Source: Exiguobacterium sp. FSL W8-0210
GTDB lineage: Bacteria; Bacillota; Bacilli; Exiguobacteriales; Exiguobacteriaceae
Length of the DNA stretch: 64,000 nt
Direction of reading: 5' to 3'
Assembly (NCBI RefSeq): GCF_038006045.1
Contig: NZ_JBBOUK010000001.1
Location: 279,001 to 343,000 of the forward strand
The translations under genes were made by a program, and so were the position numbers. The notes beneath the pieces were generated by a model. That model had not been told where the DNA came from, searched no databases, and saw only the letters and a program-made list of their open reading frames with translations. Shown here one piece after another: positions 1-64,000 of this stretch (its first letter is position 1; the number at the start of each line of letters is the position of its first letter).

Positions 1-360
1 TTGGAAACGATACTTCCCTGGTTCTTCTGATGCATCGAGAATGCCTGCTGTACCAATGAAGACGATCCGTTCGATGCCTGCTTCCTTCATCTTCGTGACA
101 AGATGTGGAATCGCTGTCGAGAGGACCTGCTGTTGATCGGTACCGAGACAACTGAAGACAGCGGTGCTTCCTGCGAGTGCTTGTTCGAGATCCTCTGGAT
201 TTGTCGCATCTCCTGTCAGGACGTGAAGTCGGTCATGGACCGGTAAGTCCGGTGACGCGGAACGAACGAGTACACGAACGTCGTAGCCGTTTTCTAATAA
301 CCGATCAATCAAAGGTCGACCTGTTCGACCGGTCGCACCAAGTACAGTAACAGTAGTCAT
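1..360 (-). CDS. NAD(P)-binding SDR/NmrA-like protein (partial, runs off the window)
   Basis: The visible 120 codons begin with ATG at 360 behind a strong AAGGAGG site and run off the left edge, so the C-terminus is missing. A Rossmann dinucleotide motif, GATGRTG, lies at residues 8-14, directly after the first beta strand, as in atypical short-chain dehydrogenases and NmrA-like proteins that bind NAD(P)H. The visible part also carries the acidic and hydrophobic pattern expected of the next two Rossmann strands. Family members are redox sensors, reductases or epimerases; the substrate cannot be told from the N-terminus. It is followed on the same strand by the tautomerase gene upstream at 433-618, only 72 bases away, so the two may be cotranscribed. 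Confidence 0.8.
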   Translation of the reverse strand, partial: MTTVTVLGATGRTGRPLIDRLLENGYDVRVLVRSASPDLPVHDRLHVLTGDATNPEDLEQALAGSTAVFSCLGTDQQQVLSTAIPHLVTKMKEAGIERIVFIGTAGILDASEEPGKYRFQ

Positions 361-432
361 AAGTTTTCCTCCTTAGAGATCAAGTAGATGGGAAAAAGAG
401 ACGTGCGGTAACGACCGGACGTCTCTTGTTGG

Positions 433-618
433 TTATTTATCCGCGAACATGACGCCAGCTTGACCGTAATCTGTTTTTTCCATCTCTTCGATGAAGACCG
501 TGATGTTTTCTTTAGGAGCATTTGTCGTTTCCGACACTGCTTCCGTGACTTTTTCAATCAAGGCACGTTTTTGTTCGACTGTACGACCCGATAACATTTT
601 AACCGTAACATATGGCAT
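433..618 (-). CDS. ywhB: 4-oxalocrotonate tautomerase family protein (YwhB-like)
   Basis: This is a 61-residue protein. The start was set at the ATG at 618, behind an AGAGGGGG site, because it yields MPYVTVKM at the N-terminus: in this family the initiator Met is removed and Pro becomes the catalytic general base. The length is right for a 4-OT monomer, which usually assembles as a hexamer, and the sequence closely resembles Bacillus YwhB. Such enzymes catalyse enol-keto tautomerisation; the physiological substrate in Bacilli is not established. The longer frame reaching to 816 lacks a ribosome site and would bury the catalytic Pro. Confidence 0.9.
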   Translation of the reverse strand: MPYVTVKMLSGRTVEQKRALIEKVTEAVSETTNAPKENITVFIEEMEKTDYGQAGVMFADK

Positions 619-786
619 GACTTCATTTCCCCCTCTAGCATGATGACGATACGCCATCAGTATAGCGCATTCGATAGGGGATTCGTCAATTCGAACATCG
701 TTTTCGAAAAAGAAGGGTATAAGGTAGGAGCTATTCTTGTCGGAAGCGAAGGTAGTCATACACATACGGCAGAAAAGGAGAGACAT

Positions 787-1311
787 ATGGACGCAATCAT
801 ACGGAAGAAGATTCATACGTTACTGATTTTTGATCGGGCGTTACCGGAAGATACGAATTATCCGTTGTCTGGTGCTAAAGGACTCGAAGTCGCAGATATC
901 GTCTTTGAACAGAACATTCCATTCGGACGACTCGTAACGGATAAAGAACTCGCTCAACTGCTGAATCAAAAAGAAGCAAAGCGATACGGGATGTTGACGT
1001 TGCTTGAAGACGATGTACGTTTCAAACCGTTGTTTCAAAATCGAAAACCGACGGCTGACATGGAAGAAGAGGTCGAGGCGAAAGTGCGAGAACTGGCGCA
1101 TCAGTTACGTGCGATTCGATCGCGGTGTTCTTCGCTGGAACGTCTCTTTTTGTTCGGTCGTGCGGCGCAAACTCTGTTTGACCGCGCTTTGCTTCATCTT
1201 GAAGAGGTCAATCCCCCGGCTCACGAGGAAATTGCATCCATGACGTGTTATCGTCTCCCGACGATTCGCCGAGCATCAGAGGAACAATTACAGTTACTTC
1301 GTTATGAGTGA
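787..1311 (+). CDS. Uncharacterised 174-residue protein
   Basis: I do not recognise this family. Translation most likely starts at the ATG at 787, which has AAAAGGAG just upstream; an in-frame ATG at 640 has no ribosome site. The protein is soluble and rich in charged residues, with no signal peptide or membrane segment. Residues 95-130 form a Glu/Arg-rich, probably helical stretch, and the C-terminal third has two Cys-containing segments. It lies between ywhB (divergent) and ywhD (same strand, 65 bases downstream), where Bacillus subtilis carries unrelated genes, so its job may relate to ywhD, but that is only inferred from position. Confidence 0.7.
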   Translation: MDAIIRKKIHTLLIFDRALPEDTNYPLSGAKGLEVADIVFEQNIPFGRLVTDKELAQLLNQKEAKRYGMLTLLEDDVRFKPLFQNRKPTADMEEEVEAKVRELAHQLRAIRSRCSSLERLFLFGRAAQTLFDRALLHLEEVNPPAHEEIASMTCYRLPTIRRASEEQLQLLRYE

Positions 1312-1376
1312 CTGGTTGCAGACACCTCGGAATACGGTATGATAGAAGCAACAGGATTAAAAGGGGACAAAACACG

Positions 1377-1871
1377 ATGGAAAAAAAGATTAACTTCAAT
1401 ATCATTTCAGATAACTCTACAGACGGTCACGGAGGATTTGGTGTCGGAACACTCAGTTTAAACAGTATGTCACCCGTCATCATTTCTCCGGAAGACGGCG
1501 AAGCTTACATCGATATGGGTGCGATGCACGCGAAAGCAGCAATCGAGAAACGCGTCAAGTTCACGACGGACAAAGCCGATACGCCAAACGGTAAATTGTA
1601 CTGGATCGTCTGGGTGACGGTCGGTCGTAAGCCAGAAGGATTCTATTATGGTGGTGTCGCTGCCTGCGATCTGCTAGTCGATGCGGAAGCGCGTCGCGGA
1701 TTCAAGATTCTTGCTGATCATGTCAATAAGATGGATAAATCCCTTAAAGGGCGGATCGTCGTCGATCACATGGATGAGCGTTCAAAGGAATTATTACGTG
1801 ATTTCTTGCAGACACATAAACCTGAGATGTGGGAAAATGCTGACGCTGCTTTACATGAAGCGTTGGTCTAA
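1377..1871 (+). CDS. ywhD: YwhD family protein
   Basis: The 164-residue product matches the YwhD family of Bacilli, of unknown function. The start at ATG 1377 follows AAAAGGGGAC. Recognisable features are the N-terminal region ending in HGGFGVGTLSLN, the segment YIDMGAMHAKAAIEKRVKF, and a C-terminal half with a RIVVDHMDERSKELL helix. It is cytosolic, with no signal or membrane segment. In Bacillus subtilis ywhD also lies near ywhB and the speE-speB genes; here the same neighbours are within 5.2 kb, which supports the call and suggests an old neighbourhood. It is followed directly by a strong bidirectional terminator. Confidence 0.9.
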   Translation: MEKKINFNIISDNSTDGHGGFGVGTLSLNSMSPVIISPEDGEAYIDMGAMHAKAAIEKRVKFTTDKADTPNGKLYWIVWVTVGRKPEGFYYGGVAACDLLVDAEARRGFKILADHVNKMDKSLKGRIVVDHMDERSKELLRDFLQTHKPEMWENADAALHEALV

Positions 1872-1907
1872 AAAAAGAACGTGTGCCGCGGCACACGTTC
1901 TTTTTTT
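1872..1907. terminator. Bidirectional rho-independent terminator between ywhD and the phosphoesterase gene
   Basis: AAGAACGTGTGCC pairs perfectly with GGCACACGTTCTT around a CG centre, flanked by an A-run on the left and a T-run on the right. It can therefore serve both the plus-strand ywhD and the convergent minus-strand gene. Confidence 0.9.
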
Positions 1908-2751
1908 ATGGTCGTTTTAGCGTCAGGACGACGAGTTCTGGATGATTGAACAGACGAAACGGAAACAGGCTGTTCCCGAGACCACGACTGACGATCAGTT
2001 CCGTCTGTTGTTCCTGATAGCGACCTGCCGTCACCGCTGGAAAGAATCCTTGACCAGGCGCATACAGACCTTCGGTAAACGGCAGGCGGATCTGCCCGCC
2101 GTGCGCATGACCGGACAAGACGAGATCAACGGAACGCTCCGCATACAAGGATTTATATTCCGGACGATGCGCAAGCAAGAGCTGAAACGCATCAGGTGAC
2201 ACGTCTTGCAGTGCTTGATCGAGACTTTGACGAATCCCATCCGGTTCCGATAGCCCTTCGCGCCAACGTGTCGTCGTCGGGTCATCGATACCGATCAGCG
2301 AAATCGATTGACCTTGGTATTCGATGACGCGCGATTCATTCCGGAGAACGGTGACACCCAGTTGTTCAAGCTTTGGCAAAATTGTTAGATTGAGTCGCAC
2401 CTCATGATTCCCGGTGACGAAGTAGACCGGATAGCGATCAACGAGCGCTTTCATGAGTGTAAGGACAGCTTCTTCACCGTTTCGCCTCGAGTCAATCAAA
2501 TCGCCAGTCATGACAACGAGATCCGGCTTTTCGCGATCAATTTTCTTCAGTAGTCGTTTTTGTTCATTCCCGAACGCCTTGCCATGTAAATCTGCGATCT
2601 GCACGACGCGATAACCATCAAACGCTTCCGGTAAGCGACTCGACGTGACCATCATCCGTGAGACATCAATGACGTTATTTTCACGATATAAAAACCAGCT
2701 TCCTAAGGCGAGGACGCTGAGGGATACTAGCCAGCGTGTACGTTTTCGCAT
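1906..2751 (-). CDS. Membrane-anchored metallophosphoesterase (YkuE/YkoQ-like)
   Basis: A calcineurin-like phosphoesterase of about 281 residues. An N-terminal basic stretch and a hydrophobic segment (about residues 7-22) suggest a membrane anchor with the catalytic domain outside. The metal-binding motifs appear in order: DLH (about 54-56), GDLID, GNHE and the C-terminal GHAHGGQ, so the dimetal centre is intact. Relatives hydrolyse phosphoesters, in some cases lipid-linked ones; the substrate here is unknown. The start at 2751 was preferred because GAGGTGG lies just upstream; an ATG 12 bases earlier (2763) has only a weak ribosome site and remains possible. It ends inside the shared terminator with ywhD. 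Confidence 0.88.
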   Translation of the reverse strand: MRKRTRWLVSLSVLALGSWFLYRENNVIDVSRMMVTSSRLPEAFDGYRVVQIADLHGKAFGNEQKRLLKKIDREKPDLVVMTGDLIDSRRNGEEAVLTLMKALVDRYPVYFVTGNHEVRLNLTILPKLEQLGVTVLRNESRVIEYQGQSISLIGIDDPTTTRWREGLSEPDGIRQSLDQALQDVSPDAFQLLLAHRPEYKSLYAERSVDLVLSGHAHGGQIRLPFTEGLYAPGQGFFPAVTAGRYQEQQTELIVSRGLGNSLFPFRLFNHPELVVLTLKRP

Positions 2752-2792
2752 AAGCCACCTCATTTCTTTCTACTTCGCATAATTCAGGATAA

Positions 2793-2830
2793 CAAAAAAG
2801 ACCTCCTTCCGTATGCGACGGAAGGAGGAA
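2793..2830 (-). terminator. Terminator of the BCCT transporter gene
   Basis: On the minus strand CCTCCTTCCGT and ACGGAAGGAGG pair around a short loop and are followed by TCTTTTTTG. It lies directly after the transporter stop codon. Confidence 0.85.
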
Positions 2831-2841
2831 ATCAAAATGAT

Positions 2842-4398
2842 TTAGGCATCTTGTTTTAAATCGGTGACTTCTTTTTGCGCATCGGGTTCATCCGATAAGT
2901 CCTTGAACAAAGCGATGACCATCATTCCGACGACGAAGATGAACGGGAAGGCGGCTAGAACAGCTGCTGCCTGTAGGGCACTCAATCCTCCGGCATAAAG
3001 TAAGACAGCGGCGATTGAAGACTGGATGACACCCCAAGCAAGCTTGATGCGTAAGCTTGGCATCAGGCTACCGCCAGACGATAGAATACCGAGAACGTAC
3101 GTCGCGGAGTCAGCCGAAGTGATGAAGAACGTCGTGATCAAGAAGACGGCGACGATACTGAGGAACGTACCTAAGCCACCGAATGTCTCAAACAATGCGA
3201 ACATTCCAGTTTCGACCCCTTTATCGTTGACCGTCGAGATCAGATCGACATTTTGGAACAATTCGTTCCAAATCGCTGATCCACCGAAGACAGAGAACCA
3301 AAGGAGACCAAAGATCGTTGGAACGAGCATGATGCCGATGACGAACTCACGAATCGTCCGTCCTTTCGAGACACGGGCGATGAACGTACCGACGAATGGT
3401 GACCAGGAAATCCACCATGCCCAGTAGAAGATCGTCCAATCGTTGATCCAGCCGCGTTCGTCTGGATTAAAGGCAGATGCCCGGAAACTCATGACCGGTA
3501 AGTTTTGCAAATAAGCACCTGTTGTTTGCACGAAAAGGTCCATGATGAAACTGAACGGTCCGAGGAACAGGACGCCAATCATCAACATAACGGCGAGGAC
3601 GATGTTGGCGTTACTGAGACGAACGATTCCTTTATCGAGTCCTGATGCCGCACTCATCATGTAAAGTACTGACACAACGACAATGATGATCATTTGTGTC
3701 AGGAAGGAGTTGGGAATACTACTCGTTAGGAAGTTCAATCCACCTGAGATTTGTTGTGCTCCGAGACCGAGCGACGTCGCGACACCAAATGCCGTTGCGA
3801 CGATGGCGAGTACTTCGACGGTACCTTTACCGGCAGAAGCATACCGAGGCTTCATCAGTGAAGCGACCGTGTCACCAATCGTAGCAGGACGTCCTTTTCG
3901 GAATGTCGAGTAAGCGATCGCAAGCGCGACGATCGCGTATAATGCCCAAGGATGTAATCCCCAGTGGAAGAATGAATAGCGCATCGCGAGGCGTGCTGCT
4001 TCCGTTGGATCATCTGTTGCGACTGGCGGTGTATGGAAGTGCGTCAATGGCTCTGAGACACCCCAGAAGACAAGACCGATTCCCATACCAGCACTGAAGA
4101 GCATCGCAAACCAAGAAATGAGACCATATTCAGGACGGTCCGAATCCTTACCGAGTCGGATTGAACCGAAGCGGGAAAAGATTAAAAAGATAGCAATGAT
4201 TAAAAAAGCACTCATGCCGAGAAGATAAAGCCAGCCAAATCCGTTAGAGACAAAGGATTGTGCTTGAGCTGTGACATTTCCGAGACTAGCTGCACCGATT
4301 AGGGATTCCGGTAAGATTCCCCATATGGTAAAGAGCACACAGAAAATGACGGATACCATAAAGACTTTTGTGATCTTACTTTTTCGATTATTTTCCAT
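2842..4398 (-). CDS. BCCT family glycine betaine/choline-type transporter (OpuD/BetL-like)
   Basis: A 518-residue, twelve-helix secondary transporter that imports quaternary-ammonium osmolytes (glycine betaine, choline, carnitine) with sodium. The family signature MGIGLVFWGVSEPLTHF and the tryptophan-rich TM8 segment WTIFYWAWWISWSPF, whose aromatic residues form the substrate box, are both present. Length fits OpuD/BetL. The start was set at ATG 4398 behind AGAAGGTG; a longer frame to 4581 lacks a convincing ribosome site and reads through promoter sequence. It is monocistronic with its own terminator. Which betaine it prefers cannot be read from the sequence. Confidence 0.93.
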   Translation of the reverse strand: MENNRKSKITKVFMVSVIFCVLFTIWGILPESLIGAASLGNVTAQAQSFVSNGFGWLYLLGMSAFLIIAIFLIFSRFGSIRLGKDSDRPEYGLISWFAMLFSAGMGIGLVFWGVSEPLTHFHTPPVATDDPTEAARLAMRYSFFHWGLHPWALYAIVALAIAYSTFRKGRPATIGDTVASLMKPRYASAGKGTVEVLAIVATAFGVATSLGLGAQQISGGLNFLTSSIPNSFLTQMIIIVVVSVLYMMSAASGLDKGIVRLSNANIVLAVMLMIGVLFLGPFSFIMDLFVQTTGAYLQNLPVMSFRASAFNPDERGWINDWTIFYWAWWISWSPFVGTFIARVSKGRTIREFVIGIMLVPTIFGLLWFSVFGGSAIWNELFQNVDLISTVNDKGVETGMFALFETFGGLGTFLSIVAVFLITTFFITSADSATYVLGILSSGGSLMPSLRIKLAWGVIQSSIAAVLLYAGGLSALQAAAVLAAFPFIFVVGMMVIALFKDLSDEPDAQKEVTDLKQDA

Positions 4399-4459
4399 CG
4401 TGTTCCACACCTTCTTTCGAATTTTACATAGTTGTTCTGTATCAAATGATGGCAACGAC

Positions 4460-4489
4460 ATTATCATTACCCCATCGTTCCGATAACAA
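4460..4489 (-). promoter_or_regulatory. Candidate sigma-A promoter for the BCCT gene
   Basis: On the minus strand TTGTTA (4489-4484) and GATAAT (4465-4460) are separated by 18 bases, about 60 bases upstream of the start codon. The rest of the 378-base region between the BCCT start and the nitroreductase start is AT-rich and shows no gene; no clear plus-strand promoter was found in it. Confidence 0.4.
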
Positions 4490-4776
4490 AACCTAATCAC
4501 GCAGGGTACTACCGTAACAAACATTTGTGTGGAAAAGCAAATTGACCGGGAAATGAGAATAAAGAAATCAATGTTTTTCAAGGAAGGTTAAGCAAAAAAG
4601 ATTGCAATCAAGCGTTTTTAAAATAATGTGGAAATAAAGAAAAAGAAAACGTTAATACTATTATTTCCCGTTTCGTCTTAAAACTAACGTAAAGCTTGAT
4701 ATGAGCAAATCAGAGGCGGTCTAAAATCAGATTTGATATAACAAAAGCAGTCATCATTTTGAAGGAGGCATTTCTC

Positions 4777-5448
4777 ATGGAAAAACAACAACAAAAACAA
4801 ACAATTCTTGAAGCATTTCAATCTCGTCATGCGACAAAGGCATTTAATGGTCAAATGATCCCGGAAGACGATTTCCGGTTCATTTTAGAAACGGCGCGTC
4901 TGTCACCGAGCTCGTTCGGATATGAGCCATGGAACATGCTCGTTATTCAAAATCCAGAAATCCGAGAAGCCTTAAAAGAAATTTCTTGGGGCGCACAAGG
5001 ACAATTGCCGACAGCGAGTCACTTCGTCTTGTTCCTCGCCCGTACCGGAGAACAAATGCAGGCAGATGGTCCGCATGTCAAGCAGATGATGGATTTCCTT
5101 GGTTTATCCGAAGAAGCGAAAGCTGGACGGACGAAGCGTTACGGTCTGTTTTTAGAGGAGGATTTCGCGATTGGTGATAACCCGAAAGCGATGGAAGACT
5201 GGGCAGCTAAACAAGCCTATATCGCACTTGGGAACATGATGTCGACGGCAGCACAAATCGGTGTCGATTCATGCCCGATCGAAGGATTCGACCAGCAAGC
5301 TGTCGAGCAATTACTCGTCGATCGTGGACTGCTTGATCGTTCTGTTTTCACGGTGCCGGTCATGGTCGCATTCGGTTACCGGGCAGACGAACCCAAACGT
5401 GAGAAGCAACGTCGTCCGCTTGATGAAATCGTGACGTTCGTCGAGTAA
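4777..5448 (+). CDS. NAD(P)H-dependent nitroreductase family flavoprotein
   Basis: A 223-residue FMN enzyme of the nitroreductase (NfsB/YodC-like) family. It starts at ATG 4777 behind GAAGGAGG. The N-terminal SRHATKAFNG loop and the RLSPSSFGYEPW segment are the classic phosphate- and flavin-binding elements, and the alternate substrate-side loop (around MPIEGFD-like PIEGFDQQ) follows in the C-terminal half. Such enzymes reduce nitroaromatics, quinones or related electrophiles and act as homodimers in the cytosol. The natural substrate is not apparent. It is flanked by a long upstream AT-rich region and by the speE promoter region, so it is probably a single-gene unit. Confidence 0.92.
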   Translation: MEKQQQKQTILEAFQSRHATKAFNGQMIPEDDFRFILETARLSPSSFGYEPWNMLVIQNPEIREALKEISWGAQGQLPTASHFVLFLARTGEQMQADGPHVKQMMDFLGLSEEAKAGRTKRYGLFLEEDFAIGDNPKAMEDWAAKQAYIALGNMMSTAAQIGVDSCPIEGFDQQAVEQLLVDRGLLDRSVFTVPVMVAFGYRADEPKREKQRRPLDEIVTFVE

Positions 5449-5477
5449 AGACGAAAGACAAAAATTTTCGAATTATA

Positions 5478-5506
5478 TAGAAGTTTCTTTCGAAATTCGG
5501 TATACT
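5478..5506 (+). promoter_or_regulatory. Possible speE promoter
   Basis: A clear TATACT hexamer lies at 5501-5506, 86 bases upstream of the speE start; the -35 region is weak (TAGAAG, 17-base spacer). No operator-like symmetry was seen. Confidence 0.3.
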
Positions 5507-5592
5507 CGCATTTGTATGATTAAGAAGCGCCGTAAACGCCACTCGCATACGAACAACTTTTGTCTTGATGAAAGAAAGGGGTTCTATCGCAA

Positions 5593-6435
5593 ATGGAACA
5601 AAAATTAAAGTTATGGTTCACGGAACACCAAACGGAAGATTACGGTATCACATTCCGTGTCAACCACGTTTATGAGAGCGAACAAACGGAGTTTCAACGC
5701 CTAGAGATGGTTGAAACGGACGAGTTCGGTACGATGTTGTTACTTGACGGAATGGTCATGACGACAGATAAGGACGAGTTCGTTTACCACGAGATGGTCG
5801 CGCACGTCCCATTATTCACACACCCGAATCCAAAATCGGTTCTGGTCGTTGGTGGAGGAGACGGCGGAGTCATCCGTGAAGTCTTGAAACACCCGTCCGT
5901 CGAAAAAGCTGTTTTGGTTGAAATCGACGGAAAAGTCATTGAGTATTCGAAAAAATACCTCCCGAACATTGCAGGTGGATTGGACGATGCACGCGTCGAA
6001 GTCATCGTTGGGGATGGATTCATGCATATCGCAGAAGCAGAAAACGAGTATGATGTCATCATGGTCGACTCGACAGAACCAGTTGGTCCAGCGGTCAACT
6101 TGTTTACGAAAGGCTTCTATTCTGGTATTTCAAAAGCATTAAAAGAAGACGGCATTTTCGTCGCACAATCGGATAACCCATGGTTCACACCAGACTTGAT
6201 CCGTGATGTTCAACGCGACGTCAAAGAAATCTTCCCGATCACGAAGCTCTACATCGCTAACGTTCCGACATACCCAAGTGGTCTTTGGACGTTCACGATC
6301 GGATCAAAGAAACATGATCCGCTTGCAGTTGCAGCAGAGCGTTTCCACGAGATCGACACGAAGTATTATACGCCTGAGCTTCACACGGCAGCTTTCGCGC
6401 TACCGAAGTTCGTTAAAGATTTGACGAACGGCTGA
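5593..6435 (+). CDS. speE: Spermidine synthase (polyamine aminopropyltransferase)
   Basis: A 280-residue aminopropyltransferase that moves the aminopropyl group of decarboxylated S-adenosylmethionine to putrescine, giving spermidine. The glycine-rich cofactor loop [18 protein letters not shown] and the acidic VEIDGKVIE strand are at about residues 80-115, and the catalytic DSTEPVGPA loop follows at about 158. The N-terminal beta domain ends in [20 protein letters not shown], the conserved substrate gate. Length matches Bacillus SpeE. The start ATG at 5593 follows AAAGGGG. The next gene on the same strand is speB, which makes the putrescine substrate from agmatine, so the pair forms one pathway unit although a hairpin sits between them. 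Confidence 0.96.
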
Positions 6436-6459
6436 GTTCAGTCACTATAGACACACATG

Positions 6460-6494
6460 AACAGAGCGGTTTCGATCTTCGAAATCGCTCTGTT
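6460..6494 (+). other. Strong hairpin in the speE-speB intergenic region
   Basis: AACAGAGCG pairs with CGCTCTGTT, continuing through TTTCGA/TCGAAA with one wobble, giving a stem of about 16 pairs. There is no T-run after it, so it may be an attenuating or mRNA-stabilising structure instead of a full terminator. Confidence 0.6.
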
Positions 6495-6550
6495 GTCAGG
6501 TAAACAGGCGTTTGCATCAGCAAACGGCAAATGAACAGGAGGAATGGATC

Positions 6551-7423
6551 ATGCGTTTTGATGAAGCATATTCAGGAAAAGTCTTTATCGCGAGTCAACC
6601 GACTCACGAAGATGCAAAAGGAATTTTGTACGGCATGCCGATGGACTGGACGGTCAGTTTCCGTCCGGGTTCACGATTCGGTCCGGCACGTATCCGTGAA
6701 GTCTCACTTGGTTTAGAAGAATATAGCCCGTACTTAGATGGTGACATCGCTGACGCAAAATTGTTTGACGCGGGAGATATCCCGTTACCATTCGGGAATG
6801 CTCAAAAGTCACTTGATATGATTGAAGAATACGTCGATTCGTTACTGACAGCAGGCAAGTTCCCGCTCGGTATGGGTGGCGAACATTTAGTCACATGGCC
6901 CGTCGTCAAAGCGTTCGATAAACACTATAATGATTTTGTCGTACTTCACTTTGATGCGCATACGGACTTACGAGACGAATATGAAGGAGAGCCATTGTCG
7001 CACTCGACGCCACTCAAGAAGATCGCGAACTTGATCGGACCAGAGAACTGCTATTCATTCGGAATTCGTTCAGGTATGAAAGAAGAGTTCGAATGGGCGA
7101 AGACATCAGGTTACAACCTCTTCAAATACGAGATCGTCGAGCCGCTTCGTCAAGTCCTTCCGACACTTGCCGGTAAAAAGGTCTACGTTACGATCGACAT
7201 CGATGTTCTTGATCCGTCAGCAGCACCAGGGACAGGGACACAAGAAATCGGTGGAGTGACAACGAAGGAATTACTTGAAGTCGTTCACATGATCTCGCGA
7301 GCAGACGTCGACGTCATCGGCGCGGATTTGGTAGAAGTATGCCCAGCGTACGATCAATCCGACATGACAGCGATCGCGGCAGCGAAAGTATTACGCGAAA
7401 TGATGATTGGATTCATTAAATGA
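6551..7423 (+). CDS. speB: Agmatinase
   Basis: A 290-residue ureohydrolase that splits agmatine to putrescine and urea. The binuclear manganese site is complete: GGEH (about residue 110), HFDAHTDLRDE (about 134-144) and DIDVLDPS (about 216-223). Length equals that of Bacillus SpeB. The ATG at 6551 is preceded by AGGAGGAATGGATC; the frame extends further upstream to 6512 but without a better site. It lies 115 bases downstream of speE and is closed by a strong terminator, so the two genes supply and use putrescine together. Confidence 0.96.
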   Translation: MRFDEAYSGKVFIASQPTHEDAKGILYGMPMDWTVSFRPGSRFGPARIREVSLGLEEYSPYLDGDIADAKLFDAGDIPLPFGNAQKSLDMIEEYVDSLLTAGKFPLGMGGEHLVTWPVVKAFDKHYNDFVVLHFDAHTDLRDEYEGEPLSHSTPLKKIANLIGPENCYSFGIRSGMKEEFEWAKTSGYNLFKYEIVEPLRQVLPTLAGKKVYVTIDIDVLDPSAAPGTGTQEIGGVTTKELLEVVHMISRADVDVIGADLVEVCPAYDQSDMTAIAAAKVLREMMIGFIK

Positions 7424-7429
7424 AAAAGC

Positions 7430-7466
7430 AAAAGAGACCGGACGTGATGTCGGTCTCTTTTGTTTT
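7430..7466 (+). terminator. Terminator after speB
   Basis: AAAAGAGACCG pairs with CGGTCTCTTTT and is followed by a T-rich tract. The A-run on the left means that it could also act on leftward transcription. Confidence 0.85.
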
Positions 7467-7468
7467 GC

Positions 7469-7839
7469 TCAGAAGAAGAACTGAATGACCCCGAACGCAC
7501 CGAATCCGATGATTAGACTGGCAGACGTCCACTGGATGATACGTAAAGTGGGTGTCGCAAGCTGGTGCTTGAGCAGGTGCGTGATGTTCGCTAGAATGAC
7601 CCACCAAGTGGCAGGCAGAACCGAGAAAAAATACCGATTAGAAACAAAAAGGCATCCTGTCCGTTCGTCATCGTCAATTTAAATCGTGCGAACAACGCCA
7701 GGAACAGCGTGATCGTCATCGGGTTCAAGAACGTCAGGAGTAAGACGGATAGATAGCTACTTAACCGTGATGAGGCTGTATCGGAAATTGAGGCGGTCGA
7801 AGAAGCTTGAAACAACGACGTCTTCTTCGTCCACTCCAT
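7469..7839 (-). pseudogene. LysE-family exporter gene remnant, 5' half missing and frameshifted
   Basis: Read on the minus strand, this segment encodes the C-terminal half of a LysE/RhtB-type amino-acid exporter: the conserved TM segment LLTFLNPMTITLFLALF, then a second hydrophobic block ending in SLIIGFGAFGVIQFFF and a stop at 7469. The frame breaks at a run of six A (7626-7631): one extra base would join the two halves. The N-terminal half (signature and first three helices) is absent; instead the remnant runs directly into a divergent sortase frame. The 5' boundary given is approximate. Both defects mean that no working transporter is made, unless the frameshift is a sequencing error, in which case the 5' loss alone would still disable it. 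Confidence 0.7.
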
Positions 7840-8300
7840 CTGAAAAGGTGGATGAAGAGGCGTTCATACCAACGCGTATTACAATTCCGACGCTCGATGT
7901 GAAAGCGAACATCGAAGTCGTCGGGAAAGATAAACAAGGCCGGATGGATGTTCCGAAACAGACCGATCAGGTTGCTTGGTATAAGTACGGAGCAAAAGCC
8001 GGACAAACCGGAAATGTCGTACTAGCCGGACACTTGGATGATCAAGAAGGTCCCGCTGTTTTTTATGATTTAGCCAAGATGAAAAAAGGGCAACGGATTG
8101 AAGTGACGGGAAAAGCAGGACAACAGGTATCGTACGTGGTGACGAACGTCATGTCCTATCCTGTCGATGAAGCACCTGTCGGATCAATCTTCGGTGCGAC
8201 CGTCATGAATAAACTGACGCTCATTTCATGTATAGGTACGTTTTCAGAATCAAAAGGATACGATCAGCGTCTTGTCGTCACAGCAGAACAAGACGAGTAA
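7767..8300 (+). pseudogene. Class D/F-like sortase fragment lacking its N-terminal signal/anchor
   Basis: The reading frame is open for 177 codons and holds a full sortase catalytic barrel: IPTRITIPTLDV at the start of the barrel, the catalytic His in LAGHLDD (residue 89), the catalytic Cys in LISCIGTF (155) and the Arg in YDQRLVV (168). Sortases need an N-terminal membrane anchor or signal peptide; here the first roughly 15 residues are simply the antisense of the LysE remnant and are basic, not hydrophobic. There is no ribosome site before the ATGs at 7767/7770. I therefore call it a truncated gene, although the catalytic residues look intact. It would have joined LPXTG-type proteins to the cell wall. 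The stop is 8 bases from the IS element. Confidence 0.65.
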
Positions 8301-8340
8301 AGTAAAATGAGGCTGGGACATAACTCAGTTTCACAAACAA

Positions 8341-8375
8341 AAGGCCCTCGAAACGACTATACGTTTCGAGGGCCT
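8341..8375 (+). terminator. Hairpin inside the left end of IS copy 1
   Basis: AAGGCCCTCGAAACG pairs with CGTTTCGAGGGCCTT around a six-base loop. It lies between the inverted repeat and the transposase promoter and probably blocks outside transcription from entering the transposase gene. Confidence 0.7.
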
Positions 8376-8469
8376 TGTTCTATGAAAAAAAACCGATTCT
8401 GAATAAACAAATAAGGACAACCTCTGATAAAGTTAAAGTGATCAAACCATAACCATCGGAGGTGCCCTT

Positions 8470-10053
8470 ATGTTTAAAGATTATAACATGAACCAGCTGG
8501 TTCTGCCCTTAGATTTAGAAGTTCGTCTTCAAGAAAATGATATTGCGTTCGCTGTCCACCATCTCGTCGAATCCATTCCAGACGATGTGTTCGAGCCTTT
8601 CATGCGCACGACAGGATGCCCGGCTTACCATCCACGCATGATGATGAAAATTATCTTATGTGCCTACACACAATCGGTCTTCTCCGGTCGGAAGATTGAA
8701 GGATTACTATCCGATAGTCTGCGGATGATGTGGCTAGCACAAGGGAATGCGCCGAGCTATCGTACCATCAACCGTTTTCGAGTGCATCCCGCAGTCACTC
8801 CGATATTGAAGCAAGCCTTCGTTACCTTCCGTTGCCATCTCGTCGAGATGGGAGAAATCAATGAAGAAGCCATCTTTATCGATGGTACAAAGTTAGAGGC
8901 GAATGCGAACCGATATACCTTTGTTTGGCGGAAATCGATTGAACGTCATAGTGCGTCTCTCGTGGACAAATCGAATCGTATCTATGACAACCTCGTCGAA
9001 CAAGACATCCTACCGGAAATTGAACGAGAAAACCCGGACGAGCTTACTCTCTCAGAACTCGAACACATGGGTGAAGCTGTAGACGCACATATCGCTTCCA
9101 TCAACCAAAAAATCGAGGCGAGTACGGACACCCAAGAAAGAAAACGTCTGCGTTCTGAACGGAAGGAACCACGTCTCCTTCGAAAGGAAATTACAGATTT
9201 CATCGAGCGGAAACAGAGATACGCCCTTCAAAAGAGGACGCTCGCTGGACGGAACAGCTATTCGAAAACGGACACGGACGCGACGTTCATGCGAATGAAA
9301 GAAGATCATATGCAAAATGGACAACTCAAACCAGGCTATAACGTTCAAATCGCGACCGAAGGACAATACACACTCGCTTATGATATTTATCCGAATCCGA
9401 CGGATGCCCGGACGTTACTCCCCTTTTTAGATGAGGTCAGCTCATATTTACCACTACCACCGCATATCGTTGCGGATGCCGGCTATGGGAGTCAGGAGAA
9501 TTATCAGGATATTCTGATGCGCCGTGGGCGCATTCCACTCATCCCTTACACGATGTTCGAAAAAGAAAAGTCGCGAAAATGGCGCAACGATCCCTTTAAC
9601 ACAGCGAACTGGTCTTACGATGAAACGGCGGATCGGTTTGTGTGCCCGAATGGACAGGACGTAACGTTCCGTTACATGTCCAAGAGAACAGATCGTTACG
9701 GATTCACGCGTGATTTCAAGGTGTATGAAAGTGAAGGGTGTGATGGCTGCCCGTTCCGCTCCCGTTGTACAAAGGCCGAAGAAGGGCGTCACCGACAGGT
9801 ACACATAAACACTTCATGGGAAGAACAAAAAGAACAGATGAAAAAATGGCTTTCAGATCAAAAAACAGGATCCCTCTATGCGAAACGGAAGATAGACGTG
9901 GAACCAGTTTTTGGATATCTGAAGGCTAATTTGAGTTTCACTCGCTTTTCTGTGCGAGGAAAAGCGAAGGTGAAGCGTGAGCTCGGCTTCATCCTCATGG
10001 CCGTAAATTTGAGGAAATGGCTCATCCAAAGCGTTGCCCGAAGGGCAGCTTGA
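8470..10053 (+). CDS. IS1182-family DDE transposase, copy 1
   Basis: A 527-residue transposase. It starts at ATG 8470 behind CGGAGGTGCCC. The N-terminal IS1182-type domain (DDVFEPFMRTTGCPAYHPRM) is followed by a DDE catalytic core: the first Asp in IFIDGTKLEANAN (about 137), the second in VADAGYGSQENY (about 336) and the Glu in RKIDVEPVFGYLK (about 478). A Cys-containing insertion (CDGCPFRSRC) resembles the zinc-like insert common in IS4/IS1182 relatives. The frame is full length and intact, so the element is probably able to move. The copy at 40082-41665 encodes the same protein. Confidence 0.95.
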   Translation: MFKDYNMNQLVLPLDLEVRLQENDIAFAVHHLVESIPDDVFEPFMRTTGCPAYHPRMMMKIILCAYTQSVFSGRKIEGLLSDSLRMMWLAQGNAPSYRTINRFRVHPAVTPILKQAFVTFRCHLVEMGEINEEAIFIDGTKLEANANRYTFVWRKSIERHSASLVDKSNRIYDNLVEQDILPEIERENPDELTLSELEHMGEAVDAHIASINQKIEASTDTQERKRLRSERKEPRLLRKEITDFIERKQRYALQKRTLAGRNSYSKTDTDATFMRMKEDHMQNGQLKPGYNVQIATEGQYTLAYDIYPNPTDARTLLPFLDEVSSYLPLPPHIVADAGYGSQENYQDILMRRGRIPLIPYTMFEKEKSRKWRNDPFNTANWSYDETADRFVCPNGQDVTFRYMSKRTDRYGFTRDFKVYESEGCDGCPFRSRCTKAEEGRHRQVHINTSWEEQKEQMKKWLSDQKTGSLYAKRKIDVEPVFGYLKANLSFTRFSVRGKAKVKRELGFILMAVNLRKWLIQSVARRAA

Positions 10054-10065
10054 CGAGAGACAATG

Positions 10066-10112
10066 AAAAAAGAAGGAATTGCACATCCTCAGTGATGGCA
10101 ATTCCTTCTTTT
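10066..10112. terminator. Hairpin inside the right end of IS copy 1
   Basis: AAAAGAAGGAATTGC pairs with GCAATTCCTTCTTTT around a 15-base loop, with an A-run before and T-rich sequence after. It lies just after the transposase stop and can end transcription from either side. Confidence 0.75.
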
Positions 10113-10148
10113 CGTTAAATTCAGCTAGTTATGTCCCAGCCTCATTTT

Positions 10149-11450
10149 TTAATGTGTTTCGGACGCAGCGACAAGATCCGTCGTCAGTGTCGTCAATCCT
10201 TGTGTCGTCTTACTGAGACCTTGGATCGTCTCGACGATTTGTCCGAGGTTTTCCTTGTTTCGTCCAAATAAGGTGAGGGAGTTTTCCATCTCACTCTTGA
10301 CGGTTTGGATTCCTTGTTTGACTTGTTGCAATTCTTGCTGAGATGCGGTGTTGGCACGTGTGATGTCTTCCATCTGAGAAACGAGTTGTGTGATATTACC
10401 ATTGTTCTTTTGAATCAGACCATTGATACTGCTACTTAATGACTTGGCATTTTCAGCAAGGTTCCGGACTTCGGTCGCGACGACAGCAAAACCTTTACCG
10501 TGTTCACCGGCACGTGCTGCTTCAATCGAAGCATTCAACGCGAGTAAGTTTGTCTGATTGGCGATTGCTTCGATGCTTTGCGTCATCTGGACGATGTCAT
10601 CCGACGTCGTCTTCAATTCATGGATGCTTTCAAGCGAAGTACCGACTTGTTGTGTCGATTGAGCGAATTGTTGCTCCATCTGTTGCATCTGTCGTTCGTT
10701 GGCAATCGTCATTTGGACGAGCTGCTGACTCGTCTGCTCTGTCTGAGCTGTTTCTGCTAATACTTGTGAGGCGCGACGGCTCGTCTCAATGATGGCATGA
10801 TCCGTGTGCTCGACGGAACTGGCAACTTCTTGACTGACACGAACGACGTCTGTCAAAAGTTGACGACGCGACTCGTTCGCTGCTGTCACTTCATGAAGAC
10901 GAGAATCGACATACTGGCTCGTCACGATTTGAGCATCTAAGTTCATCGCATGTGTCAAAGCGAGTACGGCTGTCGTCAGTTGCGCTGGGTCATGCTGATA
11001 ATGTTCGACGATTTTTGGAATCAACAACGTCTGAAACGCAGCATACGAGGCGATGAACCAAGTGACAGGAACGAAGTTATGTTTATGCGTCTGTCCCATT
11101 CGCATCCGCATCGCGAGGAATGACTCGTCCATGTTTCCTGTCAGTAGACTCGTGAAGTAGTCGGCGAAGACTTTCTTCAGTCGTTCGCGTGTCGATGATT
11201 GTTTCGCGATCGTTGCCATCTCTGGGTTCAATAATAGATGGTCAAGCACTTGCTCGAGGACCTCATCTAAGATGCCTTGAACGACAGGTGCCATCGATTT
11301 GAGCGTCTGTAGCTGTTCTTCTGTATATCCCATGTATACGAGACGGGATGTGAGATCAGGATCTGCCGTCTTTGTGATGAGACGGGAATCAGGAAAGCCA
11401 ATGGTAGCTTGATAAGCCGCAGTAGTCTTACTTTTAAAAGGGTTACGCAC
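10149..11450 (-). CDS. hemAT: Globin-coupled aerotaxis sensor (HemAT-type chemoreceptor)
   Basis: A soluble 433-residue chemoreceptor, the same length as Bacillus HemAT, which senses oxygen with a bound heme and drives aerotaxis through CheA/CheW. The N-terminal protoglobin domain spans about residues 1-185; His122 in QTHKHNF aligns with the proximal heme ligand of HemAT, ten residues before a conserved Trp. The C-terminal part is a methyl-accepting signalling helix bundle with the tip [20 protein letters not shown]. The start is a GTG at 11450 with GGAGG seven bases upstream; the frame continues upstream but without any ribosome site. The stop lies 5 bases from the IS element, so the original terminator has been displaced or replaced. 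Confidence 0.93.
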
Positions 11451-11573
11451 GTAGTTGCCTCCAATACTCAAGATGTGAATAAAATGATGTCTGTCTCTTA
11501 TCGGTTCATCTTGACGAAGCGATACTGGTTTTCGAAAAAAAGACGAGAATATTGAAAAACATTGACCGGAAAC

Positions 11574-11603
11574 AAAAAAACTCATGGCAAGTGCCATGAG
11601 GAG
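11574..11603 (-). terminator. Terminator after the 74-residue gene
   Basis: On the minus strand CTCATGGCA and TGCCATGAG pair perfectly and are followed by TTTTTTTG. Confidence 0.85.
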
Positions 11604-11621
11604 AATAGAAAAAGAACAGGA

Positions 11622-11846
11622 TTAGACCGGTTGATCTTCCTGAAATGCTTTTTTAGCGTCCACGATCGAGCGCATTCGTTGAACGCAAGCTTGAACGAAT
11701 TGAATGTCAATGGAGGTGAAACGGGTGACAGGTCCACGAGCTGACTCGGCACTGAATGTGAAGGTTCCGAGATTCCAAAGTTCGATTTTAAATCGTTTTC
11801 CTTTGTTGTCGTCGAAGTGTTCTACGAATTCGATTTTCGGTACCAT
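11622..11846 (-). CDS. Uncharacterised 74-residue protein
   Basis: I do not recognise this small soluble protein. The evidence that it is real is a strong AAGGAGGGG site eight bases before the ATG at 11846, a terminator directly after it, and balanced composition. The first 45 residues look like a beta-rich fold (KIEFVEHF, RFKIELWNLGTFTFSAES), followed by a helix with a single Cys. It is a single-gene unit between HemAT and the copper operon, and nothing in the context gives its role. Confidence 0.65.
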   Translation of the reverse strand: MVPKIEFVEHFDDNKGKRFKIELWNLGTFTFSAESARGPVTRFTSIDIQFVQACVQRMRSIVDAKKAFQEDQPV

Positions 11847-11887
11847 ACGAACCCCTCCTTACTCCGTACATTCCCACTTTTCAAAAA

Positions 11888-11926
11888 ATAAAAAAGCCAA
11901 ACTGCGTGTTAGAAGCAGTTTGGCAT
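11888..11926 (-). terminator. Terminator of the csoR-copA-copZ operon
   Basis: On the minus strand GCCAAACTGC pairs with GCAGTTTGGC around a nine-base loop and is followed by TTTTTTATT. Confidence 0.88.
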
Positions 11927-11932
11927 GAAAAT

Positions 11933-12139
11933 TTAAGCAGTCGGTACATCGTAGCCGATTTCTTCGATCGCATCGACGAGACGTTCACGAGGAACATCCT
12001 CGTGCTGGACTGTAACCTGGTTTTGTTCGAGTGAGGCAGTTGCCTGTTGGACACCTTCGACTTCAGATAGAGCGGATTCGACACTCGCTTTACAGTGGTT
12101 GCATGTCATACCGATGACAGATAACGTTGTTTCTTTCAT
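11933..12139 (-). CDS. copZ: Copper chaperone CopZ
   Basis: A 68-residue heavy-metal-associated (HMA) domain protein that binds Cu(I) and hands it to CopA. The metal site is GMTCNHC at residues 10-16 (Cys13, Cys16), next to His15 as in Bacillus CopZ. The start overlaps the copA stop by four bases (ATGA), so translation is coupled. It is the last gene of the operon and is followed by a strong terminator. Confidence 0.95.
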   Translation of the reverse strand: MKETTLSVIGMTCNHCKASVESALSEVEGVQQATASLEQNQVTVQHEDVPRERLVDAIEEIGYDVPTA

Positions 12140-14265
12140 GATGAAGTTCCTCCTTCAGATAGTGGGGTACGTTTTAATCGTAACGCATTCGTCACGACAG
12201 AGACAGAGCTGAATGCCATCGCGGCACCCGCAAGCCATGGGGCAAGCAGACCGAGAAAAGCGACCGGAATGCCAATCGTATTGTAGCCAAGTGCGAAGAC
12301 GAGATTTTGACGAATGTTTTTCATCGTCTGCTCACTCAGCTCGATCGCAAGTAAAACTTGTTTTAAGTCGTGTCCAAGCAACGTCACGTCGGCTGCTTCA
12401 AGAGCGACATCCGTTCCGCTACCGAGCGCGATGCCGACATCTGCTGTTACGAGAGCAGGGGCATCATTGATACCGTCTCCGACCATCGCGACACGTTTCG
12501 TTTGTTGAAGTGACTGAATGACATCTGCCTTTTCAATCGGCAAAACGTCAGCAAAGACGAACGCTGGATCCAGTCCCAGTTCTGTTGCTAAATGATCGGC
12601 GACTTCCCGGCGGTCACCGGTCAAGAGATATACTTCTTTTGTTTCGCGCAAACGCTGGATCGTTTCTTTCGCTGAATCTTTTAGCGCGTCACGGATGGCG
12701 TATCCGGCCGCGACTTCTCCATCGACAGCGACGTATACGAGAGTCGCTCCAGGTGATGTCCAATCAGGAAGAACGATGTTTCGTTCCTGCATCATTCGCG
12801 CCGATCCGACGATGAGATCATGTCCCATGATTTGTCCCGTGATCCCACGTCCTGATTCGACGTGGAACCGTTCGATATCAAAGACGACATCCCGTTCTGC
12901 TGTGATGGCGCGAGCAAGAGGGTGTTCCGATTGCCGTTCAAGCGCAGCAGCGAAATCGAGCGCTGTCTCCGTACCGAACGTTTCGACGACGACAGGGCGA
13001 CCGACTGTCAGTGTTCCGGTCTTATCAAAGACGACAGCATCGACATGTTGAAGATTCTCGAGTTGAGCGCCCCCTTTAAAGAGAATCCCTCGTTCAGCCC
13101 CTTTTCCGGTTCCGACCATGATCGAAGTCGGTGTCGCAAGTCCGAGTGCACATGGACAAGCGATGACGAGCACCGCGATGGCAGGACGAATCGCTTCCGC
13201 AAAGGATCCACTGATCATCCACCAAGCGGCTAACGTCAGAAGCGCGATGACAACGACGATCGGCACGAACACACCAGAAATTCGATCGGCTTGTCGTTGA
13301 ATCGGTGCCTTTTCAGTCTGCGCTTGTTCGACGACGCGAATGATTTGTGCGAGAACCGTCGCTTGTCCGATCTTTGTCGCTTCGACTTGTAAAGATCCAT
13401 TCGTATTCAGCGTACCGCCAATGACGGATGCTCCAACCGTTTTATGAATAGGCGCAGATTCACCGGTCAACATCGACTCATCGAGATACGCGTCGCCTGC
13501 ACGAATGACACCATCTGTCGGAATTTTATTCCCAGGTTTTACGAGTAAGATCATCCCAGTTTGAATTGCATCGATGGAGACCGTTCGTTCCTGTCCGTTC
13601 TCTAAGACGACGGCTTCTTTTGCTTGTAGGGAGAGCAGACTTTTAATCGCTCCCGTCGTCTGTTGTTTCGCACGATCTTCGAGGACTTTCCCGAGTAAGA
13701 CGAGTGTAATCAGAATCGCACTCGTCTCAAAGTAGAGATGCGGCATATCAGAGACGAGTAGCATTTCAGCAACGGAATAAAAGTAGGCTGCCGATGTTCC
13801 GAGTGCAACGAGGACATCCATGTTGGCACTCCCACTCCGTAAACTTTTATAAGCCCCACTATAGAAGGGCGCTCCGATGATGAATTGCACAGGTGTCGCT
13901 AAAGCAAACTGTAGCCACGGATTCATTAAGAATGGAAGGTGGAACGGACTGTTCGGAATATGCGTCAGCATGCTCGCGAGCAACGGTAACGATAGAATAG
14001 CCGCGATGATAAAGCGATAGAGCATCCGGCGATTCGATTTTGTTGCGTGTGGTGCTTGTTTGACCGTTGCCCCGTAGCCGATTTTTCGGATTTTTTCGAT
14101 GATTGCTTGATCGTCATAGGCATCAGAAATCGAGACACGAGCGGTTTCAAGCGGCAAGTTGACCGTGGCTTCGACCCCGTCCATCCGGTTGAGGACTTTT
14201 TCAATCCGGGCGGAGCAGGCGGCACACGTCATCCCTTCAATATCAAACTCAATTGTTTTTGACAT
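12136..14265 (-). CDS. copA: Copper-exporting P1B-type ATPase CopA
   Basis: A 709-residue P1B-1 ATPase that pumps Cu(I) out of the cell. It has one N-terminal HMA domain (GMTCAAC, residues 11-17) where Bacillus CopA has two, the transmembrane metal site CPCALGLATP, the phosphorylation loop DKTGTLT, the HP motif in SEHPLA and the hinge GDGINDAPAL. All catalytic residues are present. It lies between csoR (13 bases upstream) and copZ (4-base overlap), the usual copper operon order. Having one HMA domain is within the normal range of the family. Confidence 0.96.
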   Translation of the reverse strand: MSKTIEFDIEGMTCAACSARIEKVLNRMDGVEATVNLPLETARVSISDAYDDQAIIEKIRKIGYGATVKQAPHATKSNRRMLYRFIIAAILSLPLLASMLTHIPNSPFHLPFLMNPWLQFALATPVQFIIGAPFYSGAYKSLRSGSANMDVLVALGTSAAYFYSVAEMLLVSDMPHLYFETSAILITLVLLGKVLEDRAKQQTTGAIKSLLSLQAKEAVVLENGQERTVSIDAIQTGMILLVKPGNKIPTDGVIRAGDAYLDESMLTGESAPIHKTVGASVIGGTLNTNGSLQVEATKIGQATVLAQIIRVVEQAQTEKAPIQRQADRISGVFVPIVVVIALLTLAAWWMISGSFAEAIRPAIAVLVIACPCALGLATPTSIMVGTGKGAERGILFKGGAQLENLQHVDAVVFDKTGTLTVGRPVVVETFGTETALDFAAALERQSEHPLARAITAERDVVFDIERFHVESGRGITGQIMGHDLIVGSARMMQERNIVLPDWTSPGATLVYVAVDGEVAAGYAIRDALKDSAKETIQRLRETKEVYLLTGDRREVADHLATELGLDPAFVFADVLPIEKADVIQSLQQTKRVAMVGDGINDAPALVTADVGIALGSGTDVALEAADVTLLGHDLKQVLLAIELSEQTMKNIRQNLVFALGYNTIGIPVAFLGLLAPWLAGAAMAFSSVSVVTNALRLKRTPLSEGGTSS

Positions 14266-14278
14266 CAGAAACCCCTCC

Positions 14279-14575
14279 TTACTTTTTCAATCGAGCGATG
14301 ACCGCCATCAACTCATCGACGTAAGCGTCCGTACTGTCTTGACGGGTGGCGACTTCATGCATGCACATCTTGACATGACGTTCGATGATTTGTAGTTCGA
14401 CTTGTCGTAATGCTGCTTGAATCGATGCCGTTTGCGTTAAGATATCGATGCAATACCGATCTTCAGATACCATATTGGCAATCCCGCGGACTTGCCCTTC
14501 GATGCGCTTTAGTCGTTTCATCAACGCATCTTGTTCTTCGTTCGTTCGTGGAACGACGGGGTGATCGTGTGTCAT
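14279..14575 (-). CDS. csoR: Copper-sensing repressor CsoR
   Basis: A 98-residue four-helix repressor that releases DNA on binding Cu(I). The Cys-His-Cys metal triad is present: Cys42 in RYCID, and His67 and Cys71 in ERHVKMCMHEV. The start at 14575 follows a strong AAAGGAGGT site. It is the first gene of the csoR-copA-copZ operon and most likely represses it by binding the site just upstream. The alternative family assignments (RcnR, FrmR, CstR) are less likely because the spacing of the triad and the neighbouring copA fit CsoR. Confidence 0.95.
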   Translation of the reverse strand: MTHDHPVVPRTNEEQDALMKRLKRIEGQVRGIANMVSEDRYCIDILTQTASIQAALRQVELQIIERHVKMCMHEVATRQDSTDAYVDELMAVIARLKK

Positions 14576-14621
14576 AGTCGTACCTCCTTTAGTAATCTTG
14601 TTGTTATCTTCACTGTAACAT

Positions 14622-14640
14622 ATAGGTATGAGGGGTACCA
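14622..14640 (-). promoter_or_regulatory. Candidate CsoR operator
   Basis: The segment reads ATAGGTATGAGGGGTACCA, a partly symmetric site with a G/C core between AT-rich ends, as in the Bacillus copZA operator (which has ATACCC...GGGTAT). It lies about 50 bases upstream of csoR, where the promoter is expected. The left half-site is weaker than the right. Confidence 0.45.
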
Positions 14641-14654
14641 GTATTTAGCTTAAG

Positions 14655-14686
14655 AAATAAAAAACAGTCGCGAGAGGCGACTGCTT
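14655..14686 (-). terminator. Terminator of the DHA2 exporter gene
   Basis: On the minus strand CAGTCGC pairs with GCGACTG around a short loop and is followed by TTTTTTATTTC. Confidence 0.75.
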
Positions 14687-14692
14687 TTGTAC

Positions 14693-16228
14693 TTATTGAT
14701 TGGAAACTTGTGGTTTGACGATCGTTTCGTTTAATGAACGTTGATCGCTAATGATGTCTTCAGCTTGTGTTGCCCGTTTAATGAAGAAAGCAAGGACGAA
14801 TGCTAGGCCAGCGATGAACGTCGAGATGAAGAACGCATAGTTGATTCCGTCGAGCGTTGCTTGCATCGTGATCTGCTGTTTCAGAGCAGCAGCCGCTTCA
14901 GCTGTCGGTTGACTCGTCATGTTCTTCGCCGCTTCAGCCGCGAGTTCTGTTCCACGTGTCTTCGCATGCGTTGACATGATTGTTACAAGCAACGCTGTTC
15001 CGATCGCACCGGATACTTGTTGCAGCGTATTGTTCATCGCTGTTCCGTGTGGATAGTAGCGCGTTGGTAACTGGTTTAAACCGTTCGTCGAGACTGGCAT
15101 CATGACCATTGACATCCCGAACATCCGTAACGAATACAGGACGATCAGATGCGTATACGTCGTATCCATCTCGAGCTGACTGAAGTAGTAGCTGGTAACG
15201 ACTGTGATGAACAAACCAGTCAACGCAAGAGGACGTCCACCGATTTTATCAAACAGTTTCCCGTTGATTGGTGACATGACGGCCATCAAGATGGCACCCG
15301 GTAATAGCATGAGACCCGCATCAAGTGGTGAGATACCGCGAATCGTCTGGACATAGATCGGAAGCAATAACATGCCCGAGAACATCGCCATCGTGACGAC
15401 CATCGAGATGGCAGAAGACAAGGCGAACATCGGGTAACGATAAATCTTGAAGTTGAGCATCGGACGTTCCATATGGAGCTGACGGTAAATGAATGTCACG
15501 AGTGCGATGACTCCGACGATCAGCGCACCGTAGACGTGGAAGCTGTCCCAACCTTTAGAGCCAGCTGAGCTGAATCCATACAGTAAGCCACCGAAACCAA
15601 GTGACGAAAGTGCCACGGAAGCGAGATCGATCCGAGTGGCAGACCGTTCCTTGACGTCACGAAGTAAGAAGAAACCAGCGACGAGAACGATCAAGGCGAT
15701 TGGTGTGATGAAGTGGAATAACATCCGCCAATCGTAGTGCTCGATGATCCAACCAGACAACGTCGGTCCGATCGCTGGGGCACCCATCATGATTAATCCG
15801 AAGAATCCCATTGCGGTTCCGCGTTTTTCAATCGGGAAACTGACGAGCATGACGTTCATCAGTAACGGCATCATGATTGCAGAACCAGATGCTTGAATCA
15901 TTCGTCCTGCGAGCAACACAGGGAAGACATCTGCGAATCCGGCAAGAATCGTTCCGGTCGAGAAGAGGGTCATCGCAAGTAAGAACAAGCGACGAACCGA
16001 ATACTTTTGAATCAAGAAAGCAGATGTCGGAATCAAGACACCATTGACGAGCATGAAACCAGTCGACAGCCATTGAGCAGTCGATGGTTCGATCGCTAGA
16101 TCCTTCATGATCGAAGGAAGGGCGATGTTGAGCAAGGTATTATTTAAGAAAGCGATGAATGCCCCGATCATCAAAACGGCGAGGATGCCGTAAGGAGCTC
16201 GAGCTGTGTGAGTTGCACTTTGTTGCAT
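14693..16228 (-). CDS. DHA2-family (EmrB/QacA, LmrB-like) multidrug efflux transporter
   Basis: A 511-residue major facilitator with fourteen predicted membrane helices, exporting drugs or other toxic compounds with protons. The family signatures are the TM1 motif LNNTLLNIALPSI, motif A in the 2-3 loop region, and the TM5 antiporter motif GPTLSGWIIEHYDWRMLF. The start ATG at 16228 follows AGGAGGATATTC. It is a single-gene unit with its own terminator. No TetR or MarR regulator lies beside it, although an inverted repeat upstream could be an operator. The compound exported cannot be inferred. Confidence 0.92.
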   Translation of the reverse strand: MQQSATHTARAPYGILAVLMIGAFIAFLNNTLLNIALPSIMKDLAIEPSTAQWLSTGFMLVNGVLIPTSAFLIQKYSVRRLFLLAMTLFSTGTILAGFADVFPVLLAGRMIQASGSAIMMPLLMNVMLVSFPIEKRGTAMGFFGLIMMGAPAIGPTLSGWIIEHYDWRMLFHFITPIALIVLVAGFFLLRDVKERSATRIDLASVALSSLGFGGLLYGFSSAGSKGWDSFHVYGALIVGVIALVTFIYRQLHMERPMLNFKIYRYPMFALSSAISMVVTMAMFSGMLLLPIYVQTIRGISPLDAGLMLLPGAILMAVMSPINGKLFDKIGGRPLALTGLFITVVTSYYFSQLEMDTTYTHLIVLYSLRMFGMSMVMMPVSTNGLNQLPTRYYPHGTAMNNTLQQVSGAIGTALLVTIMSTHAKTRGTELAAEAAKNMTSQPTAEAAAALKQQITMQATLDGINYAFFISTFIAGLAFVLAFFIKRATQAEDIISDQRSLNETIVKPQVSNQ

Positions 16229-16254
16229 GAATATCCTCCTAACTAAACTAACGG

Positions 16255-16285
16255 TACAGATTTATATACGGTCGTTCTATCTGTA
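16255..16285 (-). promoter_or_regulatory. Inverted repeat upstream of the DHA2 exporter, possible operator
   Basis: TACAGAT (16255-16261) and ATCTGTA (16279-16285) form a perfect inverted repeat with a 17-base spacer that holds an AT-rich, -10-like TATATA. The position 27-57 bases before the start codon suits a repressor site. No matching regulator is seen in the window. Confidence 0.3.
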
Positions 16286-16403
16286 GTTTATCTTAATCCG
16301 ATTTAGTTCGAATTACAAATAATAATAGCTAAGAAAGATAATTTTATTTTTTATGTAGTTTTGAAAGCGTTTTTCTAAATGAGGAAAATGATTCGTAGGA
16401 AAT

Positions 16404-16444
16404 AAAAAAGCGCAATCCTTCTCGTTAGAGGAAAATTGCGCTTT
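16404..16444 (-). terminator. Terminator after ytxJ, member of a dispersed hairpin family
   Basis: On the minus strand AAAGCGCAAT pairs with ATTGCGCTTT, with an inner CTCTAACGAGAAGG loop region and a trailing T-run. The loop and right arm are almost the same as in the terminator at 21981-22021. Confidence 0.85.
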
Positions 16445-16487
16445 GTCTTCAGTTTGAAACAGCCAGAAGCTTGTTTCATAATTAGCG

Positions 16488-16814
16488 TTACTGAACGTTC
16501 GTTTCGAGTGCATCCTTTGTAATGTCGTAGTGAGATGCTGTCCAGACAGATTTGCCGTCCTGAATGAAAAGAACTTGTGGCGACTCATGTCGGACATTAT
16601 AGTGTTCAGCGATGTGATTCGATAAGGTCCGAGCTTCTTGGACGAAAAGATACGCCGTTGGAACAGACGTTTCATCCGCGAACTTCGTATACTCCGAGAA
16701 TCCTGCGGCACTGATCGGGCATGTCGTGCTGTGTTTGCAAATCACGAACGCGGTATGTTCGGACGCAAATTGATCAAAATCAGAAATAGATTGCAGTTTA
16801 CGTGGTTGTGTCAT
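16488..16814 (-). CDS. ytxJ: Bacillithiol-system redox protein YtxJ
   Basis: A 108-residue thioredoxin-fold protein, the length of Bacillus YtxJ. The family motif KHSTTCPIS carries a single active-site Cys (CPIS), as expected for a monothiol bacilliredoxin-like protein thought to act with bacillithiol, the main thiol of Bacilli. The ATG at 16814 is used because GGAGGGTGATATAC lies in front of it; this ribosome site overlaps the stop codon of the upstream AlsS-like gene, so the two are translationally coupled. Its place as the last gene after gabD and the AlsS-like gene is unusual and suggests a link to aldehyde or thiol stress. Confidence 0.9.
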   Translation of the reverse strand: MTQPRKLQSISDFDQFASEHTAFVICKHSTTCPISAAGFSEYTKFADETSVPTAYLFVQEARTLSNHIAEHYNVRHESPQVLFIQDGKSVWTASHYDITKDALETNVQ

Positions 16815-16819
16815 GTATA

Positions 16820-18448
16820 TCACCCTCCATACGTCCGGAGACGTTCACTTAACTTTAGATTTTCCCGGTAATCGACCGGACAGTCAATCAAAACGGGTCC
16901 ATCACTTGCAAATGCTTGGTCAAGACAATGTGCGAGGGAGCCATGTTCACCGACACGGAGACCGAGTGCGCCGAAAGCATGAGCCAGTTGAACGAGGTCT
17001 GGATTGTCAAACGTGATGTAGGACGACCGCCCATACGCTTGTTGTTGTTTCCATTCAATCAGTCCATAGGTACCGTCACGCCAAATCAACACGACAAGTG
17101 GAAGCTTCAAACGAACGGCGGTCTCGAGATCCTGACCATTCATCAAAAAGGCACCATCTCCAGCGGCACAGACGATTCGCCGGTCCGGATACAATAGTTT
17201 GGCTGCGAGCGCACTCGATAAACCATAGCCCATCGAAGCAAACCCGTTGGAAATGAATAATTGATCTGGACGTGTCGTTTGATAATGGCGTGCGAGCCAG
17301 ACTTTGTGTGCGCCGACGTCTGAGAAGACCATGCCATCCTCCCCGACGGTTCGTTCGAGTTCACGAACGATACTTTGAGGGTGTAAAGGCAGGGCAAGCG
17401 AGTACGTTTCTTGAATTTCGTCGCGTAATTTATCGCGATCTTGTTGCCAGTCGTTCCACGCACGCTCGGGCAGTAAAGGAGTCAATACAGTCAGCATATC
17501 GACGAGTGGTCCGACTAGGTTCGCGACAACCGGATAATAAGCATCGATTTCGTGAGGATTTGTATCCAAATGGACGATCGGTGTCTTTTTCGAGTTCCAT
17601 TTTTGCGGAGGTAACTCCGTAATATCGTAGCCCACCGTAATGATGAGGTCACTCGCATCGAGAATCCGCTGGTTGTAATCGACGTCTGGTAAACCGATCG
17701 TGTGTGCAGCGAGCGGATGGTGTGAAGAAATCGCTCCTTTTCCCATCATCGTCTCGACGACGGGAGCTTGAAGCTTTTCGACGAATGCTCGAAATGCATC
17801 GAGTGCTTGCTGCCGATGGATGCCAAATCCAGCAATGATGACCGGACGTTTTGCTCGTTCGATCAGACGTAAGGCATCGGGATCATCAATCGTCAAGGAA
17901 TGGAGATGTGTTGGCGTGCTATCTTGTTGCAAGGGTGTCGCTGCTTGATCACGTTCTTGTTTTGCGATGTCTTCTGGAAAAGAGATATGGGTTGCCCCTG
18001 GTTTTTCGCTTTTTGCTGTCGCAAAGGCACGTCGAACGATTTCTGGAATGACCTCCGCTGACAGAACGGACGTACTGGACTTCGTGACCGGACGATAGAG
18101 GTCTACGAGATCAAACATTTGATGCGATGCTTTGTGTTGCCGTGCTGTCGCTCCTTGACCAGTGATCGCGACGACAGGGGAATGATCCATCGTCGCACTT
18201 GCAATACCGGTCATCATATTGGTCGCACCGGGACCAAGTGTCGATAGGCAGACACCCGGTCGTCCACTCAGGCGACCGAACATCGCTGCCATGAACGCGG
18301 CGTTCGTTTCGTGACGTGTCGTGATGAAGGTGATCGACGAACGACTGAGTGATTCGAGTAATGTGATGTTTTCCTCACCGGGAACACCAAAGATATGCGT
18401 GACGCCCTCTGCCTCTAAACATTGGACGAACCAATCCGCCGCGTTCAC
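16820..18448 (-). CDS. Thiamine-diphosphate enzyme, acetolactate synthase (AlsS)-like
   Basis: A 542-residue ThDP enzyme with the three-domain layout of acetolactate synthases. The N-terminal domain holds the catalytic Glu in RHETNAAFMA (about residue 47) and the LSTLGPGATNM loop; the C-terminal domain holds the ThDP/Mg motif GDGAFLMNGQDLETA. The C-terminal CPVDYRENLKL closely parallels catabolic AlsS. AlsS condenses two pyruvates to acetolactate for overflow metabolism. However, no acetolactate decarboxylase gene is nearby; instead it overlaps gabD by four bases and is coupled to ytxJ. It could therefore use a different alpha-keto acid. I leave the symbol open. Confidence 0.85.
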   Translation of the reverse strand: MNAADWFVQCLEAEGVTHIFGVPGEENITLLESLSRSSITFITTRHETNAAFMAAMFGRLSGRPGVCLSTLGPGATNMMTGIASATMDHSPVVAITGQGATARQHKASHQMFDLVDLYRPVTKSSTSVLSAEVIPEIVRRAFATAKSEKPGATHISFPEDIAKQERDQAATPLQQDSTPTHLHSLTIDDPDALRLIERAKRPVIIAGFGIHRQQALDAFRAFVEKLQAPVVETMMGKGAISSHHPLAAHTIGLPDVDYNQRILDASDLIITVGYDITELPPQKWNSKKTPIVHLDTNPHEIDAYYPVVANLVGPLVDMLTVLTPLLPERAWNDWQQDRDKLRDEIQETYSLALPLHPQSIVRELERTVGEDGMVFSDVGAHKVWLARHYQTTRPDQLFISNGFASMGYGLSSALAAKLLYPDRRIVCAAGDGAFLMNGQDLETAVRLKLPLVVLIWRDGTYGLIEWKQQQAYGRSSYITFDNPDLVQLAHAFGALGLRVGEHGSLAHCLDQAFASDGPVLIDCPVDYRENLKLSERLRTYGG

Positions 18449-19881
18449 GCTAGTCCACCGATTGAAATGTACTTCGTCTCGAGATACGCTTCGAGTCCTT
18501 CACTACCACCTTCGCGTCCGAGACCGGATTGTTTCATTCCACCAAATGGTGCTTGCGCAGCAGAAGGAACGCCATCATTCCAGCCGACGATTCCATAATC
18601 AAGCCCCTCGATTGCACGAATGGCACGCGCGTAATCCTTTGTAAAGACGTACGAAGCGAGACCGAATGGTGTCTGGTTGGCGTAACGAACCGCTTCCTCA
18701 TCAGAACTGACACGCTGGACGGGAGCAACAGGTCCGAACGTCTCCTCGTTCATGATCAGCATGCCGGGTTTTACGTCCGCGAGAACGGTTGCTTCATAAT
18801 AATAGACATCGTTCTCCTCATCCGTCGTTCCTGTTCCGCCCGTGACGACTCGTGCACCAGCGGATGTCGCATCATCGACATGTTTTTTGACTTTATCGTA
18901 ACCCGCTTTATTGATCATCGGTCCAATCTTCGTCTCAGCATCCAAACCATTTCCGGTCTTCAGCTTCGCTGTCTCTTGCCCGAGTTTTTCAACGAACGCA
19001 TCATAGATCGAGTCGGATACGTAAATCCGGTTTCCGCAGACGCACGTTTGACCGCCATTACGGAATTTCGACTTAATCGTCTCAGCGACAGCTAAATCAA
19101 GGTCACAGTCATCAAAGACGAGAATCGGTGCATGTCCGCCGAGTTCAAGCGACATCGCTTTGATCGTCTCTGCTCCTTGAGCCATCAGTGTCCGTCCAAC
19201 TTCGGTTGAACCAGTGAAGGTGATCTTATCGACATGCGGATGTGTCGCGAGTGATTCACCGAGTGCTTTCCCGCTACCTGTAACGGCATTAACGACGCCT
19301 TCTGGAATCCCGACTTCCTGACAGAGTTCAAGAAGACGAAGCGCGGTAAGCGGAGTCGCTGTTGGTGGTTTGATGACAAACGTACATCCGGCGACGAGTG
19401 CTGGAGCAAGCTTTCGGGTAATCATGGCCGCCGGGAAGTTCCATGGTGTGATCGCAGCAACGACACCAACCGGCTGTTTGATGACTTGAAGTCGTTTAGA
19501 AGCATCATGTGTCGGAATGACACGTCCATAAGCGCGTTTTCCTTCCTCTGCAAACCATTTGACGAAGTTTGCGGCATACTGCACTTCACCTTCTGATTCA
19601 GCGAGCGGTTTCCCCATTTCCAGCGTCATCAGGCGAGCCAGTTCATCTTTTTTCTCAATCATCTTCGCATATAACTTCTCGAGCAGTTCGGCACGTTCGT
19701 AGACTGTCCGTTTCGACCAATCAGGAAATGCCTTCCGTGCTGCTTCTACTGCGTCGTTGACGTCTGATTTTGTTCCGTTTGGTACACTACCGACGACTTC
19801 CCCAGTAGCTGGATTCGTAACATCTGTCCGTTCTCGTCCGTGATCCAGCCATTGTCCGCCAATAAAGAATTGTCCCTTCAT
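18445..19881 (-). CDS. gabD: NAD(P)-dependent succinate-semialdehyde dehydrogenase
   Basis: A 478-residue aldehyde dehydrogenase that oxidises succinate semialdehyde to succinate, the last step of GABA breakdown. The catalytic Cys lies in NGGQTCVCGNRIYV, with the adjacent redox Cys typical of this subfamily; the general base Glu is in MSLELGGHAP, and the cofactor loop FTGSTEVGRTLM is present. The start ATG at 19881 follows an AAAAGGGGG site. It is the first gene of a three-gene operon with the AlsS-like gene (4-base overlap) and ytxJ. A related semialdehyde substrate is possible. Confidence 0.92.
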   Translation of the reverse strand: MKGQFFIGGQWLDHGRERTDVTNPATGEVVGSVPNGTKSDVNDAVEAARKAFPDWSKRTVYERAELLEKLYAKMIEKKDELARLMTLEMGKPLAESEGEVQYAANFVKWFAEEGKRAYGRVIPTHDASKRLQVIKQPVGVVAAITPWNFPAAMITRKLAPALVAGCTFVIKPPTATPLTALRLLELCQEVGIPEGVVNAVTGSGKALGESLATHPHVDKITFTGSTEVGRTLMAQGAETIKAMSLELGGHAPILVFDDCDLDLAVAETIKSKFRNGGQTCVCGNRIYVSDSIYDAFVEKLGQETAKLKTGNGLDAETKIGPMINKAGYDKVKKHVDDATSAGARVVTGGTGTTDEENDVYYYEATVLADVKPGMLIMNEETFGPVAPVQRVSSDEEAVRYANQTPFGLASYVFTKDYARAIRAIEGLDYGIVGWNDGVPSAAQAPFGGMKQSGLGREGGSEGLEAYLETKYISIGGLA

Positions 19882-20099
19882 CCTGAAAATCCCCCTTTTT
19901 TACATGCATTGGTAAGGGTATACCCGAACGAAGAAAAAAAGATTCACTTTCGGAAGGAAAGGTTATGCAAAAGGGTAGAAATCGACCGATAAACAGTGTA
20001 GGATAATTCAGTAAATGTAATGTAAAATGACTTGAAATATTCAGTGGGAACGAAGAGTGACAACCGTTGATGTGAAATGGTGGAATCACCCCCGAAACA

Positions 20100-20127
20100 T
20101 TGACTTTAAAAGTGGATTTGATAAGAT
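20100..20127 (+). promoter_or_regulatory. Promoter of the GH13 glucosidase gene
   Basis: TTGACT (20100-20105) and TAAGAT (20122-20127) are separated by 16 bases. The rest of the 347-base region between gabD and this gene shows no coding sequence; a GGGTAT at the gabD side was considered and not called as a promoter. Confidence 0.55.
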
Positions 20128-20142
20128 GAAGGTAGAGGAATT

Positions 20143-20158
20143 GCGCAATCGGTTGCGC
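20143..20158 (+). promoter_or_regulatory. LacI-family operator upstream of the GH13 glucosidase gene
   Basis: GCGCAATCGGTTGCGC is symmetric apart from one pair and has the central CG and outer GCGCAA/TTGCGC arms typical of MalR-like, LacI-family repressors. It starts 15 bases after the -10 hexamer, so a bound repressor would block transcription. No LacI-family gene lies in the window. Confidence 0.65.
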
Positions 20159-20228
20159 AATGTATAGAAGTTAACTGACTAATGAAAACAACACCCCAAA
20201 GACTGACCTACGAGAGGATTCACGACAC

Positions 20229-21929
20229 ATGACACAAATGATACCGCGCCCTGAAACGGCCCAACAAACAATTACACGAGCTTGGTGGAAAGAAGCAGTT
20301 GCTTACCAAATCTATCCACGCAGCTTTTACGATGCAAACAACGATGGAATCGGCGATATTCCGGGTATCATCGCAAAATTGGATTATTTGAAGGATCTTG
20401 GCGTCGATGTCCTTTGGATTTGCCCGATGTTCAAGTCACCGAACGATGATAATGGATATGATATCAGTGATTATGAAGACATCATGGATGAGTTCGGTAC
20501 GATGGCGGACTTTGATCTCTTGATGGAAGAAGCGCATAAGCGTGACATCAAGGTCTTGCTTGATCTTGTCGTCAACCACACATCGGATGAACACCCGTGG
20601 TTCCTTGAATCACGTTCGTCAAAAGACAATGAGAAACGCGATTGGTACATTTGGAAAGATGCCGTCAATGGTGGAGAACCGAACAACTGGGAAAGTATTT
20701 TCGGTGGATCAGCATGGGAATATGATGAAAAGACGGAGCAGTACTTCCTGCACGTCTTCTCTCGTCGTCAACCAGACTTGAACTGGCAAAACCGCGATAT
20801 GCGTCAAGCCGTCTATACGATGATCAACTGGTGGCTCGATAAAGGTATCGACGGTTTCCGAATCGATGCAATCAGTCACATCAATAAGGATCAATCATTC
20901 GCCGATCTCCCGAACCCGCTTGGTATGCCGTATGTTCCTTCATTCGATATGCATATGAACGTCGAAGGCATCCATGCGTATCTCGAAGAGTTGAAGGATG
21001 AGACGTTCTCGAAATACGATATCATGACAGTCGGAGAAGCAAACGGCGTCACACCGGAAGAAGCCGATCTCTGGGTCGGAGAAGAGAACGGTAAGATGAA
21101 CATGGTCTTCCAATTCGAGCACATGGATCTCTGGCGTGCAGATGCGGAAAAAGGAGTCGACGTCGTCAAACTGAAACAAGTGCTGACGAAATGGCAAAAA
21201 GGACTTGAAGCTACAGGGTGGAATGCGTTATACCTCGAAAACCACGATAAGGTTCGTTCAGTCTCCCTTTGGGGTGACGAGGAACAGTACTGGAAAGAGA
21301 GCGCGAAGTCGCTTGCGATGATGTATTTCTTCATGCAAGGCACACCGTTCATCTATCAAGGACAAGAGATCGGGATGACGAACGTTCAATTCCCGGACAT
21401 CTCGGATTATGATGATGTCGCGACGAAAAACATGTACGACATGCAACTTGCTTCTGGGAAAACACATGAGGAAATCATGGAAGTCATCTGGAACTCGTCC
21501 CGTGATAACTCACGCACACCAATGCAGTGGACAAATGAGCAAAACGGTGGTTTCTCGAATCAATCTCCATGGTTTGGTGTCAACCCAAACTACGCGGACA
21601 TCAACGTCGCGTCGCAAGAACAAGATGAAGATTCAATCTTGAACTTCTATAAACGAATGATCCAAATCCGTAAGATGGAAGAGACGTTGATTTACGGCGC
21701 GTACGATCTCATCTTACCGGAAGACACGAAAGTCTACGCGTATACACGGACGCTTGGTGACGAACAATTCTTGATCGTTACGAACTTAAAAGGCGAAACA
21801 GCAGAAATCGATACGGACATCATCTTGCACTCGGACAATATGTTGCTTGGCAACTATCCGACGATGCACCACGAAGGAACAGAACTCGTCCTTCGTCCAT
21901 TCGAAGCTCGTCTGTACCGTGTGCGCTAA
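20229..21929 (+). CDS. GH13 subfamily 31 alpha-glucosidase (oligo-1,6-glucosidase / MalL-like)
   Basis: A 566-residue cytosolic glycoside hydrolase. The barrel motifs are in order: DLVVNHTS (about residue 115), the nucleophile Asp in GFRIDAIS (about 214), the acid/base Glu in VGEAN (about 270) and the last Asp in ENHDK (about 341). Length and motifs fit oligo-1,6-glucosidase, maltase or trehalose-6-phosphate hydrolase, which cannot be split safely by eye. It releases glucose from imported isomalto- or malto-oligosaccharides. The ATG at 20229 follows GAGAGGATT. A LacI-type operator sits between promoter and start, which points to sugar-induced expression. It is a single-gene unit ended by two hairpins. 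Confidence 0.93.
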   Translation: MTQMIPRPETAQQTITRAWWKEAVAYQIYPRSFYDANNDGIGDIPGIIAKLDYLKDLGVDVLWICPMFKSPNDDNGYDISDYEDIMDEFGTMADFDLLMEEAHKRDIKVLLDLVVNHTSDEHPWFLESRSSKDNEKRDWYIWKDAVNGGEPNNWESIFGGSAWEYDEKTEQYFLHVFSRRQPDLNWQNRDMRQAVYTMINWWLDKGIDGFRIDAISHINKDQSFADLPNPLGMPYVPSFDMHMNVEGIHAYLEELKDETFSKYDIMTVGEANGVTPEEADLWVGEENGKMNMVFQFEHMDLWRADAEKGVDVVKLKQVLTKWQKGLEATGWNALYLENHDKVRSVSLWGDEEQYWKESAKSLAMMYFFMQGTPFIYQGQEIGMTNVQFPDISDYDDVATKNMYDMQLASGKTHEEIMEVIWNSSRDNSRTPMQWTNEQNGGFSNQSPWFGVNPNYADINVASQEQDEDSILNFYKRMIQIRKMEETLIYGAYDLILPEDTKVYAYTRTLGDEQFLIVTNLKGETAEIDTDIILHSDNMLLGNYPTMHHEGTELVLRPFEARLYRVR

Positions 21930-21937
21930 TATGTTTT

Positions 21938-21970
21938 GAACGGATTCGAAGTACATCGAATCTGTTTGAG
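21938..21970 (+). terminator. First hairpin after the GH13 gene
   Basis: ACGGATTCGA pairs with TCGAATCTGT around a six-base loop and is followed by a short T-run. A near copy lies at 22334-22367. Confidence 0.6.
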
Positions 21971-21980
21971 ACTGAAGATA

Positions 21981-22021
21981 AGTGCAATTGTTCTCTAACG
22001 AGAAGGATTGCGCTTTTTTTT
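21981..22021 (+). terminator. Second hairpin after the GH13 gene, member of a dispersed family
   Basis: GTGCAAT pairs with ATTGCGC, with an inner TTCTC/GAGAA pairing, and is followed by eight T. The segment CTCTAACGAGAAGGATTGCG is shared with the terminator at 16404-16444. Confidence 0.85.
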
Positions 22022-22030
22022 GTTCGTCTC

Positions 22031-22112
22031 GCATCGTTTTCCTGGGACAAGCATCGCGCCGCTTCGCTTCGCTGCAGGGTCGCTCTTGCTTGTTTTTCCC
22101 TAGGAAGCGATG
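22031..22112. repeat. Large imperfect inverted repeat, function unknown
   Basis: GCATCGTTTTCCTGGGACAAGC at 22031-22052 is mirrored, with a few gaps, by 22088-22112. The loop of about 35 bases is GC-rich (CGCCGCTTCGCTTCGC). No reading frame with a ribosome site is present. It is one of several structured pieces in the 504-base gene-free region 21930-22433. Confidence 0.55.
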
Positions 22113-22157
22113 TCGAGTGAACAAAACGCTTTTCTGATTCTCCTTCCGGGTATAAAG

Positions 22158-22312
22158 AAAATGACACGTTACACGCCACTCCTACAGGAAAAAGCGCAAT
22201 TTTGCGCTGTCAGAGACAAACAAGACCCGTTTTCCTGCTCGAATGGAGCGGGAAAACTGGCTTGTGTCTCGCCTGAGGAAAGGGCGTGAAAAGGTGCGTC
22301 ATTTTTTGAGTC
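22158..22312 (+). repeat. Structured intergenic element, copy 1 (possible RNA or miniature mobile element)
   Basis: About 155 bases with a close homologue in opposite orientation at 37534-37694. Both copies fold the same way: an outer stem (AATGACRCGT with its partner), CACGCC/GGCGTG, then TCCTACAGG/CCTGAGGA with one bulged A, enclosing two arms. Arm one is a GCGCAA/TTGCGC hairpin (GCGCAT/ATGCGC in the other copy, a compensated change). Arm two is a long stem built on GAGACAAACAAG/CTTGTGTCTC with an apical hairpin. It ends in TTTTTT. I cannot match it to a named family. Confidence 0.75.
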
Positions 22313-22333
22313 AGTCCATTTGTCTACAATCTG

Positions 22334-22367
22334 GAACGGATTCGATGTACATCGGATCCGTTTTTTT
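22334..22367 (+). terminator. Hairpin-T tract terminator, near copy of 21938-21970
   Basis: ACGGATTCGATG pairs with CATCGGATCCGT and is followed by seven T. Together with the near copy at 21938 it flanks the structured region as an imperfect direct repeat. Confidence 0.75.
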
Positions 22368-22433
22368 GTTGCATGTAAGCAGAAGGTGCATCAGACGAAA
22401 AAATCGTGTACGCTAAACGATGAGGTGATAGAA

Positions 22434-22856
22434 GTGAAACCAGTAAAGTACCCGGTGTCATTACGACAGGTGACGACGATCGAAGATGGTCCGATGCGTG
22501 AATCGGTCGAACTTAAGGCGGACGGCACGTTGTTCGAAACAAAAGACGGTTTTGCCGTGAAGTTCGTTCAGCCGGATGAACAACCGATCGATACGACGAT
22601 CAAATGGTCAAAAGACCAGATTGCTTTGAATCGTAAAGGTCCTGTTGCGATGCATCATGTCTTCATTTTAGGAGAGACGACCAAAAGCCAGTATGGCAGT
22701 CAATTCGGTCAGATGTTGATGGAAACGGGCACGGAGACGATTGAGATGAAACCGCGGCAGATGCAGTTTCGCTATACATTAAAGATGAATGGACAAGCAG
22801 TCGGTACGTATACGATTAATTTAACTTGGGAACGGAGTGAGACGAATGGCATTTGA
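22434..22856 (+). CDS. ywiB: DUF1934/YwiB family beta-barrel protein
   Basis: A 140-residue cytosolic protein of the YwiB family (Bacillus YwiB has 142 residues), of unknown biochemical role; the fold is a calycin-like beta barrel. A GTG start at 22434 with GAGGTGATA upstream gives an N-terminus KPVKYPVSLRQVTTI that fits the family. The conserved segments are the strands around WSKDQIALNRKGPVAMHHVF and the C-terminal RYTLKMNGQAVGTYTINLTW. It overlaps the next gene by 11 bases. In Bacillus ywiB precedes argS; here argS is not adjacent. Confidence 0.85.
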   Translation: MKPVKYPVSLRQVTTIEDGPMRESVELKADGTLFETKDGFAVKFVQPDEQPIDTTIKWSKDQIALNRKGPVAMHHVFILGETTKSQYGSQFGQMLMETGTETIEMKPRQMQFRYTLKMNGQAVGTYTINLTWERSETNGI

Positions 22857-23265
22857 ACAAACAGTACGTCAAATGGAGCAGATGTTGGAAGAGGAATGGT
22901 TTGAATGGCTCGAGAACGATGAGCCGCGCTACAACGAATGGCGTGATCAACTCGAAGGACTCGCAGAGCAGGTCATCACGGAATACAATCCGAAGGTCGA
23001 CCCGGAGTCCATCGATACGCTACTCTTAATCAATGAAGAATTACCGGTCTTATACGGCGAAGATACCGTCATGCTGTATACAGCGCTCTTGAAAGCACGT
23101 CAGGAAGACGATCAAGTATACGAGCGTTACTTGACGATCCTTGGTGCGTTCGCGGACGAACAGCATCCAGCAATCCGTGAAGTCGAAAAGTTAGTCGCGA
23201 AAAAGGATTATAAAAATGCCTTCGCACGTGCAGTCCGTCTACCACAGTCGCTCGGGTTAGAATAA
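22846..23265 (+). CDS. Uncharacterised acidic 139-residue protein
   Basis: I do not recognise this protein. It starts at ATG 22846, overlapping the end of ywiB by 11 bases, with GGAGTGAGACGA as the likely ribosome site, so it is translationally coupled to ywiB. It is strongly acidic and helical, with no Cys apart from none visible, no signal and no membrane segment; the N-terminal half is rich in Glu and Trp (EEEWFEWLENDEPRYNEW). The helix-turn arrangement loosely recalls small repeat or chaperone-like proteins, but no motif supports a function. A terminator follows it. Confidence 0.75.
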   Translation: MAFEQTVRQMEQMLEEEWFEWLENDEPRYNEWRDQLEGLAEQVITEYNPKVDPESIDTLLLINEELPVLYGEDTVMLYTALLKARQEDDQVYERYLTILGAFADEQHPAIREVEKLVAKKDYKNAFARAVRLPQSLGLE

Positions 23266-23274
23266 ACATTCAGT

Positions 23275-23306
23275 GGACCATCTTGTTTTAGGCAAGGTGG
23301 TCTTTT
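23275..23306 (+). terminator. Terminator between the ywiB operon and the NUDIX gene
   Basis: GGACCATCTTG pairs with CAAGGTGGTC around TTTTAGG and is followed by five T. The NUDIX ribosome site AGGAGG begins right after it. Confidence 0.8.
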
Positions 23307-23320
23307 TAGGAGGAAGCGTC

Positions 23321-23758
23321 ATGTATCCACTCTATCGAATCATCGTCGCGATCATCCGCAAGGGCGATCAACTGCTCATCGTCAATAATCAATCGGGTCA
23401 GGAGAAGCGCTGGAGCTTACCCGGTGGACAGATTGAATCAGGAGAGACACTCGAGCAAGCACTTCGTCGCGAGGTGGAAGAAGAAACCGGCTTGACGGTC
23501 ACATCGTCGTCGTTTGCTTTCTTAACGGAGAACTTCATGCCGACCTATCAAGCGCACAGCCTCGTGACTTATTTTGATTGCGAAGTGAGTGGTGTACTTG
23601 ATCCAAATGATCCCGATGAAGAAATCATTGAGACGAAGTGGATCGATCAAACGGAGTTAGCGGAGTACATCACGAGTGAAGATGTCCGTCTTCCGTTATC
23701 GACATATTTAGAAGAACAGCACAAAGGCTATTACATGTTTGAAGAGATGAAGTGGTAA
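23321..23758 (+). CDS. NUDIX hydrolase
   Basis: A 145-residue NUDIX hydrolase that cleaves a nucleoside diphosphate linked to another moiety. The full NUDIX box is present at about residues 40-62 (GGQIESGETLEQALRREVEEETGL), with the metal-binding REVEEE core. The start ATG at 23321 follows TAGGAGGAAGCGTC. The C-terminal FEEMKW and the internal PNDPDEEIIETKWI strand are typical of the MutT/YtkD-like group, but the substrate is not identifiable. A terminator sits just upstream, so it probably has its own weak promoter or depends on readthrough. Confidence 0.88.
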   Translation: MYPLYRIIVAIIRKGDQLLIVNNQSGQEKRWSLPGGQIESGETLEQALRREVEEETGLTVTSSSFAFLTENFMPTYQAHSLVTYFDCEVSGVLDPNDPDEEIIETKWIDQTELAEYITSEDVRLPLSTYLEEQHKGYYMFEEMKW

Positions 23759-23776
23759 CTCGGCTGTCATCGTTTC

Positions 23777-23829
23777 TTTACATTCCTTAAAGCAGTCTCC
23801 ATCGTTCATTTACATTCGCTCGGTATGAT
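23777..23829 (+). promoter_or_regulatory. Candidate PhoP-controlled promoter of the alkaline phosphatase
   Basis: TTTACA at 23777, TTAAAG at 23787 and TTTACA at 23809 resemble the TTAACA-type direct repeats bound by PhoP in Bacilli, and a -10 hexamer TATGAT lies at 23824-23829. The repeats are not evenly spaced, so the call rests partly on the downstream gene. Confidence 0.4.
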
Positions 23830-23862
23830 GAAACCATCATCGGGAACAGGGAGGAAACACAA

Positions 23863-25197
23863 ATGAACAAGAAATGGATGGCGACAGGTATTCTCGGTAC
23901 AGTGCTTATGACGGGAGTTGCGGGCTATACATATGAATCGGCTCAGCCGGTCGAGGCAAAACAAAACACGAAACAAGCGAAGGTTAAAAATGTCATCTTC
24001 ATGATTCCGGATGGTTATTCGGCTGCCTATGCAACGAATTATCGCTGGTATCAAGGAGGCGAGGAGACGGAACTCGACGGTCATTTAAAAGGAATGATGC
24101 GGACGTATTCGGCAAACACGAAAGTGACCGATTCAGCAGCTGCCGGAACGGCGATGGCAACAGGAACAAAAACAAACAACGGAACAATCGGTATGGATCC
24201 AAGTGGAAAAGAAGTAGCGTCTATTCTTGATCGGGCGGATCAAGCAGGCAAAGCAACAGGACTTGTCTCGACATCAGCCATCACCCATGCGACACCAGCT
24301 GTTTTTGCATCGCACGTCGCAACACGTGCGAATGAAGCGGACATCGCGAAACAATATATGGATGAAATGAAAGTCGACGTCTTACTTGGTGGCGGTCAGA
24401 AGTTCTTTTTTGATCAAAAGAATGGTGGCGTTCAAGAGGCTGGTAATCTAGTGAAGAAAGCAGAACGAGCAGGATACCAGTATGCGGATTCACTCGAAAG
24501 TCTGAATGAGACGGATGGTCGTAAAGTTCTTGGATTGTTTGCAGAAGAAGGAATGGCACCAGAACTGGACCGGGAAAACACGAATCAACCGAGTCTTGCG
24601 ACGATGACGTCGAAAGCCCTGCAAACATTGAAGAAAGACCGCGATGGCTTCTTCTTGATGGTAGAAGGAAGTCAGATCGACTGGGCGGGTCATGCGCATG
24701 ATGCTGCTTGGGCGATGAAGGATGCAGAAGCGTTCCACCAGGCAGTCGAAAAAGTGCTTCGTTTTGCAGCAAAAGATAAACACACATTGGTCGTCGTCGC
24801 CGGTGACCATGATACAGGTGGTATGTCCGTCGGTGGATACGATGAGTACGTAGCGAAACCAGAAGTCTTGAAAAACGTCAAGGCGACGGGGAATGAGATG
24901 GTTCGTCAGTTCAACGACGACTTATCGAACATCGCCTCTGTCGTCAAACGAGAAACGACGTTTGATTTGACGGCTGAAGAAATTCAGACGTTGCAAAAAG
25001 TAGATGCGAAGAAACGCGTCATGACATTGAATGAGATGATCAGTAAACGAGCGTATGTCGGCTGGACGACTGCCGTGCATACAGGTGTTGACGTTCCGCT
25101 CTACGCGTACGGTCCACAAAGCGAACAGTTCAGTGGGTTGCATGAAAATACGGACATCCCTGGTCTGATGGCCAATGCAATGAAATTAAAAAAATGA
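23863..25197 (+). CDS. phoA: Secreted alkaline phosphatase (PhoA family)
   Basis: A 444-residue exported phosphomonoesterase that frees phosphate from organic esters outside the cell. A Sec signal peptide (MNKKWMATGILG..., likely cut after VEA near residue 32) leads into the mature enzyme. The nucleophile Ser is in VTDSAAAGTAMATG; the metal ligands appear in MIPDG, EGSQIDWAGHAHD, AGDHDTGG and AVHTG, as in E. coli-type alkaline phosphatases. Start at ATG 23863 behind GGGAGGAAACAC. Direct repeats like a Pho box upstream suggest induction by phosphate starvation. A strong terminator follows. Confidence 0.95.
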   Translation: MNKKWMATGILGTVLMTGVAGYTYESAQPVEAKQNTKQAKVKNVIFMIPDGYSAAYATNYRWYQGGEETELDGHLKGMMRTYSANTKVTDSAAAGTAMATGTKTNNGTIGMDPSGKEVASILDRADQAGKATGLVSTSAITHATPAVFASHVATRANEADIAKQYMDEMKVDVLLGGGQKFFFDQKNGGVQEAGNLVKKAERAGYQYADSLESLNETDGRKVLGLFAEEGMAPELDRENTNQPSLATMTSKALQTLKKDRDGFFLMVEGSQIDWAGHAHDAAWAMKDAEAFHQAVEKVLRFAAKDKHTLVVVAGDHDTGGMSVGGYDEYVAKPEVLKNVKATGNEMVRQFNDDLSNIASVVKRETTFDLTAEEIQTLQKVDAKKRVMTLNEMISKRAYVGWTTAVHTGVDVPLYAYGPQSEQFSGLHENTDIPGLMANAMKLKK

Positions 25198-25213
25198 CGT
25201 ATTGGACGTGATT

Positions 25214-25252
25214 AAATCAAGCGGTGGATGATCCACCGCTTGATTTTTTTTT
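25214..25252 (+). terminator. Terminator after the alkaline phosphatase gene
   Basis: AAATCAAGCGGTGGAT pairs with ATCCACCGCTTGATTT and is followed by a run of T. Confidence 0.9.
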
Positions 25253-25299
25253 GAGTACGTATCTGCTTGTGTGACGCAGTAAAAACTAAATGAAAAAAA

Positions 25300-25317
25300 T
25301 GAATGAATAGCCATTCA
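25300..25317 (+). promoter_or_regulatory. FadR-type (TetR family) operator of fadF
   Basis: TGAATGAATAGCCATTCA fits the Bacillus FadR consensus TGAATGANTANTCATTCA at all but one position. It overlaps the -35 region of a promoter whose -10 hexamer is TATACT at 25326-25331. Fatty-acyl-CoA would release FadR and open the gene. Confidence 0.75.
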
Positions 25318-25375
25318 TTATATGCTATACTCATTTCAACACAACTGCTTTAGGGGGAAAGGGGTTTGTTCGAAC

Positions 25376-27511
25376 ATGAATACGTTTTTACTCATCAACT
25401 GGATTGCCTTCCTACTCGTCATCGGCTATGCGGGCTATCTGTTCACGTCACTCGTCAAAAGTCGTTATGCCGCTATTAAACGGGGGAAAAAGGCGGAATG
25501 GACACTGACGAACAAAGAACGACTGGACGCAGTCTTAGTCAACGTCTTCGGTCAAAAGAAATTATTAAAAGATAAGAAAAGTGGCGCTATCCACGTTATG
25601 ATGTTCTACGGCTTCTTACTCGTTCAATTCGGAGCGATCGATTTTATCTGGAAAGGACTCGCCGTCGGTCAGCGTTTTCCGCATGTCCCACTCGGTCCGC
25701 TTTATCCGATTTTTACATTCTTCCAAGAAATCGTCATGCTCGTTATCTTGATTGCTGTCGTTTGGGGATTTTATCGCCGGTACGTTGAGAAACTCGTCCG
25801 CTTGAAGCGGAATTTCATGGCAGGTCTTGCGTTGATCTTCATCGGTGGTTTGATGGTCGCCGTCCTGTTCGGAAACGGCTTCTTCCTTGTCTATGAGAAT
25901 CATTCGACGCTCGGTGAACCGGTTGCTTCAAGCATCGCGTTCTTATTCAGTTGGGTGCCGGAATCGGTTGCGTTTGGATTATTCGTTTTCTTCTGGTGGG
26001 CACACTTACTGTTCTTACTTAGCTTCATGGTTTACATCCCGCAAGGTAAACATGCACACTTGATTGCCGGTACAGCAAACGTCTGGCTCGGTCGAACGTC
26101 GAAAGTCGGGCGTTTGGCACCGATTGATCTATCGGTCATGGAAGAGGCAGAAGACGACGAAGCGGAATTTAGCTTCGGGGTCAACCGAATCGAAGATTTC
26201 AATCAGAAACAGCTCGTTGATCTATATGCCTGCGTCGAGTGTGGACGCTGTACGAACATGTGCCCAGCGAGTGGAACGGGGAAGATGTTGTCTCCGATGG
26301 ATTTGATCGTTAAATTACGGGACCATCTCAACATGAAAACGGCAGCCATCACACAGCGCTCGCCATGGGCACCTGCCTTTGCGTTCGAAGGATCGCAAGG
26401 AAATCAAATCGCTTCACTCGCAGCAGCCGGACAGATGGATATCGTTCCAGATTCATTGATTGGGAACGTCATTACAGAAGAAGAGATCTGGGCGTGTACG
26501 ACGTGTCGGAACTGTGAAGATCAGTGTCCGGTCATGAACGAACATGTCGATAAGATCATCGACCTCCGTCGTCATCTCGTCATGATGGAAGGCAAGATGG
26601 ATCCGGAGATGCAACGGACGATGGCAAACATCGAACGTCAAGGTAATCCATGGGGGATGAACCGGAAAGAACGCGAAAACTGGCGGAAAAACCGTGATGA
26701 ACTCGTCGTTCCGACAGCAAAGGAGAAGAAAAAAGCGGGCGAAGACTTCGAGTACCTGTTCTGGGTTGGTGCGATGGGATCGTACGATAACCGAAGTCAA
26801 AAAATCGCGATGGCGTTTGCGCGTATTCTAAACGAGGCAGACATCTCGTTTGCGATTCTAGGAAACGATGAGAAAAACTCAGGAGATACACCGCGCCGGA
26901 TCGGGAACGAAGTTTTGTTCCAGGAACTCGCGGAAGCAAACATTAAATCATTTGAGAAATACGGCGTCAAAAAGATCGTCACGATTGATCCGCATGCCTA
27001 CAATACATTTAAAAACGAGTATCCCGACTTCGGACTGAGTCCGGACGTTGAAGTCTATCACCATACCGAATTGCTCGCACGACTGATTGACGAAAAACGG
27101 ATCACACCGCTCCATGAAGTCAAGGAGCGTGTCGTCTATCACGATTCGTGTTATCTTGGTCGTTACAATGATATTTACGACGCACCACGTTATATTCTCG
27201 AGAAGATTCCAGGCATCACGCTCGTCGAGACGGAACGCAACCGGGAAAAAGGGATGTGTTGCGGTGCTGGTGGCGGCATGATGTGGCAAGAAGAAAAAGT
27301 CGGCGCACGCGTCAACGTCGCACGGACGGAACAATTGTTGACGGTCCAACCGTCTGTCATTGGGTCAGCATGTCCGTACTGTCTGACGATGCTCAGTGAC
27401 GGCACGAAGGCGAAGGAAGTCGACGAGGCGGTTGCTACGTACGATGTCGTTGAATTACTAGAACGCTCAATCGTCGGTATACCAGTCGAAGAACCTGTCG
27501 TAACCGTATGA
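25376..27511 (+). CDS. fadF: Membrane iron-sulfur oxidoreductase of fatty acid beta-oxidation (FadF)
   Basis: A roughly 711-residue protein. The N-terminal third has about six membrane helices like a nitrate reductase gamma subunit. Next come two [4Fe-4S] motifs, CVECGRCTNMCPASG and CTTCRNCEDQCPV, then two CCG-type cysteine domains (DSCYLGRYND ... CCGAGGGMMW, and GSACPYCLTML). This matches Bacillus FadF/YwjF, thought to pass electrons from acyl-CoA dehydrogenase (via electron-transfer flavoprotein) to quinone. The ATG at 25376 was chosen after GGGG with a long spacer; an earlier in-frame ATG at 25322 falls inside the promoter. The FadR-type operator upstream supports the call. No acdA follows it here. 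Confidence 0.92.
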   Translation: MNTFLLINWIAFLLVIGYAGYLFTSLVKSRYAAIKRGKKAEWTLTNKERLDAVLVNVFGQKKLLKDKKSGAIHVMMFYGFLLVQFGAIDFIWKGLAVGQRFPHVPLGPLYPIFTFFQEIVMLVILIAVVWGFYRRYVEKLVRLKRNFMAGLALIFIGGLMVAVLFGNGFFLVYENHSTLGEPVASSIAFLFSWVPESVAFGLFVFFWWAHLLFLLSFMVYIPQGKHAHLIAGTANVWLGRTSKVGRLAPIDLSVMEEAEDDEAEFSFGVNRIEDFNQKQLVDLYACVECGRCTNMCPASGTGKMLSPMDLIVKLRDHLNMKTAAITQRSPWAPAFAFEGSQGNQIASLAAAGQMDIVPDSLIGNVITEEEIWACTTCRNCEDQCPVMNEHVDKIIDLRRHLVMMEGKMDPEMQRTMANIERQGNPWGMNRKERENWRKNRDELVVPTAKEKKKAGEDFEYLFWVGAMGSYDNRSQKIAMAFARILNEADISFAILGNDEKNSGDTPRRIGNEVLFQELAEANIKSFEKYGVKKIVTIDPHAYNTFKNEYPDFGLSPDVEVYHHTELLARLIDEKRITPLHEVKERVVYHDSCYLGRYNDIYDAPRYILEKIPGITLVETERNREKGMCCGAGGGMMWQEEKVGARVNVARTEQLLTVQPSVIGSACPYCLTMLSDGTKAKEVDEAVATYDVVELLERSIVGIPVEEPVVTV

Positions 27512-27525
27512 AAAAGTGGGATGAA

Positions 27526-27563
27526 ACGATTATTCTCGTGCGAGCGGGAGTAGTCGTTTTTTT
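27526..27563 (+). terminator. Terminator after fadF
   Basis: ACGATTATTCTCG pairs with CGGGAGTAGTCGT through several G-U pairs and is followed by TTTTTTT. Confidence 0.75.
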
Positions 27564-27646
27564 CTCTGAAAAAGCGCGACGTTTTACTGTATGGTTTTGA
27601 CATGATAAGATAAGAGAACTAGCTATAGAAAGGAGGTGAGAATCTT

Positions 27647-28035
27647 TTGGGAAGGCGTTACTTCGAATCGGTCAGGTCGCGGAGACCACCGGCTTATCAA
27701 AACGAACGATCGATTATTACACATCACTCGGTCTGTTAACACCAGAGCGTACCGCGTCTGGCTACCGTCTGTATGACGAATCGGTCATTCATCAAATCGA
27801 AAAGATTGAATATTTGAAGTCTCAACGACTTTCCCTGCAAGAGATTCTTGCTTCTTTTACGGAACGGGAACAAAAAACAGGGGAGACGATTTATCAGGAA
27901 GTGAAACAACTTCAGGCGACGGTTGAAGGACTCGAGCAGCGTTTGTTGTATTCGACGGACGTCGAAAAACAAGCGATCCGCTTAGAACTGTCCCGACGTC
28001 TGACATTGATTGCTTCCTTGATTGCACAGCTTTAA
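27647..28035 (+). CDS. MerR-family regulator with an unresolved or frameshifted start
   Basis: The frame from 27652 to the stop at 28035 encodes a MerR protein: the winged-helix segment LRIGQVAETTGLSKRTIDYY, the wing ERTASGYRLYDES, then a long coiled-coil dimerisation helix. The C-terminus is short, with no metal Cys or obvious ligand pocket. A strong AAAGGAGGTGAGAATC precedes a TTG at 27647, but that TTG is one base out of frame with the domain; within frame there is no start codon. One extra G in the run at 27649-27651 would restore a TTG start. It is either a sequencing error or a real inactivating frameshift. The coordinates begin at the TTG that the ribosome site points to. Confidence 0.6.
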
Positions 28036-28044
28036 TACAAAACA

Positions 28045-28075
28045 ATGGAGGTGACCCCTGTTTAGGGGATTTTGG
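28045..28075 (+). promoter_or_regulatory. Ribosome-binding region with a hairpin between the Shine-Dalgarno and a TTG start
   Basis: GGAGG (28047-28051) lies 20 bases before the TTG start at 28072. In between, CCCCT (28055-28059) and AGGGG (28064-28068) form a small hairpin; folding it away leaves about six bases of spacer, the normal distance. The same stretch reads in frame as ATG GAG GTG ACC CCT GTT TAG, so an upstream ATG in the same frame ends at TAG. Confidence 0.55.
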
Positions 28076-29388
28076 ATACTATATTATTCATCAATTTATT
28101 TTTAGTGGTCTTGTTGATTGCGTTGACGGCGTTTTTCGTCGGATCGGAATTTGCTGTCGTTAAGGTTCGGATGTCGCGTTTGGATCAAATGATTCAAGAA
28201 GGGAACAAAAGTGCCGTCCTCGCGAAAAAGATCGCGGGCGATCTCGATTACTACTTGTCTGCCTGTCAGCTTGGTATCACGGTCACGGCACTTGGTCTTG
28301 GGGCACTTGGTGAACCAACCGTTGAAAAGATCTTGCATCCTGTCTTCGACGACTTCGGGATCTCTGCTGCTGTTTCGACACTCTTGTCGTTTGGTATCGC
28401 ATTCGTATCCGTAACGTTCTTACACGTCGTCATCGGTGAACTCGCTCCGAAGACGCTTGCGATTCAGTATGCAGAACGCATGACATTGTTGTTTGCCCGT
28501 CCACTTTATGTGTTCGGTAAAATCATGTACCCATTCATTTGGTTACTCAACGGTTCAGCGCGCTTATTCCTCGGTCTGTTCGGTGTCAAACCAGCAGGGC
28601 ACGAACAAGCCCACTCGGAAGATGAATTGAAAATCATCATGGCGCAAAGTTTCCAAAGTGGTGAAATCAACCAAACGGAACTTGCCCTCATGCAAAACGT
28701 CTTTGCGTTTGATGAGCACATCGTCAAAGATTTGATGGTGCCGCGGATGCGGATGGAGACGATCTCGGAACGTTTGACGAAAGATGAACTGATGGAAATC
28801 TTCATGGATAATCCGTACACGCGTTACCCGGTCACAGAAGAAAACGATAAGGACCGGATTCTCGGATACGTCAACGTCAAGGAAGTCTTGACGGATTATG
28901 CGAACGGCAATGAGCATCCGGTGACGCATTATATCAAGGATTTACCGGTTGTTTCGGAAGTGACGTCGCTTCAAGAGACACTTCGCAAGATGAAACGGAC
29001 CCGGACCCATCTCGTTCTCGTCGTCGATGAATACGGTGGAACGGCAGGTCTCGTCTCGATGGAAGACTTACTCGAAGAAATCGTCGGTGAAATCCGTGAT
29101 GAATTCGACGCAGATGAAGTCGAAGAAATCGAACAGGTCAAATCGGACGAGTTCCTACTCGACGGTACAGTCTTGCTCGCTGATTTGGAAGAACGTTTCA
29201 ATATTCGTTTTACGAATGTCGAAGATGTCGATACGATCGGTGGCTGGATTCAGATGCATAACATTGATCTTCAGCCAGGTGAGCATATCGATACACCAGA
29301 CTTCTCCGTCGAGGTGATGGAGATGGAGAACTATCAAATCAACCGCGTCAAGATTTGGTTGCATCCAGCTGAACAAGCAGAAGCATAA
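28072..29388 (+). CDS. CNNM/CorC-family membrane protein with CBS domains (hemolysin-like)
   Basis: A 438-residue protein with an N-terminal DUF21 (CNNM) membrane domain of about four helices (FFVGSEFAVVKVRMSR, GALGEPTVEK), two CBS domains (about residues 200-335) and a C-terminal CorC/HlyC transporter-associated domain. Members are linked to magnesium or cobalt efflux; the old name hemolysin is not reliable. A TTG start at 28072 gives an N-terminus aligned with Bacillus relatives. The ribosome site is set back behind a small hairpin. It follows the MerR gene by 36 bases, so MerR may control it, but this is only inferred from position. Confidence 0.88.
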   Translation: MDTILFINLFLVVLLIALTAFFVGSEFAVVKVRMSRLDQMIQEGNKSAVLAKKIAGDLDYYLSACQLGITVTALGLGALGEPTVEKILHPVFDDFGISAAVSTLLSFGIAFVSVTFLHVVIGELAPKTLAIQYAERMTLLFARPLYVFGKIMYPFIWLLNGSARLFLGLFGVKPAGHEQAHSEDELKIIMAQSFQSGEINQTELALMQNVFAFDEHIVKDLMVPRMRMETISERLTKDELMEIFMDNPYTRYPVTEENDKDRILGYVNVKEVLTDYANGNEHPVTHYIKDLPVVSEVTSLQETLRKMKRTRTHLVLVVDEYGGTAGLVSMEDLLEEIVGEIRDEFDADEVEEIEQVKSDEFLLDGTVLLADLEERFNIRFTNVEDVDTIGGWIQMHNIDLQPGEHIDTPDFSVEVMEMENYQINRVKIWLHPAEQAEA

Positions 29389-29391
29389 GAT

Positions 29392-29423
29392 GGTCGGTTC
29401 CTCATGGAGGAGCCGGCTTTTTT
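29392..29423 (+). terminator. Terminator after the CNNM gene
   Basis: GTCGGTTCCTC pairs with GAGGAGCCGGC around ATG and is followed by six T. Confidence 0.85.
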
Positions 29424-29566
29424 ATATCACATCAGTCAAAAAATCAAGAATAGACGGATTGTGCGAACTTTCGGTAGTCGTGATAGGAGAATGCAGAGAG
29501 GAGCGGGAATGTAATCTAATACGACTTTATTGTTGATTCGCGTCCTATGAAACGAGGAGGTATTCC

Positions 29567-31243
29567 GTGCTCGAGCAGATCCCATTCTTACTGAGTCGTT
29601 TAGGTATGTTAGCACTGTTAGCCTTTTTATTGTCCCAGTGGCGCATTTCCCGATACATATTCAAGATGGACCGCGGAATGAATCTTCCACTGCTCTTTGC
29701 ATTCGTGTCATCCGGTATTTTGATGAACTACGCAGGAATTGAACTTTCGCAAGATACGACGATTGATCCGTTACTCGGATTAGCTGTCGAAAAGGATGCC
29801 TTGTTGCTCGATACCCGACTCGCTGTCATCGTGACGAGCGGATTGATTGGTGGACCAGTGATCGGCGGCATCACGGGATGTTTGGTTGGTTTACACCGCT
29901 ACGTACTCGGTTCGTTAGGGGCAGAAGCCGGTTGGATCATCGCCATGCTCGCTGGACTTGCGAGCGGCTGGTATCGAAAACGCTGGCGCTTGCATGATGG
30001 TTATGCGCTCGTTCCACCAATCGGTATCGTATTGACGGCATTATTGTTCGAAAGTGGGATTACATTATTACTTGCCCCTGATACAGCGGAGGCACTGGAT
30101 TTGATGAGTCGTGCCGCTTTTCCGTTACTGTTCGCAAACATATGTGGGGTCGTACTGTTCATCATGATCTTACGGACACAACTTCGACTCGAAGGAGCAC
30201 TCTTCGTCCGCCAGACCGAGCGATCCGATCGTCTACTGCAAGCATTACAACCCTTACGAAAGCAGGGATTGACTTCGGAAGTCGCACGGCAGATTGGAGC
30301 GACGTTATTGAAGGAGACAAAGATGCAACGGATCGTCGTGCTCGGGGCGACAGAGGTCGTCATCGATATGACGGACCAGCAACCAGCAGTCTGTGGCGAG
30401 CAACCGAGACGTGAGGAACAACGATGGATCGAAGCAGAAGAACCCGTCCGACAGGAAGACGAGCAGACGGGACAAATTCTCAGTTTTCATCCGATGCGCA
30501 TTAACGGTCAAAAGGCAGGTGTCATCTGTTACTTTTCGAAAGACTTATTTGACGACACTGTCGAGCGGATGACGGAACAACTCGTCCGTTTATTAGCACG
30601 AGAGCTGCACATGCACCGAGAAGATCAGTTGCTCCGGTTAAACGGAAGAAAGATGAAACCGATGTTACACGTCAGCTATCTGAAAGGGATCATCGAAGAA
30701 ATCCAGCGGACAGCTGATCCGGGAACTCCTGTGAAACATCAACTGAATGCGCTGCTTCAACTGTTGACGACAGCGACGCGGCATGATGAACATCCACTAC
30801 GCGAGGAACTGGCGACCTTGAAGGCCTATTTATCACTAGAAGGAACACGACGTCGCCCGAATCAACTGACCTCCGCTGATATCACGGTTGATCTTGATAT
30901 CGAGACCGCTGTTGAAGAATACTTCGTCTTTCCATTCCTTGTGACACAGCTCGTCGATAATGCACTACGTCATGCATTCGTAAAGGCAGGACGACATCAC
31001 CGGATTGATGTCCGTGCCTTCAAGACGACGACAGACTGGGTCATCGAAGTTACGGATAATGGGCAAGGTGTACCGCCTGCTGTGATGCAACAACTGAATC
31101 AAAAGGAAGCGGGTGATTCGAACCTGTTTCTGATTCGACGCGCATTAGACGTGACATACGGTCCGACTGCAACATTACACGTCCACTCGATCATCCATCA
31201 AGGGACTCGGATCGAAGTGCGATTACCACTTCCGTCTCTGTAA
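29567..31243 (+). CDS. Orphan LytS-like sensor histidine kinase with divergent catalytic motifs
   Basis: A 558-residue membrane protein. The N-terminal roughly 200 residues form a 5TMR-LYT sensor (five to six helices, including GPVIGGITGCLVGLHRYVLG). A GAF-like region follows (about 215-335), then a LytS-type kinase region. The phosphoacceptor box, normally NPHFLFN, here reads MLHVSYL: the His is kept but the neighbours differ. The N box (LVDNALRHAF) and G1 box (VTDNGQGVPP) are good, whereas the usual GxGLxN box reads GDSNLFLIRR. No LytTR regulator lies beside it. A GTG start at 29567 follows GAGGAGGTATTCC. Kinase activity is therefore uncertain. Confidence 0.85.
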   Translation: MLEQIPFLLSRLGMLALLAFLLSQWRISRYIFKMDRGMNLPLLFAFVSSGILMNYAGIELSQDTTIDPLLGLAVEKDALLLDTRLAVIVTSGLIGGPVIGGITGCLVGLHRYVLGSLGAEAGWIIAMLAGLASGWYRKRWRLHDGYALVPPIGIVLTALLFESGITLLLAPDTAEALDLMSRAAFPLLFANICGVVLFIMILRTQLRLEGALFVRQTERSDRLLQALQPLRKQGLTSEVARQIGATLLKETKMQRIVVLGATEVVIDMTDQQPAVCGEQPRREEQRWIEAEEPVRQEDEQTGQILSFHPMRINGQKAGVICYFSKDLFDDTVERMTEQLVRLLARELHMHREDQLLRLNGRKMKPMLHVSYLKGIIEEIQRTADPGTPVKHQLNALLQLLTTATRHDEHPLREELATLKAYLSLEGTRRRPNQLTSADITVDLDIETAVEEYFVFPFLVTQLVDNALRHAFVKAGRHHRIDVRAFKTTTDWVIEVTDNGQGVPPAVMQQLNQKEAGDSNLFLIRRALDVTYGPTATLHVHSIIHQGTRIEVRLPLPSL

Positions 31244-31277
31244 CAACAATGGTCTTTTGCCATTGTTGTTTTTTTGT
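31242..31277 (+). terminator. Terminator after the LytS-like gene
   Basis: AACAACAATGG pairs with CCATTGTTGTT around TCTTTTG and is followed by six T. Confidence 0.9.
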
Positions 31278-31332
31278 CTCGTTCCGAGGGTAAATACGAA
31301 AACAGGAAAATGTATCGTACAGGAGGAAGCAA

Positions 31333-32364
31333 ATGATGATTACGACAACAGAAGTAGGGCAACTAGGAGATCAGTCCTTGCTACGATTCACGTTACAGAA
31401 TGTGCATGGGCATAGTATCGATATCTTGAACCGAGGCGCAAAAATTCTTGCCATCCGGGTTCCGGATCAACATGGAATGATCGAAAATGTCGTACTCGCG
31501 TTTGACGACCTATCAGAATACCAAGATGATCCGCATCACTTAGGCGCCACGATCGGACGCGTCGGCGGACGAATTGCGAATGGTGCGTTTGCGCTAGAAG
31601 GAATGACGTATGTACTCGAACAAAATGAGGGTGAACATCACCTCCATGGAGGAAGCGAAAATTGGGCGAACCGAATGTTCACGCACGAAATCAACGACGA
31701 CAAACTTGTTCTACGTTTAGATAGTCCGAGTGGGGAGAACGGCTATCCGGGGCACTTGTCGTTCACGCTGACGTTCGAATGGACGGACGAGAACGTCCTG
31801 CATATCCATTATGAAGCGGAGACGACAGCTTCGACACCATTCAGTCCGACGAATCATACGTACTTTAACTTGACGGGTGAGGCGAAGACGACGATTGAAC
31901 AGCATCTGTTACGAATGGATGCACCTTTTTATGTTCCGTTGACGAAAGATGCGGTACCGACCGGTGATATTCTCCCGGTGACAGACACCGTCTTTGATTT
32001 TCTCGATACCCGTCCCCTGCATGAAGTGACACATGCATCAGATGAACAACTCCGTCAAGCAGGTAGTGGGGTTGATCATCCCTTCCTGCTTAGAGAGGGT
32101 GGAGAAATCGTTCTCGATGAACCAATCAGCGGGCGGCGATTGCGCGTCGTGACGGATCAACCGGGAGTCGTCGTCTACACCGCTAATCATTTGTCGGGCG
32201 AGTTTACGATTTGTGGAAGACGAGCAACCCCATACCTCGGAATCTGTTTTGAGACACAAGGATTACCGGATGCGATCAACCAACCGAATTTTCCTTCCGT
32301 CGTCTTGCATGCCGATGAGCACTATCATAAGCGTACATCGTTTCATTTTCAGATGATGTCATGA
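31333..32364 (+). CDS. galM: Galactose mutarotase (aldose 1-epimerase)
   Basis: A 343-residue beta-sandwich enzyme that interconverts alpha and beta anomers of galactose or glucose before the Leloir pathway. The start ATG at 31333 follows CAGGAGGAAGCAA. The motifs are the substrate-binding GATIGRVGGRI strand, NEGEHHLHGG, the catalytic His in SPTNHTYFNL and the general base Glu in LGICFETQGLPDAIN. It is not beside other gal genes, so it is probably a housekeeping copy. Alternative substrates among aldoses are possible. Confidence 0.93.
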   Translation: MMITTTEVGQLGDQSLLRFTLQNVHGHSIDILNRGAKILAIRVPDQHGMIENVVLAFDDLSEYQDDPHHLGATIGRVGGRIANGAFALEGMTYVLEQNEGEHHLHGGSENWANRMFTHEINDDKLVLRLDSPSGENGYPGHLSFTLTFEWTDENVLHIHYEAETTASTPFSPTNHTYFNLTGEAKTTIEQHLLRMDAPFYVPLTKDAVPTGDILPVTDTVFDFLDTRPLHEVTHASDEQLRQAGSGVDHPFLLREGGEIVLDEPISGRRLRVVTDQPGVVVYTANHLSGEFTICGRRATPYLGICFETQGLPDAINQPNFPSVVLHADEHYHKRTSFHFQMMS

Positions 32365-32434
32365 CGTTTCTTGCGATTTCCACTTCTGTATATGGTAGGA
32401 TAAAGCGAGAAGAATCTAACGGAGGCTAAGGAAA

Positions 32435-33289
32435 ATGACTAAAATAGCATGGGTGACCGATAGTATGGCCTATTTCACGAAGGAAGAGGCAGAAGCGATC
32501 GGCGTCAATGTCGTACCGATTCAAATCTTACTCGGTGATACGGCGTATCAAGAGAATGCGATCACGGTCGAGCGATTGTTCCGTGCCTTAGATGCGGACA
32601 AAAAGCTGATTGCCAAAACATCACAACCAATCTTTGGGGAGTTCGTTGGAACATATGAACGTCTGAAAGAAGAAGGCTATGACTGTGCCATTGCAGTGCA
32701 CTGTACGAATGGGCTCTCAAGTACCGTCCAAAGTTCAGCATCAGCAGCGGAAGCAGCCAGTTTCCCGGTTCATATCATCGACTCGCATACAGCGTTTGAG
32801 AACCAACAAGAGTTCATTCGTTACGGGATGGAGCTCGCGGCACAGGGGAAATCCGTCGAGGAAATCGTCGCAGCCTTACAAGCGTTGACGAAAAAGACCC
32901 ATTTCTATATGATCGTCGGTAATATGGAAACGATGCGCCGGGGTGGACGTGTCTCATCCGGTGACTTGTTCCTTGCGAACCTACTCAGCATCAAACCGAT
33001 CATCACGACGGATGAAGCAGGAAAAATCGTACCGTTCAAAAAAGCACGTTCTTTAAAGAAAGCTTACATCGAAATGGTTAAACAAATCGATGAATCGATG
33101 CGTCAGCACACGTTCTATAAGAACCGGATTTATGTCGCGACGACGATGGCACCGGAAATGGCAGCGGAACTGCGGCAGCAAGTCGCAGCGAAGTTCCCGG
33201 ATTTGACGATTCTCGAGGGCACGTTCGGACCAGCAATCGGGACGCATGCCGGAGCAGAGACGGTTGGTCTATTCTGGATGAATGATTAA
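32435..33289 (+). CDS. DegV-family fatty-acid-binding protein (FakB-like)
   Basis: A 284-residue protein of the DegV family, which binds a fatty acid deep between two domains and, as FakB, presents it to the kinase FakA. Visible features are the Ser/Thr fatty-acid carboxylate site in AKTSQP (about residue 62), GLSSTVQSSASAAE in the second motif, and the conserved RGGRVSSGDLFLANLLSIKPI. Start at ATG 32435 behind ACGGAGGCTAAGG. No fakA is nearby; several DegV copies per genome are usual in Bacilli, each preferring a different acid. The preference is not readable here. Confidence 0.92.
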   Translation: MTKIAWVTDSMAYFTKEEAEAIGVNVVPIQILLGDTAYQENAITVERLFRALDADKKLIAKTSQPIFGEFVGTYERLKEEGYDCAIAVHCTNGLSSTVQSSASAAEAASFPVHIIDSHTAFENQQEFIRYGMELAAQGKSVEEIVAALQALTKKTHFYMIVGNMETMRRGGRVSSGDLFLANLLSIKPIITTDEAGKIVPFKKARSLKKAYIEMVKQIDESMRQHTFYKNRIYVATTMAPEMAAELRQQVAAKFPDLTILEGTFGPAIGTHAGAETVGLFWMND

Positions 33290-33303
33290 ATTAAAACGGA
33301 TAC

Positions 33304-33343
33304 GACAAGAGGCGACGGATTTTCCGTCGCCTCTTGTTTTGTT
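33304..33343. terminator. Bidirectional terminator between degV and the crcB pair
   Basis: ACAAGAGGCGACGG pairs with CCGTCGCCTCTTGT around a short loop, with a T-run on the right and an A-rich left side. Confidence 0.85.
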
Positions 33344-33693
33344 CAAGCTGTAAGTGTGATTCCAAGGAAAGCTGCAAGAATTCCGAAACCGTAGCTTGAG
33401 ATGAGATAGAGGGTAAGTACTTTACGATTTCCGTCCTGAAATAACTGCAACGTCTCGATTTTGAACGTTGAGAACGTTGTAAATGATCCAAGGAAACCGG
33501 TACCTAAGAGTAACGTCCATGTCGTATCCAGATGCGCACCGATGACGAGACCAAGCAAAAACGAACCGATTACGTTAATCAGGAACGTCGCTAGTGGAAA
33601 TTCACGTTTCCAAACCGTCTTCATCCATTGACTGACGGCAAACCGACTGATGGCGCCGCAAAAAGCACCGATGGCAAGAGCAAGTAGCGTCAT
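33343..33693 (-). CDS. crcB: Fluoride channel subunit CrcB (second of a pair)
   Basis: A 116-residue, four-helix CrcB/Fluc protein, which forms a dual-topology dimeric fluoride channel that lets fluoride leave the cell. The signature GFLGSFTTFSTFKIET and the N-terminal FCGAISRF are present. The ATG at 33693 directly follows the stop of the first crcB, so the pair is coupled and the two proteins probably form a heterodimer, as in other Bacilli with two copies. Confidence 0.92.
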   Translation of the reverse strand: MTLLALAIGAFCGAISRFAVSQWMKTVWKREFPLATFLINVIGSFLLGLVIGAHLDTTWTLLLGTGFLGSFTTFSTFKIETLQLFQDGNRKVLTLYLISSYGFGILAAFLGITLTA

Positions 33694-34092
33694 TCACTCA
33701 CGTCCTTTCGTCACGTGACGAAGTCGTCGTGTTCCGAGCGCGTAACCAAGATAAGATAGGAACAAACCGCCGAATAGACTGACGAGTACGTAGAGGAACG
33801 CGTCCGCTAAATGATGTTCGTTGAGTAAGGTCACGGTCTCGACGCTAAATGTCGAAAACGTCGTAAATGAGCCGATGAAGCCCGTGCCGATGGCTGTGAT
33901 CGCATATTGATGTAAGAGTTTCGTTCGAAATAAAAAATGTGTCGCATAGCCAAGGAGAAAGCTCCCGATCAAGTTGATGACAAGCGTCGGCCACGGGAAC
34001 GGACCAGTCGTAAAGTCGCCAATCAGCAGTCCGAGTCCATAACGTGCAGAGGCACCGAGAATACCTGCGAGACCTACGAGTACATACAGCAT
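33694..34092 (-). CDS. crcB: Fluoride channel subunit CrcB (first of a pair)
   Basis: A 132-residue, four-helix CrcB/Fluc protein with the signature GFIGSFTTFSTFSVETV and the N-terminal GASARYGLG. Its stop codon touches the start of the second crcB. No fluoride riboswitch motif could be recognised in the 150 bases upstream, although this class is often switch-controlled. The ribosome site AGAGGATTCCT precedes the ATG at 34092. Confidence 0.92.
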   Translation of the reverse strand: MLYVLVGLAGILGASARYGLGLLIGDFTTGPFPWPTLVINLIGSFLLGYATHFLFRTKLLHQYAITAIGTGFIGSFTTFSTFSVETVTLLNEHHLADAFLYVLVSLFGGLFLSYLGYALGTRRLRHVTKGRE

Positions 34093-34246
34093 AGGAATCC
34101 TCTTTTCTAAAAAAAGTCTACGTTAAACGTACTCCTGCTCTCAAGAAAGCGTCAAGAAAAAAAGTCATCCGAGGAACTTAACGATTGAATTCATTCTGCC
34201 GATAAACAATTATATGACTTTACTATGATGAAGGAGTTTGAACAAG

Positions 34247-35716
34247 ATGATATCTGCCCTCGAGCAACAAAGTACAAAGATTTTATCCCGTCTGATTGCA
34301 ACGTTGATTACAATTGCGCATCCGTTGATTTTCGTATTTGCCCAAATGAATTACGTTCCAATCAGTGTGTTCTATCAGTTTTTAGTCGGTGGTCTGATCT
34401 TGGCGGTCGCGTTGCTGGTCGGCAACCGGCTACTCGGACATCGTCCGAGTGGGAAATATGTTCAAGTGACATTAACGTATCTCGTCCTCGCCTTAGTTTT
34501 GATGACATTACCGTCCCCAATCATCTGGACGATTGCTTACCTTTATTTGACGATTTCAATCGTCTATTTGATTCCGCGTCTCGTCGTTCTGGCTGGGATT
34601 TTCGGACTACTTGAAATGGCGTTATTCACAGCCAACGGAACGATTGTCTTTACGAAAACATTCGACTTGATCGTCGCGTATGTCATCTATTTGATGATCT
34701 TCTCAGCGGCTGTCTTCGTTGCCGTTTTTGGACGAAACGTCATGCAGGCAGTTCGTCAAGAACAAGAACGGTCGGAAGCATACGCGGCAACGTCGCAAAT
34801 CGCCCTGGAGCAAACGGCAGCAACCGCAACGGAAGTAACGACGTTCACAGAAGAAATGAGTGAAACGGTCGACGCGGCGAAGGATTCGTTCAGTCAAGTC
34901 GATCTAGCGATGCAACAGTTGGCAAGTGAAGCAGCAGGCAGCGTCCAAGCGATTCGTGAAATCCGTCAATTGAACGAACAACAAGTCAACCGGATGGAGG
35001 ATGTGACGGTTTCAGTCGACCGTGCCCTCGAGCGAAGCTCCTCCTCACGGACGACAGCGGAACGAAGTAGACAGACGATTGGTCTAGCTGGACAATCCTT
35101 GCAACAATTGACGACGAGCATGGATGAGTCGGTCACGTCGTTCGGACAGCTCGCTGGACGTTTCCAAGAAATCGTCGCGATTACGTCGAGCATTAATGCA
35201 ATTGCGGCTCAGACAAACTTGCTCAGTCTTAACGCGTCGATCGAAGCAGCCCGCGCTGGTGAGTTCGGAAAAGGCTTCACGGTCGTCGCGCAAGAAATTC
35301 GCAACCTGTCAGCGCAGACGGCAGAAGCGTCAAAAGAAATCAATGCGATTATCGAACGTGTCGATCAAGACGTCACACAAACCGGTAACTCGATTCATGC
35401 CAGTACGACACTGTTACGTGAGCAGGAAGAACGCATGGCAGAGAGCCAGTTAGCGTTGCAAACGATCGAAACAGATGCAACGGAAGTCGTTGGTTCGATC
35501 AAGTCGGCGCAGACCCAGTTCGCGACGATGACGAACAGTCTTGTTGCTATCACGACAGCAGCCGGTCAACTCGACACGTTCATGAACGCCTTGCTCGCAC
35601 AAAGTGAGTCGTTATCCGGTCTGACACGTCACCAAGTCGGTCAGGTCATGGAACTGCAACAGGCGATTCATGCCTTGAACGAGACGGCATCAACCCTTCA
35701 GCAAACGAATGGCTAA
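34247..35716 (+). CDS. Methyl-accepting chemotaxis protein with a multi-helix membrane sensor
   Basis: A 489-residue chemoreceptor. The first roughly 165 residues hold about six membrane helices without an extracellular ligand domain, so the signal is probably sensed in or at the membrane. No HAMP domain is evident. The cytoplasmic bundle carries the tip [20 protein letters not shown] followed by [16 protein letters not shown]. The ATG at 34247 follows AAGGAGTTTGAACAAG; a TTG three codons earlier is too close to the ribosome site. It acts with CheA/CheW, whose genes are not in this window. A hairpin without T-run follows. Confidence 0.92.
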
Positions 35717-35718
35717 GA

Positions 35719-35750
35719 AACAGCTCCTCATCGATCGATGGGGAGCTGTT
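35719..35750 (+). terminator. Hairpin after the chemoreceptor gene
   Basis: AACAGCTCC and GGAGCTGTT pair, with the inner CATCGATCGATG also self-complementary. It has no T-run, so it is a weak terminator at best. Confidence 0.5.
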
Positions 35751-35827
35751 GTGCATCTTCAGACTGTTTGTCGGTGGAACGGACGGGGAAGAAGATAGGG
35801 AACGAATATTGAAGGAGGAGTCAACGG

Positions 35828-36763
35828 ATGAAGGCAGCTTACATTGAACAGTATGGTGGATCGGAACAATTCAAGGTTGGAGAACTGGAAAAGCCAGTCA
35901 TCGGACCGGATGATGTCTTAATCGAAGTCTATGCCGCGAGTGTGAACCCGGTCGATTGGAAATTACGCGAAGGCTACTTGCGTCAGATGTTGAGCTACGA
36001 AATGCCGCTCGTCATCGGTTGGGACGTTGCTGGCGTGATTCAGGAAGTCGGAGCGAACGTCTCCGATCTTCAAGTCGGGGACGCCGTCTTCAGCCGTCCG
36101 GAAATCGCTCGTCAAGGAACGTATGCGGAGTATGTTGCAGTCGATGCGCATTTAGTTGTGAAAAAACCAGAATCGCTCAGTTTCGCAGAAGCAGCGTCTC
36201 TTCCACTCGTCTCGCATACAGCATGGCAGGTCATGTTCGAAGTGATGGATGCGAAGCCGGGTGACCGGATCTTCATTGGTGCCGGATCAGGGGGTGTCGG
36301 AACCGTCGCGATTCAACTCGCGAAAGCGAATGGTTTGTACGTTATTACGTCAACAAGTACGAAAAACGTTGACTGGGTAAAAGCACTTGGAGCCGACGAA
36401 GTCATCGACTACAAACAGGAAAATCCGGCGGATCGTGTTCGCGACGTCGATTTTGTATTCGATACAATGGGAGGCGACAAGCAAGGGGAACTGTATCAGA
36501 TGCTGAAGCCGAACGGCATGCTCGTCTCGATTTCTACACCATCGGATGAAGAGCAAGCGAAGCAACATAATGCACGATCTGCATATGTCTTCATGCAACC
36601 GACCGGTGAACGTTTGCGGCATATCGCTAAAGCGGTCGAGCGTGGCGAGCTACAACCTGTCGTTGATCGGATTTTTGATCTGGATCAAATCAAGGAAGCA
36701 CATGATTATGGCGAAGAAGGGCACGCAAAAGGAAAAATCGTCATCCGGGTCAAAGGAGAATAA
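35828..36763 (+). CDS. Zinc-independent NADP-dependent quinone oxidoreductase/alcohol dehydrogenase-like protein
   Basis: A 311-residue medium-chain dehydrogenase/reductase of the quinone oxidoreductase type. The N-terminal GroES-like domain has ASVNPVDWKLREG and the P-G-D-V motif, and the Rossmann domain has GAGSGGVGTVAIQLA at about residue 155. The zinc-ligand Cys residues of true alcohol dehydrogenases are missing, so an NADPH-dependent quinone or enone reductase is more likely. Start at ATG 35828 behind GAAGGAGGAG. It is a single-gene unit with its own terminator. Confidence 0.9.
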   Translation: MKAAYIEQYGGSEQFKVGELEKPVIGPDDVLIEVYAASVNPVDWKLREGYLRQMLSYEMPLVIGWDVAGVIQEVGANVSDLQVGDAVFSRPEIARQGTYAEYVAVDAHLVVKKPESLSFAEAASLPLVSHTAWQVMFEVMDAKPGDRIFIGAGSGGVGTVAIQLAKANGLYVITSTSTKNVDWVKALGADEVIDYKQENPADRVRDVDFVFDTMGGDKQGELYQMLKPNGMLVSISTPSDEEQAKQHNARSAYVFMQPTGERLRHIAKAVERGELQPVVDRIFDLDQIKEAHDYGEEGHAKGKIVIRVKGE

Positions 36764-36770
36764 GGAGCAA

Positions 36771-36799
36771 GAGAGCGCTGAATTCAGCGCTCTTTTTTT
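36771..36799 (+). terminator. Terminator after the oxidoreductase gene
   Basis: AGAGCGCTGAA pairs with TTCAGCGCTCT and is followed by seven T. Confidence 0.9.
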
Positions 36800-36931
36800 G
36801 TGTTGTCAATCTATTTTTCTAACCTGAAACAAAAAAAGACCTGGTTAAAAAAGTGTAAAGGATAAGGGGTTGCATCTTCCTATACTAGGGCTATCAGACG
36901 TGAGTCAGCCACATTAAAAGGAGGAAGTAAC

Positions 36932-37516
36932 ATGAAAAAAGGATTGAAGTGGGCAGGAATTATCGTGATTGGAGCAGTCATTCTCGGGAATCTAGGAGAT
37001 GACGAAGAACAAGGAGCACCGGAGAAAAAAGTAGAGGTCGAACAAGAAGCAGTCAAATCAGAAGCAAAACCCGTGAAAGCAAAAGCAGCGGCGAAGCCGG
37101 TCAAGAAAACCTATGGCATCAAGGATCAGGTAAAGGTCGGGAAACTGACGTATGTCGTCAATGACGTCAAGATGGTCGATTCGTTGTCGAACGTCCTCGG
37201 CGAAAAGAAAACGTCAGGACAATTCTTAGTCATCGGGTTGATGATTCTAAATGGAGACAAGGAAGAACGGTTCGTCGACAGCAATATGTTTAAAGTCAAT
37301 GTCGGCGATACGGAATACTCAGCCGATACGGAACTTGATCTCTATGCAAATGAAGACGGGATGGGCTTCTTCTTAGAGACGATCAATCCGAACATCGAAA
37401 AAACCGGCAATATCGTCTTTGAATTACCGAAACAGGTCAAAAATCCAATGCTTGAAGTCTCGTCTGGCTTTGGCTGGGCAGGTGGACAATCAAAAGAGAT
37501 TCAATTGACACAGTAA
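36932..37516 (+). CDS. DUF4352 membrane-anchored protein
   Basis: A 194-residue exported protein. A basic N-terminus and a hydrophobic segment (about 6-20) anchor it in the membrane; a charged Lys/Glu/Ala-rich linker (about 25-65) follows; and the C-terminal domain has the immunoglobulin-like strands of DUF4352 (FLVIGLMILNGDKEERFVDS). There is no lipobox Cys. The function of the family is unknown; the fold is telokin-like. The start ATG at 36932 follows AGGAGGAAGTAAC. Confidence 0.85.
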   Translation: MKKGLKWAGIIVIGAVILGNLGDDEEQGAPEKKVEVEQEAVKSEAKPVKAKAAAKPVKKTYGIKDQVKVGKLTYVVNDVKMVDSLSNVLGEKKTSGQFLVIGLMILNGDKEERFVDSNMFKVNVGDTEYSADTELDLYANEDGMGFFLETINPNIEKTGNIVFELPKQVKNPMLEVSSGFGWAGGQSKEIQLTQ

Positions 37517-37533
37517 TGAGTGACCATAGAAGA

Positions 37534-37694
37534 GACTCAATAAAAGAATGACGCGTCTTTTCACGCCCTTTCCTCAGGCGAGACACAAGCCAGTTTTCCT
37601 GCTTCATTAAGTAGGAAAGCGGGTCTTGTTTGTCTCTGACAGCGCATAAATGCGCTTTTCCTGTAGGAGTGGCGTGAAACGCGTCATTCTTTTT
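37534..37694 (-). repeat. Structured intergenic element, copy 2
   Basis: This is the opposite-strand homologue of 22158-22312, lying in the 258-base gap between the DUF4352 gene and the nucleotidyltransferase gene. Its outer stem is perfect: GAATGACGCGT pairs with ACGCGTCATTC, continuing through CACGCC/GGCGTG. The first arm is GCGCAT/ATGCGC, a compensated change relative to copy 1, and the tip of the second arm has T-A where copy 1 has C-G. The central roughly 40 bases (TGTCAGAGACAAACAAGACC) are unchanged between copies. Confidence 0.75.
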
Positions 37695-37701
37695 GTTACG
37701 A

Positions 37702-37742
37702 GATAAGGGTGGCAGTTCATCATTCTGCCACCCTTATCTTTG
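37702..37742. terminator. Terminator hairpin beside element copy 2
   Basis: GATAAGGGTGGCAG pairs perfectly with CTGCCACCCTTATC around a nine-base loop, followed by a short T-run. It can serve the DUF4352 gene and the convergent nucleotidyltransferase gene. Confidence 0.8.
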
Positions 37743-37774
37743 TGGAAACTGATTTTTGAGTCAGCCCCTTCTTG

Positions 37775-38557
37775 TTACCGTCCTGATTGTTGGATCGAGA
37801 GTTCAGGCGTTAATCGATCGAGTAAAGCGAGCGTCTCCGGATGAGCGGCAAGTGTCTGGTCGAGTACGTTCCGTTCAGTCTCTAGACACGCTAGATAACG
37901 TTGAGCCGCTTCAGCGTGCGTTGCGGGTGTCAGGACGTCGTAGATTGCTTCAAGAGCAAGGCGTGGATGGTCTGGTAATGTCGTCGGAATCGTCTTTAAT
38001 CCGAGTTGCGCTCGTTCAGGAGCATGATGATGGAGCAAGACTTTCGCGAACTTGATCAAGGCGCTTCGGAGCATCTCGACTGCCCATAAGTCATTTCCCC
38101 GTGCTGCTGCTTTTTTGTATTGGAACAAGAACCAGACAGCATCGATTGCTTCATCGGTCGCTTCTTGTGCGGAAAGCGTCAAGTCGCAAGTATCCGTAAA
38201 GTCCGTCAATTGCTGTTTTGGATCGTACAGGACACGTAATTGATCCTTATGGTTTAGCGAATCAAGTGTCACCGTGAATAAATCGATATGTAGGAGATCA
38301 TCATAGACGACGATCATTTGTGGTGCGATGATGTCGATCTCATCTTTCCAGATGATTGAACGATAAGTAGAAAGATGGGACAAACGACGCGATAAGAATT
38401 TTGTTTGACGTTCTTCTGAGACGAGACAGTACAAATCGATGTCTGAATGAACATCTTCTTCTCCCCGCCCGAAGGATCCTTTCAAGAAGATGGCTTCGAC
38501 TGCAGGATCTTGTTTGAGTCGAGCAACCAATTGCTCGATCGCATTAAGTTGATGCAT
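37775..38557 (-). CDS. Nucleotidyltransferase-domain protein (aminoglycoside-type)
   Basis: A 260-residue protein. The N-terminal nucleotidyltransferase fold has the motif KGSFGRGEEDVHSDIDLY at about residues 26-43, with the two catalytic Asp residues, and a third Asp in LHIDLF. The C-terminal half is helical. This layout is shared by kanamycin- and streptomycin-type nucleotidyltransferases and by many uncharacterised chromosomal relatives, so a resistance role cannot be claimed. The start at 38557 follows AAAGGAATGAGTTCC. Confidence 0.82.
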   Translation of the reverse strand: MHQLNAIEQLVARLKQDPAVEAIFLKGSFGRGEEDVHSDIDLYCLVSEERQTKFLSRRLSHLSTYRSIIWKDEIDIIAPQMIVVYDDLLHIDLFTVTLDSLNHKDQLRVLYDPKQQLTDFTDTCDLTLSAQEATDEAIDAVWFLFQYKKAAARGNDLWAVEMLRSALIKFAKVLLHHHAPERAQLGLKTIPTTLPDHPRLALEAIYDVLTPATHAEAAQRYLACLETERNVLDQTLAAHPETLALLDRLTPELSIQQSGR

Positions 38558-38660
38558 AGGAACTCATTCCTTTCCAAAAACAGAAGTCTATTACGTCAGT
38601 ATACGTGATAATAGACAGTTTATTCCATAAAAAATGAGAAACCGCATCGGAATGGACTTC

Positions 38661-39011
38661 TCATTGTGAAGCAGACGTAAGTTTGTCTTTATTTTCGAGA
38701 TGGATGACGTGTTGTTCGCCCCATGCATTGATGGCGTCAAGAACCGGAATCAGTGTCCGACCATAATCCGTCAGCGAGTACTCGACGCGGGGTGGAACTT
38801 CCTGATAAATCTCGCGATGGACGATATCGTTCAGTTCAAGTTCACGCAGTTGAGCCGTCAGCATCTTTTGCGTAATGTTCGGCAATTGTCGTTTCAATTC
38901 ACTGAAGCGGAGCGTTCCGTGTGTGATCAAGACGAGTAAAATCGACGGTTTCCATTTTCCGGTCAAGATTTCGAGTGCGGTCTCGACTCGACAGCTTGGT
39001 GTCTCTTCCAT
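38661..39011 (-). CDS. HxlR-family (DUF24) transcriptional regulator with an N-terminal Cys
   Basis: A 116-residue winged-helix repressor. Residues 10-100 match the HxlR/DUF24 fold (ILTGKWKPSILLVLITHGTLRF, then the wing PRVEYSLTDYG). Cys7 stands at the position of the redox-sensing Cys of YodB and CatR in Bacillus, which respond to quinones and diamide. It is divergent from a CatE-like dioxygenase, the arrangement of the Bacillus catechol-detoxifying system. The start ATG at 39011 follows AAGGAGGAAGACCG. Confidence 0.9.
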   Translation of the reverse strand: MEETPSCRVETALEILTGKWKPSILLVLITHGTLRFSELKRQLPNITQKMLTAQLRELELNDIVHREIYQEVPPRVEYSLTDYGRTLIPVLDAINAWGEQHVIHLENKDKLTSASQ

Positions 39012-39028
39012 CGGTCTTCCTCCTTCAT

Positions 39029-39051
39029 GGTATCGTTTAGGATACTATACC
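39029..39051. promoter_or_regulatory. Candidate HxlR operator in the divergent promoter region
   Basis: GGTATCGTTTAGGATACTATACC contains GTATC (39030-39034) mirrored by GATAC (39041-39045) and an outer GGTAT/ATACC pair. It lies just upstream of the HxlR gene and before the CatE-like gene. Confidence 0.45.
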
Positions 39052-39132
39052 ACTTATTCGTGCCTACTTCCGCTTCCATCACTTCCGCGTAATAATAGGG
39101 ATACGAGCTATTTCATTGAAGGAGGAAACAAC

Positions 39133-39981
39133 ATGTCGATTCATCCACAAATCACACTCGGTCCTGTTCGCTTGCGTATTACGGACCTCGACCGTTCGAT
39201 TTCATTTTATACAACGTCACTCGGATTACGCGTGCTGACACAAACGGATCAGTTGACGGTACTTGGTGCACAAGATACACCACTCGTTGAACTTGAAGTC
39301 TATCCGAATGCCCGCCGTTTTCCACCAAACTCGGTCGCCGGGTTATATCATTTTGCGATTTTGCTACCGAACCGAAAAGAACTTGGTTTCGTCATCCGAA
39401 ATCTGATTGCACAAGGGATCGAGATTGGTCAAGGCGACCATCTCGTCAGTGAAGCCTTTTACCTATCGGATCCAGATGGGAACGGGATCGAGATTTATGC
39501 CGATCGTCCACGTGAGACGTGGACGTATGAAGCTAATGGTGATGTCAAGATGACGACGGATCCCGTCGATTGGCAAAGTATGCTCGTCGAAGCGGGAGAA
39601 GAAGACTGGTATGGCATGCCGAGCGATACGGTCATGGGACATGTCCATTTCCACGTCAAGACACTCGAAGCAGCACGGTCATTTTATGTCGAGACGCTCG
39701 GCTTTGAAGTTGCCGCTGACGCTTCGCGGATGCGTGCATTGTTCGTTGCTGCCGGTGGCTATCACCATCACATCGGTCTGAACGTCTGGTCTGGTGTCAA
39801 CGCACCAACGAATCCGGAAGATGCGGTCGGACTCGTCTACTGGACACTACGTTATCCGGATCAAGCGACGCTCCAAGCAGCGATCGAGGCGTTGAAGTCT
39901 TCCGCTTATACCGTTACGGATCAAGCAGGCGATGTCTATGTCACCGATGATGCCGGAATTACCGCTCGATTGACAACGTAA
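39133..39981 (+). CDS. catE: Glyoxalase/extradiol dioxygenase family protein (CatE-like)
   Basis: A 282-residue protein with two vicinal-oxygen-chelate domains (about residues 8-130 and 170-280). The metal ligands appear as the two His in LYHFAI and GHVHFHV and Glu in GIEIYADR, as in catechol 2,3-dioxygenase CatE, which opens catechol rings. The divergent HxlR regulator supports a role in removing catechol or quinone-like compounds. The start at ATG 39133 follows GAAGGAGGAAACAAC; a longer frame reaching into the regulator has no ribosome site. Confidence 0.85.
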   Translation: MSIHPQITLGPVRLRITDLDRSISFYTTSLGLRVLTQTDQLTVLGAQDTPLVELEVYPNARRFPPNSVAGLYHFAILLPNRKELGFVIRNLIAQGIEIGQGDHLVSEAFYLSDPDGNGIEIYADRPRETWTYEANGDVKMTTDPVDWQSMLVEAGEEDWYGMPSDTVMGHVHFHVKTLEAARSFYVETLGFEVAADASRMRALFVAAGGYHHHIGLNVWSGVNAPTNPEDAVGLVYWTLRYPDQATLQAAIEALKSSAYTVTDQAGDVYVTDDAGITARLTT

Positions 39982-40022
39982 CCGAAAAAAAGAGGCTGGG
40001 ACATAACTAGCTGAATTTAACG

Positions 40023-40069
40023 AAAAGAAGGAATTGCCATCACTGAGGATGTGCAATTCCTTCTTTTTT
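40023..40069. terminator. Hairpin inside the transposase-3' end of IS copy 2
   Basis: The same AAAAGAAGGAATTGC/GCAATTCCTTCTTTT hairpin as at 10066-10112. Confidence 0.75.
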
Positions 40070-40081
40070 CATTGTCTCTCG

Positions 40082-41665
40082 TCAAGCTGCCCTTCGGGCA
40101 ACGCTTTGGATGAGCCATTTCCTCAAATTTACGGCCATGAGGATGAAGCCGAGCTCACGCTTCACCTTCGCTTTTCCTCGCACAGAAAAGCGAGTGAAAC
40201 TCAAATTAGCCTTCAGATATCCAAAAACTGGTTCCACGTCTATCTTCCGTTTCGCATAGAGGGATCCTGTTTTTTGATCTGAAAGCCATTTTTTCATCTG
40301 TTCTTTTTGTTCTTCCCATGAAGTGTTTATGTGTACCTGTCGGTGACGCCCTTCTTCGGCCTTTGTACAACGGGAGCGGAACGGGCAGCCATCACACCCT
40401 TCACTTTCATACACCTTGAAATCACGCGTGAATCCGTAACGATCTGTTCTCTTGGACATGTAACGGAACGTTACGTCCTGTCCATTCGGGCACACAAACC
40501 GATCCGCCGTTTCATCGTAAGACCAGTTCGCTGTGTTAAAGGGATCGTTGCGCCATTTTCGCGACTTTTCTTTTTCGAACATCGTGTAAGGGATGAGTGG
40601 AATGCGCCCACGGCGCATCAGAATATCCTGATAATTCTCCTGACTCCCATAGCCGGCATCCGCAACGATATGCGGTGGTAGTGGTAAATATGAGCTGACC
40701 TCATCTAAAAAGGGGAGTAACGTCCGGGCATCCGTCGGATTCGGATAAATATCATAAGCGAGTGTGTATTGTCCTTCGGTCGCGATTTGAACGTTATAGC
40801 CTGGTTTGAGTTGTCCATTTTGCATATGATCTTCTTTCATTCGCATGAACGTCGCGTCCGTGTCCGTTTTCGAATAGCTGTTCCGTCCAGCGAGCGTCCT
40901 CTTTTGAAGGGCGTATCTCTGTTTCCGCTCGATGAAATCTGTAATTTCCTTTCGAAGGAGACGTGGTTCCTTCCGTTCAGAACGCAGACGTTTTCTTTCT
41001 TGGGTGTCCGTACTCGCCTCGATTTTTTGGTTGATGGAAGCGATATGTGCGTCTACAGCTTCACCCATGTGTTCGAGTTCTGAGAGAGTAAGCTCGTCCG
41101 GGTTTTCTCGTTCAATTTCCGGTAGGATGTCTTGTTCGACGAGGTTGTCATAGATACGATTCGATTTGTCCACGAGAGACGCACTATGACGTTCAATCGA
41201 TTTCCGCCAAACAAAGGTATATCGGTTCGCATTCGCCTCTAACTTTGTACCATCGATAAAGATGGCTTCTTCATTGATTTCTCCCATCTCGACGAGATGG
41301 CAACGGAAGGTAACGAAGGCTTGCTTCAATATCGGAGTGACTGCGGGATGCACTCGAAAACGGTTGATGGTACGATAGCTCGGCGCATTCCCTTGTGCTA
41401 GCCACATCATCCGCAGACTATCGGATAGTAATCCTTCAATCTTCCGACCGGAGAAGACCGATTGTGTGTAGGCACATAAGATAATTTTCATCATCATGCG
41501 TGGATGGTAAGCCGGGCATCCTGTCGTGCGCATGAAAGGCTCGAACACATCGTCTGGAATGGATTCGACGAGATGGTGGACAGCGAACGCAATATCATTT
41601 TCTTGAAGACGAACTTCTAAATCTAAGGGCAGAACCAGCTGGTTCATGTTATAATCTTTAAACAT
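40082..41665 (-). CDS. IS1182-family DDE transposase, copy 2
   Basis: The 527-residue product is the same as that of copy 1, with the DDE residues in IFIDGTKLEANAN, VADAGYGSQENY and RKIDVEPVFGYLK. The frame is intact and preceded by CGGAGGTGCCC. Having two unmutated copies within 32 kb points to recent transposition. Confidence 0.95.
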   Translation of the reverse strand: MFKDYNMNQLVLPLDLEVRLQENDIAFAVHHLVESIPDDVFEPFMRTTGCPAYHPRMMMKIILCAYTQSVFSGRKIEGLLSDSLRMMWLAQGNAPSYRTINRFRVHPAVTPILKQAFVTFRCHLVEMGEINEEAIFIDGTKLEANANRYTFVWRKSIERHSASLVDKSNRIYDNLVEQDILPEIERENPDELTLSELEHMGEAVDAHIASINQKIEASTDTQERKRLRSERKEPRLLRKEITDFIERKQRYALQKRTLAGRNSYSKTDTDATFMRMKEDHMQNGQLKPGYNVQIATEGQYTLAYDIYPNPTDARTLLPFLDEVSSYLPLPPHIVADAGYGSQENYQDILMRRGRIPLIPYTMFEKEKSRKWRNDPFNTANWSYDETADRFVCPNGQDVTFRYMSKRTDRYGFTRDFKVYESEGCDGCPFRSRCTKAEEGRHRQVHINTSWEEQKEQMKKWLSDQKTGSLYAKRKIDVEPVFGYLKANLSFTRFSVRGKAKVKRELGFILMAVNLRKWLIQSVARRAA

Positions 41666-41759
41666 AAGGGCACCTCCGATGGTTATGGTTTGATCACTTT
41701 AACTTTATCAGAGGTTGTCCTTATTTGTTTATTCAGAATCGGTTTTTTTTCATAGAACA

Positions 41760-41794
41760 AGGCCCTCGAAACGTATAGTCGTTTCGAGGGCCTT
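41760..41794 (-). terminator. Hairpin inside the transposase-5' end of IS copy 2
   Basis: The same AAGGCCCTCGAAACG/CGTTTCGAGGGCCTT hairpin as at 8341-8375. Confidence 0.7.
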
Positions 41795-41834
41795 TTGTTT
41801 GTGAAACTGAGTTATGTCCCAGCCTCTTTTTGGT

Positions 41835-42620
41835 TTACCGTGAAGACGACGTTGCGTTACCGTCGTACCGACTGATCAGTTCATACGGTCTGACTTTATA
41901 TAAGGCATGCGGGAAGTAATGGGGATCCATTGCATCAAGCGTCCGCAACTGAAAGTGTTCCCGTTTGATATACTCACTCAGCGAGTCACGTGTCAGTGGG
42001 AAGAAGCCGACATCCGTCGTTTCGCCTTCTTGTGTCGCGAGTTCACCACCAACGGCTTTCCCACGGAAACAAACGCACAGGACGTGACTTGAGACATTTT
42101 GATAGATACCGGTGATGCCATCGATTGTGACATCAACACCGGTTTCTTCTTTGACTTCCCGTTTAATGGCGTCAAGAATCGATTCGTGATTTTCGACTTG
42201 TCCACCCGGCATCTCATACGTATCACCCCGGTGGAGGTTGCGGACGAGCAGGACTTCACCGGCATCGTTCGTGATGTACGCGGTCACGCTGACGATCGCG
42301 CGAGGGGGAGCATACGTACCGGTCGCTGTCATGAAATCTTCATAGGATTTGATATAGAGGTTTTTGCCGAGACGCGCGCGCTTCTTCATCGCTTCGCGAC
42401 GTAAAGCACTGTTGCGGACATCACGATCGACTTGTTCGTAATGTTCACGGTCGCGATATTCCCAAATGGCGATGACTTCATCTTCTGCCTCGGTCACCCA
42501 GCGACCAACAAGACGGGCACCATGGCTGACTTGGAGCGGGTACAAATAGGTATGGAAAAACTCAGTGAATTCTTCTAGGCGTTCGGGACGAATCGTATAG
42601 GTCTTCCGGCGATGTAACAT
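41835..42620 (-). CDS. NIPSNAP-NUDIX fusion protein
   Basis: A 261-residue protein with two parts. Residues about 1-100 are a NIPSNAP-like ferredoxin-fold domain (RKTYTIRPERLEEFTEFFH, VIAIWEYRDREHYEQV). Residues about 115-240 are a NUDIX hydrolase with the box GGQVENHESILDAIKREVKEETG. The start ATG at 42620 follows TAGGAGGAATTTCC. The NUDIX part should cleave a nucleoside-diphosphate derivative; the NIPSNAP part may bind a substrate or mediate assembly. The 3' end lies 8 bases from IS copy 2. Confidence 0.85.
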   Translation of the reverse strand: MLHRRKTYTIRPERLEEFTEFFHTYLYPLQVSHGARLVGRWVTEAEDEVIAIWEYRDREHYEQVDRDVRNSALRREAMKKRARLGKNLYIKSYEDFMTATGTYAPPRAIVSVTAYITNDAGEVLLVRNLHRGDTYEMPGGQVENHESILDAIKREVKEETGVDVTIDGITGIYQNVSSHVLCVCFRGKAVGGELATQEGETTDVGFFPLTRDSLSEYIKREHFQLRTLDAMDPHYFPHALYKVRPYELISRYDGNATSSSR

Positions 42621-42892
42621 GGAAATTCCTCCTATCAGATGAGCGTTCAGATGTACGTTGTACCCCTTCTCGAACGGACGGATGAAACCCTTTTTCTCGA
42701 TGTGGGAAAAGGAGTTTTTATTGAACGATTGCGTATACATGTCCTACGGTCTACGTGACTTTAAATCATCGATGATGATCTCTTTTGATCGGAAAAGTAT
42801 AACTAAAGAAGAACTTAAGAAATGGATAGGGCTCAACTTCAGAAAAATCGGGGATACTGAAAGTAGAGAGAAACAGAAAGAAGGGATACGTG

Positions 42893-43474
42893 ATGGATAT
42901 CATGGCACTCGTCCGCCTGGCTGGCGGAATCATGTTCACCCCATTGTCGGACGATGTCTTGATGATGAGTTTTGCAGCACTTCGATTACGAGAGGGAATG
43001 TACCCGGTCGTCATCTGGCTGACCGCTTGGCCGGTCTTCTTCATCGCCTTTACGTGGTTTTATCTACTTGCTCGGTTCTTCCGCGAGATTCCGCTCGTCA
43101 AACGATGGATGAAGTCACGTTTCTTAGAACGAGCAGAAACGATCATCGAACGACGCGGGTTATGGGCGATTGGACTATCGTTCTTCTTACCCGGCGTCAG
43201 ACATCCGATTCATTATGTCGCCGGACTCCTTGGTTATCCGTTACCGCGTTATTTAGTAATGACATTCTTAGCAGCAGGCGTGTATACAGGACTCTGGACT
43301 TTTTTGATCGTCCGGATCGGAGAAGCTGTCACGTGGTCGGAATTGTGGAACTGGCTTCAGGTGAATCCCGGAATCATCAGTGCGATCGTAGTCATCTTAA
43401 TCGGTCTAGTAGTAACAGGTATCGTATATCATCGGCGTCAAAAGGAATCAGTCGAGGAAAGTTCTTCAATATAA
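42893..43474 (+). CDS. DedA/SNARE-associated family membrane protein
   Basis: A 193-residue membrane protein of the DedA (VTT-domain) family, with four to five helices. The reentrant-loop motif shows as FFLPGVRHPIHYVAGLLG. Recent work links the family to lipid flipping (undecaprenyl phosphate or aminophospholipids). The start at ATG 42893 follows AAAGAAGGGATACGTG; a GTG one codon earlier is also possible. The 272 bases before it show no gene. Confidence 0.85.
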   Translation: MDIMALVRLAGGIMFTPLSDDVLMMSFAALRLREGMYPVVIWLTAWPVFFIAFTWFYLLARFFREIPLVKRWMKSRFLERAETIIERRGLWAIGLSFFLPGVRHPIHYVAGLLGYPLPRYLVMTFLAAGVYTGLWTFLIVRIGEAVTWSELWNWLQVNPGIISAIVVILIGLVVTGIVYHRRQKESVEESSSI

Positions 43475-43673
43475 AAACATCACACGAGCAAGCGAATCCA
43501 GATTAGGATTCGCTTTTTTAGATGAAGTTTGGTTTTATGAATAAGGATAGTTTTTTGAAATAAGAAGTAATCTACAAGAAAAGTGAAATCATTGTCAAAA
43601 AAAGACGTTTTTCACTTCTTAAAAGCTACGTGATTTACACACCGTATTGGCAATTTATCGTCACAAGCAAGTG

Positions 43674-43702
43674 GCTGAAATTGGATTGTAAACGCTTATA
43701 CT
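43674..43702 (+). promoter_or_regulatory. Promoter with a cre-like CcpA site upstream of the PepSY gene
   Basis: TATACT at 43697-43702 follows a weak -35 (CTGAAA, 43675-43680) by 16 bases. TGTAAACGCTTATA (43687-43700) matches the CcpA cre consensus except at one core position and overlaps the -10, which would give repression by good carbon sources. Confidence 0.45.
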
Positions 43703-43750
43703 AGAAGATGTTCACAGAGTGGACATATTTATTGCCAGAGGAGGATACAT

Positions 43751-45118
43751 ATGAATCTCATGCAGACGGAAGAGACGGTCAAAAAAGCACCGACTTCTTC
43801 TGCTCACCGGACGATTTGGCGGTGGCATTTTTATGCTGGTATCATTTTTGCACCGTTCCTAGTCATGCTTGCTGTGACAGGATCCATTTATCTTTTTAAG
43901 CCACAAATCGAAAACGTCCTGTATCAATCGTATTATGAAGTTACACCACAAGCAGATCGCATCACTGCGACGGAACAGATTGATCGCGTCAAAGCGAAGT
44001 ATCCCGATGCACTTGTCACGTCGTACCGACCGGGTGAATCCGACGATCGATCCAGTGAAGTGAAGGTCTCGTCACCAGACATGTCGGCGACGGTCTTCGT
44101 CAATCCGTATTCTGGTAAGATCATCGGAACATTATCTGACGATGACCGGATCATGAATAAAATCGAAGAGATCCATGGAGAACTGATGGCGGGAACGACT
44201 GGCGACCGGATCGTTGAACTCGTCGCCTGTTGGGCGATCGTCTTGATCGTGACGGGACTGTTCCTATGGTTCCCGCGTAAGCAAAAGGGACTGTCAGGCG
44301 TCTTGTTCCCGCGTTTTCGTCAAGGCAAGAAGTTATTCCGTCGTGATCTCCACGCTGTTCCAGCATTCTGGATCACAGCAGGGATGCTGTTCCTGATCTT
44401 GACTGGCTTACCGTGGTCCGGTTTCTGGGGAACGAACTTCCAGTCCCTTGTCACGAACCAAGGGCTTGGTTATCCACCGTCCATCTGGGGTGGGGAGGCA
44501 CCGACGTCAACACTTCAAACGAAGGATATCGCGGAAGTCCCGTGGGCTGCCGAAACACTTGATGTCCCGCAATCAAAAGTCGAAGGAGCCGTCCCGGCTT
44601 CGATCGATGACATCGTTGCAATCGGCAAACAACAAGGGATGGATCCAAGCTTTAAGATCAGCATTCCAAGTGATCCGATCGGTGTCTATACGCTGTCTGC
44701 GTATCCAGCGAAAGCACAGAATGAAGCGACGATCCATCTCGATCAATATTCCGGTGCCGTGCTCGCCGACTATCGTTATGACAACTATGGTATCGTCGGA
44801 AAGATCGTCGCTACCGGAATCACACTCCACAAGGGAACGGAATTCGGCTGGTTCAATCAGTTAATTAGTCTGTTGATTTGTCTCGGAATCATTCTCGTGG
44901 CAGTCAGTGGTTTCTATCTTTGGCTGAAGCGAAAACCAAGTAAAGGGATGGGGGCGCCGAAAGGACCGAAAGCATTCATGTTGAAAGGATTCCTCGCTGT
45001 GCTTGTCGTGCTGGGAATCGTCTTCCCGCTCGTCGGTCTATCGTTGCTCGTCGTCTGGCTGGTCGATTTCCTCGTCATCCGTCGTATTCCGAGTGTAAGG
45101 AGGTTCTTCAATGCGTAA
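43751..45118 (+). CDS. PepSY-domain membrane protein
   Basis: A 455-residue protein of the PepSY-associated transmembrane family with four helices (about residues 25-50, 150-175, 200-225 and 365-390, plus two near the C-terminus) and two PepSY domains facing outside. The N-terminal helix holds RWHFYAGIIFAPFL with the family His, and RRDLHAVPAFW and GITLHKGTEFG carry further conserved His, probable heme or metal ligands. Relatives act in iron-siderophore or cytochrome-type reduction. It overlaps the YtkA-like lipoprotein gene by eight bases. Start at ATG 43751 behind AGAGGAGGATACAT. Confidence 0.85.
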   Translation: MNLMQTEETVKKAPTSSAHRTIWRWHFYAGIIFAPFLVMLAVTGSIYLFKPQIENVLYQSYYEVTPQADRITATEQIDRVKAKYPDALVTSYRPGESDDRSSEVKVSSPDMSATVFVNPYSGKIIGTLSDDDRIMNKIEEIHGELMAGTTGDRIVELVACWAIVLIVTGLFLWFPRKQKGLSGVLFPRFRQGKKLFRRDLHAVPAFWITAGMLFLILTGLPWSGFWGTNFQSLVTNQGLGYPPSIWGGEAPTSTLQTKDIAEVPWAAETLDVPQSKVEGAVPASIDDIVAIGKQQGMDPSFKISIPSDPIGVYTLSAYPAKAQNEATIHLDQYSGAVLADYRYDNYGIVGKIVATGITLHKGTEFGWFNQLISLLICLGIILVAVSGFYLWLKRKPSKGMGAPKGPKAFMLKGFLAVLVVLGIVFPLVGLSLLVVWLVDFLVIRRIPSVRRFFNA

Positions 45119-45596
45119 ATCGATACAAACACTCATGCTCGGCGGACTGCTCGTCACGACGACGAGTCTTGCTGGCTGTGCGGTCGATTCCGATGCAGCA
45201 GAACAGTATGCCGTAGCTAAGCCGTTATCGATCAAAATGAATATCCCAAAGGACTTACAACCGGATGCGAAGAAAAAGCAGACGTTTGAAGCAACAGTCT
45301 GGCGTGAAGCTAAACCGGTTCAAAAAGTCGATTATGTACATTTCGAAATCTGGAAAGCGGATGGAACAGTACGCTATAGTATGGAACCGGCAGAAGAGAC
45401 AAAGCCAGGTGTCTATACGATTGCGAAGGTACTACCGAAATCCGGCTTGTATTATGTCAAAGCGCATGCAAGCAGTGAAAGTGCGATGATCATGCCAACA
45501 CGGCAGTTCATCGTCGGTGAGTTATCGAAAGAAGATTTAAAAATCTTACAAGGTGGAGCAAAACCAGCTGGCGGAAGTAGCGGTCACCATCATTGA
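45111..45596 (+). CDS. YtkA/FixH-like lipoprotein
   Basis: A 161-residue lipoprotein. The signal peptide ends in a lipobox LAGC at about residues 20-23. The mature part has a YtkA-like beta-sandwich (VDYVHFEIWKADGTVRYSM, GLYYVKAHASSESAM), and the C-terminus ends in GSSGHHH, a possible metal-binding tail. It overlaps the PepSY gene by eight bases and is probably translated with it, so the two proteins likely work together at the outer face of the membrane. Confidence 0.83.
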   Translation: MRKSIQTLMLGGLLVTTTSLAGCAVDSDAAEQYAVAKPLSIKMNIPKDLQPDAKKKQTFEATVWREAKPVQKVDYVHFEIWKADGTVRYSMEPAEETKPGVYTIAKVLPKSGLYYVKAHASSESAMIMPTRQFIVGELSKEDLKILQGGAKPAGGSSGHHH

Positions 45597-45610
45597 AGAA
45601 TAATGAAATA

Positions 45611-45652
45611 AAAAATGAGAGGGCGGAATACTATTCCGTCCTCTCATTTTTC
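45611..45652. terminator. Bidirectional terminator between the YtkA-like and Asp-rich genes
   Basis: AAAATGAGAGGGCGGAATA pairs with TATTCCGTCCTCTCATTTT, with a T-run on the right and an A-run on the left. Confidence 0.9.
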
Positions 45653-45662
45653 GTATAGACGA

Positions 45663-46682
45663 TTAATCGTCATCACCATGATCTCCGTGATCATCCCCGT
45701 CATCGTCTCCATGATCGTCTGAATCATCATCTTGATCATCATCTTCTGAGTCATCCGAAGAATCATCGTCATCCGAGTGCTCATCTTCTGATTCGAGTTC
45801 CTGTCCATTATAGAACTTGATCTGGACGTGTAACGTTTTGATGTTTGGTAATTGAAGCGCCTGTGCGACTAACGTTAATAATTCTTCTTCCGTCATCGAT
45901 GGTGTGACGAGAAGACGATCTTTTAACGTCGCAACGTCAGTAATACCAATCTCGTCTTTAAAGCGCAATTCTTTCCGTTGATGTTCATTACTGTAACGCC
46001 ACTCGAACTTTTTCTTATTCGTATCCGTCACTTTGATCATGATCCGTTTGAGTTCTTGATTATTTTGAACGCCGTCTTGATCCGTATCTTCCTGATCATC
46101 TCGAGTCCCGTCCTGATCGCTATCTGCTTTTGTTGGATCAGAACCGAGTTCAAATTCGTCTTCGTTGATAAGCGTATCCCGGTCCCGGTCTTCTTCATTG
46201 TCTTTGATGCCATCACGGTCTGAATCCTTTTTCAATGGTTGCGTACCGACGATGAACTCTTCTCGTGTCGTCAATCGATCCTGATCTTGGTCTTCTTTAT
46301 CATCAGAAATACCATCTTGATCAGAATCCTTCTTCAACGGATTTAGATGCGCTGTGTATTCTTGTTGATTCGTGAGTGAGTCGCGGTCCGAATCCTCTTT
46401 CCCATCCTTGATCCCGTCACGATCCGAATCCGATTTAGTTGGGTTGAGACGAAGTTGATACTCTTGTACATTCATCAAACCGTCGCGATCGTGATCTTTT
46501 GTTGCGACTTGTTTTCCATATCCCAAATGATATTGTTTTTGCCAAGCATCTGGAATCCCATTTTTGTCTCGATCGACTTGCACAACAGGTTTCTTCTTCG
46601 CTTTACTTTTTGCTTCGACAGGTCCAACTGCTTGCGAGACGACGAGCGAAGCAAGTACTGCGCCAATGACAATCCGTTTCAT
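45663..46682 (-). CDS. Secreted thrombospondin type 3 repeat calcium-binding protein with Asp/His-rich tail
   Basis: A 339-residue exported protein. A signal peptide (about residues 1-24) leads into six or seven repeats of the pattern DSDRDGIKDxxED, the calcium-binding TSP3 repeat (about 40-215). A globular part (FEWRYSNEHQRKELRFKDE) recalls the YusW-like family, and the last roughly 50 residues are Asp/Ser, then Asp/His, ending in DDHGDHGDDD. It is probably a calcium- or metal-loaded surface protein. No sorting signal is present. Confidence 0.82.
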   Translation of the reverse strand: MKRIVIGAVLASLVVSQAVGPVEAKSKAKKKPVVQVDRDKNGIPDAWQKQYHLGYGKQVATKDHDRDGLMNVQEYQLRLNPTKSDSDRDGIKDGKEDSDRDSLTNQQEYTAHLNPLKKDSDQDGISDDKEDQDQDRLTTREEFIVGTQPLKKDSDRDGIKDNEEDRDRDTLINEDEFELGSDPTKADSDQDGTRDDQEDTDQDGVQNNQELKRIMIKVTDTNKKKFEWRYSNEHQRKELRFKDEIGITDVATLKDRLLVTPSMTEEELLTLVAQALQLPNIKTLHVQIKFYNGQELESEDEHSDDDDSSDDSEDDDQDDDSDDHGDDDGDDHGDHGDDD

Positions 46683-46927
46683 AAGTCCACTCCTGTTCTA
46701 TAAAAGATAAAAGATGAGGTTATAAGAAGATTCTAATGAAATGATTAGAAAATAAGTTGGCTATTTCGCGAAATGAGTAAATAAAAACTAAAAAATAATG
46801 AAAGTGCTACATAAGTTTATTTCGTCAGAAAAAATATTTTAAATAAAAAATGTAAAAAGATAAAACCATTCGTGAACTCCTTACGTTATCTATGTGAAGT
46901 CCAAAAAATCAAAGGGGTGTTCATAAG

Positions 46928-48298
46928 ATGAAGATGAAAAAGTCGTATCTCGCTGTTCCGCTTAGTGCCGCATTGTTGATTCCAGCAGCAGGTGTCAGTG
47001 CTCACGGTCATGAGGACCATAGTAAGATGTCTCACAGTTCAGGAAAAGTCTCCCTCGATGTCTCATCTCCAGCATCGGATTTACGAGCGACACTCGATCA
47101 AATTCTATCTGAACACGCGTATCTCGCAGTCGTTGCGATGCAAAAAGGAATTGATGGTAAAGAAGATTTTGAGCAGGCAGCCGGTGCCTTGAATCAAAAC
47201 ACGGATGATTTAGCGGCAGCTGTTGGTTCCGTCTACGGGGAAGAAGCAGGCGCTGCCTTCAAAGAAATCTGGGCGAGCCATATCGGTTACTTCGTCGATT
47301 ACGTCAAAGCAACTGGTGCCAAGGACGAAGACGCGAAACAAAAAGCATTGAAAGAGCTTGATGAGTATCGTGTCGAACAGGCTGCGTTCCTCGATAAAGC
47401 AACGGAAGGACGTCTAAAGGCAGCGGATCTCGAAGCAGGACTAAAAGTCCATATCACGCAACTGTTAACATCGTTTGATAGCTATGTAGCGGGTGATTAT
47501 GATGCTGCTTACAGCAATCTACGTAAAGCGATTGAGCATATGTATATGGTCGGAGAAGGATTATCTGGTGCGATTGTTGATCAGTACCCGGATAAATTCA
47601 AAAATACGAAAGTCGATACACCAGCAGCTGATCTTCGTGCCGGACTGAACCGAAACTTCTCTGAACACGCGGCGCTTGCAGTGCTCGCGATGCAAAAAGG
47701 AATTGACGGAGCAAAAGACTTTGACGCTGCGGCCGGTGCCTTGAATCAAAATACGGATGACCTGACAGCTTCGATTGGCTCTGTTTATGGTAGTGAAGCA
47801 GCGCAACAATTCAAGAAGATTTGGTCGAGCCACATCGGCTACTTCGTTGACTATGTCAAAGCAACAGGTGCGAAAGATGATCAAGCACGCGACATGGCTG
47901 TGAAGGAACTTGATGAGTACCGTGTTGAACAGGCAGCATTCCTCGATGCAGCAACAGAAGGACGTTTGAAAGCGAAAGATTTGGAAGAAGGATTAAAGGT
48001 TCACATTGACCAACTCTTGCTTGCTTTCAATAGCTATAATGAAAAAGATTACGACAAAACGTACCCAGCGATTCGTGAAGCTTACGCGCATATGTACGGT
48101 GTAGGGGAAGGGACTGCGACAGCAATCGTCGATCAGTTCCCAGATAAATTCAAAGGTGCACCATCTGGAATGCCGAACACTGGTCTCGGTGGTATGCAAG
48201 AAAAAGCATCGACGACAGGTATCGTCTGGTCACTGCTTGGTATCGCAGCAGCATCGATCCTTGGATTCTTCGCACTCCGTCGTCGCCCGCAACAATAA
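46928..48298 (+). CDS. Duplicated His-containing surface protein with an MPNTG cell-wall sorting signal
   Basis: A 456-residue exported protein. After the signal peptide comes AHGHEDHSKMSH, a His/Met-rich probable metal site. Then two homologous helical repeats (about 50-225 and 232-410) share SEHAxLAVxAMQKGIDG, SHIGYFVDYVKATGAK and a helix-final ALHE-like His. The C-terminus has MPNTG at 415-419, a hydrophobic segment and RRRPQQ, the layout of a sortase substrate, although Met replaces the usual Leu. Relatives are often misnamed copper amine oxidase. It is next to copC and copD. Start at ATG 46928 behind AAAGGGGTGTTCATAAG. Confidence 0.82.
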   Translation: MKMKKSYLAVPLSAALLIPAAGVSAHGHEDHSKMSHSSGKVSLDVSSPASDLRATLDQILSEHAYLAVVAMQKGIDGKEDFEQAAGALNQNTDDLAAAVGSVYGEEAGAAFKEIWASHIGYFVDYVKATGAKDEDAKQKALKELDEYRVEQAAFLDKATEGRLKAADLEAGLKVHITQLLTSFDSYVAGDYDAAYSNLRKAIEHMYMVGEGLSGAIVDQYPDKFKNTKVDTPAADLRAGLNRNFSEHAALAVLAMQKGIDGAKDFDAAAGALNQNTDDLTASIGSVYGSEAAQQFKKIWSSHIGYFVDYVKATGAKDDQARDMAVKELDEYRVEQAAFLDAATEGRLKAKDLEEGLKVHIDQLLLAFNSYNEKDYDKTYPAIREAYAHMYGVGEGTATAIVDQFPDKFKGAPSGMPNTGLGGMQEKASTTGIVWSLLGIAAASILGFFALRRRPQQ

Positions 48299-48304
48299 AG
48301 GACG

Positions 48305-48328
48305 ACCCGCTGGTGACAGCGGGTTTTC
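48305..48328 (+). terminator. Terminator after the MPNTG protein gene
   Basis: ACCCGCTG pairs with CAGCGGGT around GTGA and is followed by TTTCTT. The copC ribosome site follows about 30 bases later. Confidence 0.65.
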
Positions 48329-48361
48329 TTGTACACATCAAGCAGAAAGGAGGTAAACGAC

Positions 48362-48889
48362 ATGCGCATCATCCGATTTGCCCTTCTGTTCCTCATTTGT
48401 CTGTTGCCCATATCGGTCGAAGCACACACGAGTTTAAAAAGCTCGAATCCGGCAGATGGATCGGCATTATCTGAACCCGTCGATCGGATCCGCTTGACGT
48501 TCAGTGAGGCTGTTGAAAAAACGAGCACCTTACGTGTAGTAGACGCGAATGGAGTTGAACAAGCCCTTGCGAAACCACTTATCATCGGAAATGAACTGAG
48601 TGCTGTCGTCTCAGAGCCTTTAACGGAAGGAAAATACACGATCAAGTGGGCGTCGATTTCAGATGATGGTCATCCCGTGAAAGGAACGATCCGTTTTACG
48701 GTACTGGGTGCGGCAAAAGCTGAAACAAGCACTGTAGAAAAGGCTGAGCCGATGGAAAAAAAAGCAGCAGTCGTTCCTGAAGCAGAGCCTGTTTCAAAAG
48801 GACTCGTTCCGACACTGCTCCCATGGATCGTCGGGGGACTGTTAATCAGTATCGTCATCCTTCTCGTGTTACGTCGTCGTTCGACATGA
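48362..48889 (+). CDS. copC: Copper-binding protein CopC with a C-terminal membrane anchor
   Basis: A 175-residue exported protein. The signal peptide is cut so that the mature chain starts with His22 (AHTSLKSS), the usual Cu(II) ligand; the second ligand region DDGHPVKG is present at about 103. A Cu-binding beta-barrel is followed by a linker and a C-terminal helix with RRRST, so the protein is membrane-anchored. The ATG at 48362 follows AAAGGAGG. It overlaps copD by four bases (ATGA), a split form of the CopC-CopD fusion YcnJ of Bacillus. Confidence 0.92.
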   Translation: MRIIRFALLFLICLLPISVEAHTSLKSSNPADGSALSEPVDRIRLTFSEAVEKTSTLRVVDANGVEQALAKPLIIGNELSAVVSEPLTEGKYTIKWASISDDGHPVKGTIRFTVLGAAKAETSTVEKAEPMEKKAAVVPEAEPVSKGLVPTLLPWIVGGLLISIVILLVLRRRST

Positions 48890-49875
48890 GTGCGTTTCTA
48901 GGAGAACTACTCGTCTATATGGGTGGAGCGCTTTGGATGGGCTATTTGGTATTATGCTTCATCCCAACGAAACGAAAACCGCTATTAATGGACGGTACGT
49001 CGTGGGCGGTAGCGGGACTCGGGATGCTCGTTCTTGGAACGAGCATCCCGGTCTTTGGTGCCGTTCGTTTTCTACTTTCGACGCAAACGATGACAGAGGC
49101 TCTTCGAACAGGATTACTGGAGTTGCATATCGGTCGGATGTTTCTTGTCGTTTACTTCTCTGCTTTACTCCTATTGATCGTATTCACATGGCAAAAGCGA
49201 CGATCCATCCTGCTCGCACTCTTGACGATCCCGTTATGGATTGGCATCGCAGGAACGAGTCACGCGGCGGCCAAATACGGTGCGCTCGGGTGGACGCTTC
49301 AGTTTAGTCACTTCTTATGTGTGACAGCTTGGATCGGTGTCGTGTTTTGGGTAGCCATCGGTGCTCGCTCGACCGTTCATTGGTCTGCCTTTTTAAGTTG
49401 GTTCAGTCCGTTTGCCCGGATCGCCTTTACGGGTGTCATCCTGTCAGGGCTGTTACTGATGCAACTGGCGATTCCGCTTGAACGTTATCCGAATCTCTGG
49501 GGCGTGCCATACGGTCAAGCGTTGTTGCTGAAGCACCTTTTATTGTTACCGCTTTTGTTCTATGCTTTCTGTAATGGCACGCTTGTTCGGCGTCGGTTGC
49601 GTTTTGACTCAACGTACGATCCGCGTCCGTTACTCCGGATGGAGAGTATCATTTTAGTATTGCTGTTCATGGCGAGTGCTTCACTCAGCCGTCTCGAACA
49701 ACCGACGCTAGGGCAACTACCGACCGGTGATCCAGTGGGGAATGGATGGGTTTTGATGATGGGGATTGCAACCTTACCACTGCTTTTACTAGGATATCGT
49801 CGGCATGCAGTGGGTATCTTGCTGAGTTTATTCAGCGTCAGTTTGATTTATCTTGGGTTGCTAGCGACAGGATGA
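48886..49875 (+). CDS. copD: Copper transport protein CopD
   Basis: A 329-residue membrane protein with about eight helices. It starts at ATG 48886, inside the copC stop. CopD-family features are the paired His motifs in ELHIGRMFLV and FSHFLCVTAWIG, and the aromatic-rich helices after. CopD is thought to pass copper from CopC into the cytoplasm. The last 75 residues carry the LEQPT...LPTGDP segment and two more helices. It is followed by a strong terminator. Confidence 0.9.
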   Translation: MSAFLGELLVYMGGALWMGYLVLCFIPTKRKPLLMDGTSWAVAGLGMLVLGTSIPVFGAVRFLLSTQTMTEALRTGLLELHIGRMFLVVYFSALLLLIVFTWQKRRSILLALLTIPLWIGIAGTSHAAAKYGALGWTLQFSHFLCVTAWIGVVFWVAIGARSTVHWSAFLSWFSPFARIAFTGVILSGLLLMQLAIPLERYPNLWGVPYGQALLLKHLLLLPLLFYAFCNGTLVRRRLRFDSTYDPRPLLRMESIILVLLFMASASLSRLEQPTLGQLPTGDPVGNGWVLMMGIATLPLLLLGYRRHAVGILLSLFSVSLIYLGLLATG

Positions 49876-49883
49876 GTATAAAA

Positions 49884-49915
49884 AACAAGGTAGCGGATCG
49901 TTCCGCTACCTTGTT
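49884..49915. terminator. Bidirectional terminator between copD and the acyltransferase gene
   Basis: AACAAGGTAGCGGA pairs with TCCGCTACCTTGTT around TCGT, with an A-run before it. Confidence 0.88.
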
Positions 49916-49925
49916 TGACGTGGTC

Positions 49926-51719
49926 TTATTTCGTTGAAACAGCGCAATTCGTTGCTTTCGCAAGAATCTTCGAATAGGCACGTGCGCCCTTGATATTCAA
50001 ATGGACACCATCTGCTTCGAAGTAAGATGGATGTTTGACGGCAACAGCATGCCAGTCGATCAGTTCGACTCGCTTCCGTTTCGATGCCTCGCGTAACATC
50101 TGATTGACCTCTGCTTCCCACGGACGCGGGACGCGTGCAGTGACCAGATAGACGTGATCGGCATTTGCGAATTGATCGAGCAAACTGTTCAACTGATCCT
50201 TTCGGAAGCTACCGTTCGTTCCGAGGTGGAGAATGACTTGGCGTCCATGTCGATTATACGCGGCATACTGCTCACTCAGCGGAATCGCTTCTCGCAGCTG
50301 ACGACCGAGTTTCGCATCAATCGTCAATTGCTTGAGCGTACTGCCGAGATAATCTTCGACACCGAGTAAGACCGAGTCCCCGATCGCAAGCGTCGGTCGA
50401 CAGATTTTTCGCTGATCGGGCTTTGCTTTTGGTGTCGTCGGTTTCAGGATCGGCTTCGGTTTTTCTTTTGGCGCCGCTATCTTCTCGAAAGCAGGTTCTG
50501 GCTTCGGCGTATCGGAGACAGCAAGAATCGATAAGTTACCGATGAAGCTGACGATGAGAATCGTCAACACGGCAACACTCGTCCACTGCAACGTCGAAAA
50601 CTGACGTAACTGCCGCGGATGTAACGACAGACGTTCTAAATAACCGGATAGTCCGTGCTGACGAATCGGACGTTCGATAAAGCGATACGATGCTTCAGTT
50701 AAGGCGACAAGCACGACGACGATCAATACGGTCCGAAGTAATGAGAACGTGCCGATTTGCTCGACTGGCGTCATCAGTGTGATGACGGGAAAATGCCACA
50801 GATATAGACCGTACGATCGTTTACCGATCGCAACAAGGCCTGGATGCGCAAACCATCGACTCCAAATCGACGCCGGATGAGCAATTGTAGCAATCATTAG
50901 TGCAGCAAGGACGGCGACAAGGAAAAAACCACCCCGGTATAAGAAGCTTCCGAACTCACTTGTGACAATCATCAATATAAGCAAGAGTGGCAAAGTAACG
51001 GCACCTATTTGATTCAGTAACCGGACACCACGTTTTGGGATATCGAGCTTAAAGCGGGTTGGTTGCCACGCGAAAGCGAGTAGACTCCCAATCAATAGGG
51101 CGAATAACCGAGTATCCGTGCCATAGTAGACACGACTTGGATCTTCACCAGGTGTGAACTGAATCGCCATCGCAAGCACGGATGCACCGATCGCAACGCC
51201 CATCAATTGCAGGAACAAGCGACGATTTTTCATTCCGAACCAAAGTAAGATCGGGAATAGCAGGTAGAACTGCTCCTCGATTGCGAGTGACCAAAGGTTT
51301 TGAATCGGTGATGGCTTACCGAACGACTCGAAATAGGAGACGTCATGGAAGATATACCACCAGTTCGTCCCGTAAATGAGCGCAAAGGCACTATCTTGGC
51401 GAACCGTATGCAACAGTTCGCGTTCAAAGATGGTTACGTACCCGAGAACGAGTAACAGCATGACGAATAGGGCCGGGAACAGGCGACGGAAGCGATGAAT
51501 CCAAAATCGTTTCAAATCGAGGCGTCCGGTCGTCTGCCACTCGCGTAACAAGAGACCGGTAATCAGATAACCGGATAGGACGAAAAAGAGATCAACACCG
51601 AGGAAACCACCGGAGAAGAATGAAACCGACAGATGGTAGAGAATGACAGATAGAACAGCGAAGGCACGTAAGCCATCAAGCCCTGGCATATATGTAATCG
51701 AACGAGACGAGGATTTCAT
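49926..51719 (-). CDS. OatA-type peptidoglycan O-acetyltransferase
   Basis: A 597-residue two-domain protein. The N-terminal acyltransferase-3 domain has about eleven helices, the motif GLDGLRAFAVLSVILYH with its catalytic His, and GFLGVDLFFVLSGYLIT. The extracellular SGNH domain (about 425-597) has the nucleophile Ser in IGDSVLLG and the Asp-His pair in DGVHLN. This is the OatA layout, which O-acetylates muramic acid and gives lysozyme resistance. Other targets, such as teichoic acids, are possible. The start at 51719 follows AAAGGAGTTGTTC. Confidence 0.88.
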   Translation of the reverse strand: MKSSSRSITYMPGLDGLRAFAVLSVILYHLSVSFFSGGFLGVDLFFVLSGYLITGLLLREWQTTGRLDLKRFWIHRFRRLFPALFVMLLLVLGYVTIFERELLHTVRQDSAFALIYGTNWWYIFHDVSYFESFGKPSPIQNLWSLAIEEQFYLLFPILLWFGMKNRRLFLQLMGVAIGASVLAMAIQFTPGEDPSRVYYGTDTRLFALLIGSLLAFAWQPTRFKLDIPKRGVRLLNQIGAVTLPLLLILMIVTSEFGSFLYRGGFFLVAVLAALMIATIAHPASIWSRWFAHPGLVAIGKRSYGLYLWHFPVITLMTPVEQIGTFSLLRTVLIVVVLVALTEASYRFIERPIRQHGLSGYLERLSLHPRQLRQFSTLQWTSVAVLTILIVSFIGNLSILAVSDTPKPEPAFEKIAAPKEKPKPILKPTTPKAKPDQRKICRPTLAIGDSVLLGVEDYLGSTLKQLTIDAKLGRQLREAIPLSEQYAAYNRHGRQVILHLGTNGSFRKDQLNSLLDQFANADHVYLVTARVPRPWEAEVNQMLREASKRKRVELIDWHAVAVKHPSYFEADGVHLNIKGARAYSKILAKATNCAVSTK

Positions 51720-51819
51720 AAGACACGAACAACTCCTTTAAAACGACAACTAATTTCTAACAGTCTTTAGTGTATCGAATTCCAATTTCAAAGAAGTGTC
51801 TAAGAAGTAACAACCTGAC

Positions 51820-51850
51820 CAAAAAAGCACCCGATGCGCACATCGGATGC
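51820..51850 (-). terminator. Terminator after the histidine kinase gene
   Basis: On the minus strand GCATCCGATG pairs with CATCGGGTGC and is followed by six T. Confidence 0.8.
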
Positions 51851-51854
51851 AGGC

Positions 51855-53204
51855 TTATGAAATATGTGGAAAACGACAGGTCACGATGAAGCGGTTGTCT
51901 TGTGAAGTCAACGCGACGTTCCCCGCATGACGCGCCATGATTTGCTGAACAATCGACAGACCGATGCCGGAGCCACCAGACGAGCGGGAAGCATCGGACG
52001 TCCCGAACGGTGTTAGCCATTCGTTTAGTTCCTCTAGCGTATAAGTCGATTCAATCGCATTTGAACAGATCAGCTGGATACCTTCTGCGTCGTCGTTGAT
52101 GGTAATCCGAAGATCACCGGTCCCGTGAAGCGTCGCATTGCGAATCAAATTCTCAAGCAAGCGTCGTAAGAGCATCGGATCGGCGAAGAGAGTCGCGTGT
52201 GCAGGACCATTGACAGTAGAAGAAGTGCCAGGAAACAGTTCCAGGACTTGTTCCGTCAGTGTGACGAGATCAAGCGATGTCCGTTCGACTGGATAATCGG
52301 TGTTCGATAATTTAGCGAGCGTGAACAATTCGTCGATCCGGGAAGCGAGCGTTTCTGACTGTCGGGTGACAATCGCTAGAAGCTCCGTCCGTTCCGTCGC
52401 GGATAACGTCTCGTGTTTTTCGGTTAGCCACTGGATGAAGCCTTGGATTGAGGTCAACGGAGTCCGTAGGTCGTGCGACAGACTCGTGATCAATCGCAAC
52501 TGCTCGACGAACCGCTCCTGGTCGCGTACGCGTAAGGTGCGGAGTTCCTGTTCGATTCGTTCGATCGATTGGGCGAACAACTTGAATTCCTTCGGTCCTT
52601 TGACGGGAGGTAACGGTTCCGTTGGCGCTGGTTCGACCGTCAACCGCTCAAGCCGTCGCTCGAGTTCGCGGAACAAACCAGCGATCCAACGTGTTAAAAG
52701 CAGTAAAAAGACGATGAACAAGACGACTTGTAAGATGAAGAAGGCGTTCGAATTACCGACTTGATATTCATTGAGTGTTGGTTTATCGGACTGAACAGTC
52801 AAAAAATAGCCAGGCTCACGGGTTCCAAGATTGATCGCTTCGATATGGTGCAATGTCCTAACCTTTCCTGTGTCTGATGGCTCCCGCTCGGTTGGTGTTT
52901 GCTCAGCAAGCAGTCGGCTCGGTGTTAAGTCTTTTGGATACTTGTCGGAAGCGCTGACCAGACGACCATTGGCATCGTATACTGCCCACTCATAGGGCCC
53001 GGTCGGTATTTGTCCATTTTGATAACGTATAATGTCCTCTTTAACAGCGCTCACCGTGTCTTCTTCCGTCGTGTAGTAGTAACGGGGAACCGTTTTTCCA
53101 CCAAGCGGCAATTGACTCGCCAGCAACCAGGCAAGTGCCGTACTCAAAAATGCAGCGAGCAGCAACAAGACAAGCATCCAAACAGTTAGTTTGATCCGTC
53201 TCAT
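51855..53204 (-). CDS. Sensor histidine kinase of a two-component system
   Basis: A 449-residue kinase. TM1 (about 7-30) and TM2 (about 150-170) flank an extracellular domain of about 120 residues. The HisKA domain has ITSLSHDLRTPLTSIQGF with the phosphorylated His, and the HATPase part has the N box LLENLIRNATLHG and the G box SGGSGIGLSIVQQIM. It overlaps its regulator by four bases. It resembles OmpR/EnvZ-class kinases of Bacilli; the signal is unknown. Confidence 0.92.
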   Translation of the reverse strand: MRRIKLTVWMLVLLLLAAFLSTALAWLLASQLPLGGKTVPRYYYTTEEDTVSAVKEDIIRYQNGQIPTGPYEWAVYDANGRLVSASDKYPKDLTPSRLLAEQTPTEREPSDTGKVRTLHHIEAINLGTREPGYFLTVQSDKPTLNEYQVGNSNAFFILQVVLFIVFLLLLTRWIAGLFRELERRLERLTVEPAPTEPLPPVKGPKEFKLFAQSIERIEQELRTLRVRDQERFVEQLRLITSLSHDLRTPLTSIQGFIQWLTEKHETLSATERTELLAIVTRQSETLASRIDELFTLAKLSNTDYPVERTSLDLVTLTEQVLELFPGTSSTVNGPAHATLFADPMLLRRLLENLIRNATLHGTGDLRITINDDAEGIQLICSNAIESTYTLEELNEWLTPFGTSDASRSSGGSGIGLSIVQQIMARHAGNVALTSQDNRFIVTCRFPHIS

Positions 53205-53890
53205 GGCTCAACCTTATAACCAACGCCCCAGACCGTCTGGAGGTGGCGCGGTTCTTTCGGGACATCCTCAATCTTGTCGCGGAGCTTATGGATCAGGACC
53301 ATGACAGCGTTCGACGCGGAACCAAGTGCTTCCTCCTGCCAAACCCGTTCATACAGGTCTTCAGCCGAGAAGACACGACGGGGGTGACTCAAAAAGAGCG
53401 CCAGGCAATCAAATTCACGGCGTGTCAGGGCGAGCGGTACATCGTATTTAAAGATGACGCGTTCGTCTTCTTTGAGTGTGAACGGACCGACCTGAATCGC
53501 TGAAGCAGTAGTCGGGACATGATACTGACTGACGCGGCGTAACAGCGCCTTGACGCGGGCGACGACTTCAAGCGGATTGAACGGTTTACCGATGTAATCG
53601 TCCGCCCCGAAGGTCAAACCTTGAATTTTATCCATGTCTTCGCGTTTCGCTGTCAGCATCAAGACGGGTAACGTGTGACCGGCAGCGCGCGCAGCTTGAA
53701 CGGTCGAGAAGCCATCGCGAACGGGCATCATCACGTCGAGTAACATCGCATCAACTGGACGCGTTGCAAGAGTCGCTAACGCTTCCTCACCATTTTCGGC
53801 TTCGAGGATCTTGTACCCTTCATTGGTTAAATACAGTCGAAGCAATTGACGGATGTCTGCTTCATCGTCAACGATCAAGAGCGTGGGCAT
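53201..53890 (-). CDS. OmpR-family response regulator
   Basis: A 229-residue regulator. The receiver has the acidic pair in IVDDEAD, the phosphorylated Asp in LLDVMMPVRDG (about residue 51), and Thr/Lys in LMLTAKRED and GKPF. The C-terminal winged helix ends in GVGYKVEP. The start at 53890 follows AGGAGGAATCTACAC. It overlaps the methyltransferase gene by 23 bases and the kinase by four, so all three genes form one operon. Confidence 0.93.
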   Translation of the reverse strand: MPTLLIVDDEADIRQLLRLYLTNEGYKILEAENGEEALATLATRPVDAMLLDVMMPVRDGFSTVQAARAAGHTLPVLMLTAKREDMDKIQGLTFGADDYIGKPFNPLEVVARVKALLRRVSQYHVPTTASAIQVGPFTLKEDERVIFKYDVPLALTRREFDCLALFLSHPRRVFSAEDLYERVWQEEALGSASNAVMVLIHKLRDKIEDVPKEPRHLQTVWGVGYKVEP

Positions 53891-54443
53891 GTGTAGATTC
53901 CTCCTGTTGTACCCCCTCGAAAACATAAGCCGGGGGCAGATTGTAGAGCGTGTGCGAATAACTGTGTTCTTGGAAATAGTCCCGGAACATCTTGAACTGG
54001 AACCGGGTGTATTGAAAGGCGATGAAGTGACCGCCTGGTCGTAGTAACGTTTGAAATTGTGCTAATAAGTCATGCCGCAACGCTGCCGGGAATGACGCGA
54101 ACGGGAGACCACTGACGATGACGTCGATCTGTCCGCTCCATGAATCGGATAATCCTTGAACGTCACCAATGAAGAGAGTGACATTCGTTTCCTGAGCCAG
54201 TAATTGTTCGAGTGCCGGGCGGAACGTTTCGCTCCGTTCACAAATCAAGAGATGTGTCTCCGGTGAACGAGCGGCCAGTAAAGCTTTGGTGATCGCTCCG
54301 TCACCCGCTCCGACTTCAAGAATTTGGCGTGGACGATCGGCGACGGCGCGTCGTGCCATCATTTCAGCCAGACGTGGACTGCTCGGTGCGATGGCTCCGA
54401 CACGGAGTGGTGCGTGAAGTGCTTCTTTTAAGAAATCAAACAT
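53868..54443 (-). CDS. Class I SAM-dependent methyltransferase (PmtA-like)
   Basis: A 191-residue cytosolic methyltransferase. The SAM-binding motif ILEVGAGDGAITKALL is at about 40-55, with the acidic end of strand two in LICERSE. The segments IVSGLPFASFPAALR and LLRPGGHFIAFQY follow the layout of phospholipid N-methyltransferases and of rRNA dimethylases; the GLPF variant favours the former, but the substrate is not certain. It is the first gene of an operon with a two-component system. Start at ATG 54443; the ribosome site (AAAGTAGGG) is only fair. Confidence 0.8.
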   Translation of the reverse strand: MFDFLKEALHAPLRVGAIAPSSPRLAEMMARRAVADRPRQILEVGAGDGAITKALLAARSPETHLLICERSETFRPALEQLLAQETNVTLFIGDVQGLSDSWSGQIDVIVSGLPFASFPAALRHDLLAQFQTLLRPGGHFIAFQYTRFQFKMFRDYFQEHSYSHTLYNLPPAYVFEGVQQEESTHAHALDR

Positions 54444-54605
54444 GAAAACCCTACTTTCCGTTGAGTATATCATGTAGTATGCACATCGTCCCTTTCGAAA
54501 ACAGGACGATGTTTCTTAAGTGAATCTTAAACATATCAATGCCTGATTTTCGGCGACATGATGACCGGACAAGCCGGTATACTAAGGACAAAGGAGGGGA
54601 AGGCG

Positions 54606-55649
54606 ATGGAACATCACACGTATTATGAAGCGCTCGTTCGCCGGGGCGCGACGTACGAAGGAACGTTTTTTGTTGGTGTCAAGACGACCGGCATCTTTTG
54701 CCGTCCGACGTGTCCGGCACGAAAACCGAAAGCAGAGAACTGTGAGTTTTTTGAGACGGCGCAAGAGGCATTACTTGCCTCTTATCGACCGTGCCGTCGT
54801 TGTCATCCGCTTGCTTATCCCGGCGATCATGGTACGATTCAACGCTTGATCGAAGCGGTCGAGGCAGAACCAGACAAACGATTCAAGGAAGCCGATTTTC
54901 GAGCACTTGGTCTCGATGAATCAACGGCACGCCGCCAGTTCAAGAAACGCTTCGGAATGACGTTCGTCGCGTATGCTCGGGCACGACGGATGGGGCTTGC
55001 GATGAAGGAGATCCGGACCGGTAAGCCGATCATCGAAGGGCAGTTGGCTGGAGGTTATGAATCGAGTAGTGGTTTTCGTGAGGCGTCAGCACGGATTCTC
55101 GGGCAGGCACCGTCGCGCTTTGACGGGCAGGTCTTACGCGCGAAATGGCTTGATACACCACTCGGTTCGATGCTGGCGATTGCTGACGATCAACTCTTAC
55201 ATCTGCTCGAGTTCGTCGACCGACGTGGACTGGAGCGGGAAATCGAACAATTACGTCAAAAAGCGCGCGCTGTCATCGTTCCCGGGGAATCACAGGTCTT
55301 TGGACAAATTGAAGCGGAGCTCCGTCGTTACTTCAAAGGAGAGCCGGTATCGTTTCAAACACCTTTGATGCGATACGGGACGCCATTTCAACGCCGCGTC
55401 TGGGAAGAACTCGAACGGATTCCGAGTGGGGAGACGATCTCGTACCAAGAGCTGGCGATCCGGATCGGTCAACCGACCGCTGTTCGTGCCGTCGCACGAG
55501 CGAATGGAGCGAACCAACTGGCAATCGTCATTCCGTGCCACCGGGTCATTCGGACGAATGGAGATTTAGGTGGATACGCGGGTGGACTCGCACGCAAGGA
55601 AACATTGCTCAAACTGGAGCGCACACAGAGAGGATTGGATGAAGGATGA
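54606..55649 (+). CDS. ada: Ada: bifunctional DNA methylphosphotriester repair, AraC-type activator and O6-methylguanine transferase
   Basis: A 347-residue protein with the complete Ada layout. The N-terminal domain has four zinc Cys (32, 36, 63, 66) in FCRPTCP and CRRC, which take a methyl from phosphotriesters. An AraC-type helix-turn-helix (about 85-175) follows, then the O6-methylguanine-DNA methyltransferase domain with the acceptor PCHRVI near residue 305. The start ATG at 54606 follows AAGGAGGGG. It overlaps the next gene by four bases. As in E. coli, methylated Ada would activate its own operon. Confidence 0.95.
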   Translation: MEHHTYYEALVRRGATYEGTFFVGVKTTGIFCRPTCPARKPKAENCEFFETAQEALLASYRPCRRCHPLAYPGDHGTIQRLIEAVEAEPDKRFKEADFRALGLDESTARRQFKKRFGMTFVAYARARRMGLAMKEIRTGKPIIEGQLAGGYESSSGFREASARILGQAPSRFDGQVLRAKWLDTPLGSMLAIADDQLLHLLEFVDRRGLEREIEQLRQKARAVIVPGESQVFGQIEAELRRYFKGEPVSFQTPLMRYGTPFQRRVWEELERIPSGETISYQELAIRIGQPTAVRAVARANGANQLAIVIPCHRVIRTNGDLGGYAGGLARKETLLKLERTQRGLDEG

Positions 55650-56692
55650 GTTTGATTAAAGATGTGTTTTCACCGAGTTGGCTCGACCGCTTAGGAGCAG
55701 CGGTCGATGTATCAGATTTTCGAAGACGAGTCGAACAGAGGGACTGGGAAGAACTCGCGTTTAAACAACGCGTCCGTCGTGTGGCGAAGACACTAGAGAC
55801 GATCTTGCCAGCGTTTCCGGATGCAGCGGGGGAGCTAGAGCGACTCGCACCGCAGTTTACCGGGCTACCGGGGATCGTTTTTCCGGAGTACGTCGAACGA
55901 ACGGCAGACCTTTCTGACTGGTCGCTTGCATTAGAGACACTCGCCAAGTTGACGTCACATTCGACGTCGGAGTTCGCCGTTCGGCGTTTTCTACTTGTCG
56001 ATCAGGAACGATATCTCGACCAGGCACTCAAATGGACAACATCAGATGATGAACATGTCCGGCGCTTAGCGTCTGAAGGAACACGCCCGCGTCTGCCGTG
56101 GGGACAAGCGATTCCGCGTTTGATTGCTGATCCGCGTCCAGCATTACCGATTCTTGACGCCTTACTACAGGATCCGTCACTCTACGTCCGAAAAAGTGTC
56201 GCCAATCACTTGAACGATATTTCAAAGACACATCCGGAATACCTGATCGAGCGAATCGAACGTCACTTAGGAACAGATCCGAATACAGACTGGATTTTAC
56301 GTCACGCTTCCCGGACGTTACTGAAGCGCGGAAATCCAGAAGTATTACAGTTGTTCGGACACGTCACGCAAGGTGAGGTCGAGGTGACGGACTTGGTCGT
56401 CTCACCAGTGACGATTGGTCAAGAGTTACAGTTTTCGTTTCAAGTAAACAGTTCCGTCGAGCAACGTCTGCGTCTTGAATACGCGATCGATTACGTCAAA
56501 CAACGCGGAACGAGTCGGAAGGTGTTTCAACTGCGGGAGCGGGAAGTCAAAGGTGTCTTACAAGTCGAACGACGCCAATCGTTTCGGAACATGACGACGC
56601 GTGTCCATTATCCCGGAACACATACATTGACAATTTTGATTAACGGAGAGGCTTACGCGACAGCAACGTTCGAGGTCGAGGAGGAGAGCTGA
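55646..56692 (+). CDS. DNA alkylation repair protein (AlkC-like HEAT-repeat glycosylase)
   Basis: A 348-residue protein with HEAT-like repeats. The segment EGTRPRLPWG is characteristic of AlkC/AlkD-type glycosylases and holds aromatic and Arg residues of the DNA-binding cleft. The last roughly 90 residues form a beta-rich, Ig-like domain (DLVVSPVTIGQELQFSFQV) found in AlkC relatives. It probably removes 3-methyladenine or similar bases. Its start overlaps ada by four bases (ATGA), and it is the second gene of the operon. Confidence 0.85.
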   Translation: MSLIKDVFSPSWLDRLGAAVDVSDFRRRVEQRDWEELAFKQRVRRVAKTLETILPAFPDAAGELERLAPQFTGLPGIVFPEYVERTADLSDWSLALETLAKLTSHSTSEFAVRRFLLVDQERYLDQALKWTTSDDEHVRRLASEGTRPRLPWGQAIPRLIADPRPALPILDALLQDPSLYVRKSVANHLNDISKTHPEYLIERIERHLGTDPNTDWILRHASRTLLKRGNPEVLQLFGHVTQGEVEVTDLVVSPVTIGQELQFSFQVNSSVEQRLRLEYAIDYVKQRGTSRKVFQLREREVKGVLQVERRQSFRNMTTRVHYPGTHTLTILINGEAYATATFEVEEES

Positions 56693-57034
56693 ATGCAAGG
56701 GAGACATCCGGATTTTACGACGTCACGCCTGTTTGTCGAAGCAACGGATGACGAATCGGGTTGTAAGTGGACGTTGCATGCGTTACGTGAGAAAACAATC
56801 GTCGGAACGATTACCTTCACATGGAATGGATCGACCGGAAACTTACGTTATACAACGACGGATGAGGACGATCAGCGCGGATACATCACAGAAGCGTTGA
56901 CGTCGATTCTATCATATCTCGCGCGGACGTTATTACTGACGCGTGTCTACGGCGAAGCAGGCAGTGAGACAGTCTGGCGTCGAAACGGATTTCAGTTGCA
57001 GGCGAATCGATATGCACGCGAACTCCATCACTAA
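56693..57034 (+). CDS. Short GNAT-like protein, third gene of the Ada operon
   Basis: A 113-residue protein starting directly after the AlkC stop, with GAGGAGAG as ribosome site. It resembles the C-terminal two-thirds of a GNAT N-acetyltransferase: TIVGTITFTW strand, QRGYITEALTSILSYL as the acetyl-CoA-binding helix, and TRVYGEAGSETVWRRNGFQ. It lacks the usual N-terminal strand-helix region, so it is shorter than typical members (about 145 or more). Its activity and substrate are unclear. Confidence 0.7.
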   Translation: MQGRHPDFTTSRLFVEATDDESGCKWTLHALREKTIVGTITFTWNGSTGNLRYTTTDEDDQRGYITEALTSILSYLARTLLLTRVYGEAGSETVWRRNGFQLQANRYARELHH

Positions 57035-57063
57035 AGCCCCGTCTGCTTAAGCAGGACGGGGCT
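57035..57063. terminator. Bidirectional terminator between the Ada operon and the P-loop gene
   Basis: AGCCCCGTC pairs with GACGGGGCT around TGCTTAAGCA, itself self-complementary. Confidence 0.8.
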
Positions 57064-57072
57064 CGTTTGTGC

Positions 57073-57651
57073 TTAGACCGTTGTTTTGGACCAGTTGAAA
57101 TGGTTGCAAATCGCTTCAGCGCTTTCGCGTGCACTTAATTGTTCCGTATCAAGGAAGAGATAGTTGACGTCCGGTAGTTCGCCCGGCAGCGAACGTGTCC
57201 GGTATCCGTCCGCCGTCTCACGTAAGTCTTGTTCAGAAGCAGCGAGGTCACGCTTCGTTACTTTGTGTGTCAATCGGTTTTCGGTCGTGTTGCGGTGAAG
57301 ACGGGTTGCGACCGGCGCATCCAGTTCAACGATATAGACGTCAGCACCCGCTTGTTCGAATAATTCGACTGTCTCTTCAATGAACTCGAGACCACCGCCT
57401 TCGACACCGAATAGACAGAGGAATGTAAACAGCACACCTTCGAGCGAACTGTTCGCCATTTCCTTGAACATCTCGCGCCGGATCGTATCCTTTAGGCGAT
57501 GGTGTGCAGGTTCAGAGAAATCAAAATAAGGCAATAACAGATCGATTGTCTGATGGTTATGGAAGACTTTCATCTCCGTCAATCGTTCGATTTCCTGACC
57601 AATCGTCATCTTTCCGACCGCTTGGGGACCAAGTAACAAGACAAATTTCAT
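57073..57651 (-). CDS. P-loop kinase-like protein
   Basis: A 192-residue nucleotide-binding protein. The Walker A motif GPQAVGKMT (residues 8-16) starts right after the first strand, and the LFLFTFLC-like hydrophobic second strand and ENRLTH lid region (about 130) recall shikimate or cytidylate-type kinases. No clear Walker B could be placed. It is annotated in many Bacilli only as an AAA-type or kinase protein. Start at ATG 57651; the ribosome site AAAGGAAATGAGG precedes it. Confidence 0.75.
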   Translation of the reverse strand: MKFVLLLGPQAVGKMTIGQEIERLTEMKVFHNHQTIDLLLPYFDFSEPAHHRLKDTIRREMFKEMANSSLEGVLFTFLCLFGVEGGGLEFIEETVELFEQAGADVYIVELDAPVATRLHRNTTENRLTHKVTKRDLAASEQDLRETADGYRTRSLPGELPDVNYLFLDTEQLSARESAEAICNHFNWSKTTV

Positions 57652-57783
57652 AGATGAACCTCATTTCCTTTTTCTGCTAAGAATAGCACATTCCGACGAG
57701 TGACATCACTAGAACGTTTGTTCGTAATTTGATATAATTCAAGTATGAAGTCCCGTCGTGTCCTTGTCTGAAGGAGGACAATC

Positions 57784-58311
57784 ATGCAAGAACAATGGAA
57801 AGCCGTCATCGGCTATGTAGGTATATATGAAGTCTCATCGTTTGGTCGCGTAAGATCGCTCGACCGAACGATCGTAACGTGTCGCGGTGTCCAGCAACGC
57901 CGAAAAGGTGTCTTGCTCCGTCCACGGCTCAATCGGGAAGGGTACCGGAAAGTCACGCTCTATCAAAGTGGTCGAGGAGAGCGGATGCAAGTCGGATTGC
58001 TTGTCGCAAAAGCCTTTCTGACGACAGACGTCACGGAAGCACAACTCGTCCGGCGCAACGGCAAACGGGCTGACGATCAGTTGTCGAACTTAGAGGTTCT
58101 GCCTTCAATCGATCAGCAGTATAACGAACTGCTTGGTGAGTTCGATCTCTTGTTAGGTCAACATGTGACGCTGTCGCCATTTCAGATTCGAACGATTCGC
58201 GCGCAGTACGAAAAAGGGAAAACGATTCGTCAATTGGCAGAGCAGTATCAGGTGACGGAAAACCGAATCCGCAACATCATCGATAAAAAGGAAGCACGTT
58301 ATATCGGCTGA
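57784..58311 (+). CDS. NUMOD4-domain protein with a degenerate HNH region and C-terminal HTH
   Basis: A 175-residue protein. Residues 5-55 form a NUMOD4 domain (EQWKAVIGYVGIYEVSSFGR), which in homing endonucleases precedes an HNH nuclease. The HNH region (about 72-105) keeps the spacing and the end LSNLEVL, but the catalytic His positions are lost: LLVAKAF stands where HRLVA-type His is expected, and LVRRNGK stands for VNHxDG. A helix-turn-helix (TIRQLAEQYQVTENRIRNI) closes the protein. It therefore looks like a DNA-binding protein derived from a homing endonuclease. Start at ATG 57784 behind GAAGGAGGACAATC. Confidence 0.78.
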   Translation: MQEQWKAVIGYVGIYEVSSFGRVRSLDRTIVTCRGVQQRRKGVLLRPRLNREGYRKVTLYQSGRGERMQVGLLVAKAFLTTDVTEAQLVRRNGKRADDQLSNLEVLPSIDQQYNELLGEFDLLLGQHVTLSPFQIRTIRAQYEKGKTIRQLAEQYQVTENRIRNIIDKKEARYIG

Positions 58312-58320
58312 GACCAGAAT

Positions 58321-58360
58321 AAAGGAGCGTTTACCAGAGATGGTAGACGCTCCTTTGATT
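58321..58360. terminator. Terminator hairpin between the NUMOD4 and chemoreceptor genes
   Basis: AAAGGAGCGT pairs with ACGCTCCTTT, with inner TACCA/TGGTA. A T-rich tail follows on the plus strand. Confidence 0.8.
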
Positions 58361-60009
58361 TAAGACGATTGTTCGCCGGCACGAACGGTCTGTTGTAATG
58401 AACTGATCCGCGACTCGAGTACCGCACTATGTGTCTTCAGTTCCGTCTGCTGGGTGACGTGGTGTTGCATCTGTTCCCCGAGCACCTGGCTGTAAGACGA
58501 GAGTTCTGACATCAACTGCTGAACCGACTGTAGATGTTCCTGCATGTTCGACTGAACATCTGCGACGATCTGGCGTTGGTGTTCCACGGTACCCAGTGTC
58601 GTCTCAATCGTCGTCGCTTCGGTCAGCATCTGTTTTAAATGCTCCGTTGCCGTCTCGAGCTGTTGCGACGTCGAAAGAAAACGTTCCGTCATTTGCGAGA
58701 GTGCTTGTTCGACTTGATCGAGCCCCGCCGTCCACATCTGATTGACCTGCCGAATATGGTCCGTACTCGTCCTAATATCGATCGCTAGTTTTTCGACCTC
58801 CTTAGCGACGACCGTGAAGCCGCGACCAGCTTCTCCGGCACGGGTTGCCTCAATCAGCGCGTTCAGCGACAAGCGGCGCGTCTCTTCAGCGACACGCTGG
58901 ATGTGGGAAATCGAGGTCTCCATCTGCTGCTGTAGATGTGAGGTCTGTTGCAAGATTTGCTCTGTCGTCGCGGATTGTTCTTTCAGCAAGTGGCTTTCTT
59001 GTTGTAATGTCCCAAGTGTCGTGTGATTCGTCTGAACAGTCTGTTGAAAACGGGTTACGGCATGTTGACTGTTCAGAAGTGTCGTTTGCATCTCGCTTAA
59101 CGCATCGTGTCCTTGGACAGTCAAACGTGTCGAAGCGACAATCGTCTGATCCATCTGTGTCGATTGCGCAAGTAAGGAACCGGCAACTTCATCGACGGCT
59201 TGGACTGATTGATCCATTGCGGATAAGCGCGAAGAGAAGTGGGGCTGGACGGATTCAAGCTCCTGACTGGCTTGTTGCATCTCCGTCGTTAAGTCATTAA
59301 TTTGTTGCATCAACTGATTGTATTGAAACGTCAGCTGTTGTAACTCAAAGGTCGTCGTCTTGAGCGTTAATGGACGATACGAGCGCTTCGCATGCGCTTC
59401 TTCAATCTGTAAGGCGAGTTTCGATAACGGTGCCAGTTGGCGTTGAATCCGCCAGCGAATCAACAGGCTGATGCTGACAAGTGTGACTACGCTCACCCAG
59501 ACGAGTGTCCAAGCTAAATCTCGAGCAGGGGCGATTAATTTATCACGGTCGGTCGTCAGTAAGATGACGTCATCGAGTTCTGGAATCGTCATCGCGACAA
59601 GAAATTGGTCTTGATACGAAAATGCATATGTACGTGCATTCTTTAAGTGCTGTAGTAGTTGTTTTCGTTTTGCTGGTTCGAGTGTCAACGGTCGGAACGC
59701 ATCACTCGTGTTCAGGCTTTGAAAGCGAACCGTGTAGTCGTCACGTGATAAGTCGGTTCGCTGTTGCTGTTGCAATCGTTTGATGGCACGCGAGCGGTCA
59801 GTTGCGTCCTCCGGATACGCGAGAAACGTTGCCCGGACGTTCGCGTCGAACATCGTTAACTCACGCATCAGCCGTTCCTCAGTTGCTGTGACGGATTGTT
59901 GATACGATGCGTAAACGCTTAGACCACTGATCATGATCAATCCGATGGCGACGATCGGAATCAACCATCCATTTAGTTGCTGTGCTAATAATCGTTTTTT
60001 CGTAAGCAT
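58360..60009 (-). CDS. Methyl-accepting chemotaxis protein with extracellular sensor and HAMP
   Basis: A 549-residue chemoreceptor. TM1 (about 15-35) and TM2 (about 167-187) flank an extracellular domain of about 130 residues, probably a single Cache-type fold. HAMP covers about 188-240 and the signalling bundle about 250-540. The tip reads [20 protein letters not shown], where most receptors have [17 protein letters not shown]: the QTNLL part is replaced by ETRRL. The [18 protein letters not shown] part is normal. Start at ATG 60009 behind GGGAGGAGATG. Confidence 0.9.
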
Positions 60010-60099
60010 AAAAAAACATCTCCTCCCGTGTACCTATCGGAAGGAGAAGAAACAACATGTATGAAGGTGTTGTACGGCTTGTGTAAAGGTCTTGTGAAT

Positions 60100-60276
60100 C
60101 TAATTCACGTAAATCGGAAGGACAGTTGCAAGATGGGTCATAAGTGCTTGTGTCTCTTCTTTTGGTTCAGATGTGACGTAAATGATCAACGCAGCAGCAA
60201 CGATGACGAAGATAGCGATGACAAGAATGATGAAGAATGGCATATTACTTTTTCGTTTTTCGGCTTGACGGTCCAT
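60100..60276 (-). CDS. Small single-span membrane protein
   Basis: A 58-residue protein I do not recognise. The ATG at 60276 follows TAAGGGGGAATC. Residues about 12-35 form a single hydrophobic helix, preceded by a basic stretch (RQAEKRKSN), so the C-terminus, with TSEPKEETQAL, is probably outside. It lies between two motility or signalling genes, but nothing links it to either. Confidence 0.6.
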   Translation of the reverse strand: MDRQAEKRKSNMPFFIILVIAIFVIVAAALIIYVTSEPKEETQALMTHLATVLPIYVN

Positions 60277-60421
60277 GAAAGATTCCCCCTTAATGATGTA
60301 GACGCTAGACATATTTGTTTGATTCCCTCTCCTCTTGTTTGAAAACCTTGGAAAAAGAGGGGAATGTGTAATCTGACGGGAATAGAGTAACTATCTGAAA
60401 TGGAATGAGGAGGATGTCGTC

Positions 60422-61504
60422 GTGCTTACGTTGCTTAATTCATTGTTGTTGAACTTCTCACTGTTGATTGCGACATTGCTGTTTGCGTTTTTACCGCTAA
60501 GACGGATCGAGCGCATCTCGCCTAACTCTTCCTTACAAGTCCGACTCGCGATCGGTTGTATCGCCGGTGTGATTGGTGCACTGTTGATTTTCAACAGTAT
60601 CTCCTATGACGTTGCAAAGATTGATTTGCGTCTTGTTGCACTCGTCACAGCGTACTTTTATGGGGGATTAGTTAGCGGGAGCATCACGATGCTGTTCATT
60701 ATCGGTGCTCGATTCGCGGTGACACCAGCTGGCGAATACCAAGGACTGATTCTGACGACCTTGATCTGTGTCGCGTTACTCGTGACGGCGACGATTTATC
60801 GCCGGTTTGCTGCTCAGCGAATGAAGGATTATCTCGTGTTGCTTGGAACAGGTATCGCATACAGCTTACCGGCGCTATATTTATTGACGAACACGTTCGA
60901 GCGGTTTTTAGAGATTGCGCTCGTCTATATCATCGTCATCATGATTGGTGGTTACGTCACCTATCGTTTCCTACAAGAACTAAGGAAGCATTTTTTGTTC
61001 GTGCATACGCAACAAGAACTGGCTTTAACGGATGGACTGACACAACTGGGAAACCGCCGAAAACTGGATGAGACGTTAGCCGAGTACGCTCAGAACGGAA
61101 CGGTCTTTTCCGTCCTCATTCTTGATCTCGATCATTTTAAATCAATCAACGATACATACGGTCATGAAGGGGGCGACGTCGTCTTACGGCAACTCAGTCA
61201 TCTCTTGCAATCGTATTGTCCAGAACAGGGCGTCGTCGGTCGGTACGGTGGTGAAGAGTTTGTCTTACTGTTGCCGGACGTACCACTCCGACAAGCGGAA
61301 CGACTGGGGGAACGGGCCTGCGCTGATCAACACTTCGTCTATAAGGAGCATCCTGTGTTTCATGTCACGTTATCGCTAGGGGTTGCCTCTTCTGATCAAG
61401 CATCGACCGTATTTGAGACCGTCCAAAAGGCAGATTTAGCGTTATATGAAGCCAAACAAACCGGACGAAATCGCGTCGTCTGTTATCGAGACCCTTTGCT
61501 GTAA
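60422..61504 (+). CDS. Diguanylate cyclase with a 5TMR-LYT membrane sensor
   Basis: A 360-residue protein. The N-terminal roughly 190 residues form the 5TM receptor of the LytS-YhcK type (GALLIFNSISYDVAKIDLR, YFYGGLVSGSITML). The C-terminal GGDEF domain has the active-site motif RYGGEEFVLLLP and the metal Asp in LDLDHFKSIND, so it should make cyclic di-GMP. The GTG start at 60422 follows GAGGAGGATGTCGTC. No RxxD inhibitory site is evident. It resembles the sensor of the LytS-like kinase at 29567. Confidence 0.9.
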   Translation: MLTLLNSLLLNFSLLIATLLFAFLPLRRIERISPNSSLQVRLAIGCIAGVIGALLIFNSISYDVAKIDLRLVALVTAYFYGGLVSGSITMLFIIGARFAVTPAGEYQGLILTTLICVALLVTATIYRRFAAQRMKDYLVLLGTGIAYSLPALYLLTNTFERFLEIALVYIIVIMIGGYVTYRFLQELRKHFLFVHTQQELALTDGLTQLGNRRKLDETLAEYAQNGTVFSVLILDLDHFKSINDTYGHEGGDVVLRQLSHLLQSYCPEQGVVGRYGGEEFVLLLPDVPLRQAERLGERACADQHFVYKEHPVFHVTLSLGVASSDQASTVFETVQKADLALYEAKQTGRNRVVCYRDPLL

Positions 61505-61514
61505 TTAAAAGCTA

Positions 61515-61542
61515 CCCCGCTCGACCGATTGGTCAGGCGGGG
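61515..61542. terminator. Hairpin between the GGDEF gene and the NUDIX gene
   Basis: CCCCGC pairs with GCGGGG and inner GACC with GGTC. It is GC-rich and lacks a T-run, so it is a moderate candidate. Confidence 0.6.
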
Positions 61543-61551
61543 CAGTTGTGT

Positions 61552-61959
61552 TTAGTGATGCAGTAACGAAAATACATCATGGCGTTCAAAATCAGCGAGA
61601 ATATTCGGCGCAATCAACTCACGGATCGTTGTTTCGTCCGCCCAGAGATAGGCGTCGTGTTCTGCCGATAATTGAACGTCTGTTTGATTCGTCGCGCAGA
61701 CGTACATCAAGAGAATGATTTGCCGATTGGGATGCGTCAGGAAGCTCGAGGCATAGAGCAGATGCTTCGGCGTAACGGTCAATTGTGTCTCTTCTTTAAT
61801 CTCGCGAATGAGACTGTCGACTGGCAATTCACCGAAGTCGATCTTGCCACCCGGACATTCCCATGTCCCGCCACCGAAGTCAGCAGCAGCCCGGCGGACG
61901 ATCAGGAGACGTTGCTCGTGAATGATGATGCCTTTGACGGCAGGAACGATTGCTGTCAT
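61552..61959 (-). CDS. NUDIX hydrolase (MutT-like)
   Basis: A 135-residue NUDIX protein with the box GGKIDFGELPVDSLIREIKEE at about residues 37-57. The N-terminal AVKGIIIHEQRLLIVRR is typical of the MutT/NTP-cleaning group. Start at ATG 61959, overlapping the stop of the peptidase gene by four bases, so the two are coupled. The substrate cannot be read. Confidence 0.88.
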   Translation of the reverse strand: MTAIVPAVKGIIIHEQRLLIVRRAAADFGGGTWECPGGKIDFGELPVDSLIREIKEETQLTVTPKHLLYASSFLTHPNRQIILLMYVCATNQTDVQLSAEHDAYLWADETTIRELIAPNILADFERHDVFSLLHH

Positions 61960-62606
61960 TTGACGGGACTCCGCGACAATATGACGGGATCGATTCCTTC
62001 TGTTTCGACGAGGTGCTGATCGCGTAGATAGATCCCACTCTCGTCAGCTAGTCCGAAGGCACGGTCTGTGCTTTCTTCCGCAAAGGATTGCACGAGATGG
62101 GCAGCTTCGCCCCACGTCTCGTAATGGACACAAATGACTGCGTCTTTCAGTAAGGCAAGACCAGGCAAGCGAAGACGTTGATTGTCGCGTTGGTCGATCG
62201 CCGGAATCACACACCGTTCAGGCGAAACGAGGGCACCGGCTGAAAAGCCGGCGACCGGAACACCATCTGCGAAACGCGACTGAATGATGTCACCGATCGG
62301 TGTAGCGACCAAGTATTGCTGATACAATTCGGTCTCGCCACCGGAGATGATGATGCCCTGACACTGCTGTAGTTGTGCAAGTTGTTCGTCCGTTGTTGCG
62401 TCAGACAGTGGCAGATGGACGAACGACGAGATGCCATCTTCCTCTAACGGCTTCGTATAGATCGAGGCGTAGCTCGTCCAGTCCTTACCGGTCCGCGGAA
62501 CGTATAGAATCGCGACCGGTCCACCATTCGTTAATGTAGCAAATCGTGTTCGTAAGTTCGGTGTAAAAGGAGGACCGCCTCCGAATAAGAATAAATGAGT
62601 ACGCAT
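61956..62606 (-). CDS. Peptidase S51 (dipeptidase E-like)
   Basis: A 216-residue protein of peptidase family S51, with the alpha/beta fold of class I amidotransferases. The nucleophile Ser is in AGFSAGAL (about residue 120), preceded by IIISGGETELYQQYL; the catalytic His/Glu follow in VCVHYETWGEA-like sequence. Family members cut after Asp or process cyanophycin. Start at ATG 62606, with GGAGGGATGACTTC upstream. It is coupled to the NUDIX gene. Confidence 0.87.
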   Translation of the reverse strand: MRTHLFLFGGGPPFTPNLRTRFATLTNGGPVAILYVPRTGKDWTSYASIYTKPLEEDGISSFVHLPLSDATTDEQLAQLQQCQGIIISGGETELYQQYLVATPIGDIIQSRFADGVPVAGFSAGALVSPERCVIPAIDQRDNQRLRLPGLALLKDAVICVHYETWGEAAHLVQSFAEESTDRAFGLADESGIYLRDQHLVETEGIDPVILSRSPVK

Positions 62607-62655
62607 GAAGTCATCCCTCCAACCAATGTAATAGAAAAAGTATAGCAGAAATCAA

Positions 62656-63654
62656 TCAATTGGAAATGTGCTGGTAGAATGATTGTCTGCGGAACCACGT
62701 GTGATGTTGTTTCCGTTCTTGAAAGAGAACAAACAGAACGAAGGCGATAACGAGACCGCGTCCGATCCATGGTAAAACGAGAAGACCGTAGTTCATCGCA
62801 GCAAACAGCTGGAGTAAGAAACGACGTTTACTCGGATCCCGCAGATACGTGATCAGCGGGAGTTGCTGGTGCGTCTGCTTGAATAATCGCAGATGAAAGA
62901 ACGGACGCTTTCGGTGAGACGGCTTCGGTAAGGCACCGTTCAATTCAAGGACGGTCGCCGATAAACTCGACTGTCGTTTCGTCGACAACAGGATATCCTC
63001 CGTTAATCCGTCCTCTCGCCGCGACCAGTGCTGGACATGAAGGGATCCGAACAGCAACACACACAGTGCGACGACGAAGAGGACAGGGTGCGGTTGAAGC
63101 CAAAGCAGGAGTAACAGAGTGATGCGTCCGGTTGCCAGGACGAGAAGACCGCTCCATTTCCGCAAGAACCGTTGCCCAGATAACCGATATGTCCAAAAGC
63201 TAAAGAACGGTTGGAGCAAAGAGAGCACGAGACTAATCAGCAGTACTGTGATACTAGATTGGTCAAACCGGATGCTATGTAGCGGAAAACAGAGTAGATG
63301 TAATCCGGCAGTCATTAGAAAAATCCTCACGAAGTGATACCGAACGGAATACCACTTCATTCGAACGATCGCTCCAGGAACCGGTTTGAAGAAGAGGCGA
63401 TCTGCCGGTTCGAACCAGGCGTAAAAGGCGGGCAGGAATCCATACAGAATCCATCCGAGTAAAATCCAAGCGACCGGAACTGTTTGAACCCAGTCCGCTT
63501 GACCACTTAAAATCTGCACCGCTTCATAGATGATGAATAGAACGACTGGAACGACAAGATACAGCAAAATCGTCCAGTCGAAGATTTCTCGGAAGAAGCG
63601 ACGTTGTTCCGCATGCCGTCGACGGATCCGTTGCTTCAAAAAGGTTTCAATCAT
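62656..63654 (-). CDS. ABC transporter membrane subunit (EcsB-like)
   Basis: A 332-residue membrane protein with about six helices, Arg-rich loops and no signal. Its start overlaps the ATPase gene by eight bases, so it is the membrane partner of that ATPase. The N-terminal LKQRIRRRHAEQRRFFREI and the hydrophobic core resemble the EcsB family, which acts in protein secretion and peptide pheromone export in Bacilli. The family match is by overall pattern only. Confidence 0.7.
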   Translation of the reverse strand: MIETFLKQRIRRRHAEQRRFFREIFDWTILLYLVVPVVLFIIYEAVQILSGQADWVQTVPVAWILLGWILYGFLPAFYAWFEPADRLFFKPVPGAIVRMKWYSVRYHFVRIFLMTAGLHLLCFPLHSIRFDQSSITVLLISLVLSLLQPFFSFWTYRLSGQRFLRKWSGLLVLATGRITLLLLLWLQPHPVLFVVALCVLLFGSLHVQHWSRREDGLTEDILLSTKRQSSLSATVLELNGALPKPSHRKRPFFHLRLFKQTHQQLPLITYLRDPSKRRFLLQLFAAMNYGLLVLPWIGRGLVIAFVLFVLFQERKQHHTWFRRQSFYQHISN

Positions 63655-64000
63655 GCTCGAGCACCATCGCTTCCATTATGTCGAACAAGCGAGCGCCTGG
63701 CTGACCGGAGGCTTCACCAATCTGAGCGAGTGTTCCTTGATGTTTAATGCGTCCCTGATCAATCCAGACGAAATCGTCACACAGACGTTCCGCGGAATCG
63801 AGGACATGGGTGACGAGCAGAATCGCCACACCACGCGTTCGTTCTGCTTCGAGTAAGTGTAACAACCGAATCGTCGCGACCGCGTCGAGACCAACGAACG
63901 GTTCATCGATGATCAAGCAGTCCGCGCGTTGCATCAAGGCACAGACGAGCATCACCTTCTGTTTCATTCCTTTAGAGAAAGAGGATACATAGTCACCTGT
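63647..64000 (-). CDS. ABC transporter ATPase subunit (partial, EcsA-like)
   Basis: The C-terminal 117 residues of an ABC ATPase; the start lies beyond the right edge. The visible part holds the ABC signature SFSKGMKQKV, Walker B with the catalytic Glu in CLIIDEPFVGLD, and the switch His in VTHVLD. The Walker A half is outside the window. It overlaps the membrane subunit gene by eight bases. Confidence 0.88.
   Translation of the reverse strand, partial: TGDYVSSFSKGMKQKVMLVCALMQRADCLIIDEPFVGLDAVATIRLLHLLEAERTRGVAILLVTHVLDSAERLCDDFVWIDQGRIKHQGTLAQIGEASGQPGARLFDIMEAMVLEHD

Follow-up and report, generated by a model that had tools for sequence, protein, structure and literature searches.

A structured, probably mobile repeat of the Bacilli associated with intrinsic terminators in Exiguobacterium

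Structured elements in the window

The window, a 64,000-nucleotide stretch of the Exiguobacterium sp. FSL W8-0210 genome, carries two intergenic copies of a structured element in opposite orientation (Table 1). An initial annotation had described both as an outer stem with a one-base bulge and two arms, differing from each other in ways that preserve pairing. All of these traits are present in both copies, and the folds lie where they had been placed. The segment around copy 1 (22152-22320, 169 nt) has a minimum free energy of -74.9 kcal/mol, against a mean of -43.0 for shuffled sequences (z -8.1); the reverse strand of 37528-37700, which holds copy 2, reaches -76.0 kcal/mol (z -8.6). For neither copy did any of 200 dinucleotide shuffles reach an equally stable fold.

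The intervals 22158-22312 and 37534-37694, listed by the annotation as the copies in the window, are both genuine; a third and divergent member, on the minus strand, had been missed. It stands head-to-head with copy 1, which is one half of a pair. The pair is contained in a composite unit made up of an accessory hairpin, the minus-strand member and copy 1 on the plus strand, the whole lying between two copies of a native terminator hairpin. Copy 2 belongs to a simple unit, of which the accessory hairpin GATAAGGGTGGCAG..CTGCCACCCTTATC forms part; in an alignment of copies the same hairpin recurs upstream of many of them. A full unit of the copy 2 type measures about 238 bp and has the ends GGCTGACTCAAAA..TTTTGAGTCAGCC. 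Both ends, with at most one mismatch each, are found within 320 bp of one another at 13/35 loci of the genome, at a spacing of 189-239 bp. The GGCTGACTCAAAA ends form terminal inverted repeats on the units at these 13 loci, the inverted ends of the composite being weaker. Terminator-like sites, consisting of a stem-loop and a T-run, are present at the element ends and number 4 per region, as against 0.8 and 0.4 in shuffles.

Table 1. Coordinates, strand and supporting observations for the features of the window
Feature	Position	Strand	Basis
Native terminator hairpin, left duplicate	21938..21967	+	direct repeat D1, 30 nt, 90% identical, spacing 396
Composite unit at copy 1	21968..22333	.	366 bp; bounded by 30-bp direct repeats
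Accessory hairpin of composite	about 21980-22018		
Third member, divergent, Bacillus type without P2 hairpin	22024..22122	-	model R2, 41.3 bits, E 2.2e-10; fold z -5.2
Copy 1, core and outer stem	22158-22312		interval of the initial annotation
Copy 1, structured core (genus type, extra P2 hairpin)	22167..22293	+	covariance model R1, 144.1 bits, E 1.1e-40 (copy 1 is among the 14 sequences used to build R1); fold
Terminator-like site at element end	22283-22300	+	stem-loop and T-run
Native terminator, right duplicate, T-run after	22334..22363	+	direct repeat; terminator-like site 22333-22364
Simple unit with copy 2	37534..37766	-	GGCTGACTCAAAA end at 37754-37766; opposite end truncated
Terminator-like site at element end	37567-37550	-	stem-loop and T-run
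Copy 2, structured core	37557..37681	-	model R1, 133.2 bits, E 1.9e-37; fold
Terminator-like site at element end	37665-37691	+	stem-loop and T-run
Accessory hairpin of simple unit	37702..37738	.	read from sequence

Copy number, covariation and distribution

The element had been presented as a two-copy one. Both copies are real, and there are many more: blastn returns 38 matches in the 3.35-Mb genome, and the covariance model R1, built from 14 copies, returns 40. Twenty-two of the blastn matches span 146-158 bp at 84-100% identity to copy 1, and the others are shorter, truncated or divergent. Divergent copies, such as L024, L025, L026, L028, L030, L032, L033 and L035, differ in their stem sequences; pairing is mostly kept and the unpaired letters of the core are largely unchanged. 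The element is short, non-coding, multi-copy and intergenic. By simple ORF calling, all 34 copies considered lie outside ORFs, a count made after ORFs shorter than 900 nt that overlapped a copy had been discarded; 20 are flanked by convergent genes, 13 by co-directional ones (8 sense, 5 antisense) and one by divergent ones. Convergent junctions are thus overrepresented, at 20/34 copies versus 10/57 junctions in the window, which alone served as baseline (Fisher p 8e-5). No consistent neighbouring gene was seen around the copies.

Three loci of the same genome show rearrangements or neighbours of their own. At L023 (G000:C1 637211-640349) a copy is apparently split by IS-like DNA that starts with its own short inverted hairpin, so that the GACTGACTCAAAA and GGCTGACTCAAAA ends lie about 1.9 kb apart. 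L031 (G000:C1 about 2957000-2957200) is a hybrid, in which a left part of minus-strand type and a right part of copy 1 type are joined at a common CTTG. The divergent copy at L035 (element 1575-1710, ORF 1789-2619) is about 80 bp from a transposase gene pair, labelled IS3/IS150-like from a reading of the ORFs rather than from a family search.

The core is made of an outer stem (P1), an internal loop and a stem UCC..GG/CC..GGA with a one-base bulge, followed by the arms; the small hairpin P2 is an addition in this genus. Covariation was measured in two alignments. Thirty-three cores were taken from 35 loci of this genome, and 14 of them make up A1, with 42 pairs; pairing holds in 91.7% of its cells, and 50 cells have changes on both sides, compared to 16.6 in shuffles and 10-15 in slid versions. 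A2 spans many genera (41 sequences, 25 pairs) and was obtained from 227 candidates, which de-duplication brought to 81, a length filter and the removal of odd ones out to 51, and the omission of 10 more to 41; here 90.1% of cells pair and both-side changes amount to 178 cells, versus 63.9 in shuffles and 34-68 in slid versions. The observed covariation was reached by none of 500 shuffles, the slid versions being lower. One-sided changes are scarce in A2, with 12 cells against 178 two-sided ones; the corresponding figures for a SAM riboswitch control (29 of 30 sequences, one at a contig edge having been dropped) are 27 and 104. Among the 22 recent copies, change affects 3.8% of paired and 9.4% of unpaired positions. 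Many copies with covariation had been suggested as a check, and both were found here, in the form of 40 matches and of covariation above the shuffle and slid controls.

R1 detects the element in all 19 genomes of the genus, with 12-130 matches each (up to 150 candidates scored per genome, E 0.001 or better), as well as in 33 of the 38 genomes of the order and in 26/299 genomes of the class; in the class scan up to 11 candidates were scored per genome at E 0.001 or better, making the copy numbers lower bounds. At E values up to 0.1, R1 gave 15, 13 and 5 matches in three genomes from other families, and these genomes have a second form of the element, without the P2 hairpin. An exact 18-base pattern from this form occurs in at least 117 stretches, from Peribacillus, Oceanobacillus, Lysinibacillus, Staphylococcus, Salibacterium and others; such matches are invariant in the anchor by design and therefore understate variation there. 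R2, a model of the P2-less form, matches in 125/398 Bacilli genomes and 36/145 genera (up to nine candidates scored per genome, so that copy numbers are floors; E 0.001 or better). Fourteen plasmid records match a Bacillus-type query; the copy 1 query gave no match among plasmids, nor did one Bacillus-type query among phages. The element apparently represents a large, unnamed family of small mobile repeats across many Bacillus relatives.

The annotation gave no named family with this layout, in agreement with the Rfam searches. In Rfam 15, no family reaches its curated gathering cut-off anywhere in the window. The sole match at curated cut-offs in seven loci of relatives is an L21 leader, away from the element, and four loci searched at E values up to 5 gave only two MIR821 matches, both in L024 next to the element and below threshold at 22.5 and 20.8 bits. 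A known RNA family is ruled out by these searches of the window and of the relatives' loci tested.

Some Bacillales copies have an extra hairpin-rich insert in the core, either on the 5′ side, where the genus of the window has P2 (L127, L144 and L162), or on the 3′ side of the inner arm (L112, L138 and L174); the core seems to tolerate added hairpins. In Peribacillus deserti, the 5′ part of two truncated copies (L133 and L164) is followed by other sequence with TTGTCCAGCTCCGGACTGACACCTTCGGTCATAAGCC in common, which may be another interspersed family.

Hairpins at element-free sites

Seventeen own-genome sites, selected by the analyst from 20 + 14 flanked copies, were searched in all and compared with orthologous stretches in up to four relatives of the same genus. 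The 15 sites with simple units gave 52 locus-relative comparisons: 34 free of the element and with a hairpin, 10 with the element and 8 left unmatched by the script. Four of these last, at L029, show a hairpin by alignment, and the other four are without a usable left flank. In the 34 element-free comparisons, which share ancestry among the relatives and are not independent, the gap measures 19-111 bp in the relative as against 200-296 bp here. These gaps fold as hairpins, mostly from an A-run to a T-run, with z-scores of -1.9 to -12.6 (100 single-base shuffles). The weakest native hairpins are those of L018 (z -1.9 to -3.7) and of L013 in two relatives (z -2.1 and -2.4). For every one of the 15 sites, a terminator-like hairpin stands in place of the element in one close relative or more. 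At the copy 2 site, for instance, the hairpin is found in G002 and G011, and the element is present in G001 and G010. That the element occupies terminator places in this genus, an unusual habit, is well supported.

No native hairpin was seen beside the element at the 15 simple sites of this genome, and flank identity to the nearest relatives without the element is often 93-99%. Traces of the native stem were tabulated for 14 of the 15 sites, with L029 left out. At L010 the native outer stem AAAATGAC/GTCATTTT is retained on both sides of the element. L009 retains AAATAA/TTATTT and L016 AAAAG/GCTTTT; these remnants are mostly A/T runs common to any terminator, only that of L010 being distinctive. 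The divergent copy at L032 has an unaltered terminator next to it on the upstream side; the orthologous site has a copy of opposite orientation in G002 and shortened copies in G010 and G011. The native terminators at the L009 site vary by species among G001, G002, G010 and G011 with pairing kept (AATGATCCGCC versus AATAAGCCGC), which indicates that the stems of terminators in this genus can change in matched fashion even where no element is present.

The site of copy 1 presents a different picture. The 30-bp terminator that flanks the composite on both sides is single, and the composite absent, in G002, G010 and G011; the composite is present in G001. The same pattern is seen at L003, where the duplication covers 28 bp (93% identical) and comprises the whole terminator hairpin. 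A similar duplication is visible by eye at L002, where the repeat finder reported none. The repeat finder also detected no terminator duplication at L007 and L031, and at L008 only an 18-nt repeat, unlike the duplicated hairpin. Empty sites and target duplications had been proposed as the marks of a miniature element. Empty sites were found, as was the 30-bp duplication at copy 1; the simple units showed no short target duplication.

Movement, termination and competing readings

Three options had been offered for the element: a structured RNA, a miniature transposable element or a specialised terminator. The second and third combine, the miniature element being supported by the presence/absence sites and by the target duplication at copy 1, and the terminator by the native terminators at element-free sites; a purely regulatory RNA is the weaker reading, since no fixed gene context is seen and presence varies between species. 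We consider it probable that the element is a non-autonomous mobile repeat of the Bacilli, with a conserved folded core, which inserts at or into intrinsic terminators and assumes their job. Judging from the sequences, the simple 238-bp unit would take over the position of the native hairpin, of whose stem no more than the outermost pairs and the A/T runs would remain, and the long stem of the element, with A/T runs on both sides, would act as a two-way terminator, mostly between convergent genes. The composite at copy 1 would differ in being flanked by a duplicate of the whole native hairpin, and the movement step may act on the hairpin itself, through a cut or template switch at the stem. 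A particular form of this step is hairpin exchange by an element without a transposase of its own: once the native stem had been opened or cut, or else bypassed through template switching, the hairpin of the element would replace the native apex. We regard this as unlikely. It would preserve termination through insertion and explain why no short target duplications are seen at simple units, why one-sided changes in old stems are scarce (12 versus 178 in A2), how hybrid copies such as L031 arise and how the whole terminator came to be duplicated at copy 1.

An ordinary miniature inverted-repeat element, moved by a DDE transposase, could insert anywhere between genes, survive best where these converge and leave redundant terminators to decay. 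The inverted ends of the simple unit, the multi-copy and non-coding nature of the element and the convergent enrichment known for BOX, RUP, SPRITE and IS in pneumococcus (PMC3049150, in the part available) are as this reading would have them. Against it, the 15 simple sites show no native hairpin beside the element despite flanks that are often nearly identical, and decay should leave uneven remnants, whereas L010 keeps equal stem bases on both sides; on balance the reading appears doubtful. A search of one genome with one end pattern revealed no clear IS-sized pair with element ends, apart from the copy interrupted by IS-like DNA. A structured RNA, regulatory in trans or in cis and spread by duplication, would suit the unpaired loops, which are conserved over many genera, and the covariation above controls. 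If the fold acts as RNA, G-U pairs should exceed A-C, and they do so in the 22 recent copies (47 versus 12 cells; 27 versus 10 distinct events, p 0.008) and in A1 (21 versus 10). In A2, however, G-U and A-C are balanced (17 versus 19), as against 32 and 2 in SAM riboswitches taken through the same steps (Fisher p 1.6e-5); a hand count restricted to helices 2-4 gives 10 and 7 (p 0.004). The ratio depends on the predicted pairs: the same steps applied to reverse complements yield a G-U excess in both the element (64:17) and SAM (59:17), and because other pairs are predicted there the wobble ratio is not a clean strand test. Folding energy favours the strand assigned to the element in 56/78 cases with RNA parameters and 73/78 with DNA parameters, a test given no weight because predicted G-U pairs are commoner on the opposite strand (204 versus 136). 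As to an RNA role, we regard the strand evidence as mixed: recent copies look constrained on the assigned strand, as expected of an RNA hairpin in a terminator, and the deep alignment would agree with pairing being restored in the DNA. With no consistent neighbour gene, co-directional copies in both sense and antisense orientation and presence that differs among close species, a regulatory RNA strikes us as distinctly unlikely.

The absence of a G-U excess in the deep alignment is also what one would expect of a DNA-level signal of the kind represented by uptake sequences and BIME/REPIN palindromes, bound in DNA form by a protein of the host and found in terminators since inverted pairs make hairpins. 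Uptake signals of Neisseria and Pasteurellaceae do form terminators, according to the available part of the report (PMC1852404), and close neighbouring members of the present family are arranged head-to-head in 29/38 pairs, in the same direction in 8 and tail-to-tail in 1, a count inflated by orthologous loci among the 38. Such a signal is nevertheless very improbable here, the element being about 100-240 bp long and structured, unlike a short signal, and present at 12-130 copies in the genus rather than about 1000. Mobilisation by a RAYT or IS200-type enzyme as a present requirement is ruled out: the Y1 transposase domain PF01797 was not found in 10 of the 19 copy-bearing genomes of the genus, including one with 130 matches, and the own genome has only an interrupted copy of it. 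Integron attC sites were considered as well; the element ends read GTT..AAC rather than AAC..GTT, the order that we take to be typical of attC.

REP and REPIN elements are moved by RAYT (Y1) transposases. The present element, in which this enzyme is not a requirement, is much longer and has a conserved multi-loop core. It resembles them in being a palindromic extragenic repeat often found in opposite-orientation pairs, as far as the accessible parts of the descriptions go (PMC2817692, PMC3733652). The closest described kind, on the same footing, is SPRITE of Streptococcus pneumoniae, an 18-bp duplex followed by a U-rich tract, terminator-like and suspected of having been co-opted as a terminator (PMC3049150). 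SPRITE, BOX and RUP share with the element described here a small size, a fold, an interspersed distribution and enrichment between convergent genes; they are reported from pneumococcus and, at lower frequency, from S. mitis and few other streptococci (PMC3049150, available part). The present element is set apart from SPRITE, by description, in its more complex fold and in the element-free sites with native hairpins, the authors of the SPRITE study having found, in the portion of it available, no comparable empty site (PMC3049150). The bcr1 repeat of the Bacillus cereus group is likewise folded and intergenic, of similar size (147-167 bp) and endowed with mobile-element features; compared by description from partial sources, it differs in being specific, by title, to that group (PMC2267715, PMC3733652). 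A 2008 survey, seen in part, lists further intergenic stem-loop families in Bacillales, Bhal-1 (74 bp, 36 copies in B. halodurans), Bant-1, Sta-1 and Sta-3, some of which, to go by names, sizes and copy numbers, may overlap the present family (PMC2267715). Uptake signal pairs in terminators offer another parallel, that of a repeated sequence co-opted into terminator hairpins; they differ in length, at about 9-11 nt in the accessible text (PMC1852404). No description of the present family was found in the literature, where partial coverage of subscription journals makes absence weak evidence, and it apparently constitutes an undescribed, wide family of a known kind, that of miniature structured repeats.

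Conservation of the core over many Bacilli genera suggests that they have a partner in common, be it an enzyme that moves the element or a protein that binds it. The sites at which the element is present in one species and absent from a close one make the movement step directly testable. If the proposed explanation is true, a repeat that settles on terminators would represent a route for mobile DNA to spare its host and to join the gene-ending machinery.
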